Shown: piece after piece, positions 1 through 39,970 of the stretch | Numbering within the stretch: the first letter of the stretch is position 1 | Layout: every line of letters starts with the position of its first letter | Virus record (IMG/VR): IMGVR_UViG_3300022208_000011 | Coordinates: 1-39,970 of that record | Reading direction: 5' to 3' (one strand) | Source of the DNA: a virus | DNA: 39,970 nucleotides | Translations under genes and position numbers: made by a program | The notes under the pieces: generated by a model | The model's database searches: none | Seen by the model: the letters and a program-made list of their open reading frames with translations, nothing else | Told to the model about the DNA's origin: nothing

Positions 1-84
1 TTCCCGCTCCTGACAGTCTGTTACAATCTCACTGGAATCAGGACACCACACATGTGGGATGGAAAAACCATGCGGGAAATTGAT
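1..84 (-). other. Open frame running off the window edge
   Basis: Downstream of the 90..377 gene one minus-strand frame stays open to the window edge. It has two cysteines and a Pro-His-Val-Trp-Cys run, faintly like the Cys/His-rich peptide at 38981..39124. There is no ATG in frame; the first possible start is a GTG at 51..49. The other frames hold only a 16-codon ATG ORF. It could be the 5' end of a small zinc-binding-type protein or non-coding. Confidence 0.22.
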
Positions 85-89
85 CTACA

Positions 90-377
90 CTACTTTTCTG
101 TAGTGGTTTCTGTGGATTCCCGTTGATAGGATTGCCCACTGATGTAGTATAGCAAAGCTTGCTGCATAGCCTCTACGGATTTCAGCCCTTCCCGTTGGCG
201 GGATTCGGTCTTGATAACCATGGTGGCGCAAGCATGTAGTAAACTAGCCATGCCAGTTACATGCTCGTTGATCTTATCGTTGCTTATGCGTGGGAAGGAA
301 AACATATCCTGCAACCATGCTTTAACCGCCGCTTGCTGTTGTAGTTCTTCTTCTGTATGGTCTTGTTTTTGGCTCAT
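90..377 (-). CDS. Small hypothetical phage protein (95 aa)
   Basis: Function not recognised. The start at 377 is chosen over the upstream ATG at 431 because an AAAGGAAAA ribosome-binding sequence lies just before it and the preceding gene stops 2 bp upstream (TAA-TT-ATG). The product is mostly helical and polar, Gln/Glu-rich at the N-terminus, with a central Met/Ala/Leu/His-rich segment and a Ser/Thr/Glu-rich tail. It is the last complete gene of the early-type minus-strand block and probably shares a transcript with the ParB-like gene before it. No catalytic or metal-binding motif is visible. Confidence 0.65.
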   Translation of the reverse strand: MSQKQDHTEEELQQQAAVKAWLQDMFSFPRISNDKINEHVTGMASLLHACATMVIKTESRQREGLKSVEAMQQALLYYISGQSYQRESTETTTEK

Positions 378-379
378 AA

Positions 380-1297
380 TTATTTTCCTTTTAGAAAGTT
401 GATGTATTCTTCGCAGGCTGGATCGTACCAACGCTTCCCCGCCAAATCGATTAGTAAATGGTGCGGTTCCAATTTGTCTGGAACTCTAGTCAGAACCTCA
501 GAATTACTGAAATTGCTGATGTTCAAAACAAGATATCGATGAGTTAGATGCTCGTCAACATTTTTTCCTTGTTCAGCACGCACCCTGTTACGCACCTCAG
601 TAGATGAAAGATGTTCAGTTTTCGCTTGGTTCAATAGCTCATCCCTCTTGCTTGTTTCCAGTTTCGCATTGCCTAGCTCGCGGTAGACCGTAAACGGCAG
701 CATTGGATCACGCTTTTCGGGGGTGTATTCCCTGCAAGCACGGGCATAACCTGACACGGTGCTGTAGCTTTTCTTGAACTTTGAACACAACTGATTAACT
801 ACGTCATCATGCCCAGCATTCTCTAGCGCAACAACGGAGTCTCCAATGATCCATTGACTTCCACTCTCTAGTGCAAGACCAAAGCTAAAAGCACCCACCC
901 AATCTTCCATGGTCACTTCTCCGCGCGGAACACATTGAGTCATTCCTGCGCCAAGATTGAACTTCTTGGAGAACGTAGACAATTCAATGCCGTCACTTGC
1001 CTTTAGCATTTGTGTTTCTTTAGGTATCTCGACTGGTTCTACCATGTCTTCAGCTAGTTCTTGTGCGTATTCGTAATCAACCACAAGCCTTTCGTAGATG
1101 ATAACAATCTCATCTGCCACATTTTCTTCTGGGTATTCTCCCCTCTTTACTAGGGCCATCAGCTTTTTGATGGTATCAGAAGTAATTTTTACCCCTAGGT
1201 ATTCTTGTTTTGCCCACTCAAGTACTTCCACCAAGTAGGTTTGTTCGTTTACTAGTTCCCCCTCATCTTGAGGAGACATATATGTTAGGTTGTTCAT
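380..1297 (-). CDS. ParB/KorB-like HTH-containing phage protein
   Basis: 305 aa from the ATG at 1297, chosen because it overlaps the stop of the preceding gene by four bases (ATGA); an upstream in-frame ATG at 1342 lies inside that gene. The N-terminal third is acidic and helical. Residues ~130-215 have the pattern of ParB/KorB-type HTH regions: a Trp-x-x-Gly-Asp segment, a Ser-Tyr-Ser-Thr-Val-Ser recognition-helix-like stretch, then a Pro-x-x-Arg/Arg-Glu-Leu segment. This suggests a DNA-binding regulator or partition/replication factor; family assignment is by pattern only. It lies in the early-type operon with an ssDNA-binding-like protein and nuclease. It is one candidate reader of the dispersed 16-bp palindromes, a pure inference. 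Confidence 0.6.
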   Translation of the reverse strand: MNNLTYMSPQDEGELVNEQTYLVEVLEWAKQEYLGVKITSDTIKKLMALVKRGEYPEENVADEIVIIYERLVVDYEYAQELAEDMVEPVEIPKETQMLKASDGIELSTFSKKFNLGAGMTQCVPRGEVTMEDWVGAFSFGLALESGSQWIIGDSVVALENAGHDDVVNQLCSKFKKSYSTVSGYARACREYTPEKRDPMLPFTVYRELGNAKLETSKRDELLNQAKTEHLSSTEVRNRVRAEQGKNVDEHLTHRYLVLNISNFSNSEVLTRVPDKLEPHHLLIDLAGKRWYDPACEEYINFLKGK

Positions 1298-1548
1298 GAT
1301 AATGCTTTTACTCTTATTGGTTCTGGGTCGATGTTCAGACATTCACACACAAGCGTGAAGTCATTGGATTTAATCCATGCTATTGCTGTTCCAGCATCCA
1401 TCTCGCGTTGGTTGTTGCGTGATGAACATTTATATTTGCTGATTGAGGTTGCGTCTTCGTATGCTTGATCAATTACCGCACACCATAATGCGCGGATTGG
1501 TAAGGTATCAAAATCTTTATACTTTTGGGCCGTAAAGTGATATTCCAT
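1294..1548 (-). CDS. Small conserved-type phage protein (84 aa)
   Basis: Compact protein with an Ala-Trp-Ile-x-Ser-x-Asp-Phe-x-x-Val-Cys core followed by Leu-Asn-Ile-Asp-Pro-x-x-Ile-Arg near the C-terminus. This pattern is familiar from small phage and prophage proteins of unknown function and resembles a helical DNA-binding fold. The start overlaps the end of the preceding gene by 32 bp, and the stop overlaps the next gene as ATGA, so all three are probably translated in a coupled way. No Shine-Dalgarno sequence is evident. Function unknown. Confidence 0.72.
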   Translation of the reverse strand: MEYHFTAQKYKDFDTLPIRALWCAVIDQAYEDATSISKYKCSSRNNQREMDAGTAIAWIKSNDFTLVCECLNIDPEPIRVKALS

Positions 1549-1774
1549 ATGACCATTGCACTAAAGCTAGGACAATATCTGCCCGTGGACTGACGTGATA
1601 CTTGCTATCGAATGACATCCACCTAGAGAGCAAAGCTACCCCGCACCGATTTACGGGGAGCTTTTTGTCCTCTGGGATGAATTGATTAAGCAATGGCAAC
1701 AGCTTCATTAGAGAAACCTTATCACGCTTCATCTTATCCTTCGTAGCACCGACAAGTTCTGGGTACGTTACCAT
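1517..1774 (-). CDS. Hypothetical protein (85 aa)
   Basis: Basic N-terminal half (Lys-Asp-Lys-Met-Lys-Arg-Asp-Lys), a Leu-rich central helix and a Trp-containing C-terminal half. No recognised domain. The start overlaps the stop of the ssDNA-binding-like gene by 7 bp and its own end overlaps the next gene by 32 bp, a compact arrangement typical of a phage early operon. It is probably cotranscribed from upstream of 3649. A small DNA-associated accessory protein is possible, but nothing in the sequence proves it. Confidence 0.6.
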   Translation of the reverse strand: MVTYPELVGATKDKMKRDKVSLMKLLPLLNQFIPEDKKLPVNRCGVALLSRWMSFDSKYHVSPRADIVLALVQWSYGISLYGPKV

Positions 1775-2547
1775 GCTTGATCAGGAAGTTCGTCATCAAA
1801 TCCAAGATCTTTGCCTGCTTGTGCTACACACTGGCCGAATGGTGTTGCAAAGCCTTTCTCCAAGAAATGCTCATATAATTTAAGCATGGCTGGCTTTCCA
1901 ATCTCAGCTAGACGCTTGCCTTTATGTGACCCGCTAGGGACAATAGCTGATGCCCAATCGGATGGATCGTATTCTTCTTTAGGTGGTTCAGCCTTGATTA
2001 CGATTCCTTTGCGGTTGCTCTCAATGAATATCGAGGACACATACGAGCGAAGAGTCTCTTCTTCGTATGCCTTATCTTTATAGGCGATACGCACAAGGCT
2101 ATCCACATACATATGACTCTTAACAATGTCTTCCATTGCCGCACCTTGGTCTGCTTTGTTCACTGGTTGGCTAGCTGGTTGGCTTTTCTCAGCCTGTACA
2201 ACTTCCCCATCAACAGTAACCTTGCCAGTCTTGGTGACTTTAATCAGGTCACGATCCACGTTTGTGCCATCTTTCTTTGTGAAAGACTCATGCTCAAGGC
2301 TAACTCCATTGACTCCAAACTTATTGCGTGTGCTGGATAGGGTAACAACTTGTCCCTCAAGAAAACCATTCTGGTTATTGTTGAAGAATTTCAGCCCATA
2401 TTCTTGTCCATCGATCTCAATGGCTCCACCTTGGATCTCAAATTCTCCTTTTGGCCCATTGAATTTCTTTGGCTCCCAAAGTTTGGTTACTTTTCCTGTG
2501 ACGGTCTTGATAATGTCCTTCTGTTCTATTCCTTGTAGTTGACTCAT
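1768..2547 (-). CDS. OB-fold single-stranded-DNA-binding-like protein
   Basis: 259 aa. Residues ~10-95 alternate short beta-type segments with Gly turns (Gly-Lys-Val-Thr-Lys-Leu-Trp, Gly-Gly-Ala-Ile-Glu-Ile-Asp-Gly, Glu-Gly-Gln-Val-Val), as expected of an OB fold. A Gln/Ala/Pro linker follows, then a C-terminal module (~195-245) with Gly-Ser-His-Lys-Gly-Lys-Arg-Leu and a Leu-Tyr-x-x-Phe-x-x-Lys-Gly-Phe motif. The end is acidic (Phe-Asp-Asp-Glu-Leu-Pro-Asp), recalling the partner-recruiting tail of bacterial SSB. Sitting next to a RecB-like nuclease, it probably coats ssDNA in phage recombination or replication. Assignment is by fold pattern and context. Confidence 0.6.
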   Translation of the reverse strand: MSQLQGIEQKDIIKTVTGKVTKLWEPKKFNGPKGEFEIQGGAIEIDGQEYGLKFFNNNQNGFLEGQVVTLSSTRNKFGVNGVSLEHESFTKKDGTNVDRDLIKVTKTGKVTVDGEVVQAEKSQPASQPVNKADQGAAMEDIVKSHMYVDSLVRIAYKDKAYEEETLRSYVSSIFIESNRKGIVIKAEPPKEEYDPSDWASAIVPSGSHKGKRLAEIGKPAMLKLYEHFLEKGFATPFGQCVAQAGKDLGFDDELPDQAW

Positions 2548-2557
2548 TTGTTTACTT

Positions 2558-3316
2558 TCAGTTTACTTTTGGTTTGTAGTTGTTTGAGTGCTGCCAAATT
2601 GCGGCAACGTGTTTAAATGCTATCCATTCTTTGGATATTGTTTCTTCGTCGTACCAAGCATCGGCAATTCGCCCAGGCTCAGTTGTAGAGATGTACAAGT
2701 TAACTCCACGGGTTGCCCCAGCGATCTGAGCATATGCTGAGATCTGCATTGGTTCTTTTGCCCATGGCTTAACGTCAAATCCCTCCTTTGTTTTCCTGCT
2801 CTTGTAATCAAGGATGTGGAGTATTCCATCAACCTCAATCAAAGCGTCTGTCGTTCCTGCATAACCTATTTCATGGTTAACCAGTCTAAGCTCATGCTTG
2901 AGGAACTTTACCTTCTTCTCAGCCGCCCATGCCTTCACTGGTGCAATGTATTGCTCCATGGCGGGGTCATAGGCTTGTCCTTGGAAGTGATCTTCTAGTG
3001 CCTTGTGGATTGCTGTTCCCAAGTCAGCAGCGTCACCAACTTGCTTGAATGCGTCCTCCATAATCCGCGAGCAATACTGATCGTCGGTTTCTCCCTCGTT
3101 ACGGGGAAGAGTAAGGCTAGCAATCAAGACTTGCTGCTGCTTCCAGCGGTCAAGCTCAGGTGCTGCGAGAACCTTCATGAGAGTTGTTACTGATGGATAC
3201 CAGTTGAACTTCCTAGCATCACGGAGCGTTGTGGGGCGCAGCTTGCCGTTCTTTGATTCTATTGTGTGACACGCTTCCCCTTCCTTGTTGTACCAATGTC
3301 CAGATTCTTTAATCAT
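2558..3316 (-). CDS. PD-(D/E)XK exonuclease, RecB/Cas4-like
   Basis: 252 aa with the ordered motifs of the RecB-nuclease superfamily: His104 in Gly-Thr-Ala-Ile-His, Glu142 in Lys-His-Glu-Leu-Arg, Asp157 in Gly-Thr-Thr-Asp-Ala-Leu, the catalytic Asp170-Tyr-Lys172-Ser, and Gln191-x3-Tyr195. These residues bind metal and cut DNA in this family. No Cas4-type four-cysteine iron-sulfur cluster is visible. An AGAGGAA ribosome-binding sequence precedes the start. Beside the ssDNA-binding-like gene it is most likely the phage recombination exonuclease acting on DNA ends during replication, repair or packaging; processing of host DNA is an alternative. Confidence 0.88.
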   Translation of the reverse strand: MIKESGHWYNKEGEACHTIESKNGKLRPTTLRDARKFNWYPSVTTLMKVLAAPELDRWKQQQVLIASLTLPRNEGETDDQYCSRIMEDAFKQVGDAADLGTAIHKALEDHFQGQAYDPAMEQYIAPVKAWAAEKKVKFLKHELRLVNHEIGYAGTTDALIEVDGILHILDYKSRKTKEGFDVKPWAKEPMQISAYAQIAGATRGVNLYISTTEPGRIADAWYDEETISKEWIAFKHVAAIWQHSNNYKPKVN

Positions 3317-3476
3317 TGCTTGTTTCCTCTAAGTATTCTTGTGTCAAAATCCGCGCAACTCCGCGCAAATGTTGAGCTATTAATCTGAGTTGTTTTTCGT
3401 TGGTTAATTTCCCCAAATGGAAGTGTCCTTCTTTGGCATACACGTCAACAATATTGAGGAATATCTCTTCGCTCAT
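3309..3476 (-). CDS. Small hypothetical protein (55 aa, alternative 72 aa)
   Basis: Function unknown; a helical Leu/Arg/His-rich peptide. Two starts are possible. The ATG at 3476 forms an ATGA overlap with the stop of the previous gene. The ATG at 3527 has a good AAGGA ribosome-binding sequence and adds 17 basic residues (Arg-Lys-Ala-Asp-Pro), but would overlap the neighbour by 55 bp. I prefer 3476 because such four-base overlaps recur in this genome; confidence in the start is low. The end overlaps the nuclease gene by 8 bp. Probably an early accessory protein. Confidence 0.55.
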   Translation of the reverse strand: MSEEIFLNIVDVYAKEGHFHLGKLTNEKQLRLIAQHLRGVARILTQEYLEETSND

Positions 3477-3649
3477 TCTCTTTCGAGTGATGTGTTGTTG
3501 AATATTTGGATCAGCTTTTCTAGCCATGTTTTTTTCCTTGGTTTGGTTTGGTTATAATGGCAACGCAGGCGCAGAAATGCCATGGTTGCTGGTTCAATGC
3601 ATGGGCGATCACCCATGTATTCTTTGACGCAGTATTTGTATTGGCTCAT
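3473..3649 (-). CDS. Small hypothetical protein, first of the early-type block (58 aa)
   Basis: Function unknown. Basic C-terminal half with Lys-Pro-Arg-Lys-Lys-Thr-Trp and an amphipathic Trp-Leu-x-x-Leu-Ile-x-Ile-Phe helix; two Cys in the N-terminal half. The ATG at 3649 is chosen over the frame's upstream ATG at 3787, because the longer version would run through a rho-independent terminator (3754..3785), a 16-bp palindrome and promoter-like TTGACT/TTGACA hexamers, which all look non-coding. This gene therefore appears to be the first cistron transcribed leftward after the late-operon terminator. Confidence 0.55.
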   Translation of the reverse strand: MSQYKYCVKEYMGDRPCIEPATMAFLRLRCHYNQTKPRKKTWLEKLIQIFNNTSLERE

Positions 3650-3678
3650 TTGGTTGTCACCGCTGGTTAATTCAGTGA

Positions 3679-3720
3679 TGTCAACACAAGTACTGACACT
3701 TTTAAAACCAGTCAATACTT
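3679..3720 (-). promoter_or_regulatory. Putative leftward promoter with inverted repeat
   Basis: Within an A/T-rich stretch upstream of 3649 there are two -35-like hexamers on the minus strand, TTGACT (3715..3710) and TTGACA (3684..3679). There is also a 10-bp inverted repeat with one mismatch, AAGTACTGAC at 3688..3697 and GTCAATACTT at 3711..3720. No confident -10 could be fixed. Its position directly after a terminator and a palindrome suggests a regulated promoter for the early-type genes. Confidence 0.4.
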
Positions 3721-3734
3721 TTTTAAAATATTTT

Positions 3735-3750
3735 TTATCGGTAACGATAA
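3735..3750. promoter_or_regulatory. 16-bp palindrome, site 1 (TTATCGGTAACGATAA)
   Basis: First of nine copies of the family TTATCG-NNNN-CGATAA. It lies in non-coding DNA between the late-operon terminator and the putative early promoter. A protein bound here would sit just upstream of that promoter, so it is a good operator candidate. Confidence 0.7.
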
Positions 3751-3753
3751 TGG

Positions 3754-3785
3754 AAAAGGGCCACTCTACTTTCGCAGAGTGACCC
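3754..3785 (-). terminator. Rho-independent terminator of the internal-protein operon
   Basis: Ten-bp stem with one G.U pair (GGGTCACTCT at 3785..3776 with AGAGTGGCCC at 3767..3758 on the minus strand), an 8-nt loop and a following TTTT. It lies ~70 bp after the stop of the giant internal protein gene and separates the late from the early-type block. Confidence 0.7.
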
Positions 3786-3852
3786 AAATAACCATTTAAC
3801 CAAATAAAGCACCAAACAGTGCAACCAAAGAATATCTACGCCCGATCAAGTG

Positions 3853-6800
3853 TCAAGGCGCATTTGGGTTTAAAATTTTCTTTGCTTCTTTAGTGGCAAC
3901 CTTCCTTGCGTAATCAGATCTTTTCTCAAGCCACTTCATGTATGAAACAGGAGATTTATCCATGAGAGATTTGTGGCTTTCAGTCATCTTCTTCGCCATG
4001 TATTTCCCATACTCAGTAACGAATGTTTCGTACTGCTTGTTGTTGGGTTCATAGCCCAGACGCTGCCTCACATTGTAGCGTGTCGGTATGCTTGGGCCTT
4101 GACCTTGCTTGAGGATAAGTTGATTGATCTTCTCGCTCTCGCTGTTCTTTGGAAGGCTGAATACAAGAGGGATTCCAGCCTTATACAAGCGGTCAGAGAA
4201 CTCTGTAGCACCTTGAGTCTGACCAACGGCATTCATGCTCTTGGTTCCCATCATTGGGCCAAGAACAGGAATATTTGAATAAAGCGCACCATCAAGTGAT
4301 GTCCTATCAATCGGATCATTGATGAAGTCAGACACGTTTCTTGCGAGACTGCTTCCTACCACTGGAATGAATGTCTTCCCGTAGAATGCTCCCTGCTTTA
4401 CTAGTTCAGCTATTGAGTTGTCAGAATTCTTAAAGGATGAATATGTATTGGTGAATGCAGCGTATGGCCCACGCTTATTGAAGGACATGAACGCTGAACC
4501 AAAAATTATTGCGGCATCAGATATATCTTTTGGAGTCTTCTTTGTTTGCTCAAACCGTTTACGAATCTTCCAGTCATCAAGCGCACCAGCCATCATGAAA
4601 GGAATGGCGAACGCTTCAAACCCACGCTCAATATTGATTCTGTATTTGGTCTTTCCAAAGAAAATGTTGATGGAGTTTGGGGCATACTTGTCTCTCCATG
4701 TGTCGAAGAACTGTGGGTCAAGCCTTCTGTCTGGGCCGTTGCCAGTAAACACAACTTTAAATGGAAGCTCATCCTCTGGGTCATCAACTGAAGAGTTAGC
4801 CATAGCCATTGCTCCAAGCATCACGATGGTTCCTGCGATTGTTTCAGTCAGCCTTTGTGTGCGCTGAAGATCTGTTCCAAGGCTTTGCTCGTATGGAGAT
4901 GTGTATCCCATAGATTTTGCTCCTTTATCTAGTGCAAACCGAACAAATCCATACGGAGAGAACCATGCAGCCTCTCGGAATACGCGAGCTGGAACAATGG
5001 CAAACCCATACATCATGCGGTAGAAAATGCGCTGAATCTCGTTGGACTCTTTTGAGTTTGACGCCTGACTGATAGACTCAAGAAAACCAATAGGCAATGA
5101 AGAGGCAAATCCACGATCAGAAATACGCTTCTGTTCTGTTCCAGTTAATGCATCAATCGTTGTATTAATCCTACCAACTGCACTTAAAGCATCGTTGATT
5201 GCAGAATCCAAAACTTGCTGTGAATTGATTTTTAGTTTGCTGAGTGCTTCCTGCCATGCTGACCTATAAACATCATCAGAGAATGCAGTAGCATCACGCT
5301 TGCTCATTCCTTTGGCTATGGAGTCTAAGATAAATTCTTGTTTTGACTTCATCACCATGTTGGCTACAGCAATTTGCTCGCTGGTTTTGATTCCAGCCTT
5401 GTCCATAGCTGCCATTGCATATCTTGACAATCCTTGTTGCTCAAGCACAGACAGCGCACCTTCGTCAAGAGCTTTCAGCATCCTGCTGACATACTCCATC
5501 GATCCGAACAACATGTTCTTGAAACCTTCGGCGCGATTACCTTCCTCCCATTGCTTCTTACCATTGTTGTAAACTCCAAGAAGCTTCTCGTCGTTGGCAA
5601 GATATTCAACAACTCCGCGCCTCTGCACGTTGTTATTCCATGAGTAGGCAACCTCGCTTGCGTAGGATTTGAAAGAGGAAAGCATTGAACTAAATGCAAT
5701 CGGTAGCTTTGCTGGGTTCGTTACAGCTAGACGCATCCCATCAGTCATTGCATAACGGAGAGCATAACCAATCGGTGAGAAGACGTTAACTGTTGCTGTT
5801 GGTATACCACTAAGTGCCTGCGCGATATAGAAGCTAGATATTGCATCTCTAACTCTTGGTGGCACACTTGCTTTCGCAATGATATCCTGTATCTGCTTAA
5901 ATGCTGTTGCCCTCTCAAGATCTAGTATGTCTTCTCTGTTAATCAGTGTGTCAAGTTCTGCAATTTTTGCATATTGCTCTGGGGTGAAGCCAGTCCATCC
6001 ATTCTGTTCTGCAAGTTCACTGGTAATGTTTTTGCTTGGGTCAAACGCTCCAGTTCTGATTGCTTCTAGGAATTTCTTCATACCCCTGCGGGAGCGTTCT
6101 TCCGATAGAGTGCTCTTAACTGTATCATAGAATGCTTTAGCCTGTGCTTCTGCCAATATTTTTTGCAACGTGATATCCATCAAATCTGCAATGCGTCCAG
6201 CATTAGCCTTATCAAGACCAGCGTTAATCAAATAATCATAGGCTACCTGGCGTTTCCATTTTGGATCTTGTTGCTTAGAAAGCGGCGTGGCTTTGATTGC
6301 ATCAATGATTGGAGCCAATGAACCCCCAGTGACAGCCCTTTCAATCTGCGCCATCTTGCGGTTCATGTAATTAATCTCATGCTGTCTCCATACCAATTCA
6401 GCCAACGTCTGTGCAGTAGCTTCTGATACTCCAACTTCCATTAGGTTCTTGGTGATTGTAGGAATCCATGCCGCTTTAATCTTGGGAGCAACCTTCAGAC
6501 CTAGGTCTAACTTTTGCTTTAGATCATTACTCACAATATCTCTCACTTTATCCTCGCGGGATTGGGGCCATGAAACCACATCAGACTGCATGGTTGCCAG
6601 CTTGTCGATCTGCTTGTCAGCCTGCATGTCAGGCTTATTGGCATCCTTGCTTACTGTCTTAATAGCAGACTTCATCCTGTTCTTGAGTTTGCTATTCTCA
6701 ATCAATTGATTTAATTGTGCAGTCAGAGCATCAGAAAGTGGCTGGTATTCCGCTTTAATAGTTCCATCTTCAGCAATACCATTCATTTCTTGAACAATCT

Positions 6801-9800
6801 GTCTAACAATTGAAGCCTTGCGAGCGTCACCAATAGTTGGATCTTCTTGTATTTTAGCAACAATCTCAGACATCTTTACGTTGCTGTCTTTAAGCCTGTT
6901 GAATATCAATCTTCTTAAAGTAGAATCACTAACTGGAATATCCATTTGGCGAGACATTGCCATATCCCAAGATTCCCTAATCGCAGAGTACTTAGCCTCA
7001 ATCATTTCAAGTACATCAGCATCTGCTCCAGATTCTTCTGCTGCTTTTATTTCGGATGTCTCACGGGAATTAATCTCAGTACTTATGCGTGTATCAGCTT
7101 CTTTTATCTTCGCATCAGTAAGTTTGTTGTTAGTAATTATGTTGGCTACTTGCTCAACCAAAGTCATCTTTGTGTCCTTTGGCACGCCCTTCAATCCCAT
7201 TCTGATTAGGGTATCTTTTACGATTGCAGACAGGTTACGATTGATTGCCATGTCCACTTCACCCAATGGGCCAATCTTCTTTTCTTCATCACTCATGGTC
7301 TTCCAGAATGTAATTTCCATTCCTTCAGCACCCTTTTCTTCCATCTTCTTACCGTAATCAGCTAAGTTCTTTTTGATCGAACGCGTAATAGCTGCAAGGA
7401 TTTCTTGCTTTAATTTCTTTTCGTCAATACCTTTAACCTTAACATACTTAAATGATTCAAAGCCTTCCAATGTTTTTACTATCTCAAGTGCCATCACCCA
7501 AGGATCTCTGCTTTCGGCTGGTGCTTTGCTAATGGCTTTCTCAACAGCATTGCGAATATCTACACCACGCTTTTCTCCTGTTGTTTCAAGATCCTCATAT
7601 ACTTGATCAACGTCTTCAACTTTTGTTTTGTTGACCGCATTGATTGCATCAGAAATAGTTTTAATCTGTTCTTTAGTTGCATTAGGGCCGTATATCTTAA
7701 TTGCTACAGCATTTATGATACCAGTCTTTTGTGCTTCGGTTGCAAATGTTACCCAGTTCGCCAAGTTTCTTCTTGCTTGAAGTACCCTTCCTCCCTCTCC
7801 AACAGTTCCGTAACCCGTCGATAGATCATTGAATCTTTCAGTAAGAAGCTGAAGCATTCTAATGTCACCCTTGCCAGCTAGGTTAGCTGCATATTTAAAA
7901 AGCTCATTACCTAGTTTAACAGCACCAATAGATTGATCAACCTTTCTGTTTTCTTCTTTAGAAAGCTCATTACGTACAAGATCATTAATCTCTTCTGCGT
8001 ATTTATTAGACTCTTCTTTGTTTGCTCCACTTAACTTGTCGATAATATCGTAAGCTTGATCAGTCTTTTCCTTGGAGGTTGTGTCTCCATTGAATATTTG
8101 CGAACGTATAATATTCTCTGTTCTTACATTAATTGCTTTTGGGGTTGTGATCTCTTTGCCAATACCCTCAATTCCAGCTTGTTGTTCCCTACGTTCTGCT
8201 GCCATCTTACGAACACCAAACCCCTCCTCCCTTTCAATTAACTCACCAGACTTGAATCTATCAACTGCACCAGCTAGGAGAATAGCAGCGTCCCTATCAG
8301 TCATCTTGAACTTGGTTCCAAGCTTCTCGTTCAGCCACCGCTTGATACCATCCAAAAGTTTTTGAAACTTGTTCCTGTTATCGCCAGCATTGAGGCGCAT
8401 AATGAAAGCTCTAACTTCCTTTTCTTCAATCTTAACTTCGCCCGTGTCCTTTCGGTAGACCTTATTAACAAAACGATCCAATATTACTCTCTCCCTTTTC
8501 GGAAGAGAATTTATGAACTCTGTAAATTTAGATCTAAGACTCGGATCTCCAAAGATGTAGTGACCAAGTTCGTGAGCAATCAAATCACGGATGCTGTCAT
8601 CAGTGTCCATGAACGCCAAGTTAAGGTAGATAGTCCCATCTTCTGGGTCATATCCTGCTTTGGACTCCTCGTTCACATCGTCCATCACATATAGTCTGCC
8701 TGCCACAAAGTCAGAGCCGAACATCTTCATTGCCACTTCGACAATGCTTTTGATTTCAACTCGCTTCTCTGGTGCTGTAGGTACAGGTTTAGAGATTGCC
8801 TTACGGATTGGCATCTTCTTGACCAGCTTCAGATCCTTCGCCTCTACAGTCTGAACCTCACCAGTCTTCTCGTTCTTGACGTTATAGTACTGCTCGCCAA
8901 GTTCTTTCTCTGTCTCAGTCTGCGGGATGACTTCTTCAATCGTGTAGGCTTGCGGGGATCTGCCCAGCTTGATGCGGTTGCCTACTGCTGGTGCGGTAGG
9001 TGTGGGCGTAACGGCTTCTGTTACAGCAGGAGTCTCGGCTACAGGAGTAGGTGTGATAGCGGGAGCTTGTGCAACTGGCTCAATAGGTGCTTCCTCCACA
9101 GCGGCGGTAGGCTCCACGGGTGGGGTGACAGCTTCTTCTGTTGGGGGAACTGTTAAGCCTTCCTGAACAGTTGGTGCGGGGGCTTCTACTGCGGCGGCAG
9201 GTTCAGCGGGTGCAGCTTCCTTGCGTAATTGTAATTCCGCTTCAAGATTGTTTATCTCCGCTTCAAGTTTTTTATTAGCTTCAGTCCCAAAATCGTATGT
9301 GTTTAGAGCATTTCTCCTTATTGAAATCTCTGAAGCAATTTGTTCCGCAGTAGTAGAATCAGTAATAATTGCTGTCGGAGGAGGAGGAATTTTAGCCTTT
9401 GGTTTTGCGGAAGGCTTTACTGAGGCGGTTGGAGTAGCCTTGCGTAGCACAGGTATATCAACATAAACCCGTCCATTTTCCCAATAGATGTTCCCCTCCC
9501 CAAGACCAGCATTAAATCGCTCAAGAAGCGGAGCTATTACCCCCCTTACTCTTTCAAATGTTTCTCGGTTTGTTACTTGTATGTCTGCAAATTCTTGACC
9601 TTGTCGAATAACATCTGCTCCAAGATCGTTTACAATACTCTCTCCATTGATTGCAATTCGATTTGTTTCAACATTACCTTTATCGTCAGTAACAAGTTCG
9701 TATCCTCTTTGTAGTTGAGATGAAATAAATCTAAGCCCATCCGTGCTTGCAGAAACATCTTCTGTATATTCATGTTCTGCTGGGAGTCTCCTTTGTAATT

Positions 9801-11493
9801 CTTCGATCATTGACCTTGTTGCCCCCGCTCTCTCGGTTCTGCGCTCTAACTTACTTGCAAAGCGATTCGTTGGATTTCCTTGCTCATCGTAAATTCTAAT
9901 ATAAGCAATGAAGTCATTGTCACCGAATGCAGAGATATAGACATCGGTTGATCCGTTCGCTGGATTGACGTATTCCGCTGTTCCTATTCCATCTCTCTCT
10001 GTGTAGCTATTGATTCGAGCATCTGTTGGTAGCTTGCCAGCAAAATCGGTGGTATCAGGGAAAAGGTCTTTGTTTCTTTTTTCGGTTACACTCGGAGCTG
10101 CGGTTGGTTCTGCGGCAATCTCCCTCGCTAGTCTGGCTTGCTCCTGTTCTGCGGCGGCTATCGGTTCCGATAATCCCGTTACCTTTTCAGAGGCTTGCTT
10201 CAGTGCAGTAAGGTTCTTCTGGTCTTCGGCAATCTCCAAGGACAACCTCTGATGCTCGCGGGAGGTAGGCTCCATGCCGTTAAGAAGCACTTGGTTATTC
10301 TGGATCTTCTGCTCTAATCGATTTGTCTCATTAATAATACTGCGAGCGTTGGAATCTTGTGGGTCAACAGATAGCTCACGGGCTACCTTCTCGGCATCTC
10401 GCTCTATGTCTCGTTGTTCCCTTACGTCATCTGGAAGTGGTGGGGTGGTGGGGGGTGGTGGCTTTTGCGGTGGTGGTGGAGCATCTGGCTCAAGTGGGCC
10501 AACGGCAGCACCCATACCAAGTCCAGCGACACCCTCCATTGTAGCCTGCGCCACAACACCGCGCATCGTAGGTACATCCACACCTTCACGCTGGAGTGCG
10601 ATATTGGTAGCAAGTTTCTCTTGCCCACCTTGCAGGGCTTCTGGGACAGCTTCGGTAATACCACCTTTAAGTGTTTTTGCTATAGCTCCACCAGTGACTT
10701 TACCGCCAGCCTTGGTGATGACGTTAGTTAAAATCTTTTCTGCGCCAGTGGAAGCGGCAGCAGCACCAAGTCCAGCACCCAATAAAATCTGATCAAGATT
10801 CTTTCCTCCATAAGCCTGCGCTTGAGATGCTTGCTTGTCTGCTGTCTCTGGGTCTATGCCTTGGTTCTCAAGCTCGCTATAAACAGCATTGTAAATCTCT
10901 CCCTTAACTGTGCCAGCCCCCATTGCAGCACCCATTCCAAGCTGAACACCCTTGATGGCAACAGGGGCAAGCCGCGCTGCACTACCAGCGAGTCCAGTAG
11001 CAAGCACAGGGATCATCGTGCCGAAAGCGTTGGCAAGTGTATCAGCAGGAGCCACAGAAAATGCCTCGATGCCTGCCATGACTTGATCCAACACACCCTT
11101 ATCTTCAGCGTCTTTGAGGATACGGGAAATCTCTTGCTGGTCACGTTTGGCTTGCGCTGACAGCAGTGAGTCCATGTAGTCCTCCACTCCGGCCAGTGAT
11201 TTAGATAGCGGGTTGGATGCACCGAATACATCAGTCACCATCCTGACACCCGTAACACCACCCTTGAAAATGTTTACTGGAATGTCAGCAGCTTGGCGAA
11301 GAATGCCTTCTTCTTCAACGGGTTGTGGTTTTATTCCAGATTTCTGATACGCCTCAAAAGCAACATCAAGTGGGATGTTGTTCTTTTTTAATTCATTGAA
11401 CTTAGGCTCAGAGGTTGCGGCTGCTTCCCAAATAATATCATCTGGTATTCCAGACTCCCGCGCCTCCTTGAGTTTTTCAAGAGTGAAATTCAT
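3853..11493 (-). CDS. Giant internal virion (ejection) protein with HExxH metallopeptidase motif
   Basis: About 2546 aa from the ATG at 11493, which shares one base with the stop of the previous gene (TGATG); a GTG lies one codon upstream. Order of parts: N-terminal helical region, Gly/Ala-rich hydrophobic segments (~165-300) that could insert into membrane, a Pro-rich linker (~335-350), long helical stretches, a Pro/Ala/Thr/Glu-rich linker (~760-835), and a zinc-metallopeptidase motif His974-Glu-Leu-Gly-His978. A very long helical remainder follows, with another Ala/Gly-rich part near 2200. Size, order and its two helical partners match ejected internal core proteins of podoviruses, which form a channel for DNA through the envelope. 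The protease may trim virion proteins or cut an envelope substrate. No lytic transglycosylase motif was recognised. Confidence 0.85.
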   Translation of the reverse strand: MNFTLEKLKEARESGIPDDIIWEAAATSEPKFNELKKNNIPLDVAFEAYQKSGIKPQPVEEEGILRQAADIPVNIFKGGVTGVRMVTDVFGASNPLSKSLAGVEDYMDSLLSAQAKRDQQEISRILKDAEDKGVLDQVMAGIEAFSVAPADTLANAFGTMIPVLATGLAGSAARLAPVAIKGVQLGMGAAMGAGTVKGEIYNAVYSELENQGIDPETADKQASQAQAYGGKNLDQILLGAGLGAAAASTGAEKILTNVITKAGGKVTGGAIAKTLKGGITEAVPEALQGGQEKLATNIALQREGVDVPTMRGVVAQATMEGVAGLGMGAAVGPLEPDAPPPPQKPPPPTTPPLPDDVREQRDIERDAEKVARELSVDPQDSNARSIINETNRLEQKIQNNQVLLNGMEPTSREHQRLSLEIAEDQKNLTALKQASEKVTGLSEPIAAAEQEQARLAREIAAEPTAAPSVTEKRNKDLFPDTTDFAGKLPTDARINSYTERDGIGTAEYVNPANGSTDVYISAFGDNDFIAYIRIYDEQGNPTNRFASKLERRTERAGATRSMIEELQRRLPAEHEYTEDVSASTDGLRFISSQLQRGYELVTDDKGNVETNRIAINGESIVNDLGADVIRQGQEFADIQVTNRETFERVRGVIAPLLERFNAGLGEGNIYWENGRVYVDIPVLRKATPTASVKPSAKPKAKIPPPPTAIITDSTTAEQIASEISIRRNALNTYDFGTEANKKLEAEINNLEAELQLRKEAAPAEPAAAVEAPAPTVQEGLTVPPTEEAVTPPVEPTAAVEEAPIEPVAQAPAITPTPVAETPAVTEAVTPTPTAPAVGNRIKLGRSPQAYTIEEVIPQTETEKELGEQYYNVKNEKTGEVQTVEAKDLKLVKKMPIRKAISKPVPTAPEKRVEIKSIVEVAMKMFGSDFVAGRLYVMDDVNEESKAGYDPEDGTIYLNLAFMDTDDSIRDLIAHELGHYIFGDPSLRSKFTEFINSLPKRERVILDRFVNKVYRKDTGEVKIEEKEVRAFIMRLNAGDNRNKFQKLLDGIKRWLNEKLGTKFKMTDRDAAILLAGAVDRFKSGELIEREEGFGVRKMAAERREQQAGIEGIGKEITTPKAINVRTENIIRSQIFNGDTTSKEKTDQAYDIIDKLSGANKEESNKYAEEINDLVRNELSKEENRKVDQSIGAVKLGNELFKYAANLAGKGDIRMLQLLTERFNDLSTGYGTVGEGGRVLQARRNLANWVTFATEAQKTGIINAVAIKIYGPNATKEQIKTISDAINAVNKTKVEDVDQVYEDLETTGEKRGVDIRNAVEKAISKAPAESRDPWVMALEIVKTLEGFESFKYVKVKGIDEKKLKQEILAAITRSIKKNLADYGKKMEEKGAEGMEITFWKTMSDEEKKIGPLGEVDMAINRNLSAIVKDTLIRMGLKGVPKDTKMTLVEQVANIITNNKLTDAKIKEADTRISTEINSRETSEIKAAEESGADADVLEMIEAKYSAIRESWDMAMSRQMDIPVSDSTLRRLIFNRLKDSNVKMSEIVAKIQEDPTIGDARKASIVRQIVQEMNGIAEDGTIKAEYQPLSDALTAQLNQLIENSKLKNRMKSAIKTVSKDANKPDMQADKQIDKLATMQSDVVSWPQSREDKVRDIVSNDLKQKLDLGLKVAPKIKAAWIPTITKNLMEVGVSEATAQTLAELVWRQHEINYMNRKMAQIERAVTGGSLAPIIDAIKATPLSKQQDPKWKRQVAYDYLINAGLDKANAGRIADLMDITLQKILAEAQAKAFYDTVKSTLSEERSRRGMKKFLEAIRTGAFDPSKNITSELAEQNGWTGFTPEQYAKIAELDTLINREDILDLERATAFKQIQDIIAKASVPPRVRDAISSFYIAQALSGIPTATVNVFSPIGYALRYAMTDGMRLAVTNPAKLPIAFSSMLSSFKSYASEVAYSWNNNVQRRGVVEYLANDEKLLGVYNNGKKQWEEGNRAEGFKNMLFGSMEYVSRMLKALDEGALSVLEQQGLSRYAMAAMDKAGIKTSEQIAVANMVMKSKQEFILDSIAKGMSKRDATAFSDDVYRSAWQEALSKLKINSQQVLDSAINDALSAVGRINTTIDALTGTEQKRISDRGFASSLPIGFLESISQASNSKESNEIQRIFYRMMYGFAIVPARVFREAAWFSPYGFVRFALDKGAKSMGYTSPYEQSLGTDLQRTQRLTETIAGTIVMLGAMAMANSSVDDPEDELPFKVVFTGNGPDRRLDPQFFDTWRDKYAPNSINIFFGKTKYRINIERGFEAFAIPFMMAGALDDWKIRKRFEQTKKTPKDISDAAIIFGSAFMSFNKRGPYAAFTNTYSSFKNSDNSIAELVKQGAFYGKTFIPVVGSSLARNVSDFINDPIDRTSLDGALYSNIPVLGPMMGTKSMNAVGQTQGATEFSDRLYKAGIPLVFSLPKNSESEKINQLILKQGQGPSIPTRYNVRQRLGYEPNNKQYETFVTEYGKYMAKKMTESHKSLMDKSPVSYMKWLEKRSDYARKVATKEAKKILNPNAP

Positions 11494-12839
11494 CACCTAC
11501 TGAATATATCACTTGCTTGTTTAAGTAAAGCGTTTCTGTCTGTAGATGGTGCTGTAGTTTTACCCATCAGCCTACTCCTCTCGGAAACGAGTTGTTCAAT
11601 CTTTGCAATGTCTCGCTCGATTTCAGCTTTGGTCTTCCCAGTAGTCGCCATTGCACCAGCCCCCGGTAGTCCAGCACCAGTGTATCGTTGGGTAGTTCCC
11701 CTCTGTAGAGACTTGATCTCTTTATTGATTTCGTTAATGCGATCTTGTCTTTCCTTGCCGGACTTCTTTGATTCAGCAGCTTGTTCTTTTTTTAGCTCTT
11801 CTCTTAAGCCCTTTGTTTCATACACACTAGTCCGTTGAGCTTGAACCGCTGGCATACCACCAGTAGCTTCTTCTGCGGCAGCTTCAGTTGCTTGTGGTTT
11901 GGGTTTAATAATCCTAATTCCAGCCCTCTCAGAAAACTCAGGTATCTTTTTTATGAATACCTTAAGTTTTCCTGCTTCAGCTTCCGTAAGCTGCTCCTCG
12001 CTAACACTTCCGTCAGCCTTGGTTACGAGAGCTTTGTATGACACCTTGCCTTCCTCATCAAGGTATTCATCAATCTCAATATTTGTAAAGTCTCTTCCAG
12101 AATCATTAAAAATCCTTTTAAGCTGGGCATTTGATTTGAATGATTGTGCAGCGGATCTCGATTCATCAACCAATGACTTAAACTCAGCGGCTTCCTTTGT
12201 GTTCTTCTGAATGATTTCTTCTGTCTGTGATTTATCGTAAGATGCTCCGCGAGGGCCAATCGACATTCCTTTTTTCAGTTCACCAGCCCGCTTTACTGAG
12301 TATTCTATAGGCCCAACCACCGCAGCAACATTAATTCCCATTTCTTCAAGCCATGGAGTCTGAATGATCTGTTCCCCTTCTGCTGGTGTATATGCTTCAT
12401 CAACTTCAAAACTTTGAACTTCAGCAACTGGTTCCTCTAAATTAGGCAATCCATCGGCAGCTTCAGCGTCTATTTGATCTCCCGTCCCCCCGCCTTCTCC
12501 ACCAAAGCCTTCAAATGCCTCAAGATCTTCTGGTGATATGCCAACGCCAGTTCCAGATGCCCTCATCTTGGAGATATAATCATTTGATGCCATCTCACCA
12601 GCTTTCATTGCCATCATTGACATATTCTGGATAAATGGATTGGTTGGGTTCTCCATAGCAACAGACATGATCTTGCTAAATCCAGATCCACTTTTTCCAG
12701 CGTCGAAGTCTGCCATTGCAGATTGGAATGTCTGCTGCATTGCTGGCAGTGCATTTTGGAATCGGGTTTCTTGCGCTCTACGCTCAAGACCACCAGCGAC
12801 TACCGAACCTAAATTTGCAAGTTGTTGTCCTAGTTCCAT
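11493..12839 (-). CDS. Internal virion protein (448 aa)
   Basis: Helical, Ala/Gln/Met-rich N-terminus, a Gly/acidic linker around residues 110-150, then a charged region ending in a coiled-coil-like Lys/Glu/Ile C-terminus (Ile-Asn-Glu-Ile-Asn-Lys-Glu-Ile-Lys). It lies between a Gln-rich glycine-tailed protein and the giant ejection protein, as the medium internal core protein does in T7-like phages. No enzyme motif. The stop TGA shares its last base with the ATG of the giant gene, which suggests coupled, stoichiometric translation. The start follows TATAATATC with no Shine-Dalgarno sequence. Identification as an ejection protein rests on position and composition. Confidence 0.65.
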   Translation of the reverse strand: MELGQQLANLGSVVAGGLERRAQETRFQNALPAMQQTFQSAMADFDAGKSGSGFSKIMSVAMENPTNPFIQNMSMMAMKAGEMASNDYISKMRASGTGVGISPEDLEAFEGFGGEGGGTGDQIDAEAADGLPNLEEPVAEVQSFEVDEAYTPAEGEQIIQTPWLEEMGINVAAVVGPIEYSVKRAGELKKGMSIGPRGASYDKSQTEEIIQKNTKEAAEFKSLVDESRSAAQSFKSNAQLKRIFNDSGRDFTNIEIDEYLDEEGKVSYKALVTKADGSVSEEQLTEAEAGKLKVFIKKIPEFSERAGIRIIKPKPQATEAAAEEATGGMPAVQAQRTSVYETKGLREELKKEQAAESKKSGKERQDRINEINKEIKSLQRGTTQRYTGAGLPGAGAMATTGKTKAEIERDIAKIEQLVSERSRLMGKTTAPSTDRNALLKQASDIFSR

Positions 12840-12863
12840 GATATTATAGTCCGTAAATTGATG

Positions 12864-13760
12864 TTAACGCGCCCCGTAGTAAATTGATGACATTGATGAT
12901 AAAGCTGGCACTGCTGCTCCAGCAGCTAATCCAGTTCCAACTCTATTAGCACCAATGTTAAATAGTGTTCCAGCAAGCCCTGTTCCCATTGTTCCTGCGG
13001 CTCCTGCTGTAGCTGCTGTTCCTGCTGTTCCAAGACCCAATGCCGCCGCTCCTGATGCTAGTCCACCAAACAATGCGGGGGCAGCAGCGGGTGCTAAAGC
13101 TATCGATGCAAGACCAGTGAGGCCACCAACGATTGCGCTTTGCTGTTGTCCGATAGCTTGGTTGTATGCAGCCACATCTTGTTGCTCTGCTTTTGCCTTA
13201 GCCATTCCTGTCTGCATGGAAACTTGAGCTGGGCCAGCAGCTTCAAATGGATCATAAGTAAACGTATCAGCAAGTTGTTGCCAAGCCATGGATGTGCTTT
13301 GAAGCTGTTGTTGTTGTTGTATTCTTTGTTGTTCGTATCCAAGTCCTGCTTGCTGTAATTGTAGTGATTGTAAACCAAGCTGCCTTGGAACCATGCCTTG
13401 TGCTGCTTGGAAACCACCAGTCATCCCAGCGGTAGCTGGATTAAATCCAGCCCCAGCGAACTCTGCGATTCCTCGCATGGTTTGTGCTTGCACATCCCTT
13501 GGAACTTCTCCACGCATCCATGCTGATGTAATACCAGCCATATCGTCTAATCTTTGTCTTTCTTTTGCAAGATTAGCTAAAGCAATTTGGCGTTCTCTTG
13601 TAGCTCCAGGCATGACTCTTTCAATCTCAGCCAACCTCGCTGCTGTCGCCCTCCCCGCAGCTTTTTCAAATTGTGGTAAATCTTTAAGAAGTGATTGACC
13701 AGCAGGCTTGATACGCTTTGCGGTGTTTGCCTTTTTGGGTTTTGAAAACATTCCTCCCAT
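12864..13760 (-). CDS. Internal virion protein with Gln-rich and Gly/Ala-rich segments
   Basis: 298 aa. The N-terminal 30 residues are basic, followed by a long helical segment with Arg/Glu/Ala repeats and a Gln-rich stretch (~135-155). The C-terminal third (~210-290) is almost all Gly, Ala, Leu and Thr, compatible with membrane insertion. This layout is common in small ejection proteins that leave the head first. An AGGA sequence about 9 bases upstream supports the start at 13760, one of the few ribosome-binding sequences in the late region. It is followed by the two larger internal proteins. Assignment is by composition and gene order. Confidence 0.6.
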   Translation of the reverse strand: MGGMFSKPKKANTAKRIKPAGQSLLKDLPQFEKAAGRATAARLAEIERVMPGATRERQIALANLAKERQRLDDMAGITSAWMRGEVPRDVQAQTMRGIAEFAGAGFNPATAGMTGGFQAAQGMVPRQLGLQSLQLQQAGLGYEQQRIQQQQQLQSTSMAWQQLADTFTYDPFEAAGPAQVSMQTGMAKAKAEQQDVAAYNQAIGQQQSAIVGGLTGLASIALAPAAAPALFGGLASGAAALGLGTAGTAATAGAAGTMGTGLAGTLFNIGANRVGTGLAAGAAVPALSSMSSIYYGAR

Positions 13761-13762
13761 GA

Positions 13763-14113
13763 TTACAGTCCTACCTTTCTAGCTAGTTTATTCCAATTGT
13801 AGGAATGAAGCTTATTGATGCCGTGCCTGCACCACAATACCCAATCATTCTTCTTTGTAAGAACTTGCATAATATTTTTTATGGGCATAGTCCTGTCTGC
13901 GCTTGCGGCAAGCTCGATAAACCATGCATTGGGTGACATTGTTTCCATATTTATATCTTCTTGTTCTTTATCAAAATAGGTTTCAAACGCTATAACAAAT
14001 AACTGAGGTGTTATAAATATCAACCCATTTTTTGTGTGCCAATCTATTCGTTCTTGAAGTGGGGTTGTTGTGTGATTTTTTTGCCATTGTTCAGCTATTT
14101 CGTATGCATTCAT
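13763..14113 (-). CDS. Hypothetical virion-region protein (116 aa)
   Basis: Globular, Trp-rich protein with no recognised domain; the C-terminal half has Asp-Trp-Val-Leu-Trp and a Tyr-Asn-Trp-Asn-Lys-Leu segment. It is encoded between the tail-adaptor-like gene and the internal virion proteins, so a structural or assembly role (internal core assembly or tail completion) is likely. The start ATG at 14113 has no Shine-Dalgarno sequence. The stop is only 2 bp before the next start. Nothing indicates catalysis. Confidence 0.6.
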   Translation of the reverse strand: MNAYEIAEQWQKNHTTTPLQERIDWHTKNGLIFITPQLFVIAFETYFDKEQEDINMETMSPNAWFIELAASADRTMPIKNIMQVLTKKNDWVLWCRHGINKLHSYNWNKLARKVGL

Positions 14114-14119
14114 TTAATA

Positions 14120-15085
14120 CTAGTTCTGATCAAAAAAGTAATCGCTTGAACTGAGTGAACCCATGTAGCTTCCCATTAAATTTTGCGCTCGTTGATAATT
14201 AACAATACGTAATGGTGCGGCAGTTGGGATTTCTTCGCCCTCCATTTCCTTCTCTTCTTCCTTGACCGCCAAGTCAAGATTAATCAAGAACTCTTGCGCC
14301 CTTCTATTCTCTCTTGAATTAATAGCAAGAATAGCAAAATACATAGCTTCTGCCGTGAACTCAACAAGTTCCTGCTCGTCTACTAAATCAAAGTATCTTT
14401 TGGAGGCATATAAAGTAATGCACTCGCACGTTTTGGGTGCTTTGAACCTGCGGAATGATGGGTTAATATCATTCGGTTGGTAGACGGAGATCATGGTCTT
14501 TGCTTCCAATAAGGTATCGTAAGCGTAAATTCTTACGCGCCCCTTCGTTGCCGTCTTAGATACCGATCTCACCCCTTTAATTAACAAATCAGACTGGGCC
14601 AAGTTTGGTGGATTAACTCCAGTTATCTTGATTGTATGGTAGGTATCGTATTGATCCTGCACCTCAAATGTTAGAGTCACGCCAATATCTTCTGCGCTTT
14701 CCAACATTACTCCTAAACGATATGGCCGGCTGGTGTAGTCTCTGAATAGAACATGCTTCCCACCTATCTCTGTAATCAAGCGATGGCAGGATTGATTTGA
14801 GTTTAGCGCAAATGCATTGGTTGCATTAAACCATTCATCTCCTAAAGACGCTGAATCATTTCCGATCCAAGCCAGCTTGATTTGCTCATACCTGTTAGGC
14901 AGAGTAAAGCAATTGTTAACGCAGCAAATTTGGACATACTCCTCTTGGGTTGTCCATGCACGCTTATTCCACAGCAAGCGTCTGGCCTGATTGATTGCTT
15001 TAAATGCTTTCTCATCAGAGCAAACACCGCTGTCTCCGACAAAACCCTTTACGAGTTCTGCCATATCTTTGAGGGTATCACCCAT
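14120..15085 (-). CDS. Tail adaptor (gp11/tubular-A-like) protein
   Basis: 321 aa, helical N-terminal third (Phe-Lys-Ala-Ile-Asn-Gln-Ala-Arg-Arg-Leu-Leu-Trp), a beta-rich middle and a helical C-terminus. Immediately upstream of a nozzle-like gene by map position with one short fibre between, this is the expected size and place of the podovirus adaptor ring that joins portal and nozzle. Four Cys lie within residues 20-60. The ATG overlaps palindrome site 2: the start codon begins at the last base of the site, leaving only GGAA inside the palindrome as a possible ribosome-binding element. Translation or transcription here could therefore be sensitive to a bound protein. Confidence 0.6.
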   Translation of the reverse strand: MGDTLKDMAELVKGFVGDSGVCSDEKAFKAINQARRLLWNKRAWTTQEEYVQICCVNNCFTLPNRYEQIKLAWIGNDSASLGDEWFNATNAFALNSNQSCHRLITEIGGKHVLFRDYTSRPYRLGVMLESAEDIGVTLTFEVQDQYDTYHTIKITGVNPPNLAQSDLLIKGVRSVSKTATKGRVRIYAYDTLLEAKTMISVYQPNDINPSFRRFKAPKTCECITLYASKRYFDLVDEQELVEFTAEAMYFAILAINSRENRRAQEFLINLDLAVKEEEKEMEGEEIPTAAPLRIVNYQRAQNLMGSYMGSLSSSDYFFDQN

Positions 15086-15100
15086 TATCGTTTCCGATAA
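15085..15100. promoter_or_regulatory. 16-bp palindrome, site 2 (TTATCGTTTCCGATAA)
   Basis: It fills the whole gap between the 49-aa ORF (stop at 15102) and the start codon of the adaptor gene, sharing base 15085 with that ATG. Its centre (TTTC) is the least symmetric of the family. Confidence 0.65.
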
Positions 15101-15101
15101 A

Positions 15102-15251
15102 TTATTTTACTGGTTTGCCAACTGTAGGAAGGGGCTTGGAGCTATACACTCCACCTTTGCCATTGAGCTTCTGATTGCCCATAGCTGTGCTGATCTTTCC
15201 ACGGGTGGGTGCGCCACCGCTAACGAGTTTGGGGTCTGTTCCTTTAAGCAT
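15102..15251 (-). CDS. Small Gly/Lys-rich protein (49 aa)
   Basis: ORF of 49 codons between the short fibre and the adaptor. It is basic, rich in Gly, Lys and Pro (Gly-Gly-Ala-Pro-Thr-Arg-Gly-Lys, Lys-Leu-Asn-Gly-Lys-Gly-Gly, Lys-Pro-Leu-Pro-Thr-Val-Gly-Lys-Pro), with no hydrophobic core and probably disordered. It fills the space exactly, ending one base before palindrome site 2. The start follows an AAACTAATACT stretch with no Shine-Dalgarno sequence, as for its neighbours. It could be a minor virion or nucleic-acid-binding peptide; function unknown. Confidence 0.55.
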   Translation of the reverse strand: MLKGTDPKLVSGGAPTRGKISTAMGNQKLNGKGGVYSSKPLPTVGKPVK

Positions 15252-15265
15252 AGTATTAGTTTAGT

Positions 15266-15781
15266 TTAGTTTGTGTGTGTGACAGTCCATCTTAACTGGG
15301 TAACGGTTGCTGGATTGTCGTTAACCAGAATGGTAAACCCTGTCGTTGTTTGCCCAGCCTGCAAAATGTATTTACCTGCGGCAACAGTGGTTGCTGTGCC
15401 AATGGGTGTGATTGATACTCCGTAGTCTGTGCTTGGTACGGAGTCGAAAGTGATGTTCTGAGTTGATGTGCCAGTGGGTACATTCGTTACTCCAGTGCGA
15501 ACAGTGATTGTTGGCCGCGCTTGAAGATCGGTAATATCATCTTGGATTGTGATGATGTCTGATTGGATCGATGCAACGTCAGTCTGAAGATTGCCAACAT
15601 CCGTCTGGAGTTGAGCGATAGCTTCTGGGCTGATGTCACTCAAGTCGGGGATGTCTACAGTTCCATTGGCGAGAACCACATCAATAAACGCTTGGAATAC
15701 AGTGCGCCAATCGCCAGTAGGACAGAAATCGTCTGGCACATTCGGAATAATAATCTGTGGGTTAGAATCTTGATTGTCCAT
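15266..15781 (-). CDS. Short tail fibre with coiled-coil stalk (171 aa)
   Basis: The start at 15781 overlaps the nozzle gene stop as TAATG. An N-terminal Pro/Asp-rich anchor is followed by a heptad stalk (~60-95) of the form Leu-Gln-x-Asp-Val-x-x-Leu-Gln-x-Asp-Val-x-x-Ile-Gln, typical of trimeric fibre coiled coils, and a C-terminal beta domain starting Thr-Val-Arg-Thr-Gly-Val-Thr-Asn-Val. It is probably a trimeric fibre attached to the nozzle. Receptor unknown. An in-frame ATG seven codons upstream, inside the nozzle gene, is less likely. Confidence 0.65.
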   Translation of the reverse strand: MDNQDSNPQIIIPNVPDDFCPTGDWRTVFQAFIDVVLANGTVDIPDLSDISPEAIAQLQTDVGNLQTDVASIQSDIITIQDDITDLQARPTITVRTGVTNVPTGTSTQNITFDSVPSTDYGVSITPIGTATTVAAGKYILQAGQTTTGFTILVNDNPATVTQLRWTVTHTN

Positions 15782-17628
15782 TATTGTATAGTGTAATCCC
15801 AATATCTATCTGGGCAACAAATATCAGCGCATTCTTGTATGTCTTCTGGGCAATCACCAATGGGGCTATCCTCATTGTTCTTAATGTTTGCCATTATTCT
15901 AACTCTGTCGATTGTTGCTGTTCCAGTCAAGCTAATTTTCAGTTGGAACTCACTGCCCTCAACTGCTGGTATCTCTGATATGTCATTGCAAATTGTTGGG
16001 TCTGGTGTGGTGAACTTGTAACGCTTGTACTGATTGCCACCAGTTCTAGGCACACATCCGTCTACTACTGGCGAGCATGGATTGCATCCGAATGTTGTTG
16101 GAACCTTCAGTTCGTTCCAGCATTGGTTGCTGTCAGATCGGTAGTCAACAGAACTCTCAACCTCGCCCGGCACTTCAGACAACCACATTTCTCCACCAGT
16201 CAGCTTCTTCCGCATGAACTTGTTTGTAGCCTGCGTTCTTGAGAAGTCATACCTGCCTGTCGTTATGAAGCTCTCAATCTGACGGGTTCCACTTGGGCCG
16301 TAATCGTCGCCGGCCTCACCAGTAACTTCATACAATCTATTCTTCTCGTCTGTATCAAAGCTAAACCCGAAACCACGTTGTTGCTCGTCAATCGATGCGG
16401 TCAGTAGTTGGGTTGGTCTAAAGCCTGTCCAGACTCCATTCCAGCGGAAGGTAAGGTTAGCGTCTGGTGATGGGCTTGCGGTCTGATCGAGATCCAGCAC
16501 TACCATACCCTTGTGATACCTGTGCAGTCCTCTTGCTTGATTCTTTTTAGTCTGCGGGGCAACAGTCGAGAGAAGGTAGTTGTTGGTGTACATGGCACTC
16601 TCAAACTGACGGAGCCAGCGGGTGTCTAAATTGACCCATTTGTTAACCTCGCGGGATAGCTTGCGGAGTGCGAAGTATCTGCCGAACTCTGACTGGCTGT
16701 TAGAATAGAATGCCCAACCATCATGTGAGCGGAACCAAAGCTCGGAGTTTACCAGCGATGTGTATGGGCTGGCGCACCCACGGCCAAGCAGCGAGATGCG
16801 CTGGATGTTTGACTCGTTCCACAGAAGGCGCGGGATGCTTACATCCATAGAGAATGCGCCATTGGTTGTGAGTACCACAAGCTCACCTTGTCCACGCAGG
16901 TTGCCACCAATGTATGGCATGACCTTCATGGCGGTGATATTTCCCATGGTGGCTGGGGTGGCGAACGCTCCACCTTCTGCCCAATATGTGATCTCGGTGA
17001 AGTTTTGCGTATTCTTTGTATCAGTAAACCCGTTGCCAAAGATGATGTCAGAAGCGTAGATGTTGTTGTACTTGTCAGAAACGAACACGCGCCCGAAGGC
17101 ATACTCCATGATTGTTCCAATCGGCATCTGCTGCTTGCTCGGTAGTAGCCTATAGGCATTGGTGTGGATGTCACCATTCCATGCAATTGCGTACTGGTAT
17201 CCGTTCTGGATGTACACCCAGTCTTCAGCCTGCACGAACCATGTGTGCATGAGGCTTCCGTCATTCCAGCTTTGGATGCCGGGCAAGATGTATGCGTAGG
17301 CTACATTATTCTTGATGTGCAGGAAGTAGATCTTCCCTTCCACCGAAATAATCAGACCATCACCCAATGCCTCTGGTGTTACCTTGCGGTATGGGTAAGC
17401 ACCTTGGAAGTTGCCGTTCTCAATATCGTTAACGATAGTCTCGCTCTGCCCTATTCCAGCTACAATCTTTAGGTTGCGTATGCTTGGGCGGGTGCGGTTA
17501 ATTCCACCGCGAAATGTGCGATTAACCGATTCGCTTACGTAGAACTCTGGTAGATATGATGGATGAGTATCAGCGTCTTGTGCTATGATACTTGTGAATC
17601 CATCAAATACTGATCCTTCTGTTGGCAT
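15781..17628 (-). CDS. Tail nozzle (gp12/tubular-B-like) protein with Cys-rich C-terminus
   Basis: 615 aa, dominated by beta-strand repeats with Trp/Tyr/Gly turns, resembling the propeller-like nozzle proteins of podoviruses; size and position after the adaptor agree. The C-terminal ~110 residues carry many cysteines (Cys-Asn-Pro-Cys, Cys-Pro-Glu-Asp-Ile-Gln-Glu-Cys-Ala-Asp, Ile-Cys-Cys-Pro-Asp), unusual for this family and suggestive of disulfides or metal binding. Palindrome site 3 lies inside the gene near residue 65, encoding Thr-Ile-Val-Asn-Asp-Ile. Start and stop overlap neighbours as TAATG. The likely role is the distal tube that conducts DNA and carries fibres. Confidence 0.65.
   Translation of the reverse strand: MPTEGSVFDGFTSIIAQDADTHPSYLPEFYVSESVNRTFRGGINRTRPSIRNLKIVAGIGQSETIVNDIENGNFQGAYPYRKVTPEALGDGLIISVEGKIYFLHIKNNVAYAYILPGIQSWNDGSLMHTWFVQAEDWVYIQNGYQYAIAWNGDIHTNAYRLLPSKQQMPIGTIMEYAFGRVFVSDKYNNIYASDIIFGNGFTDTKNTQNFTEITYWAEGGAFATPATMGNITAMKVMPYIGGNLRGQGELVVLTTNGAFSMDVSIPRLLWNESNIQRISLLGRGCASPYTSLVNSELWFRSHDGWAFYSNSQSEFGRYFALRKLSREVNKWVNLDTRWLRQFESAMYTNNYLLSTVAPQTKKNQARGLHRYHKGMVVLDLDQTASPSPDANLTFRWNGVWTGFRPTQLLTASIDEQQRGFGFSFDTDEKNRLYEVTGEAGDDYGPSGTRQIESFITTGRYDFSRTQATNKFMRKKLTGGEMWLSEVPGEVESSVDYRSDSNQCWNELKVPTTFGCNPCSPVVDGCVPRTGGNQYKRYKFTTPDPTICNDISEIPAVEGSEFQLKISLTGTATIDRVRIMANIKNNEDSPIGDCPEDIQECADICCPDRYWDYTIQ
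17424..17437. promoter_or_regulatory. Palindrome, site 3 (TATCGTTAACGATA)
   Basis: Perfect 14-bp core inside the nozzle gene; the outermost pair of the 16-mer is lost (A and G). Read in the gene's frame as Ile-Val-Asn-Asp. Confidence 0.6.
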
Positions 17629-18194
17629 TATACAACGATGCGAAGTTCACCTGTTGCTGTTTTGTAAACATCATTTACAACTAATCCACCAGAAATAGCA
17701 GCAGAATTGTTGGCGTAAGTAGAAAGACCATTTAATTTTGCAATTCCACCAATCGTTGCTGCACCTGTAGAGGCGATGGACGTTGCTATTACAGCACCAG
17801 TGGAAGCCAATGATGCTACGCTTGCCGCGCCAGATGATGTTAGTGAGGTTGCTGTAATTGCTCCAGCAGAAACCGCTCCAGTAGTAGTCAATGGCTGGCT
17901 ACCAAGATCAACTGGGCCAACTTGAAGAACGCTATTAAGCGTAGCAAATTCTACGGTTCCAGTAGATGATTTAGCTAGGACAGTATTGTTAGCTCCGTTT
18001 GTCCAAGTAAGATTGCTTGCGCTATCAGTCTTCAAGACTTGCTGGGCTGCTGGAGTCTGGATGGTCTTTTGGCAAGCAGCAGAGTCTTCTACAACCAATC
18101 GTTTGCCGTTGGCTGTTGTCTCAAGTGGTTCACACAACAGAGGATATTCAGTGTCGCATGGCGGGCATGGAGTGCAAGGCGTGCAGAGGCTCAT
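17628..18194 (-). CDS. Fibre-like protein with Cys-rich N-terminus (188 aa)
   Basis: It begins with seven Cys in about the first 40 residues (Cys-Thr-Pro-Cys-Thr-Pro-Cys-Pro-Pro-Cys). Residues ~95-160 form a low-complexity Ala/Ser/Thr repeat, with units like Thr-Ser-x-Ala-Ser-Thr-Gly-Ala, as in beta-helical or extended fibre shafts. A short C-terminal beta segment follows. It is probably a structural fibre or whisker. The start overlaps the preceding membrane-protein stop (ATGA) and the stop overlaps the nozzle start (TAATG). No Shine-Dalgarno sequence. Receptor-binding function is inferred. Confidence 0.6.
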   Translation of the reverse strand: MSLCTPCTPCPPCDTEYPLLCEPLETTANGKRLVVEDSAACQKTIQTPAAQQVLKTDSASNLTWTNGANNTVLAKSSTGTVEFATLNSVLQVGPVDLGSQPLTTTGAVSAGAITATSLTSSGAASVASLASTGAVIATSIASTGAATIGGIAKLNGLSTYANNSAAISGGLVVNDVYKTATGELRIVV

Positions 18195-18490
18195 AGTATT
18201 TGTAAGATTATTGCTATTGTTATTACGATTACAGATGGGATTGTCAAGTCTGCAAGCATCGCTTTCAGCGTCCAGTATTTCGGATTGAACCCACCAAACA
18301 CACTCATATCTTTTCTCAGCTTACTCGCAGATGCTTCGATGTTCCGATACTCTGCTTGAGCAATCTCCCTTCCAGCAAAGAAGAACATCCCAGCAACCGC
18401 TCCGATAAACGGGTTCTTTGTTAGGGCGTATCCAATTCCTTGGAACGCAAGGCAGATTAGGACATGTGAGATGTTGAGGAAGTTTTTCAA
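18191..18490 (-). CDS. Small membrane protein, holin-like (99 aa)
   Basis: Two to three predicted membrane segments (about residues 8-25, 28-42 and 78-98) around a soluble loop with Gly-Arg-Glu-Ile-Ala-Gln-Ala-Glu, a pattern familiar in small phage membrane proteins near lysis or tail genes. It starts with TTG at 18490; an ATG one frame over terminates at once. It lies in the fibre cluster, not beside the amidase, so it could be a second holin, an antiholin, or a superinfection-exclusion protein. Function inferred from topology only. Confidence 0.55.
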   Translation of the reverse strand: MKNFLNISHVLICLAFQGIGYALTKNPFIGAVAGMFFFAGREIAQAEYRNIEASASKLRKDMSVFGGFNPKYWTLKAMLADLTIPSVIVITIAIILQIL

Positions 18491-18503
18491 AACATTTTAA
18501 TGT

Positions 18504-18686
18504 TTATACTTGTGGATGATTTTCTGCTTTTTCTCTGCGTTCGTCATATTCCAACGCTTGTTGCTCTTTGATCTGTTGGTTAATGTGAGCGATTAGCGGT
18601 GCAGAAATTCGATATGGCAGTTCCACGATTGCTGCGTTTAATACTTGTAGTTGCTGTTCAGTAAATGTGATTGCGAATGATTTCAT
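18504..18686 (-). CDS. Spike partner protein, copy 1 (60 aa)
   Basis: Helical 60-aa protein with core Leu-Asn-Ala-Ala-Ile-Val-Glu-Leu-Pro-Tyr-Arg-Ile and a charged tail ending Ala-Glu-Asn-His-Pro-Gln-Val. It follows the shorter pectate-lyase-fold spike with one base between stop and start (TAATATG). A second copy (19917..20090) follows the other spike with the same spacing; 46 of 57 aligned residues are identical. The strict pairing suggests a job tied to the spike, such as assembly chaperone, trimerisation aid or attachment adaptor. No known family is recognised. Confidence 0.75.
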   Translation of the reverse strand: MKSFAITFTEQQLQVLNAAIVELPYRISAPLIAHINQQIKEQQALEYDERREKAENHPQV

Positions 18687-18687
18687 A

Positions 18688-19920
18688 TTAAGTTGTTAAA
18701 TTTGAGATAAGGCCAAGATTTGCAAGTGCTTGACAAAGACTATCAAGCGCAGCGTTTCCTCCCTTTGAGCCAGTTACATTTGGTTTTGTTATTGGCTCAT
18801 AACCAAAAAAACCAATTCCAGTGTGACTCACATTTATCAAGATGTCGTTGTTTTCGTTTGTCAACTGCACCCCGCCAACACCTTTTCCCTTTATTACGAC
18901 ACTTGCGTTTGCCGCGCTACTCAGAACGGACAATGAAGGCAATCCAGACGCGCTGGCTAAAATGCGAAGATATGAATTTGCAGAAGGAGTTGTTGGGCCA
19001 ACTAGAAGAGATGGAAGCCACATTTCTGTCTCAAGAAATGTAGCATCATTTACTTTAATAAAATGCCCACATTGTCCTGCATTCATTCCAATTGCAACGC
19101 CCGTTGTAGAAATTGTTCCAAGACCATTTGCATTATTAAATGCAATTCCTTGGTTAAATGGAGATTGTGCATTGTTATTTTGGATAACAATAGCAGCCAC
19201 CGAAGGGTATGACCCAATTGAATCAATCAAAAGTCCATACGCTTGTCCAGTTGGACTTACATTGTGACTGTCAATTTCACACGCAACCCCAACTCCATTA
19301 GCAGAAACATAAGTTCCGAAATTAGACCCAAATGCGTGATTCCCATCAACAGCAACTTCGGCATTGGCGTATATTCCAACTGTTACTGCGTTTGGTGTAG
19401 ACCCTTTTAAAAAAATAGAAGTTCCAACAACGTGTTGATATGCATCAAACTCAGTGGTTACATTTTTGTAAAGAGTATCATACCCAATAGATGGGTATCC
19501 ACCAATAATTGGCATCGCATTTTGAAAATCTAAAACATTTTGAGTAAATTTTACATTTGGATCAATAGTTGCTTTAAAATCTTTAATAGGAGGAACAACA
19601 TTTGAAGTAAGTTTAAAGTTTCCTGAGGGGACATAAACTTCATTACTTGCAGCAACATTTACAGCAGCGGCAATTGCAGCGTAATCATCCGCTACCCCAT
19701 CACCCACTGCACCAAAATCCTTCACGTTAACTACATCAGCAAACCTGTTTGCCAATGTCCTGGCTGTAGTTGATCCAGTTGCCGTTACGCTGGAGCCGTT
19801 CAGCCCTACAAAGCTATTTGCCGTGACTACGCCAGCGTTGCTCACAGTCATCTGGTCAACGCCACCTACGCCGATGATTGCCTGTGTTCCGTCTGTGGAT
19901 GCTTTAATGTTTGCGCTCAT
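18688..19920 (-). CDS. Tail spike, pectate-lyase-fold type (410 aa)
   Basis: The N-terminal ~60 residues form an anchor, followed by Thr-Thr-Ala-Arg-Thr-Leu-x-x-Arg-Phe and the Val-Lys-Asp-Phe-Gly-Ala-Val-Gly-Asp-Gly motif (~70-80) that begins many pectate-lyase-3/beta-helix spikes. The rest is beta-rich with Asn ladders and Gly turns. Such spikes bind and often degrade surface polysaccharide; no catalytic residues could be assigned. It shares its N-terminal ~100 residues in pattern with the spike at 20092..21597 but differs downstream, so the receptor domain has diverged or been swapped. The start overlaps the partner gene by ATGA. Confidence 0.78.
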   Translation of the reverse strand: MSANIKASTDGTQAIIGVGGVDQMTVSNAGVVTANSFVGLNGSSVTATGSTTARTLANRFADVVNVKDFGAVGDGVADDYAAIAAAVNVAASNEVYVPSGNFKLTSNVVPPIKDFKATIDPNVKFTQNVLDFQNAMPIIGGYPSIGYDTLYKNVTTEFDAYQHVVGTSIFLKGSTPNAVTVGIYANAEVAVDGNHAFGSNFGTYVSANGVGVACEIDSHNVSPTGQAYGLLIDSIGSYPSVAAIVIQNNNAQSPFNQGIAFNNANGLGTISTTGVAIGMNAGQCGHFIKVNDATFLETEMWLPSLLVGPTTPSANSYLRILASASGLPSLSVLSSAANASVVIKGKGVGGVQLTNENNDILINVSHTGIGFFGYEPITKPNVTGSKGGNAALDSLCQALANLGLISNLTT

Positions 19921-20090
19921 AGTTGTGGATGATTTTCTGCTGATTCTCTGCGTTCGTCAAACTCCAGCATTTGCTGTTCTTTGATCTGTTGGTTGATATG
20001 GGTAATCAATGGCGCAGAAATACGATAAGGTAGCTCCACGATTGCTGCGTTAAGGATGCTCAATTGTTGTTCGTTGAATTCAATTTTCAT
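19917..20090 (-). CDS. Spike partner protein, copy 2 (57 aa)
   Basis: 57 aa, ending Ala-Glu-Asn-His-Pro-Gln-Leu and overlapping the start of the next spike by four bases (ATGA). It begins one base after the stop of the longer spike (TAATATG). It differs from copy 1 at 11 of 57 aligned positions, mostly in the first six residues. DNA identity is clear in the central part too, so the copies arose by duplication of a spike-plus-partner unit. No transmembrane segment, no Cys. A chaperone or adaptor role is inferred from the pairing. Confidence 0.75.
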   Translation of the reverse strand: MKIEFNEQQLSILNAAIVELPYRISAPLITHINQQIKEQQMLEFDERRESAENHPQL

Positions 20091-20091
20091 A

Positions 20092-21597
20092 TTATTTTGC
20101 TGTCCAGCCAGTATTTCCAGAACCGCTTGTTTTTACATAAAATACAGTTGTTGGGGTAAGCCCGGCTCCATTTGAATAAATGCTTCCAACGGCAGCAGTC
20201 ACATTTCCTTCTGGCGATCCTGATCCAGTAATCCATGTTAATCCACTATTATTAAAAGATGTTGCTTGAATTAATCCGTTTGAGATTAATGATTTATTTA
20301 ATGTATTATTTTCTAATACTGGAAGGGATGTTGAAAGGTTTTTATTTCCAAAAATATTTCCATTATTTGATCCAACTACAACAAATGGAGTTCCTGTAAA
20401 ATCAGTTAATCCTGTTCCATAAAAATGATTATTTAAAACCCAGTAATTAGATACTGTATTAATCGTCAATGCATATGTTGCAGGAGTAGTGCTGGTAAAT
20501 GTATTTCCTTCAATCCAAATATTATTTGTGTTATTTCCAATTCCTTGTTCTACTTGAACACATTGACCTGCGCTTGTCGCTCCACCGCATAGCCAATTAT
20601 CACGAATTTTGATATGAGAAATTGATGAACCTGTTACTCCACTAATGTAAATAGCTTTACCATTTGTTCCTGTTTGGTCAATAAGGTTATTAAAAATGCT
20701 TATTTCTAATCCAGCATTAATTTCAATTTGATTTGCTGATGCCCCAGTGCAAAGGAATGTGTTGCTGAAAACTCTGACTCCTTCGGCTTGCTGTGTAATT
20801 AAACCAAATAAAATAGCTTTATTTCCACCTAAAACATAGTTATTACAAATAGTTGCATTCATTGCAGAATCTGCACAATGAATTGACAAATTACAATCTG
20901 TAAAATTATTTTCTTTTATTGTATATGCGTCTGTAAATAGAATTATAGCAGTTGCGAAAGTAGAAAAATAACAATTAGAAACTAAAATTTTGTTATTATT
21001 AATACCTCCATCAAACCTAAGTGCTGCGGCTCCTGTTGTTAAAACTCCGTCAAATTGTAATTTTTCTATAAAAACAATATCGCCCAGAGCTTGAAATGCA
21101 ATAGAGACAGCACTGGTTGGTTTAATTACACTTCCCCAACCAATTCCTCTTAAATTTATTCCACTTAATCCAGAAGAACTTGGTAATGTAATAGTGGATG
21201 ATATTTTATATGTGCCTTCTGGAAAGAAAACTTCTCCAAATGGAGATGTTGAATTAATTGCAGCCTGAATCGCAGCAGTGTCATCAGCAACTCCATCACC
21301 TACTGCTCCAAAGTCTTTTACATTCACTACATCAGTAAACCTGTCTGCCAGCGAACGAGCAGTTGTGCTGCCTGTAGCAATCGCAGTTGAGTTGCTGATA
21401 TTACCAAGACCAGTTGTTCCAGCAAACGAAACATTCCCACTTGCATCTACACTCAATACATCCTGCGTAGTTGCTCCAGAATTGCCCCGTGCCAGCTTAA
21501 TCGTGCCGTCTGGTGACGATGGCACTGCCAGAGTGAAGTTCTGCGTTTCTGTATTAGATTGTCCGATCTGGACTGCGTTTGATTTGATTAGACTCAT
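20092..21597 (-). CDS. Tail spike, pectate-lyase-fold type (501 aa)
   Basis: The N-terminal head is followed by Thr-Thr-Ala-Arg-Ser-Leu-Ala-Asp-Arg-Phe and Val-Lys-Asp-Phe-Gly-Ala-Val-Gly-Asp-Gly near residue 90, then a long right-handed beta-helix-like body (~110-430) of short strands with Asn-Asn/Asn-Cys turns. The C-terminus (Ser-Gly-Ser-Gly-Asn-Thr-Gly-Trp) is of a type seen at trimer tips. It probably binds or cuts a host glycan. The coding sequence is strikingly A/T-rich (some 60-base stretches ~20-25% GC) compared with the flanks, a sign of recent acquisition. The start overlaps the previous gene as ATGA. Confidence 0.8.
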   Translation of the reverse strand: MSLIKSNAVQIGQSNTETQNFTLAVPSSPDGTIKLARGNSGATTQDVLSVDASGNVSFAGTTGLGNISNSTAIATGSTTARSLADRFTDVVNVKDFGAVGDGVADDTAAIQAAINSTSPFGEVFFPEGTYKISSTITLPSSSGLSGINLRGIGWGSVIKPTSAVSIAFQALGDIVFIEKLQFDGVLTTGAAALRFDGGINNNKILVSNCYFSTFATAIILFTDAYTIKENNFTDCNLSIHCADSAMNATICNNYVLGGNKAILFGLITQQAEGVRVFSNTFLCTGASANQIEINAGLEISIFNNLIDQTGTNGKAIYISGVTGSSISHIKIRDNWLCGGATSAGQCVQVEQGIGNNTNNIWIEGNTFTSTTPATYALTINTVSNYWVLNNHFYGTGLTDFTGTPFVVVGSNNGNIFGNKNLSTSLPVLENNTLNKSLISNGLIQATSFNNSGLTWITGSGSPEGNVTAAVGSIYSNGAGLTPTTVFYVKTSGSGNTGWTAK

Positions 21598-21899
21598 ACG
21601 ATTGTGTAAGTGCTGCCTGATGGTACTGTTAGTGTGACTCCGGGGTTTACTGTGATTGGCCCTGCGGACATTGCGTTGCGTCCCTCTGTAATGGTGTAGT
21701 CGGTTACCATTACTGAATCATTCTCGTAGAATACTCCAAAGGTGTTTCCACCTACTGGAGCCTTGCCGCCAGATGATCCCCCAGCCGCCTCTACCGCAAG
21801 ACGGGCATAGTAAGCTGCACGGTCAGCAATCGCATTCATTGCAGACTCACTTGGCCCACACGGATTGCATCTTGAACTTCTGGAATTTCCGCAACTCAT
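21594..21899 (-). CDS. Short fibre tip protein sharing a C-terminal domain with the collagen-like fibre (101 aa)
   Basis: Cys-rich start (Ser-Cys-Gly-Asn-x5-Cys-Asn-Pro-Cys-Gly), a short Ala-rich helix, a Gly/Ser hinge, then a ~48-residue C-terminal domain with Tyr-Thr-Ile-x3-Arg-Asn-Ala-x-Ser-x-Gly-Pro-Ile-Thr-Val and Val-Pro-x-Gly-x-x-Tyr/Trp-Thr. The same domain ends the collagen-like protein at 21959..22999. In effect it is that fibre without the collagen shaft. Domains of this type occur at the ends of phage fibres, for example in cyanophages. Palindrome site 4 lies 6 bp before the start codon, and there is no Shine-Dalgarno sequence. Confidence 0.65.
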   Translation of the reverse strand: MSCGNSRSSRCNPCGPSESAMNAIADRAAYYARLAVEAAGGSSGGKAPVGGNTFGVFYENDSVMVTDYTITEGRNAMSAGPITVNPGVTLTVPSGSTYTIV

Positions 21900-21905
21900 A
21901 GTTTA

Positions 21906-21921
21906 TTATCGTTAACGATAA
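21906..21921. promoter_or_regulatory. 16-bp palindrome, site 4 (TTATCGTTAACGATAA)
   Basis: Perfect copy between the collagen-like gene and the 101-aa fibre gene, 6 bp from the latter's ATG. Its right half plus the next base gives GATAAT, a -10-like hexamer. Confidence 0.72.
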
Positions 21922-21958
21922 GGTTGGTTGATTTTAATGCAAGCATTATTTTTTAATG

Positions 21959-22999
<1,041 letters not shown>

Positions 23000-23010
23000 A
23001 TTTTGCGTTA

Positions 23011-23040
23011 ATTATATAATTCAGCTTTGGTTTATGTCAA
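23011..23040 (-). promoter_or_regulatory. Consensus sigma70-type promoter for the collagen-like fibre
   Basis: On the minus strand TTGACA (23040..23035), an 18-bp spacer and TATAAT (23016..23011) match both consensus hexamers exactly. It fits in the 47-bp gap after the phosphoesterase stop. Only 11 bases separate the -10 box from the ATG, so the mRNA would have a very short leader or none. Confidence 0.72.
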
Positions 23041-23046
23041 GCGACT

Positions 23047-23934
23047 TTACTTGGCTTCGTAGAGTTCGTATTCGGCTGGGTTCTTCTTTCCGCTTATATC
23101 AGAACTTGGTTGATAGATGCGTAGCCACCATGCGCCCGTAGGTTTGGGTGGTTTGCCAGTCTCGATGTGCCAGCCTCCGTGTCCATCTTCGTATTCTTCC
23201 TTGTAGCCAGCGATCTTAACGTGTGTCTGACGTTCGTGTACTACTTTGTCAGATCCGTTTAGCCTAATCCTTTGCACTGCTACCTGCCAGCTTTCGTGGA
23301 CGTGTCCAGTTGCGATGATGTCAGCGTCTGAGACGTAGACTGATTGTCTATTAGTTTGGATGACACCGCGAGTCACTGGGCCACCTCCTCCTGCCCCGTG
23401 GAAGTACCATAGCTTGAGGCTGTTGTTAGAGCGTTTGCCGTTTGAGATGTGGAAGCGGATATAGCCAGAGTATCCTCCGCGCCTTGCTATCCCACCATCT
23501 GCTCTCAACCTTTCAGTAAGCCTCTCTGTTAAATCTGTTTCGTGGTTCTTGTGGATTGCTGATTCGTGGTTCCCTACTCCGCGAACCGTGACAAGTTTAG
23601 CGTAAGGTTTAAGATATTCGCTCGCCGTATTCACAAGCGAGTCGAGATAGTTGTTGTTCGCGTGTTCTGGGCGGATGTCTTTCTTGCTGGAGCGACGATC
23701 ATACTTTCCTTGCATAGCGCAAAAGAAGTCTCCGAAGTCCAGAATTGGAGCATTTCTTTCCACGGCCAAATCCAAGTGCTTCTTTAGTTTCTTCCTGTCA
23801 CATTTCGGGTTGTCCCAGTGGACATCACTCTGCAACAAGAACCATTGCTCGTCTCCTACTCCAGCTAGATTAATATAAAAGATATGAACATTCCTGCTTT
23901 CTTCTTTAAAAGACCACGTTACTTTTGATTTCAT
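23047..23934 (-). CDS. Calcineurin-like metallophosphoesterase
   Basis: 295 aa from the ATG at 23934, which overlaps the amidase stop as ATGA; the longer frame from 23985 would lie inside the amidase gene. Family motifs are in order: Ser-Asp37-Val-His39-Trp, Gly-Asp69-Phe-Phe, Gly-Asn122-His123-Glu124, a His-Gly, then Gly-His-Val-His-Glu near residue 230. These residues bind the two metals in this family. Substrate unknown: candidates are phosphodiesters, nucleotides or a cell-surface phosphate bond. Being the last gene of the lysis cassette, it could remove teichoic or phosphate decorations, but nucleic-acid processing is as possible. Confidence 0.85.
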   Translation of the reverse strand: MKSKVTWSFKEESRNVHIFYINLAGVGDEQWFLLQSDVHWDNPKCDRKKLKKHLDLAVERNAPILDFGDFFCAMQGKYDRRSSKKDIRPEHANNNYLDSLVNTASEYLKPYAKLVTVRGVGNHESAIHKNHETDLTERLTERLRADGGIARRGGYSGYIRFHISNGKRSNNSLKLWYFHGAGGGGPVTRGVIQTNRQSVYVSDADIIATGHVHESWQVAVQRIRLNGSDKVVHERQTHVKIAGYKEEYEDGHGGWHIETGKPPKPTGAWWLRIYQPSSDISGKKNPAEYELYEAK

Positions 23935-24470
23935 TTTATTTGGTTTAGTGTTTTGGTTAGGATTGCATGTGCCTGGGGGGAACAATCATCCTTACGACCT
24001 GGAGCTATATCTGCATGTCGCAAAACATTTTTAACAGGGATATCAAATTCATCCATAATTGGAATCAGATATTCTACAGCAGAAAGAATTGCATCTTCTG
24101 AGATTGGGGTTGTGTGTGTATCTCCCTCCCACGATACCCCTACAGACCAACTGTTGGCATCTTTCTTTCCATTAAATGATGAGACTCCAGCGTGCCATGT
24201 TCTTTGTGTAGCATCTGCCAATATTGTGCGCTTCCCGTCTCTAGCAATAATACAATGGTAACTTACTTTACTTGCGGGATTGCAACACCAAGCCACACTC
24301 CCAGCATAAGCACCACTAGTATGATGCACAATAATGTGGGTTGGCTTTATCTTTCTCCCAGCAGATACATTTGGGGTCTGCTTGATCGTTTGTTGATAAT
24401 ACCTCTTCTGAGGAAGGGGAGGCATAGCTGGTTTCTTTTTAAATAGATTATCCAGCCAACGGAAAATCAT
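23931..24470 (-). CDS. N-acetylmuramoyl-L-alanine amidase (endolysin)
   Basis: 179 aa, amidase-2/PGRP family as in T7 lysozyme. Zinc-site motifs: His49-His50-Thr-Ser-Gly, Trp-His93-Ala-Gly, and Arg-His152-Ala-Asp-Ile-Ala-Pro-Gly-Arg-Lys with Cys163 in Asp-Asp-Cys-Ser-Pro. His49 or His50, His152 and Cys163 correspond to the three zinc ligands. It cuts the bond between MurNAc and L-alanine in peptidoglycan. The first ~20 residues are basic/hydrophobic with Pro and give no cleavable signal, so export depends on a holin. The start overlaps the lipoprotein gene (ATGA) and the end overlaps the phosphoesterase (ATGA). Confidence 0.92.
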   Translation of the reverse strand: MIFRWLDNLFKKKPAMPPLPQKRYYQQTIKQTPNVSAGRKIKPTHIIVHHTSGAYAGSVAWCCNPASKVSYHCIIARDGKRTILADATQRTWHAGVSSFNGKKDANSWSVGVSWEGDTHTTPISEDAILSAVEYLIPIMDEFDIPVKNVLRHADIAPGRKDDCSPQAHAILTKTLNQIK

Positions 24471-24637
24471 TTGTTAAATGTTGGCTTAGGAAGCTCTTTG
24501 GTTTGAGGTAGCTGATATGTGAATGTTCCGAAATCTGTTTCGATCCCAAAACGAATAGTCTCACAGCCAGACATAATTATCGTTACCGATAATAGACATA
24601 AAACCAATACCAATGCTTTTATATATTTGTGGTTCAT
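24467..24637 (-). CDS. Small lipoprotein, Rz1-like outer-membrane spanin candidate (56 aa)
   Basis: The signal peptide has a basic start (Met-Asn-His-Lys-Tyr-Ile-Lys), a hydrophobic core and an Ile-Met-Ser-Gly-Cys25 lipobox. The mature part is ~32 residues with Pro near its end. Both ends overlap neighbours as ATGA (holin-like gene before, amidase after), strong support for a real gene. In Gram-negative phages tiny lipoproteins here are o-spanins that fuse the membranes after endolysin action; no clear i-spanin partner is seen. The palindrome at 24577..24592 lies inside the signal-peptide codons and encodes Leu-Ser-Val-Thr-Ile. Confidence 0.8.
   Translation of the reverse strand: MNHKYIKALVLVLCLLSVTIIMSGCETIRFGIETDFGTFTYQLPQTKELPKPTFNK
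24577..24592. promoter_or_regulatory. 16-bp palindrome, site 5 (TTATCGTTACCGATAA)
   Basis: It lies within the signal-peptide codons of the lipoprotein gene, ~110 bp upstream of the amidase start. The codons are read in a different phase from the copies inside structural genes. Confidence 0.65.
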
Positions 24638-24807
24638 TTTTCTTTACGGAAAACTTCGTAGATTCCGATAAGTCCAATAACACCAGTAGAGATAGCCGCA
24701 AATTGATCTGGCTGTAATTTCAAGCCAACCAAAGATACAATGGTGGCTAGCCCAGCCCATGTGGATTTTTCTTTCAAGCGATTAATAAGAATTTCAATAA
24801 TTTTCAT
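24634..24807 (-). CDS. Holin-like small membrane protein (57 aa)
   Basis: The ATG at 24807 is chosen for its AAAGGAAAAT ribosome-binding sequence; an upstream ATG at 24861 overlaps the preceding gene. An N-terminal amphipathic Lys/Ile segment is followed by one or two hydrophobic stretches (about 17-32 and 38-52, Ile-Ser-Thr-Gly-Val-Ile-Gly-Leu-Ile-Gly) and a Lys-Glu-Lys tail. Size, charge and position before spanin and amidase fit a holin that opens the inner membrane. The stop overlaps the lipoprotein start (ATGA). No family assigned with certainty. Confidence 0.72.
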   Translation of the reverse strand: MKIIEILINRLKEKSTWAGLATIVSLVGLKLQPDQFAAISTGVIGLIGIYEVFRKEK

Positions 24808-24823
24808 ATTTTCCTTTCGATGG

Positions 24824-25042
24824 TTATCCAACGAACTTTGTTTTGAACCATTCAAACGCAATTGTCCAGCAGAAAATTAACGCTGCTATAACACCGAACA
24901 CATATCCGCGCTGGTGTTCTAGTGTTCGTAACCTTTCATCAAACTCATCAAATTTCGTTGATGTCTGCTTTTGGAAGTCTAAGACCATATCAAGTTTCCC
25001 TAATACAATTCCCAGTTTTTGATTGATATCGTCTTCGTTCAT
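24824..25042 (-). CDS. XhlA-like membrane protein of the lysis cassette (72 aa)
   Basis: N-terminal ~45 residues are charged with heptads (Ile-x-x-Lys-Leu-Gly-x-Val-Leu-Gly-Lys-Leu) and a Phe-Asp-Glu-Phe-Asp-Glu-Arg-Leu coiled-coil segment; residues ~48-66 form a single hydrophobic helix, then Lys-Thr-Lys. This layout resembles haemolysin XhlA, which works with a holin. The reversed topology (C-terminal membrane helix) argues against a classical i-spanin. It begins one base after the stop of the large fibre gene (TAATATG) without a Shine-Dalgarno sequence. Confidence 0.65.
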   Translation of the reverse strand: MNEDDINQKLGIVLGKLDMVLDFQKQTSTKFDEFDERLRTLEHQRGYVFGVIAALIFCWTIAFEWFKTKFVG

Positions 25043-25043
25043 A

Positions 25044-27779
25044 TTAAACTAATGCGGCTTGAGTGATCTTCTTCTTCAGCGTGGCTTCCGTATTAGATAG
25101 CTCAGTTGATGTGGCTGCACCATAATTGTTCAGTGCAGTTCCAACTTGTGGTTGGATATATTGCACCAAGAATCCCGTATCTTGCATGATTGATCCTGTT
25201 CCAGAACCCGCGCCTGTGTCCAGTACAGATACATTATCGTCGCGATACAATCTTCCACCATTGAGAACAACGTCCGTAGATCCTGTGTTCTGAATCTTCA
25301 GCGGAACCACGGAGGCGTTGATCTTGTAGTTCATCTGATCAACTGGCGTAATTGCGCCGTAGAAATTTGCAATGCCTTGGCTTGTAGTAATTAAATAAGC
25401 GTAATAGTTGTAGATCGCTTGGGCTGAAATTTCATACGGAGCAACTTGGTCATCCAAATCAATTTGAATATTAGTGTAATCTGGGGTCAGTGTGATTCCC
25501 GTAATCCCGCTTCCGTCGATATTGTTTGCGTTGTAGATCGTGTCAGGTTGCTGGTCTGCTCGGAACGATGCTCCAGAAGCAGTGGCTACGCCGACAGTCT
25601 CAAATGGCAGCAGAGCAGATGTTCCAGCTTGGCAGGTGATGCGGAGACGGATCGTGTCGCCGGGGGATGCCTCGGCGGTGGCATAACTTCCGCTTGCCGT
25701 CACCTTTGTTCCTGCTGTGCCACCTACGACGAGATTTTCGATCTCAATGTCTTGGGTTACATTAAAAAGTTGAAGCGTTGATCCAGCTTCGACGTTGCTA
25801 ACTTGCCATGGGTAAACAGTGGTCGCACCAAATGTTCCAACCACTTCTGCTCCATTGAGCAAAGTAAAGGTTCCGCTGCCAGTAATGTTGCCGACAAATT
25901 GCGTTGCCTTGATCGTAATCGTGTTGCCATCAAATGAAAAGACCTCGGCGGCAGTAGCGTCGAGGGTTACATTGTAGCTACCAGCATTGATCGTCGTTCC
26001 TTCGCGGGAGACGATGGTTGCCGTTTCGCCTGCGTAGTTGTCAACGAGGTAGGATTTAGCTTTGTTGTAAAACGCCTGTGGTGTGGTGATCTCGGTATAT
26101 CCATCTGCCGTAGCGCGGTCTGCGGAAATTGCGGTGTCGTTAAACATAACCCAATTTACCTGCAATTCGCCGACACCTTTGAGTGCCTGCGTTGTTTGTG
26201 CGAGAGAATGTTCGTAAGACGCGAATTTAAAAGTAAACTCATCGGCATTGGAATTGTCATTGCTCCTGCGATCCACCCTGTAAAACCCGCCAAAGCGATC
26301 CGTGTCATAATCACTGTAGGATGGGCCAAGGTTGTCTGTCTCGCGCCAGAAGCTATTAAATGATGGGATATTGTAAGGGCCACCATTAGCTACGAGTGCG
26401 GATGAGTCATTGCTGTTGTACTCCAATATATGTGATGATGTGGTTACTTTAAGCGTCCCAATTTCTCCGCTGGCATTTGTCGTGCCTGTGTAAACAAATG
26501 GATCGGCGTAGCTGTATGTAATTGTGCCATCACCATTTAATGTGCCGTTAAGCAAAGTTGGTGCAGTCGTGTAAGTCCCTTGAGTCGTGCCTCCTGTGAG
26601 TGTTGCGTTTTTTGCGTAAGCAGACGGATTATCTTGGCAATACATCTTTGCGCCAGAAACACCACTTCCCGTTGCGTCCTTCAAAGCAAAAGCTACTTCT
26701 TTTTTGGTCACAAGGCATCCTCTTTGACCTAATGCCCCCCTAGTATCCCGCCACATATTAATAACATTTGACCCGTTAGCAGAGTTTACAATCTCGTAGT
26801 CTCTGTGGTGGTGCGTGCCGTTTCCATCATGTCCAATGTCGTAGTCATTGGCATTTTGAGTAACGTCAAAGTCTTTGATGCTAACCTCGTACCATGCCCC
26901 CAGAACCTCGGTAATCGATGCTTGTTTTAGTCCAGCATTAAAAATCAACGAGCCGCTAATATTAACGCCTGCCATGTTAACGAGCGCACCACCCTCATAA
27001 ATGCCGTCACCCATTGAGCGGATTTCGACCTTGTTGCCGCTGGTGCGAGTCGAAACAAATTCTGTTCCCTTGAAATCGTAATACCCGCCAAGATTAAATG
27101 GGCGGTAGGTGCTAATTGTCCCTCCTCGGCCCCAGATAAACCCATCTGCACTAAGGTTTAATGTGTATTCATCTGGATCCCAGTTGGTTACAGAATCGCC
27201 AGAAAAGATAAGTCCTGCGCCAGAAGCGTAGCGAACGCGCCCATACGCGGTTATTTCCTTTCCGTAATTGTAACACGCTCGCAACGTGTATTGGCCCGAA
27301 GCTGTTGGCAACGAAAACATAGCGGAACTTTCGAGAGTCGCTGTGTTTGCTGTGACGGCAGAAAGACGAAACAACCTGCCGTCAGAGGTTCTGCCCTCTG
27401 CCGTTGTTGACCCGTTCAAACGAACTTCGATTGCGTCTCCCACTTCTAAACCGTGAGCGGTATCGGTCAGCACCAGCAATCCATCCGAATCTTTTGCCCA
27501 ACTTTCTGGGGATTGCCAGTTGTTAGCACTTTTGTTCACAGAAAAAACTGTTGTCGAGGTCGTTGTCGAAGTCGAGATGTGGTGGAAAATAGCAACCTCT
27601 TTTTCTGGATCGTGAAACAGGGTTCCCTCAACATATAGCCTATTAGTGCCGAAGTCGTAATAAGTTACTCCTGCGTCGGTGGTAATTGTTACGCCACCAT
27701 TTACAGATAATCCCGAAAGGTTGCTGTCTCGTCCAGTTTGAGTGATGATTCCGTTAGCGTCAGGTGCTGAAAAAGCCAT
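25044..27779 (-). CDS. Large tail fibre/adhesin (911 aa)
   Basis: Beta-rich protein made of many Thr/Ser/Gly-Asn repeats, with an N-terminal segment of right-handed-helix type (~20-330) carrying a His-His-His near 315, an Ig-like middle (Gly-Thr-Ile-Thr-Tyr-Ser-Tyr), and a C-terminal part around Pro-Val-Asp-Gln-Met-Asn-Tyr-Lys-Ile-Asn. It ends with a short Lys-rich helix (Leu-Lys-Lys-Lys-Ile-Thr-Gln-Ala). The composition suggests a host-surface adhesin. The gene is locally much more G/C-rich (one 60-base stretch about 67% GC) than the A/T-rich spike at 20-21.6 kb. The start follows TATAATATT with no Shine-Dalgarno sequence. Confidence 0.72.
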   Translation of the reverse strand: MAFSAPDANGIITQTGRDSNLSGLSVNGGVTITTDAGVTYYDFGTNRLYVEGTLFHDPEKEVAIFHHISTSTTTSTTVFSVNKSANNWQSPESWAKDSDGLLVLTDTAHGLEVGDAIEVRLNGSTTAEGRTSDGRLFRLSAVTANTATLESSAMFSLPTASGQYTLRACYNYGKEITAYGRVRYASGAGLIFSGDSVTNWDPDEYTLNLSADGFIWGRGGTISTYRPFNLGGYYDFKGTEFVSTRTSGNKVEIRSMGDGIYEGGALVNMAGVNISGSLIFNAGLKQASITEVLGAWYEVSIKDFDVTQNANDYDIGHDGNGTHHHRDYEIVNSANGSNVINMWRDTRGALGQRGCLVTKKEVAFALKDATGSGVSGAKMYCQDNPSAYAKNATLTGGTTQGTYTTAPTLLNGTLNGDGTITYSYADPFVYTGTTNASGEIGTLKVTTSSHILEYNSNDSSALVANGGPYNIPSFNSFWRETDNLGPSYSDYDTDRFGGFYRVDRRSNDNSNADEFTFKFASYEHSLAQTTQALKGVGELQVNWVMFNDTAISADRATADGYTEITTPQAFYNKAKSYLVDNYAGETATIVSREGTTINAGSYNVTLDATAAEVFSFDGNTITIKATQFVGNITGSGTFTLLNGAEVVGTFGATTVYPWQVSNVEAGSTLQLFNVTQDIEIENLVVGGTAGTKVTASGSYATAEASPGDTIRLRITCQAGTSALLPFETVGVATASGASFRADQQPDTIYNANNIDGSGITGITLTPDYTNIQIDLDDQVAPYEISAQAIYNYYAYLITTSQGIANFYGAITPVDQMNYKINASVVPLKIQNTGSTDVVLNGGRLYRDDNVSVLDTGAGSGTGSIMQDTGFLVQYIQPQVGTALNNYGAATSTELSNTEATLKKKITQAALV

Positions 27780-27783
27780 AATA

Positions 27784-28242
27784 TTATAGAATATAGTTGC
27801 GGGTAACTGAAGCGATGTCGCCAGACCCGTTGTATGAAATTGATTTAGTTAGTGATACCCCAGCGTTTTGCTCATCGTTAGTCACGATTTGGGTAAGGTT
27901 TCCGCTACCATCATAAGTGAATGTGCGGGAAAATAGGTGGGTTGTTTGCAAATTATCGTCGTAGACTTGAATGTCCGTAATGTCTCCACCGACAGAATAA
28001 TTTACCTCATGGTAATAATTCTCAAAGGCAGTCGAGAACATTGCATCCAAATCTACTGATACACCAACAGGGCCACTTCCACCGCCACCAACAAGTTCGT
28101 AAACATCTCCAGTACTTGGATTACGAGCAAATAGTTTAGCGTCCGTGTGATTGATTGCAATCTCACCCAACGCCAAATCAGTAGTGCTTGGAACCTTTCC
28201 AGTCTGCGTTGATTTTTTAGGAATAATTGTTGGATTTGCCAT
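27784..28242 (-). CDS. Fibre protein with tropism-determinant-like N-terminus (152 aa)
   Basis: The N-terminal ~50 residues contain Val-Pro-Ser-Thr-Thr-Asp-Leu-Ala-Leu-Gly-Glu-Ile-Ala-Ile-Asn and Lys-Leu-Phe-Ala-Arg, the attachment module shared by many phage fibres (major-tropism-determinant N-terminal type). A Gly hinge follows, then ~80 residues with Thr-Tyr-Asp-Gly-Ser-Gly-Asn-Leu and Ser-Tyr-Asn-Gly-Ser-Gly-Asp-Ile, as in YD/RHS-like strands. It is probably a small adhesin or fibre tip. There is no reverse transcriptase or template repeat in the window to suggest diversification. Confidence 0.7.
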   Translation of the reverse strand: MANPTIIPKKSTQTGKVPSTTDLALGEIAINHTDAKLFARNPSTGDVYELVGGGGSGPVGVSVDLDAMFSTAFENYYHEVNYSVGGDITDIQVYDDNLQTTHLFSRTFTYDGSGNLTQIVTNDEQNAGVSLTKSISYNGSGDIASVTRNYIL

Positions 28243-28261
28243 CTTATAGAAGAGGTTGCCC

Positions 28262-28281
28262 CTGCGGGTGTTACCCCGCAG
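28262..28281. terminator. Intercistronic hairpin
   Basis: Perfect 7-bp stem CTGCGGG/CCCGCAG with a 6-nt loop between two fibre genes. There is no good T-run on the minus strand; on the plus strand a TTTT follows eight bases later. It could be an mRNA-processing or stability element or a weak terminator. Confidence 0.45.
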
Positions 28282-28298
28282 AGGACTTTTATATTACA

Positions 28299-28919
28299 TT
28301 AGTAAGAACCGCCGTCAATGGTAGTTTCCAGAGCGGTGACGCGAACGTCAAGGCCGGATTCAATGCCGATTGCACGGGTTGCTTCTGCGGAAATAAGTCC
28401 AGCATTAACTGCCTCTGCTGCGATTGCGCGAGCCTCTTCAGCGTTTACGTCAGCAACACGATCAAGGATCTCTTGGTCGATCTTGCTATCGAGTACGCCT
28501 TCTGCGGCAAGTGCGCGAGCCTCTTCTGCATCAACGTCAGCGGTTGCTCCTGTTGCCAAGTTTGTGATCGCACCATTGATGGTCGAGTCAGCCGCTTGGA
28601 ATGCAGCAACGATTTCCGTCAAGGAATCGAGAGCGGCTCCGTCTACGTTGGAGAGAACATTATCAATGCGGGAACCCAGAGCAACTTCTGCTGCTGTGGC
28701 GCGATTGACTTCAGCGGTCAGGTTTGACTGGACTGCTGTTGCGGCAGAATCAGTGTATACCTTGGTAGCAAACGTGCCTTCGCCGCCAATGACGAAAGGA
28801 ACAGAGCTGCTGTCACCAATGAAGAGGTTCTTGTTTGTGATGTCGATTGCAAGCTCTCCAGCAGACAGGCTGCTAGGAGTACCTACACCGCGTTTGATTT
28901 TAATAATAGGATTAGCCAT
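28299..28919 (-). CDS. Coiled-coil fibre protein (206 aa)
   Basis: The N-terminal module (residues 1-50: Lys-Arg-Gly, Pro-Ser-Ser-Leu-Ser-Ala-Gly-Glu-Leu-Ala-Ile-Asp, Leu-Phe-Ile-Gly) is of the same attachment type as the neighbouring 152-aa protein. It is followed by ~140 residues of Ala/Glu/Arg helix with repeated Glu-Glu-Ala-Arg-Ala-x-Ala-Ala-Glu units, giving a long trimeric coiled-coil shaft, and a short Asp-Gly-Gly-Ser-Tyr end. It probably forms an extended fibre that presents another protein at its tip. The opposite strand is open for 217 codons only because of the Ala-rich codons. Confidence 0.75.
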   Translation of the reverse strand: MANPIIKIKRGVGTPSSLSAGELAIDITNKNLFIGDSSSVPFVIGGEGTFATKVYTDSAATAVQSNLTAEVNRATAAEVALGSRIDNVLSNVDGAALDSLTEIVAAFQAADSTINGAITNLATGATADVDAEEARALAAEGVLDSKIDQEILDRVADVNAEEARAIAAEAVNAGLISAEATRAIGIESGLDVRVTALETTIDGGSY

Positions 28920-28956
28920 AGTGTTTTATGTTTTTTTGTTTTTCTGTTTTCAGAAA

Positions 28957-29136
28957 TTAGTATTCACCTGAGTCAATAAGGGTTACATTTTCAAGTTCAC
29001 CATTATTAATTTCAGCAATTATATTTCCGTTAGGAAGTGTTCCTGCTATAGAATCGATTGCAGTAAGAATATCATAGAGTTGACCATCGAGGGTCTTATC
29101 TTTGAAGCAATCACTTGTAATCAATTCTTCAGCCAT
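28957..29136 (-). CDS. Small protein with the CF-x-D-x-T-x-D-x-QLY motif (59 aa)
   Basis: 59 codons between two fibre genes. Residues ~9-24 are Asp-Cys-Phe-Lys-Asp-Lys-Thr-Leu-Asp-Gly-Gln-Leu-Tyr-Asp-Ile-Leu, the same motif that starts the next two proteins; the rest is a short Asn/Gly/Ile tail ending Asp-Ser-Gly-Glu-Tyr. It looks like the anchor module alone, without an exposed domain. Conservation of the motif against its neighbours supports a real gene. It may plug an unoccupied attachment site or be a remnant of a longer protein. No Shine-Dalgarno sequence. Confidence 0.65.
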   Translation of the reverse strand: MAEELITSDCFKDKTLDGQLYDILTAIDSIAGTLPNGNIIAEINNGELENVTLIDSGEY

Positions 29137-29174
29137 GATTTTGTTATATATTTTCTTAGGATGCAGTCAAATTA

Positions 29175-29714
29175 TTATTGAGATATTCTGAATGCATTTA
29201 GGGTTGCAGATGGAATATCTGGGTATAGGGAAGTTGCTGGCTGATGCTCCAAGAGAATTGATGTATTGTCTGTTGCCCAGCAAATCTCCACAAAGTCTCC
29301 AGCAACAATGTTAACAATATCAATATAAACTCTTGATGCGTATGGGGAGTTTGTATCAACGTCGAATTTTTTAGTGCTGTTTGGATAGTTTATTAGATTC
29401 TTGCAGAGCCAAACATCAACAGTTGTTCCGCTTCCTCCTCCACCTGTGTTGCGAAAGCCAAGCGCAGAAAGAATTTGATATGTTCCAGATTGAGTAAATG
29501 TAATCCTTGAATTTGAAACAAGAGTAATTCCATTCGTAATACTTGGCGCATCATAAACAACTTTTGTTAATGTATTTAGTGATGTTGAGGATTGATCAAC
29601 AGATGAATGGAAGTCTGCAAATGGGTTGGTAACACCAATATTTTGATCCAAGGCATTAAGTATTTCCCAAAGCTGGTTATCAATAGTCATATCTGTAAAG
29701 CAATCTTTTTCCAT
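29175..29714 (-). CDS. C1q-like jelly-roll virion protein with CF-motif anchor (179 aa)
   Basis: Residues 5-20 are Cys-Phe-Thr-Asp-Met-Thr-Ile-Asp-Asn-Gln-Leu-Trp-Glu-Ile-Leu, the anchor repeat. Residues ~45-179 resemble a C1q/TNF jelly roll: Phe-Thr-Gln-Ser-Gly-Thr-Tyr-Gln-Ile near 75, a Trp-Leu-Cys-Lys-Asn strand, Val-Ala-Gly-Asp-Phe-Val-Glu-Ile, and a Pro-Asp-Ile-Pro-Ser-Ala turn near the end. Such domains trimerise and bind ligands. The position three genes downstream of the capsid gene suggests a head fibre or decoration, or a tail lectin. Ligand unknown. Confidence 0.7.
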   Translation of the reverse strand: MEKDCFTDMTIDNQLWEILNALDQNIGVTNPFADFHSSVDQSSTSLNTLTKVVYDAPSITNGITLVSNSRITFTQSGTYQILSALGFRNTGGGGSGTTVDVWLCKNLINYPNSTKKFDVDTNSPYASRVYIDIVNIVAGDFVEICWATDNTSILLEHQPATSLYPDIPSATLNAFRISQ

Positions 29715-29716
29715 AA

Positions 29717-30619
29717 TTATATTTTCGGTGGGAAGTTCTTATATGGGTGTCCTACGGGAAGTTGGGATTCCATTCCCCATTTCCATGCCAGATAGCCTTC
29801 CATTATTTCTTGGTCAGTTGGGTTTGCAAAAGCTACCAGTTCAGCGATGAATCCGTTGAGAGATTGATCTTCACCAAAGTTACCGCCAATGTTTAGGGAG
29901 GTAAACGAATTATTCGCTATAGTCCCTAAAGCTAATTGCGTTCCGTTGATCCTAGTCGTTGATGCTGTCGAATTAAAATAAAACGATGCAAGATAATTAT
30001 TGCCCTCTGTTACGCTTCCGATTGGTGTCTCAATTGATCCAGCTTGCGTAAGAATCTGGAAGTTATTGTTTGTTGTTCGGCGGACAGCAATTCTTGGATT
30101 TACAGTTTCGGTTCCAGAGAACAAGAAATCTTGATCTGTTAGCGCATCAGTGTCGAGCCGCAGAACCGAAGCTATGAAGAATGGTTGCGCTTGCGTGAAT
30201 GTATTGCTCTCAAGAATCTGGTTGGTTGAAGTTGTCGTCTTTGAGTACTCCAGAACATTCTTGCCGTTGAGCGTTCTCGTTCCAGTGTTAGGGCCGATCT
30301 TGCCAGCACTTAATGGAGCAACAGTCCAGCCGTTGCCGGACTTGTCAAGCATCTGCGTAACTTGATTTCCAGTCGCCGTGATCGTTGTTACATCAGCGGC
30401 ATCGTACCAGAAGATGGTAGATATCTCACTAGGTGTCCAAAGATCTCTTTTGAGGCTGGAATATACCCAGTATAGTTGACCATCCAAGGTTAGACCATTA
30501 AAGCAATCCCGTGTTGGGATGTCTATAGCATATCCTTTCTCCACCATCTTTTCCAAGATTGTGTAGAGCTGATTATCAATTGTTTTATCAATAAAACAAT
30601 TTTTGTCTTCTACGGCCAT
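29717..30619 (-). CDS. LamG/lectin-like virion protein with two CF-motif anchors (300 aa)
   Basis: Two anchor repeats occur at residues ~7-22 (Asn-Cys-Phe-Ile-Asp-Lys-Thr-Ile-Asp) and ~38-52 (Asp-Cys-Phe-Asn-Gly-Leu-Thr-Leu-Asp-Gly-Gln-Leu-Tyr). A ~240-residue concanavalin-type domain follows: Phe-Trp-Tyr-Asp-Ala-Ala-Asp, Asp-Lys-Ser-Gly-Asn-Gly-Trp, Asn-Gly-Phe-Ile-Ala-Glu-Leu, and the terminal Glu-Gly-Tyr-Leu-Ala-Trp-Lys-Trp-Gly, Gly-His-Pro-Tyr-Lys. The end motif is common in LamG-like carbohydrate-binding domains of environmental phage and bacterial proteins. Likely a glycan-binding head or tail decoration. Confidence 0.78.
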   Translation of the reverse strand: MAVEDKNCFIDKTIDNQLYTILEKMVEKGYAIDIPTRDCFNGLTLDGQLYWVYSSLKRDLWTPSEISTIFWYDAADVTTITATGNQVTQMLDKSGNGWTVAPLSAGKIGPNTGTRTLNGKNVLEYSKTTTSTNQILESNTFTQAQPFFIASVLRLDTDALTDQDFLFSGTETVNPRIAVRRTTNNNFQILTQAGSIETPIGSVTEGNNYLASFYFNSTASTTRINGTQLALGTIANNSFTSLNIGGNFGEDQSLNGFIAELVAFANPTDQEIMEGYLAWKWGMESQLPVGHPYKNFPPKI

Positions 30620-30638
30620 TTAGTTACAATGTTGTGTT

Positions 30639-30655
30639 GGAGGGATCGAACCTCC
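30639..30655 (-). other. tRNA T-arm-like hairpin
   Basis: The minus strand reads GGAGG-TTCGATC-CCTCC, a perfect 5-bp stem with a canonical T-loop (T-T-C-G-A), 9 bp from palindrome site 6. No matching acceptor, D-arm or normal anticodon arm is found, so it is not a whole tRNA. It may be a tRNA 3'-end fragment (attachment core or relic) or a chance hairpin. Confidence 0.4.
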
Positions 30656-30664
30656 CAACTCAGA

Positions 30665-30680
30665 TTATCGTTAACGATAA
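30665..30680. promoter_or_regulatory. 16-bp palindrome, site 6 (TTATCGTTAACGATAA)
   Basis: Perfect copy directly after the stop of the 89-aa gene and before the T-arm-like hairpin and the lectin-like gene. A pure intergenic position, so a good operator candidate. Confidence 0.72.
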
Positions 30681-30681
30681 C

Positions 30682-30951
30682 TTAGGGTGCTGGCGTAAGC
30701 GCAGCAATCAAAGCATCATTGACGTGATTGTATTGTGCTGGCTCAGTAAGTTGAGCAAAGCAGTTATCGCTAATAGGATCAACAATGCTTCCAAGTGTAG
30801 CGAAAGCAATGTAGAACTGGTACAAACGATGCGCGTCACTCATGGCATCGTAGCAGCCGAAGCTGGCTGGTTCAATACCAGCGGCACTAGAAACGGTAAC
30901 AAGAAAGGGATACGTCCTATCCCGATAAGGAATGTCAGTAAAGCAAGCCAT
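30682..30951 (-). CDS. Small capsid-adjacent protein (89 aa)
   Basis: No domain recognised. Cys and aromatic residues are scattered (Met-Ala-Cys-Phe-Thr-Asp at the start, Phe-Gly-Cys-Tyr-Asp-Ala, Asn-Cys-Phe-Ala-Gln), with an Ala/Leu-rich end. It is the first gene after the capsid gene, beyond a strong hairpin. Size and place suit a head decoration, head-completion or minor capsid protein, which is inference. The start codon follows TTTTCTATAT with no Shine-Dalgarno sequence. Palindrome site 6 begins one base after its stop. Confidence 0.55.
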   Translation of the reverse strand: MACFTDIPYRDRTYPFLVTVSSAAGIEPASFGCYDAMSDAHRLYQFYIAFATLGSIVDPISDNCFAQLTEPAQYNHVNDALIAALTPAP

Positions 30952-30975
30952 ATATAGAAAAGTGTTTGCCCACTA

Positions 30976-31004
30976 GAGGAGGTGGGTTTTATCCCACCCC
31001 CTCC
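30976..31004 (-). terminator. Strong hairpin after the capsid gene
   Basis: The minus strand forms a 6-bp GGTGGG/CCCACC stem with an ATAAAA loop, extended by a further five pairs including G.U. No T-run follows, so it may be an attenuator or an mRNA 3'-end stabiliser that lets capsid mRNA exceed downstream messages. Confidence 0.5.
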
Positions 31005-31022
31005 ATTATGAGCGGTTGTTTA

Positions 31023-32432
31023 TTACGGGGTTGGCTGACCAACACCAGCGCAGTTGTAGCAATCCGTAGGATCGGCTGGCGGGGTGTAGTCATTCAACGG
31101 GCAGCAGGAACCGTAGAGGTTCTTGGTTTTGGGCAACCTGTGCAGGAATGTGTGCATCAAGGTCGGATCTTTGACCTGAGCAGCAAGGCGGTACTGAGCT
31201 TGATAGAAGCCCATTTTGCGCCAGCGGTTGCACTCCCAATCAGGGTTCTTCCACTCCCAGTCACCAGCGTAGTTCTGGCTAGCCATTTGTGCTTGGCTGT
31301 ACCCAGTGTTAGATGGCATTGTCCATTTGGTCATTGCCTTGCTAACCATAGCAACAGAGATTGCGAAGTCGGCATTAGCGTAATCCTTATTCGGGATGTA
31401 GCTGCAACCTTGTTCTTGTACAATCTTGGTGTAGCGAGGAACACGGATCAGTTTAGCGAAGGTTGTAGGATCGTTAGGGTTGAATGGCTCAACGGGCTGA
31501 TCAGCAGTCGGAGCTGCATTGAAGCGAGCTGCGTTGATGTCATAACCGAAGGCATAGTCACCGATGACACGATTCACGCCCAGCTTGAGGCTGGAGAGGC
31601 GAGCGTCGAAGTCGGTGTTAGCATCCCAGTAACCGTTGTTACGCTTGGCTTGGAAGTAAAGCGCACGACCAACGCGAGGATCAGGGATAACGATGTCAAG
31701 AAGCTGCATTCCAGTAGCGTCGGCAATGTCGAGACGGAAAGCATCGTCCTCGTTTTGGAGGTCGATAAGAGCGTCATCGAGAAGATCGAGCGAGAGGTAA
31801 GCAACTTTAGGGAGATCAGCAACAGCGAGTTTAACACGAACTTCGCAGAGGTTGTATCCGCTGTCAGTGTTTTCGATGTTGTCGCTGGTAGGAACGAACC
31901 AAGCGGCATCGTCAACGAGGCCACAGTATGTTCCGTCATCAGTCGTAACTCCAAGCCACTTGTGTCCAGAACCGCCGATGTAGTTGGCGCGAAGGAACTC
32001 TTCGTGGACGTTCTTGGTGATACGGGCATTGCTCTCTTCAAACTGAAGGATCTCTTCAGCAGGGAAGAGGCGATAGAGAAGGCTCTCTACGCAAATCCAG
32101 TCAGTGTGCATCTCTTTGCGGAGAAGCTCAAAGGTGTAGCTCTCAGTGCCAGGACGCTGAATGACTTCAGAGTTGGTGGAGCAAGAATCAGTCTCGCAGT
32201 ATCCATCAACGATCTTGCGGAAAGGTGTGCAAGGATCATGGAAACCACGGCCAAAGCGGAAAGCTTTCTGCTCGGTGGTGTGATTGAGGGGCCAAGGCTC
32301 CTCAGTGAAGCGGGTGAAGTACGTCGAATTTGTGACGAGCTTCTTAACGTAAAGATCGTTGAAATATTCACGACCTTCGCGGAAAAAGCTGTCCAACTCT
32401 TCGCAACTATTGAATTGAATCATTTCTGACAT
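31023..32432 (-). CDS. Major capsid protein
   Basis: 469 aa from the ATG at 32432; the longer frame from 32492 would translate part of the leader hairpins and is rejected. It is a mixed alpha/beta protein of the size of HK97-fold capsid proteins, placed after a scaffold-like and a portal gene. It shows an N-terminal helix (Glu-Glu-Leu-Asp-Ser-Phe-Phe-Arg-Glu), long ordered central segments, and an unusual Cys-rich C-terminus (Gly-Ser-Cys-Cys-Pro, Cys-Tyr-Asn-Cys-Ala). No motif proves the fold; assignment is by context and by codons typical of a highly expressed gene, which also leave the opposite strand open. It has a dedicated promoter and structured leader. Confidence 0.8.
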   Translation of the reverse strand: MSEMIQFNSCEELDSFFREGREYFNDLYVKKLVTNSTYFTRFTEEPWPLNHTTEQKAFRFGRGFHDPCTPFRKIVDGYCETDSCSTNSEVIQRPGTESYTFELLRKEMHTDWICVESLLYRLFPAEEILQFEESNARITKNVHEEFLRANYIGGSGHKWLGVTTDDGTYCGLVDDAAWFVPTSDNIENTDSGYNLCEVRVKLAVADLPKVAYLSLDLLDDALIDLQNEDDAFRLDIADATGMQLLDIVIPDPRVGRALYFQAKRNNGYWDANTDFDARLSSLKLGVNRVIGDYAFGYDINAARFNAAPTADQPVEPFNPNDPTTFAKLIRVPRYTKIVQEQGCSYIPNKDYANADFAISVAMVSKAMTKWTMPSNTGYSQAQMASQNYAGDWEWKNPDWECNRWRKMGFYQAQYRLAAQVKDPTLMHTFLHRLPKTKNLYGSCCPLNDYTPPADPTDCYNCAGVGQPTP

Positions 32433-32640
32433 ATTTTTATATAGTGTTTTTGTTGTTGTTGGGTTCGCTTGACATACACAGAGGAACGCCAAGCGAGTGC
32501 TTGTTTTCCTCTGCTGGAATCTACCCAGAGAATCGGCTTATGCCGCTGTCCAGAATTACCGCTTTTCATGCGAGATCGGAAACTCGCCAGCCAGAGTGCG
32601 GCTGAATCCCTAATTGCTCACGCTTTCGGATATCTCTTTT
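32433..32640 (-). ncRNA. Structured leader RNA of the capsid gene
   Basis: About 200 nt between a promoter-like element and the capsid ATG. On the minus strand four hairpins follow one another: CAGCC/GGCTG (32604..32588), GCGAG/CTCGC (32587..32570), CTGGA/TCCAG enclosing CGGC-ATAA-GCCG (32553..32514), and an 8-bp CAGAGGAA/TTCCTCTG stem enclosing CAAGC-ACTC-GCTTG (32513..32479). Helices 1-2 and 3-4 abut, which allows coaxial stacking. The segment is more G/C-rich than its flanks. No known riboswitch or ribozyme core was recognised. A 49-codon ORF overlaps it (32569..32420). It may be a structured RNA or a translational control leader. Confidence 0.6.
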
Positions 32641-32673
32641 TTAAATAAATAGTATATATATATTACTTGTCAA
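32640..32673 (-). promoter_or_regulatory. Capsid-gene promoter
   Basis: On the minus strand TTGACA (32673..32668) is followed by an alternating A/T stretch with TATTTA/TTTATT about 16-18 bp downstream as the -10 region. It lies just after the terminator of the scaffold gene, as expected for an independent capsid transcript. Confidence 0.55.
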
Positions 32674-32676
32674 GTA

Positions 32677-32716
32677 TAAAATAGAAAGGGGAAGTAGACA
32701 TTACATCTACTCCCCC
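32677..32716 (-). terminator. Rho-independent terminator after the scaffold gene
   Basis: Eleven-bp stem with one G.U pair (GGGGGAGTAGA with TCTACTTCCCC on the minus strand), a 7-nt loop and a T-rich tail TTTCTATTTTA. One of the clearest terminators in the window; it ends the portal-scaffold transcript 26 bp after the scaffold stop. Confidence 0.8.
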
Positions 32717-32741
32717 TGTGCAACGCTACAGATGGATGGGC

Positions 32742-34031
32742 TTATGCGGTAACCGACAATCTGCCTTGTGGAGTAAAGCGAGATAGCTTTGCCGCCAGTC
32801 CCTCAGACACACTCATCTTGCTACGTTGCGAATCCGATGACTTCGGTGAACTCTCTAATCGAGAAGCACCTTTTAGTTTATTAATATAGTCATCTTTTTC
32901 TTTAATCATTTCAGATTGAGCTTTGATAAGTGATTGCAGTTTTTTATAGTTTCGTCCTTGATGAATAAGGCGATTCATTTCATCCACTGATGCAGGCTCG
33001 TCTGATTGTTGCGTAGCTGATAATGCGATAGCATCATCACGCGAGGTATCATATGAGATTCCCTTCTCTGCCATATATGACTGAATGCTTTCTGGAATAT
33101 CAATTTCATTATTGATAATGTCAGATTGCCTCTTGTAGCTATCCCTCCATGTATTGATGTATTGGGATCGGGTTTCTAATTCTTTTTCTTTTGCTTTGCG
33201 TGTAATGGTTGACTTTGTTGTTTGCCAATCACTTAATGCATTTGCGTGAGCTTCCGTTGCTTTCTCGTAGTTCTTAATGGCATCCACAAACCTTACTTGA
33301 TTGTAGACATCCAATGAATTCGTTAGCTCCTTGAAGGCTTCTCTCCTGTCTTGTAGGGCTTCTCTTTTAATTTTCTCGTCTTGAGTTGAATAAGCTGCCG
33401 CGCTTGCCCTCATTGCTGAATTGAATATTGTGATCAATTGCTCGTCATCTCCCAGCAATTCTTTTGCTTCAAGATAAGAATTTTGTAAAGGAACAACATA
33501 TTTGCTTTGGAAATCTTCACTAGCAGAAAGGTCGTAAAACTCTACTTGGCTTTTTAGATCTTGGATCTGTTTGCTTAATTGTGCTTCCAGATCTGCTTTC
33601 TGTTCGTTGATTTCATTTAGCTGTTGCTGGTAGTGTTTCTCTTCTTCAGAAGATTTGCTTTGCTCCACCAGTTTTTCCAACTCCTCAATGCGCTGAGTGT
33701 ATTTAGGAACTTCTTCAGACTTTACTTTTTCTAGTTCCTTTTTGAGCTTTTTGTTCTCTTCAATTTGTTTTTGAACAAATCCAGGCTTCTTCTTATCCAT
33801 TTGGATAGTCGGCTTCTTTTCATCATTATCGTTACCGATAACATCTTCAGAAACATCTTCGGAATACATCTCTGTCTCTTCTTCATCATATTCCATTTTA
33901 GAACCATCTGCATTCTTACTAAACCTCTTTAGGAAGTCTGATGTATTGCCCTTGATGGGGATTTGTGGTTTACTTTGAAGATCTTTGATGATCTCCGCAG
34001 TCTCTTTGCTTGCTGTGTTTTGTTCGCTCAT
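32742..34031 (-). CDS. Scaffold-like coiled-coil protein (429 aa)
   Basis: Acidic N-terminal third (Asp-Glu-Glu-Glu-Thr-Glu), then an extended Glu/Lys/Gln coiled coil (about 85-165 and 235-350), and a basic Ser-rich C-terminus (Lys-Met-Ser, Arg-Phe-Thr-Pro-Gln-Gly-Arg). This is the normal make-up of capsid scaffolding proteins, with a basic tail that contacts the shell. It sits between portal and capsid genes. It contains palindrome site 7 near residue 65 (Val-Ile-Gly-Asn-Asp-Asn). A strong terminator follows. No protease triad is seen, so it is probably removed intact or by another enzyme. Confidence 0.72.
   Translation of the reverse strand: MSEQNTASKETAEIIKDLQSKPQIPIKGNTSDFLKRFSKNADGSKMEYDEEETEMYSEDVSEDVIGNDNDEKKPTIQMDKKKPGFVQKQIEENKKLKKELEKVKSEEVPKYTQRIEELEKLVEQSKSSEEEKHYQQQLNEINEQKADLEAQLSKQIQDLKSQVEFYDLSASEDFQSKYVVPLQNSYLEAKELLGDDEQLITIFNSAMRASAAAYSTQDEKIKREALQDRREAFKELTNSLDVYNQVRFVDAIKNYEKATEAHANALSDWQTTKSTITRKAKEKELETRSQYINTWRDSYKRQSDIINNEIDIPESIQSYMAEKGISYDTSRDDAIALSATQQSDEPASVDEMNRLIHQGRNYKKLQSLIKAQSEMIKEKDDYINKLKGASRLESSPKSSDSQRSKMSVSEGLAAKLSRFTPQGRLSVTA
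33826..33841. promoter_or_regulatory. 16-bp palindrome, site 7 (TTATCGTTACCGATAA)
   Basis: Inside the scaffold-like gene, encoding Ile-Gly-Asn-Asp on the minus strand. The codon phase is the same as in the terminase copy (site 9). Confidence 0.65.
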
Positions 34032-34034
34032 AAA

Positions 34035-34274
34035 TTAGGCTTCGTCCAAATCTGGATCAAATGGTTGATCATCTCCATATGATTTCAGCTTCTTTGACTT
34101 CTTAAATTTCTCTACTCCAGATTCGGCATTCACTTCAATAGTTCCAATTGCGTGACGAACTGATTCAATGCCGATTGCTGGGCATGTCATAAGTATGTGT
34201 GTTTTAAGTGCGTACCAATCATCATGATTAATGATCGAGGCGCATAGTCCTTGGATTCGGTCTGTTGTATTCAT
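34035..34274 (-). CDS. Small head-region protein (79 aa)
   Basis: Function unknown. Helical N-terminus with Cys and His, then a Lys-rich stretch (Val-Glu-Lys-Phe-Lys-Lys-Ser-Lys-Lys-Leu-Lys) and an acidic end (Phe-Asp-Pro-Asp-Leu-Asp-Glu-Ala). The start overlaps the portal stop as ATGA, and the scaffold start follows after three bases. Constant proximity to portal and scaffold suggests a small head-assembly factor. No Shine-Dalgarno sequence; translation is probably coupled to that of the portal. Confidence 0.65.
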   Translation of the reverse strand: MNTTDRIQGLCASIINHDDWYALKTHILMTCPAIGIESVRHAIGTIEVNAESGVEKFKKSKKLKSYGDDQPFDPDLDEA

Positions 34275-36709
34275 TCGGGTTGTGGTTTAGCAACTTGCAT
34301 AGGAGTTTGTGGAGTCTCCTCTTCTTCTACTTCTTCAACTTCTTCTTCCTCTTCTGGCATCTGTCCTTTAGCCTTCTGAATCTCAGCGCGAGCCTTGGCT
34401 TTCTGCATGGCAAGCTGGGTGATACCCTGCTGCTTGCGTTGCTCTGTACGCTGGGCGTGGCTGATGGATGCCTTTCCGATTGCAATATCTGCAAGTTTTT
34501 GTTGAGTTTCAATCTCGATACCAGACTTCGCAGCGAGATACTGGAGCTTGAGATCTTCTTCTGATCCACCCTTACCTTGACCTTGCTCTTGTTCGCTTTG
34601 TGCCATGTCTTGATAAACTTGCCCAATTTGGTCTGCCATCTTAGAGGCTTCTCCCATACCTTGCATAAATTGCTTGATGAAGTCTTGCTTGGTTTGATCT
34701 TTGGCAATGAACTCAACGTGCGCCATGATATGACCACCTTTAAATTGCACTGAACGAACAGCCCTTGCCAACTGATCCACGTCTGGTTGCCCAGCTTGAA
34801 TCATTTGAAGGTTGGTTTGCAACTGAAGTATAAGATCAGCAAAATGACCTTGCGCGTGTTCTACGTGCGGATCAGTTGGAAGTACTGGGAAGTTTGCTGG
34901 GTTAACAAACACATCTGTCATTCCAGCATTCTCAAACCCAATAATGCGTGTATTATCATCAATGCGTTCTGCCTTAGTATCCCTATAACGTATTACGTTG
35001 TCCCTCCCCGCCAAAGCTGCGATTGCGTCTTTAACGGCATTTTCTTGTCCTTCGTTGGCTGGTGTGATCGAAGTAAGTTGTACAAGTTTCTCCGCAGTGA
35101 TGAGCTTGAATGAAGGGGAACCAGCTCCGTTGATGAGGTTGCTTCGCACGCTTGTAATGTTTTTCCAAGAAGCGGCTTCTTTAGGTGTTCCGAGTTGTTC
35201 AAGGATTTGATAGAATTTTTTGACATATTCGTATCCATCGTCTTCACGATTGGCTGAAACAAATCTGCGATAAAGTTCTTTAAAGTAAAGAGTTTCGCAT
35301 TCGTTGAATCGTCTGATTTGTGTTCCAGAAAGTTTTGCGGATTCCGCTGCATCTAACTCTGCTTCACCTTTAGTGCGTTGCTTACCACCCGCTGTTGGTT
35401 GTCCGATACGATACTGGCCGAGGTTGCGGTACAGATCGTTCATGTAGAACTGCATGAATCCCATGCTTTCTCCTACTGGTAGTTGGAAACGATTCTGTGT
35501 GAACTTGGCTCCGTCTGGCATCACGCTGATAGGCAACCATTCCATTTGCTTAAGCATCTTCGTAGCGTCAGGAGATTGCCCTTCAATCATCAACATTGAA
35601 TTAAGACGAACAGCATCAACTAGACCATTCATTGTGAAATCGTACTGACGACAAGCAACATACGCAGCTTCAGCTTGGCTTTTAATATCATGGAATAATC
35701 CAGATCCAACTGAGTCTGTTAGCATATATAGTACTTCACTCCAGTCATCATATGCACCAACTTGAAGTTGTAGGAACCCGTGTTGATCTCGAATCGTTTC
35801 TTCTGAAATCTTGTTGTTACCACGGGCTGTTTTATTGATTTCAGTTATAATTGGATTGTAGTCTTGCAATACAACCGCCTTGCTGATCTTACCATCGAAC
35901 TCCCTCCAATAGATTTCATACAGATCAATCTTTTGGTTTACAGACAACGACCAGTTAAATCCGCTTTCTGAAATCGTGCGAAAGAAGTCTTCTCTGCTTT
36001 TGTTGTGTTCACTGAATGCTCGATGGAAACGAATTGCATCAATTACAGCATCTACGTTCCAACCGATTGCTTCTGCCGCTTCCTTGTTTTGGATGACTTT
36101 ATAAAGTTCGTAGGGGGTTGGTCTGCGACGAACAGCGAACTCTTCAAGATTGCTGAAATCGATTTTGATATCATCTGGAAAAAGAAGGTCAGACAGAAAG
36201 ATGTGTTTGGGCATCCATCCAAATTGACTATCCCACATGCCAATTCCTTTTCCGTACAACAACATGCTTTCGATGTCTTGCTCTTTGTTGTATAGGTAGC
36301 CCGACCATTCACGGATCGCTTGGTCAAAAGCTTGCGTGAGGTTTTCCGAATGCATGAGCTGCTCCCTCTTGTTACCGTATTTCGTTTTGATCGTGGCGCA
36401 GGCTTGCCTTTCTGTGATGATATCATAGTAACTAGACTTTTGGTTGTTAACAATAGCTTCAAGACTTCCCCAGTTAACGTCAGATTGCCAAGGTAGTTTC
36501 TTCTCTGCTATCTTGCTGTATCCCGTTGGTGGGAAACGCTTGTATGCTTTATATACACGAATCCGTTTGTTTTCTCTTCCAGTGTTTGCTAGAGATAGCT
36601 GATTTGCAATATTCCACGCATGGTTTGCTGAAGATACTCTTGTAGCTGGTGGTTCACCTTCTGGCCCAAGAGTTAGAAGTGAATAGTTGTCGTTGCCTGT
36701 TGAGATCAT
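34271..36709 (-). CDS. Portal protein (812 aa)
   Basis: Large protein with an N-terminal clip/wing-like region containing Trp-Asn-Ile-Ala-Asn and Arg-Val-Tyr-Lys-Ala-Tyr-Lys-Arg, a central body rich in aromatic residues, and a helical C-terminal part with a long Gln/Glu region (~720-812) ending in Pro/Gln repeats. At 812 aa it is larger than most siphophage portals and similar to those of large-portal podoviruses. Position next to the terminase and before scaffold and capsid supports the call. An N-terminal Asn-Asp run is followed by Leu-Gly-Pro-Glu-Gly-Glu-Pro-Pro. The start lies 7 bp from palindrome site 8, which overlaps its promoter. Confidence 0.82.
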   Translation of the reverse strand: MISTGNDNYSLLTLGPEGEPPATRVSSANHAWNIANQLSLANTGRENKRIRVYKAYKRFPPTGYSKIAEKKLPWQSDVNWGSLEAIVNNQKSSYYDIITERQACATIKTKYGNKREQLMHSENLTQAFDQAIREWSGYLYNKEQDIESMLLYGKGIGMWDSQFGWMPKHIFLSDLLFPDDIKIDFSNLEEFAVRRRPTPYELYKVIQNKEAAEAIGWNVDAVIDAIRFHRAFSEHNKSREDFFRTISESGFNWSLSVNQKIDLYEIYWREFDGKISKAVVLQDYNPIITEINKTARGNNKISEETIRDQHGFLQLQVGAYDDWSEVLYMLTDSVGSGLFHDIKSQAEAAYVACRQYDFTMNGLVDAVRLNSMLMIEGQSPDATKMLKQMEWLPISVMPDGAKFTQNRFQLPVGESMGFMQFYMNDLYRNLGQYRIGQPTAGGKQRTKGEAELDAAESAKLSGTQIRRFNECETLYFKELYRRFVSANREDDGYEYVKKFYQILEQLGTPKEAASWKNITSVRSNLINGAGSPSFKLITAEKLVQLTSITPANEGQENAVKDAIAALAGRDNVIRYRDTKAERIDDNTRIIGFENAGMTDVFVNPANFPVLPTDPHVEHAQGHFADLILQLQTNLQMIQAGQPDVDQLARAVRSVQFKGGHIMAHVEFIAKDQTKQDFIKQFMQGMGEASKMADQIGQVYQDMAQSEQEQGQGKGGSEEDLKLQYLAAKSGIEIETQQKLADIAIGKASISHAQRTEQRKQQGITQLAMQKAKARAEIQKAKGQMPEEEEEVEEVEEEETPQTPMQVAKPQPE

Positions 36710-36715
36710 TGTGTA

Positions 36716-36744
36716 TTTATCGTTAACGATAATGGATTAGTCAA
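36716..36744 (-). promoter_or_regulatory. Portal promoter overlapped by palindrome site 8
   Basis: Minus strand TTGACT (36744..36739), a 17-bp spacer and GATAAA (36721..36716), six bases before the portal ATG. The palindrome (36717..36732) covers the -10 box and most of the spacer, so a bound protein would block polymerase. The mRNA would have almost no leader. Confidence 0.55.
36717..36732. promoter_or_regulatory. 16-bp palindrome, site 8 (TTATCGTTAACGATAA)
   Basis: Perfect copy between the CxxC-protein gene and the portal gene. It shares the flank TCCATTATCGTTA on its left side (minus strand) with site 1, hinting at a longer recognition sequence. Confidence 0.72.
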
Positions 36745-36747
36745 AGA

Positions 36748-37125
36748 TTATTTATTGAACATTTTATTCAATACGCTTCGTCGTTTGCCACACACTTTAC
36801 ATCCTTTAGCTTTTCTTTCAAGCGTTGTGCCTGCGACTGAATCAATTAATCTTGCAGCGGAGTGAATCATGTTTGCTACCTGGTCGCCTGTTTGCATCCA
36901 GCATCTTCCTTCTGGTTGGCGTTGGCAGATTTGTTGCTCGATTTGATATGCGAGATCAACAGGAATTTCGTTCCCGTTAATCTCCATATCTTTTTTTACG
37001 TTCGCAATGAGATTTCTAAATGAACCTGATCGTATTATTGCAGGGAATGTGCGTGCTTCCCTTGTGAGCGTAAATTCATAATACCACCCTCCCACTGGAG
37101 CTAGATGAGGATCTTTTAATTTCAT
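36748..37125 (-). CDS. CxxC-containing phage protein (125 aa)
   Basis: Trp-Tyr-Tyr-Glu-Phe near residue 15, a central segment (Ile-Glu-Gln-Gln-Ile-Cys-Gln-Arg) and a C-terminal Cys-Lys-Val-Cys-Gly-Lys-Arg that could hold a metal or bind nucleic acid. Proteins of this general pattern occur next to phage head genes, with no known role. It is divergent from the terminase with only 36 bp between the start codons. A small-terminase-like or packaging helper role is conceivable but unsupported by motifs. No Shine-Dalgarno sequence. Confidence 0.62.
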   Translation of the reverse strand: MKLKDPHLAPVGGWYYEFTLTREARTFPAIIRSGSFRNLIANVKKDMEINGNEIPVDLAYQIEQQICQRQPEGRCWMQTGDQVANMIHSAARLIDSVAGTTLERKAKGCKVCGKRRSVLNKMFNK

Positions 37126-37138
37126 GCTTGTAAATATA

Positions 37139-37168
37139 TCTATATTGTTAAATATAGTGTCATGTCAA
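37139..37168. promoter_or_regulatory. Divergent promoter/operator region
   Basis: For the minus strand TTGACA (37168..37163), an 18-bp spacer and TATAGA (37144..37139). For the plus strand TATAGT lies three bases before the terminase ATG. An inverted repeat CTATATT-GTTA-AATATAG (37140..37157) lies between the two start codons, so one protein could control both genes. Confidence 0.5.
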
Positions 37169-39000
37169 GTAAGAATTTTATCACTCGATATGGGATGGCT
37201 TTTCCAGACAACATGGATGATCTCAGCATAGAATTGTTTTGTTACGCAATCACTCGCGGGCAATACGGTAGAACTTATTGCGTAAAACATAATATAGAAA
37301 TCGGTGACTTTAAACTGCTCACCCCATTTGAACATTTTATAAAAGCAGTGCAACTTCAGTGGCCCACGGATGTTTCTATTAAATCGCGCGGATACACGAA
37401 CACCCAACTTATTCGCACCATTGAAGAACTTTGTAACAATGATGACTTGGTTCTAGCTGGTGCTGCATCGATGGGTAAGTCGTTTCCTGTGGGTCTGTGG
37501 ATTCTACTCGATTGGTGTGCTGCTCCAACGTGTACATCATCTTGGGTTGCCACAACAACTATTGGTGCTTCAGAAGATCGTATTTGGGGTATCATCTCAA
37601 AGCTTTGGAAAGCATCCCGTGTGAAGATCGGGAATCTCATGGACTATCGCCACATGATCGTATGGGGTGGTGGTGACGGCAATGATCAACGTGACTATCG
37701 TAATGCTATCAAAGCTCTTGCCTTTCCTCAAGGTAACGAAGGGCAGAAGGCTATCGATACAACCCGTGGACGTAAGAATGACCGCATTCGTCTTGCTCTT
37801 GACGAGCTTCCCGAAATGGAGATGGGTGCGCTCACCGCTCGCGTCAACCTTTCGTCTAACGATGACAAAGTATTCATAGGTATCGGAAACCCTTCCGCTG
37901 GAGATAATCCACACACACGCTGGTGTACGCCAAATGGTCAGTCCAACTTTGAGAGCGTCACGATGGATATGGATAAATGGGAGACTGAGACTGGTGTGTG
38001 CTTGTTTTATAATGGTATGCGCTCACCCAACTTCCAAGCCCCACCAAGCGAACCTCCACCATTTCCGTTTCTAATGGATCGTAACAAGCAGGCTCAGATG
38101 CTTAAACAATGTTATGGTGACGAAAATGCTATTGACTATGTGCGTAACGCTATCGGTTGGTGGCCCAAATCTGGATTCAATCAGACAATCCTTACTGGAG
38201 ATCTTATTCGTAATGCTGCCACAAATGAAATGCCATTATGGGATTCTAATGGTCTTACCAAAGTCGCGGGATTCGATACAGCGTTTACCGCTGGTGGTGA
38301 TCGATGCGTGTTAACGATTGGAACTCTTGGTTATGTGCGTGGAACAAATAACAAGATTCTCCACATGGATAGTCAACACGTCATCCAGTTATCCGCTAGA
38401 GAAACCGCTGAATTTGAAGTTCAATTAGCCACAGAGGTTGTTCGCATTTGCCGTGATGCTGGTGTGCAGCCACAGAAGTTTGGTATGGACGTTTCTGGTG
38501 ATGGTGGTCGAGTTGGTCAAGCTATCATACGAGAGTGGCTAAAACATGACCAGAATGGTCACAGCATCGTTTTGATCTCTTCAATGGGTAAACCAACTGA
38601 TCGTATCGCAGCAGAGGTTGATAAGCGTCCCTGCAAAGAAGTGTATGATCGTCTGGTCTCTGAGTTTTGGTATAGCTGTTATCACGGATTTAAGAGCAGA
38701 GTAATTTGGGGGATCGATTACGCTGATGAACTTGGGCGTGAATTGTGTCTTCGTAGATATACTTTAAAGACACGAAAGATAGCCATTGAGACTAAATCTG
38801 ATTTTAAGTCTCGCATTGGTTATTCGCCTGACTTGGCGGACTCATTCGTGTATTGCCTAGAAATGGCGCGGCGTTATGGGCTTGTTTTTATCGGTAACGA
38901 TAAAGCTGTTCCAACCAACCGATTCTGGGCGCGGGAAGATAGGCTCGTTGAGACTACCACAGTCGAAGATTACTCAACAGATGACTGGGGCGAAGACTAG
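37162..39000 (+). CDS. terL: Terminase large subunit
   Basis: 612 aa. The ATPase domain has Walker A Gly100-Ala-Ala-Ser-Met-Gly-Lys106-Ser and Walker B Leu-Ala-Leu-Asp214-Glu215. The nuclease domain has Asp372 in Gly-Phe-Asp-Thr-Ala-Phe, Asp443 in Gly-Met-Asp-Val-Ser and Asp557-x-x-Asp560 near the end, as in RNase-H-type terminase nucleases. It drives DNA into the prohead through the portal and cuts concatemers. It is the only large gene on the plus strand; the rest of the head genes run the other way. It contains palindrome site 9 near its end (Ile-Gly-Asn-Asp). No small subunit is recognised nearby. Confidence 0.93.
   Translation: MSSKNFITRYGMAFPDNMDDLSIELFCYAITRGQYGRTYCVKHNIEIGDFKLLTPFEHFIKAVQLQWPTDVSIKSRGYTNTQLIRTIEELCNNDDLVLAGAASMGKSFPVGLWILLDWCAAPTCTSSWVATTTIGASEDRIWGIISKLWKASRVKIGNLMDYRHMIVWGGGDGNDQRDYRNAIKALAFPQGNEGQKAIDTTRGRKNDRIRLALDELPEMEMGALTARVNLSSNDDKVFIGIGNPSAGDNPHTRWCTPNGQSNFESVTMDMDKWETETGVCLFYNGMRSPNFQAPPSEPPPFPFLMDRNKQAQMLKQCYGDENAIDYVRNAIGWWPKSGFNQTILTGDLIRNAATNEMPLWDSNGLTKVAGFDTAFTAGGDRCVLTIGTLGYVRGTNNKILHMDSQHVIQLSARETAEFEVQLATEVVRICRDAGVQPQKFGMDVSGDGGRVGQAIIREWLKHDQNGHSIVLISSMGKPTDRIAAEVDKRPCKEVYDRLVSEFWYSCYHGFKSRVIWGIDYADELGRELCLRRYTLKTRKIAIETKSDFKSRIGYSPDLADSFVYCLEMARRYGLVFIGNDKAVPTNRFWAREDRLVETTTVEDYSTDDWGED
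38888..38903. promoter_or_regulatory. 16-bp palindrome, site 9 (TTATCGGTAACGATAA)
   Basis: Inside the 3' end of the terminase gene, ~100 bp before its stop, encoding Ile-Gly-Asn-Asp on the plus strand, the same peptide as site 7 gives on the minus strand. Confidence 0.65.
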
Positions 39001-39124
39001 CAGGAACGGATACGCGCATCCTTTTCATGTGTGGGGTTGCCAAGGTTATGATTCTCCTACGAATCCCCCACCTCGATGTGGCGGCGAGTTGAATAATCAA
39101 CGCTTGAACCGCTCATCCGTTTAG
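38981..39124 (+). CDS. Possible small Cys-containing protein (47 aa)
   Basis: The ORF overlaps the end of the terminase gene by 20 bases and runs in another frame. Its product has His-Pro-Phe-His-Val-Trp-Gly-Cys, then Pro-Pro-Pro-Arg-Cys-Gly-Gly, a spacing compatible with a metal-binding knuckle. Otherwise the 142 bp between the terminase stop and the next gene hold only weak hairpins (one GGAT/ATCC stem followed by TTTT at 39008..39025). No Shine-Dalgarno sequence. Function unknown and existence uncertain. Confidence 0.35.
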   Translation: MTGAKTSRNGYAHPFHVWGCQGYDSPTNPPPRCGGELNNQRLNRSSV

Positions 39125-39142
39125 ACCACCTGCCTGCTAAAT

Positions 39143-39382
39143 TTACTCAAGCACTCCCTCAAGTTCAAGGTAGTTCGCTGTCTCTTCTGTAATAGTAATT
39201 AAGGAAAACCAATCTCCTTCTCCAGTTTTTTCTACTTTATCAATCTTATGGATATCTTTCTTCTTGATCCAGCAATCCATGTAGTCTTGTCGAAACCTAA
39301 TCTTGGTTTCGTTTTCGTCACTGATATATCCCCTGCATGTAATCATGCCTTGGAATGTTGAATGCATTTCATCTATATTCAT
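39143..39382 (-). CDS. Hypothetical protein (79 aa)
   Basis: Beta-type small protein with many charged residues (Lys-Lys-Lys-Asp-Ile-His-Lys-Ile-Asp-Lys-Val-Glu-Lys) and Trp-Phe near residue 60, and an acidic end. No domain recognised. The start overlaps the HNH gene end by 14 bp, so it is probably in the same transcript, converging on the terminase. It could be a small regulator or inhibitor; nothing proves it. Confidence 0.6.
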   Translation of the reverse strand: MNIDEMHSTFQGMITCRGYISDENETKIRFRQDYMDCWIKKKDIHKIDKVEKTGEGDWFSLITITEETANYLELEGVLE

Positions 39383-39683
39383 AAATTAAGTATCCCATCT
39401 CTTTTGCCCACGCTGGATTGTCATGGATGCGATTGTGGCACAACCTGCATACAGCCATGAAGCTATCGATGTTAGACAAGTTCTTACCACGTTTCTTTTT
39501 GTGGTGGATGTCGCTAGCTTGATTCTCGCAAATTTCACATCTTGGGTGTTTTTCAAAGTATTCTCTACGGACTGATGCATACTCTTTGTTTAAATGTCTT
39601 CGCTTGTCACTAACTTGTTTGAGCTTTCCTCCACGATTTTTGAATCCAGACTTGGCGCGGAGGGGTGTTTTCCTTTTAAGCAT
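39369..39683 (-). CDS. HNH endonuclease
   Basis: 104 aa, basic N-terminus (Lys-Arg-Lys-Thr-Pro-Leu-Arg). Zinc knuckles Cys49-Glu-Ile-Cys52 and Cys79-Arg-Leu-Cys82 flank the catalytic core Asp58-Ile-His60-His61, with Asn84 and His87 completing the HNH. In several phages a similar HNH protein works with the terminase in DNA cutting during packaging, and here it is close to terL, though on the other strand. A homing or host-DNA nuclease is the alternative. The start lies 94 bp inside the XRE regulator gene in another frame. Confidence 0.88.
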   Translation of the reverse strand: MLKRKTPLRAKSGFKNRGGKLKQVSDKRRHLNKEYASVRREYFEKHPRCEICENQASDIHHKKKRGKNLSNIDSFMAVCRLCHNRIHDNPAWAKEMGYLIYEYR

Positions 39684-39931
39684 AGATCGATTATCTTCAT
39701 TACTTGATCACGACTCAAGATACTTTTTGCGGTTGTTTCAATCTGACTGATAAGTTGCCCAGTAACCCCAATCGCAGATCCAAGCTGGCGACACGTCATT
39801 CCTAGTTGTGTGCGTGTATCGCGGAGTTGTACTGAAAATATCTTGCGTCCACTTTGCCGTAGTTTTTTACTGGCTTCGTAGGCTTGCATACATTCATTGT
39901 GCGCTCCCTCTAATGGATGGGCTACATTCAT
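39590..39931 (-). CDS. XRE-family HTH transcriptional regulator
   Basis: 113 aa. An HTH of the Cro/CI type covers residues ~40-75: Leu-Gly-Met-Thr-Cys-Arg-Gln-Leu-Gly-Ser-Ala-Ile-Gly-Val-Thr and Leu-Ile-Ser-Gln-Ile-Glu. The C-terminal tail is Ser/Lys-rich. No peptidase domain as in CI/LexA, so it is Cro-like in size. An alternative start at 39889 leaves the HTH intact. The C-terminal 31 codons overlap the HNH gene. It is a candidate binder of the dispersed 16-bp palindromes, but no such site is seen in the 39 bp upstream, which instead hold a TTGAC-AA-GTCAA inverted repeat (39957..39968). Confidence 0.82.
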   Translation of the reverse strand: MNVAHPLEGAHNECMQAYEASKKLRQSGRKIFSVQLRDTRTQLGMTCRQLGSAIGVTGQLISQIETTAKSILSRDQVMKIIDLCLKGKHPSAPSLDSKIVEESSNKLVTSEDI

Positions 39932-39970
39932 CTTTGGGGCAGTCTATAAAGTTTTGTTGACAAGTCAAGG

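Follow-up and report, generated by a model that had tools for sequence, protein, structure and literature searches.

A predicted pseudoknotted 5' leader RNA before the presumed major capsid gene of a group of uncultured phages

Riboswitches, ribozymes and partners of the ribosome account for most RNAs that combine such intricacy with strong covariation support. Among viral examples, the intergenic IRES of the dicistroviruses, which are eukaryotic RNA viruses, is about 190 nt long, contains three pseudoknots and lies directly before the capsid coding sequence; initiation takes place without an AUG, next to the fold. As for phages, the gp32 protein of T4 binds a pseudoknot in the 5' leader of its own mRNA and spreads over unstructured RNA as far as the ribosome binding site (PMC3014915). 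Concerning mRNA decay in bacteria, both RppH and RNase E require single-stranded 5' ends (PMC3997798). At the level of translation, ACA motifs boost initiation, ACAA repeats promote it in the absence of a Shine-Dalgarno sequence, and the SELEX ligands of ribosomal protein S1 are pseudoknots with ACA loops (PMC3879156). The RNA analysed here, for which no description was found in the open-access literature, accompanies the presumed capsid gene throughout a group of uncultured phages. It provides a testable model for the expression of an abundant coat protein in phages whose genes are devoid of Shine-Dalgarno sites, and could possibly serve as a portable expression part.

The capsid locus and its expression signals

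The window analysed is a 39,970-base virus record in which the majority of the genes lie on the minus strand. The opening gene of the leader transcript (31023..32432, minus strand) codes for a 469-aa protein, presumed to be the major capsid protein on the basis of gene order and strong conservation: its gene is preceded by others sized like those of a terminase, a portal protein and a scaffold. Searches of PHROGs, Pfam and PDB sequences found no family or sequence match to this protein, and its AlphaFold2 prediction reaches a mean pLDDT of just 27. Ahead of it, also on the minus strand, are ORFs of 812 aa (34271-36709) and 429 aa (32742-34031), beyond which the plus strand encodes a terminase-like protein whose PHROG match is weak (E 1.7e-6). 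The interval between the 429-aa gene and the capsid gene holds a terminator, a TTGACA element and some 200 nt free of long genes. The leader transcript could extend across genes of the same strand for about 32 kb.

Both the strong terminator and the TTGACA promoter element claimed by the initial annotation were located on the minus strand. The former, an intrinsic terminator of the upstream transcription unit with a 14-pair stem and a U-rich tail, lies at 32717-32687; the latter is the -35 element (32673-32668) of a predicted promoter whose -10 element, TATTTA (~32651-32646, minus strand), is weak. Under a strict test, 51 of the 63 relatives have a terminator-like hairpin ahead of the promoter, and several of the other 12 have hairpins with longer loops at this site. 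The first T of TTGACA is separated by 35-40 nt (mode 37) from the 5' strand of PK1, the most upstream pseudoknot of the leader, in all 63 representatives. Since transcription from a sigma-70-type promoter begins about that distance past the first T, the 5' end of the transcript is probably located inside PK1; judged from this spacing, although the -10 element is weak, the start would probably fall on PK1 or about 3 nt from it at most.

Directly after the capsid stop codon, a GC-rich hairpin without U-tract is found (30974..31005, minus strand). A post-stop hairpin with a stem of at least 7 pairs is present in 60 of 60 relatives vs. 71 of 315 control windows. With the terminator before and this hairpin after, the capsid message is thus bracketed by structure. 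In some relatives, an apparent outer stem accompanies the post-capsid hairpin (e.g. GCUCAAG/CUUGGGC in L005).

The linker leading to the start codon (32433..32464, minus strand) is A/C-rich and nearly G-free: across 63 relatives, the 35 nt that precede the AUG consist of 61% A, 22% C, 15% T and just 1.8% G. The capsid start had been described as lacking a Shine-Dalgarno sequence, which is true, as the 4-mer core is absent from the last 20 nt before the capsid AUG in all of them (0/63). As an argument for an RNA function, however, this absence carries no weight, since Shine-Dalgarno sites are lacking genome-wide, with only 3 of the 28 window genes having one. The predicted openness around the capsid AUG (0.60 vs. 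0.53 for the other window genes) differs little.

Predicted fold of the leader and its conservation

The predicted fold spans about 185 nt and comprises P1, P2, P3, P4/P5 and P6/P7, together with at least three pseudoknots, PK1 to PK3 (all coordinates in this section refer to the minus strand). The 5' strand of PK1, AGAG (32634..32637), pairs with CUCU (32596-32593) inside the loop of the P2 hairpin (CAGCC/GGCUG, 32588..32604). Changes on both sides were seen in all four PK1 pairs and all five P2 pairs, and PK1 column pair 5-58 is AU in 32 sequences, GC in 31 and unpaired in none. Lying between the PK1 5' strand and P2, the P1 hairpin (32609..32629) joins CC (32629-32628) to GG (32610-32609), with a conserved GAA/AUUA internal loop and a GC-GUGA-GC tip; its column pair 11-41 is CG in 44 sequences and AU in 19. 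The P3 hairpin (GCGAG/CUCGC, 32570..32587), 99.7% of whose cells are paired, carries in its loop the 5' strand of PK2, CCG (32579-32577), which pairs with CGG at 32559..32561; the PK2 column pairs are CG 34/UA 28 and CG 32/AU 30. Further downstream, the P4 helix (32514..32553; CUGGA 32553-32549 with UCCAG 32518-32514), 100% paired and with one pair being UA in 38 and CG in 25 sequences, encloses the variable hairpin P5 (32545-32534) and the 5' strand of PK3, CUCUG (32530-32526). The 3' strand of PK3, CAGAG (32509..32513), doubles as the start of P6 (32479..32513), in which CAGAGGAA (32513-32506) pairs with UUCCUCUG (32486-32479), and which encloses P7 (CAAGC 32503-32499 with GCUUG 32494-32490; loop ACUC; 97.5% paired). 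Finally, part of the conserved octamer GCACUCGC (32500-32493) is complementary to GCGA at 32465..32468, and the two may form a fourth pseudoknot, PK4, of 4 bp in the window and up to 8 bp in L031. Its support is weaker than that of PK1-PK3, its own and swapped strands being only slightly separated (12.4 vs. 11.7) in the strand-swap test described below.

The 8-bp outer stem (CAGAGGAA/UUCCUCUG) and the 5-bp inner stem (CAAGC/GCUUG) noted by the initial annotation thus exist as P6 and P7, with the reservation that P6 competes with the better supported PK3. The hairpins that it had drawn as at least four abutting elements are not arranged as simple neighbours: the domain is pseudoknotted, the first nucleotides of the transcript join the fold, and three pseudoknots had been missed. 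The single-sequence minimum free energy structure joins the 5' GAGA to strand A (see below), a pairing that is not conserved and whose place PK1 takes.

On its own, the region 32645-32430 folds with -59.7 kcal/mol (z -2.24), and 3 of 200 shuffles did equally well. As this is only moderately unusual, the decisive evidence is comparative. A covariation scan was run on 83 sequences with a tree-based null written for the analysis; its five top covarying pairs, located in PK1, PK2 (two pairs), P2 and P1, were unmatched in 60 simulated alignments. On a covariance-model alignment of 63 sequences, which was fitted to the nested helices and favours those, PK1-PK3 being outside the model, 94.7% of the cells of the structure with PK1-PK3 are paired, and the covariation score is 0.313, vs. 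0.115 for shuffles and at most 0.069 for slid structures. A strand-swap test, in which the own strands of each sequence are compared with strands swapped between sequences and no column alignment is used, was conducted on 59 sequences (4 of the 63 were left out). Own vs. swapped values were 11.1 vs. 8.5 for PK1, 11.2 vs. 8.4 for PK2, 12.3 vs. 8.6 for PK3 and 15.5 vs. 11.2 for P6, each reached in 0 of 2000 permutations, counts that are not probabilities because the sequences are related. None of five control combinations showed a comparable separation.

The check proposed at the outset, i.e. covariation across relatives, has therefore yielded compensatory changes, both sides having changed in 23 of the 41 pairs of the 63-sequence alignment. 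A structure arising by chance, for which one could invoke the single-sequence z-value, is extremely improbable in view of the scores of the slid structures and of the top five pairs left unreached by the tree-based null, and these comparisons make it almost certain that the RNA fold is real. As to the earlier suggestion that the structure has a function, it is strongly supported by the many compensatory changes and by the presence of the RNA in every sufficiently long relative. Translation of the leader region into protein appears unlikely, since the leaders of the relatives differ by insertions and deletions whose lengths are not multiples of three.

Two of these helices share a strand. Strand B, directly after P4, forms PK3 with strand A inside P4, and P6 with strand C beyond P7; both helices are present and share at least 3 nt in 53 of the 59 sequences. 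In 98% of the own combinations (41% when swapped), A pairs with the initial four nucleotides of B; the figure for C is 66% (27% when swapped), which indicates that PK3 is more strictly kept than P6. The outer part of P6 may represent a folding intermediate or a second state, and the competition hints at switching.

Occurrence of the leader and other features of the phage group

A capsid-protein search of viral contigs found 196 relatives, 80 of which were retained, and a second, alignment-based search added 80 further loci on contigs partly shared with the first set. The leader HMM matches 157 of these 160 capsid-fetched loci, the three others (L029, L262 and L320) being contigs truncated at the capsid gene or shortly ahead of it. 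In an independent check anchored on the terminase, the leader RNA was found in 31 of the 31 loci with enough sequence, on the strand opposite to the terminase and 4.5-5.8 kb off. With pattern-fetched loci included, it occurs in 225 records as 85 distinct sequences, with a single match per locus; three of the loci fetched with the RNA pattern are chance matches. One full copy is present in each of 16 records of 50-60 kb, while one 58 kb record has two copies, 54.2 kb apart, which fits an assembled genome of about 54 kb that is terminally redundant. The leaders of L064, L140, L146, L078, L117 and L126 look mosaic, with PK1/PK2 and PK3/P6 halves variously combined among close relatives, which suggests recombination within the RNA.

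Neither the leader DNA nor the capsid protein gave any match in 50,697 phage records. A strict RNA pattern retrieved about 90 stretches from 84,980 bacterial and archaeal genomes; all those inspected (with a P3-like hairpin upstream, plus those from likelier hosts) were unrelated, and no copy outside phages was found among them. With a looser pattern in viral contigs, the true matches among those listed belong to the same phage group and the others are due to chance. Partial covariance-model matches elsewhere were rejected as leader copies, as they mostly correspond to a dispersed TTATCG palindrome, some within coding sequence. As for the host, searches with the capsid protein as query found nothing, either in the phylum of an Akkermansiaceae MAG (388 genomes) or in that of a Flavobacterium genome (395 genomes).

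The absence of a recognised RNA class, as previously stated, was upheld against Rfam 15: no family exceeded its gathering threshold in the window, and no plausible match was obtained at E up to 10 for the window, L028, L009 or L068. ARAGORN and Rfam revealed no tRNA-like or tmRNA domain in the window, and no match to known packaging RNAs, such as the phi29 packaging RNA (pRNA), emerged from Rfam, whether at threshold or with E relaxed to 10.

The palindrome TATCGNNNNCGATA is found in the window at 3736, 10159, 15086, 17424, 21907, 24578, 30666, 33827, 36718 and 38889, i.e. 10 copies vs. 0.04 expected by chance, some directly before start codons and others within coding sequence. The form TTATCGNNNNCGATAA has 6-17 copies in each of 16 relatives (0 for the reversed-pattern control). 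It looks like a genome-wide DNA-binding site of this phage group, such as an operator, a stoperator or a partition-like site. In most relatives (e.g. L028, L053 and L068), the P1 tip (GC-GUGA-GC, 32623-32616 in the window) is replaced by the palindrome UUAUCG-NNNN-CGAUAA, as though a copy of this dispersed element had been inserted into the RNA.

Collagen-like triplet repeats were observed at 22132-22877, in a tail-fibre gene whose matches to tail fibres in PHROG are strong. This gene (start at 22999) is directly preceded by a perfect 12/12 sigma-70 promoter match (TTGACA, 18 nt, TATAAT; 23040-23011, minus strand). A 161-nt direct repeat (78% identical; 18506-18666 and 19919-20079) lies in the gaps beside two tail-spike-like genes and is a possible recombination site for spike swapping.

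Possible roles and comparison with known systems

The fold and its strict association with the presumed capsid gene are what can be read from the sequences. Our favoured reading, held tentatively, is that of a new family of cis-acting 5' leader RNAs that would stabilise the capsid mRNA and aid ribosome loading. Transcription would begin at PK1 or no more than about 3 nt from it and lock the 5' end in a pseudoknot, hiding it from decay that depends on the 5' end, through RppH together with enzymes of the RNase E or J type. Behind the pseudoknotted domain, the A/C-rich, G-free strip would act as a ribosome landing site independent of Shine-Dalgarno pairing, possibly with the involvement of ribosomal protein S1, and the leader and the post-stop hairpin together would give a durable, heavily translated capsid message. 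The location of PK1 at the expected transcription start, the scarcity of G in the linker and the existence of an own transcription unit, with a terminator before and a hairpin after, all argue for this stabilising role. It is weakened by a fold far more elaborate than the protection of a 5' end needs, by an AUG predicted to be barely more open than those of other genes, and by the competition between PK3 and P6.

This complexity and this competition keep autoregulation or switching in play. The capsid, scaffold or a ribosomal protein, or a small ligand, could favour either PK3 or P6 (and P7 or PK4) and so tune capsid synthesis, a possibility to which we give somewhat less credence. The shared nucleotides of PK3 and P6, both of which covary, and the similar layout of the T4 gene 32 leader, in which a pseudoknot is followed by an unstructured stretch, speak in its favour, whereas no conserved pairing extends to the start codon, some 35 nt distant, no conserved terminator exists within the leader, and the outer part of P6, retained in just two thirds of the sequences, may be a folding intermediate. 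The multi-pseudoknot RNA could also be a bacterial counterpart of an IRES, docking the ribosome or its 30S subunit and driving coat-protein translation independently of Shine-Dalgarno pairing, perhaps through the PK3/P6 change; we regard this reading as unlikely. Similarly unlikely is a put-like action, by which the nascent leader would bind RNA polymerase and carry it past terminators in the long late operon: the RNA does stand at the very start of a transcript able to span about 32 kb, and putL of HK022 is a folded RNA just downstream of a promoter, but put RNA consists of some 70 nt and two stem-loops (PMC9378689), the terminator-like sites downstream on the minus strand are few and weak, and the post-capsid hairpin has no U-tract. 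A compact, self-contained fold, present as a single copy per genome near packaging genes, could equally be cut from the mRNA or made alone and act in trans, e.g. as a packaging or anti-defence RNA. Against this, which is about as improbable as the put-like action, no terminator separates the RNA from the capsid AUG, the G-free linker connects the two in every relative, and Rfam gives no match to packaging or other known RNAs. Several pseudoknots and invariant nucleotides might also recall a self-cleaving ribozyme trimming its own transcript, but no catalytic core was recognised and no Rfam ribozyme matched, even at E up to 10, which leaves it very improbable.

Compared with described systems, the locus shares with the T4 gene 32 leader a phage mRNA, an upstream pseudoknot and an unstructured stretch reaching the start codon (PMC3014915). 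The T4 pseudoknot known from the literature is, in contrast, single, small and 67 nt upstream, where at least three are found here at the 5' end; its stretch is A+U-rich instead of A/C-rich, and gene 32 encodes a single-strand DNA binding protein, whereas the gene concerned here is a presumed capsid gene. HK022 put RNA, too, is folded and placed at the beginning of a phage transcript or close to it (PMC9378689), but it belongs to early operons and has ~70 nt, two stem-loops and no comparable pseudoknot architecture, vs. ~185 nt, several helices and three pseudoknots in the present case. The stabilising 5' hairpins of bacterial mRNAs have in common with this leader a structure at the extreme 5' end that is expected to block RppH and RNase E (PMC3997798); they are simple stems, whereas a conserved, sequence-rich pseudoknotted domain is found here. 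As in the ACA translation enhancers, an A/C-rich single-stranded stretch lies upstream of the start codon (PMC3879156), although those act in combination with a Shine-Dalgarno sequence in enterobacteria and this one stands without it, behind a folded domain. The likeness to the dicistrovirus IRES would be one of layout only: the virus here is a DNA phage, and its AUG lies some 35 nt from the fold. The competition of PK3 and P6 for one strand might point to the two alternative conformations of a riboswitch; no link from this competition to a terminator or to the start codon was found. As a whole, the leader RNA appears to be of a known kind, that of folded leaders, while being new as a family and by the number of pseudoknots before a presumed phage capsid gene.
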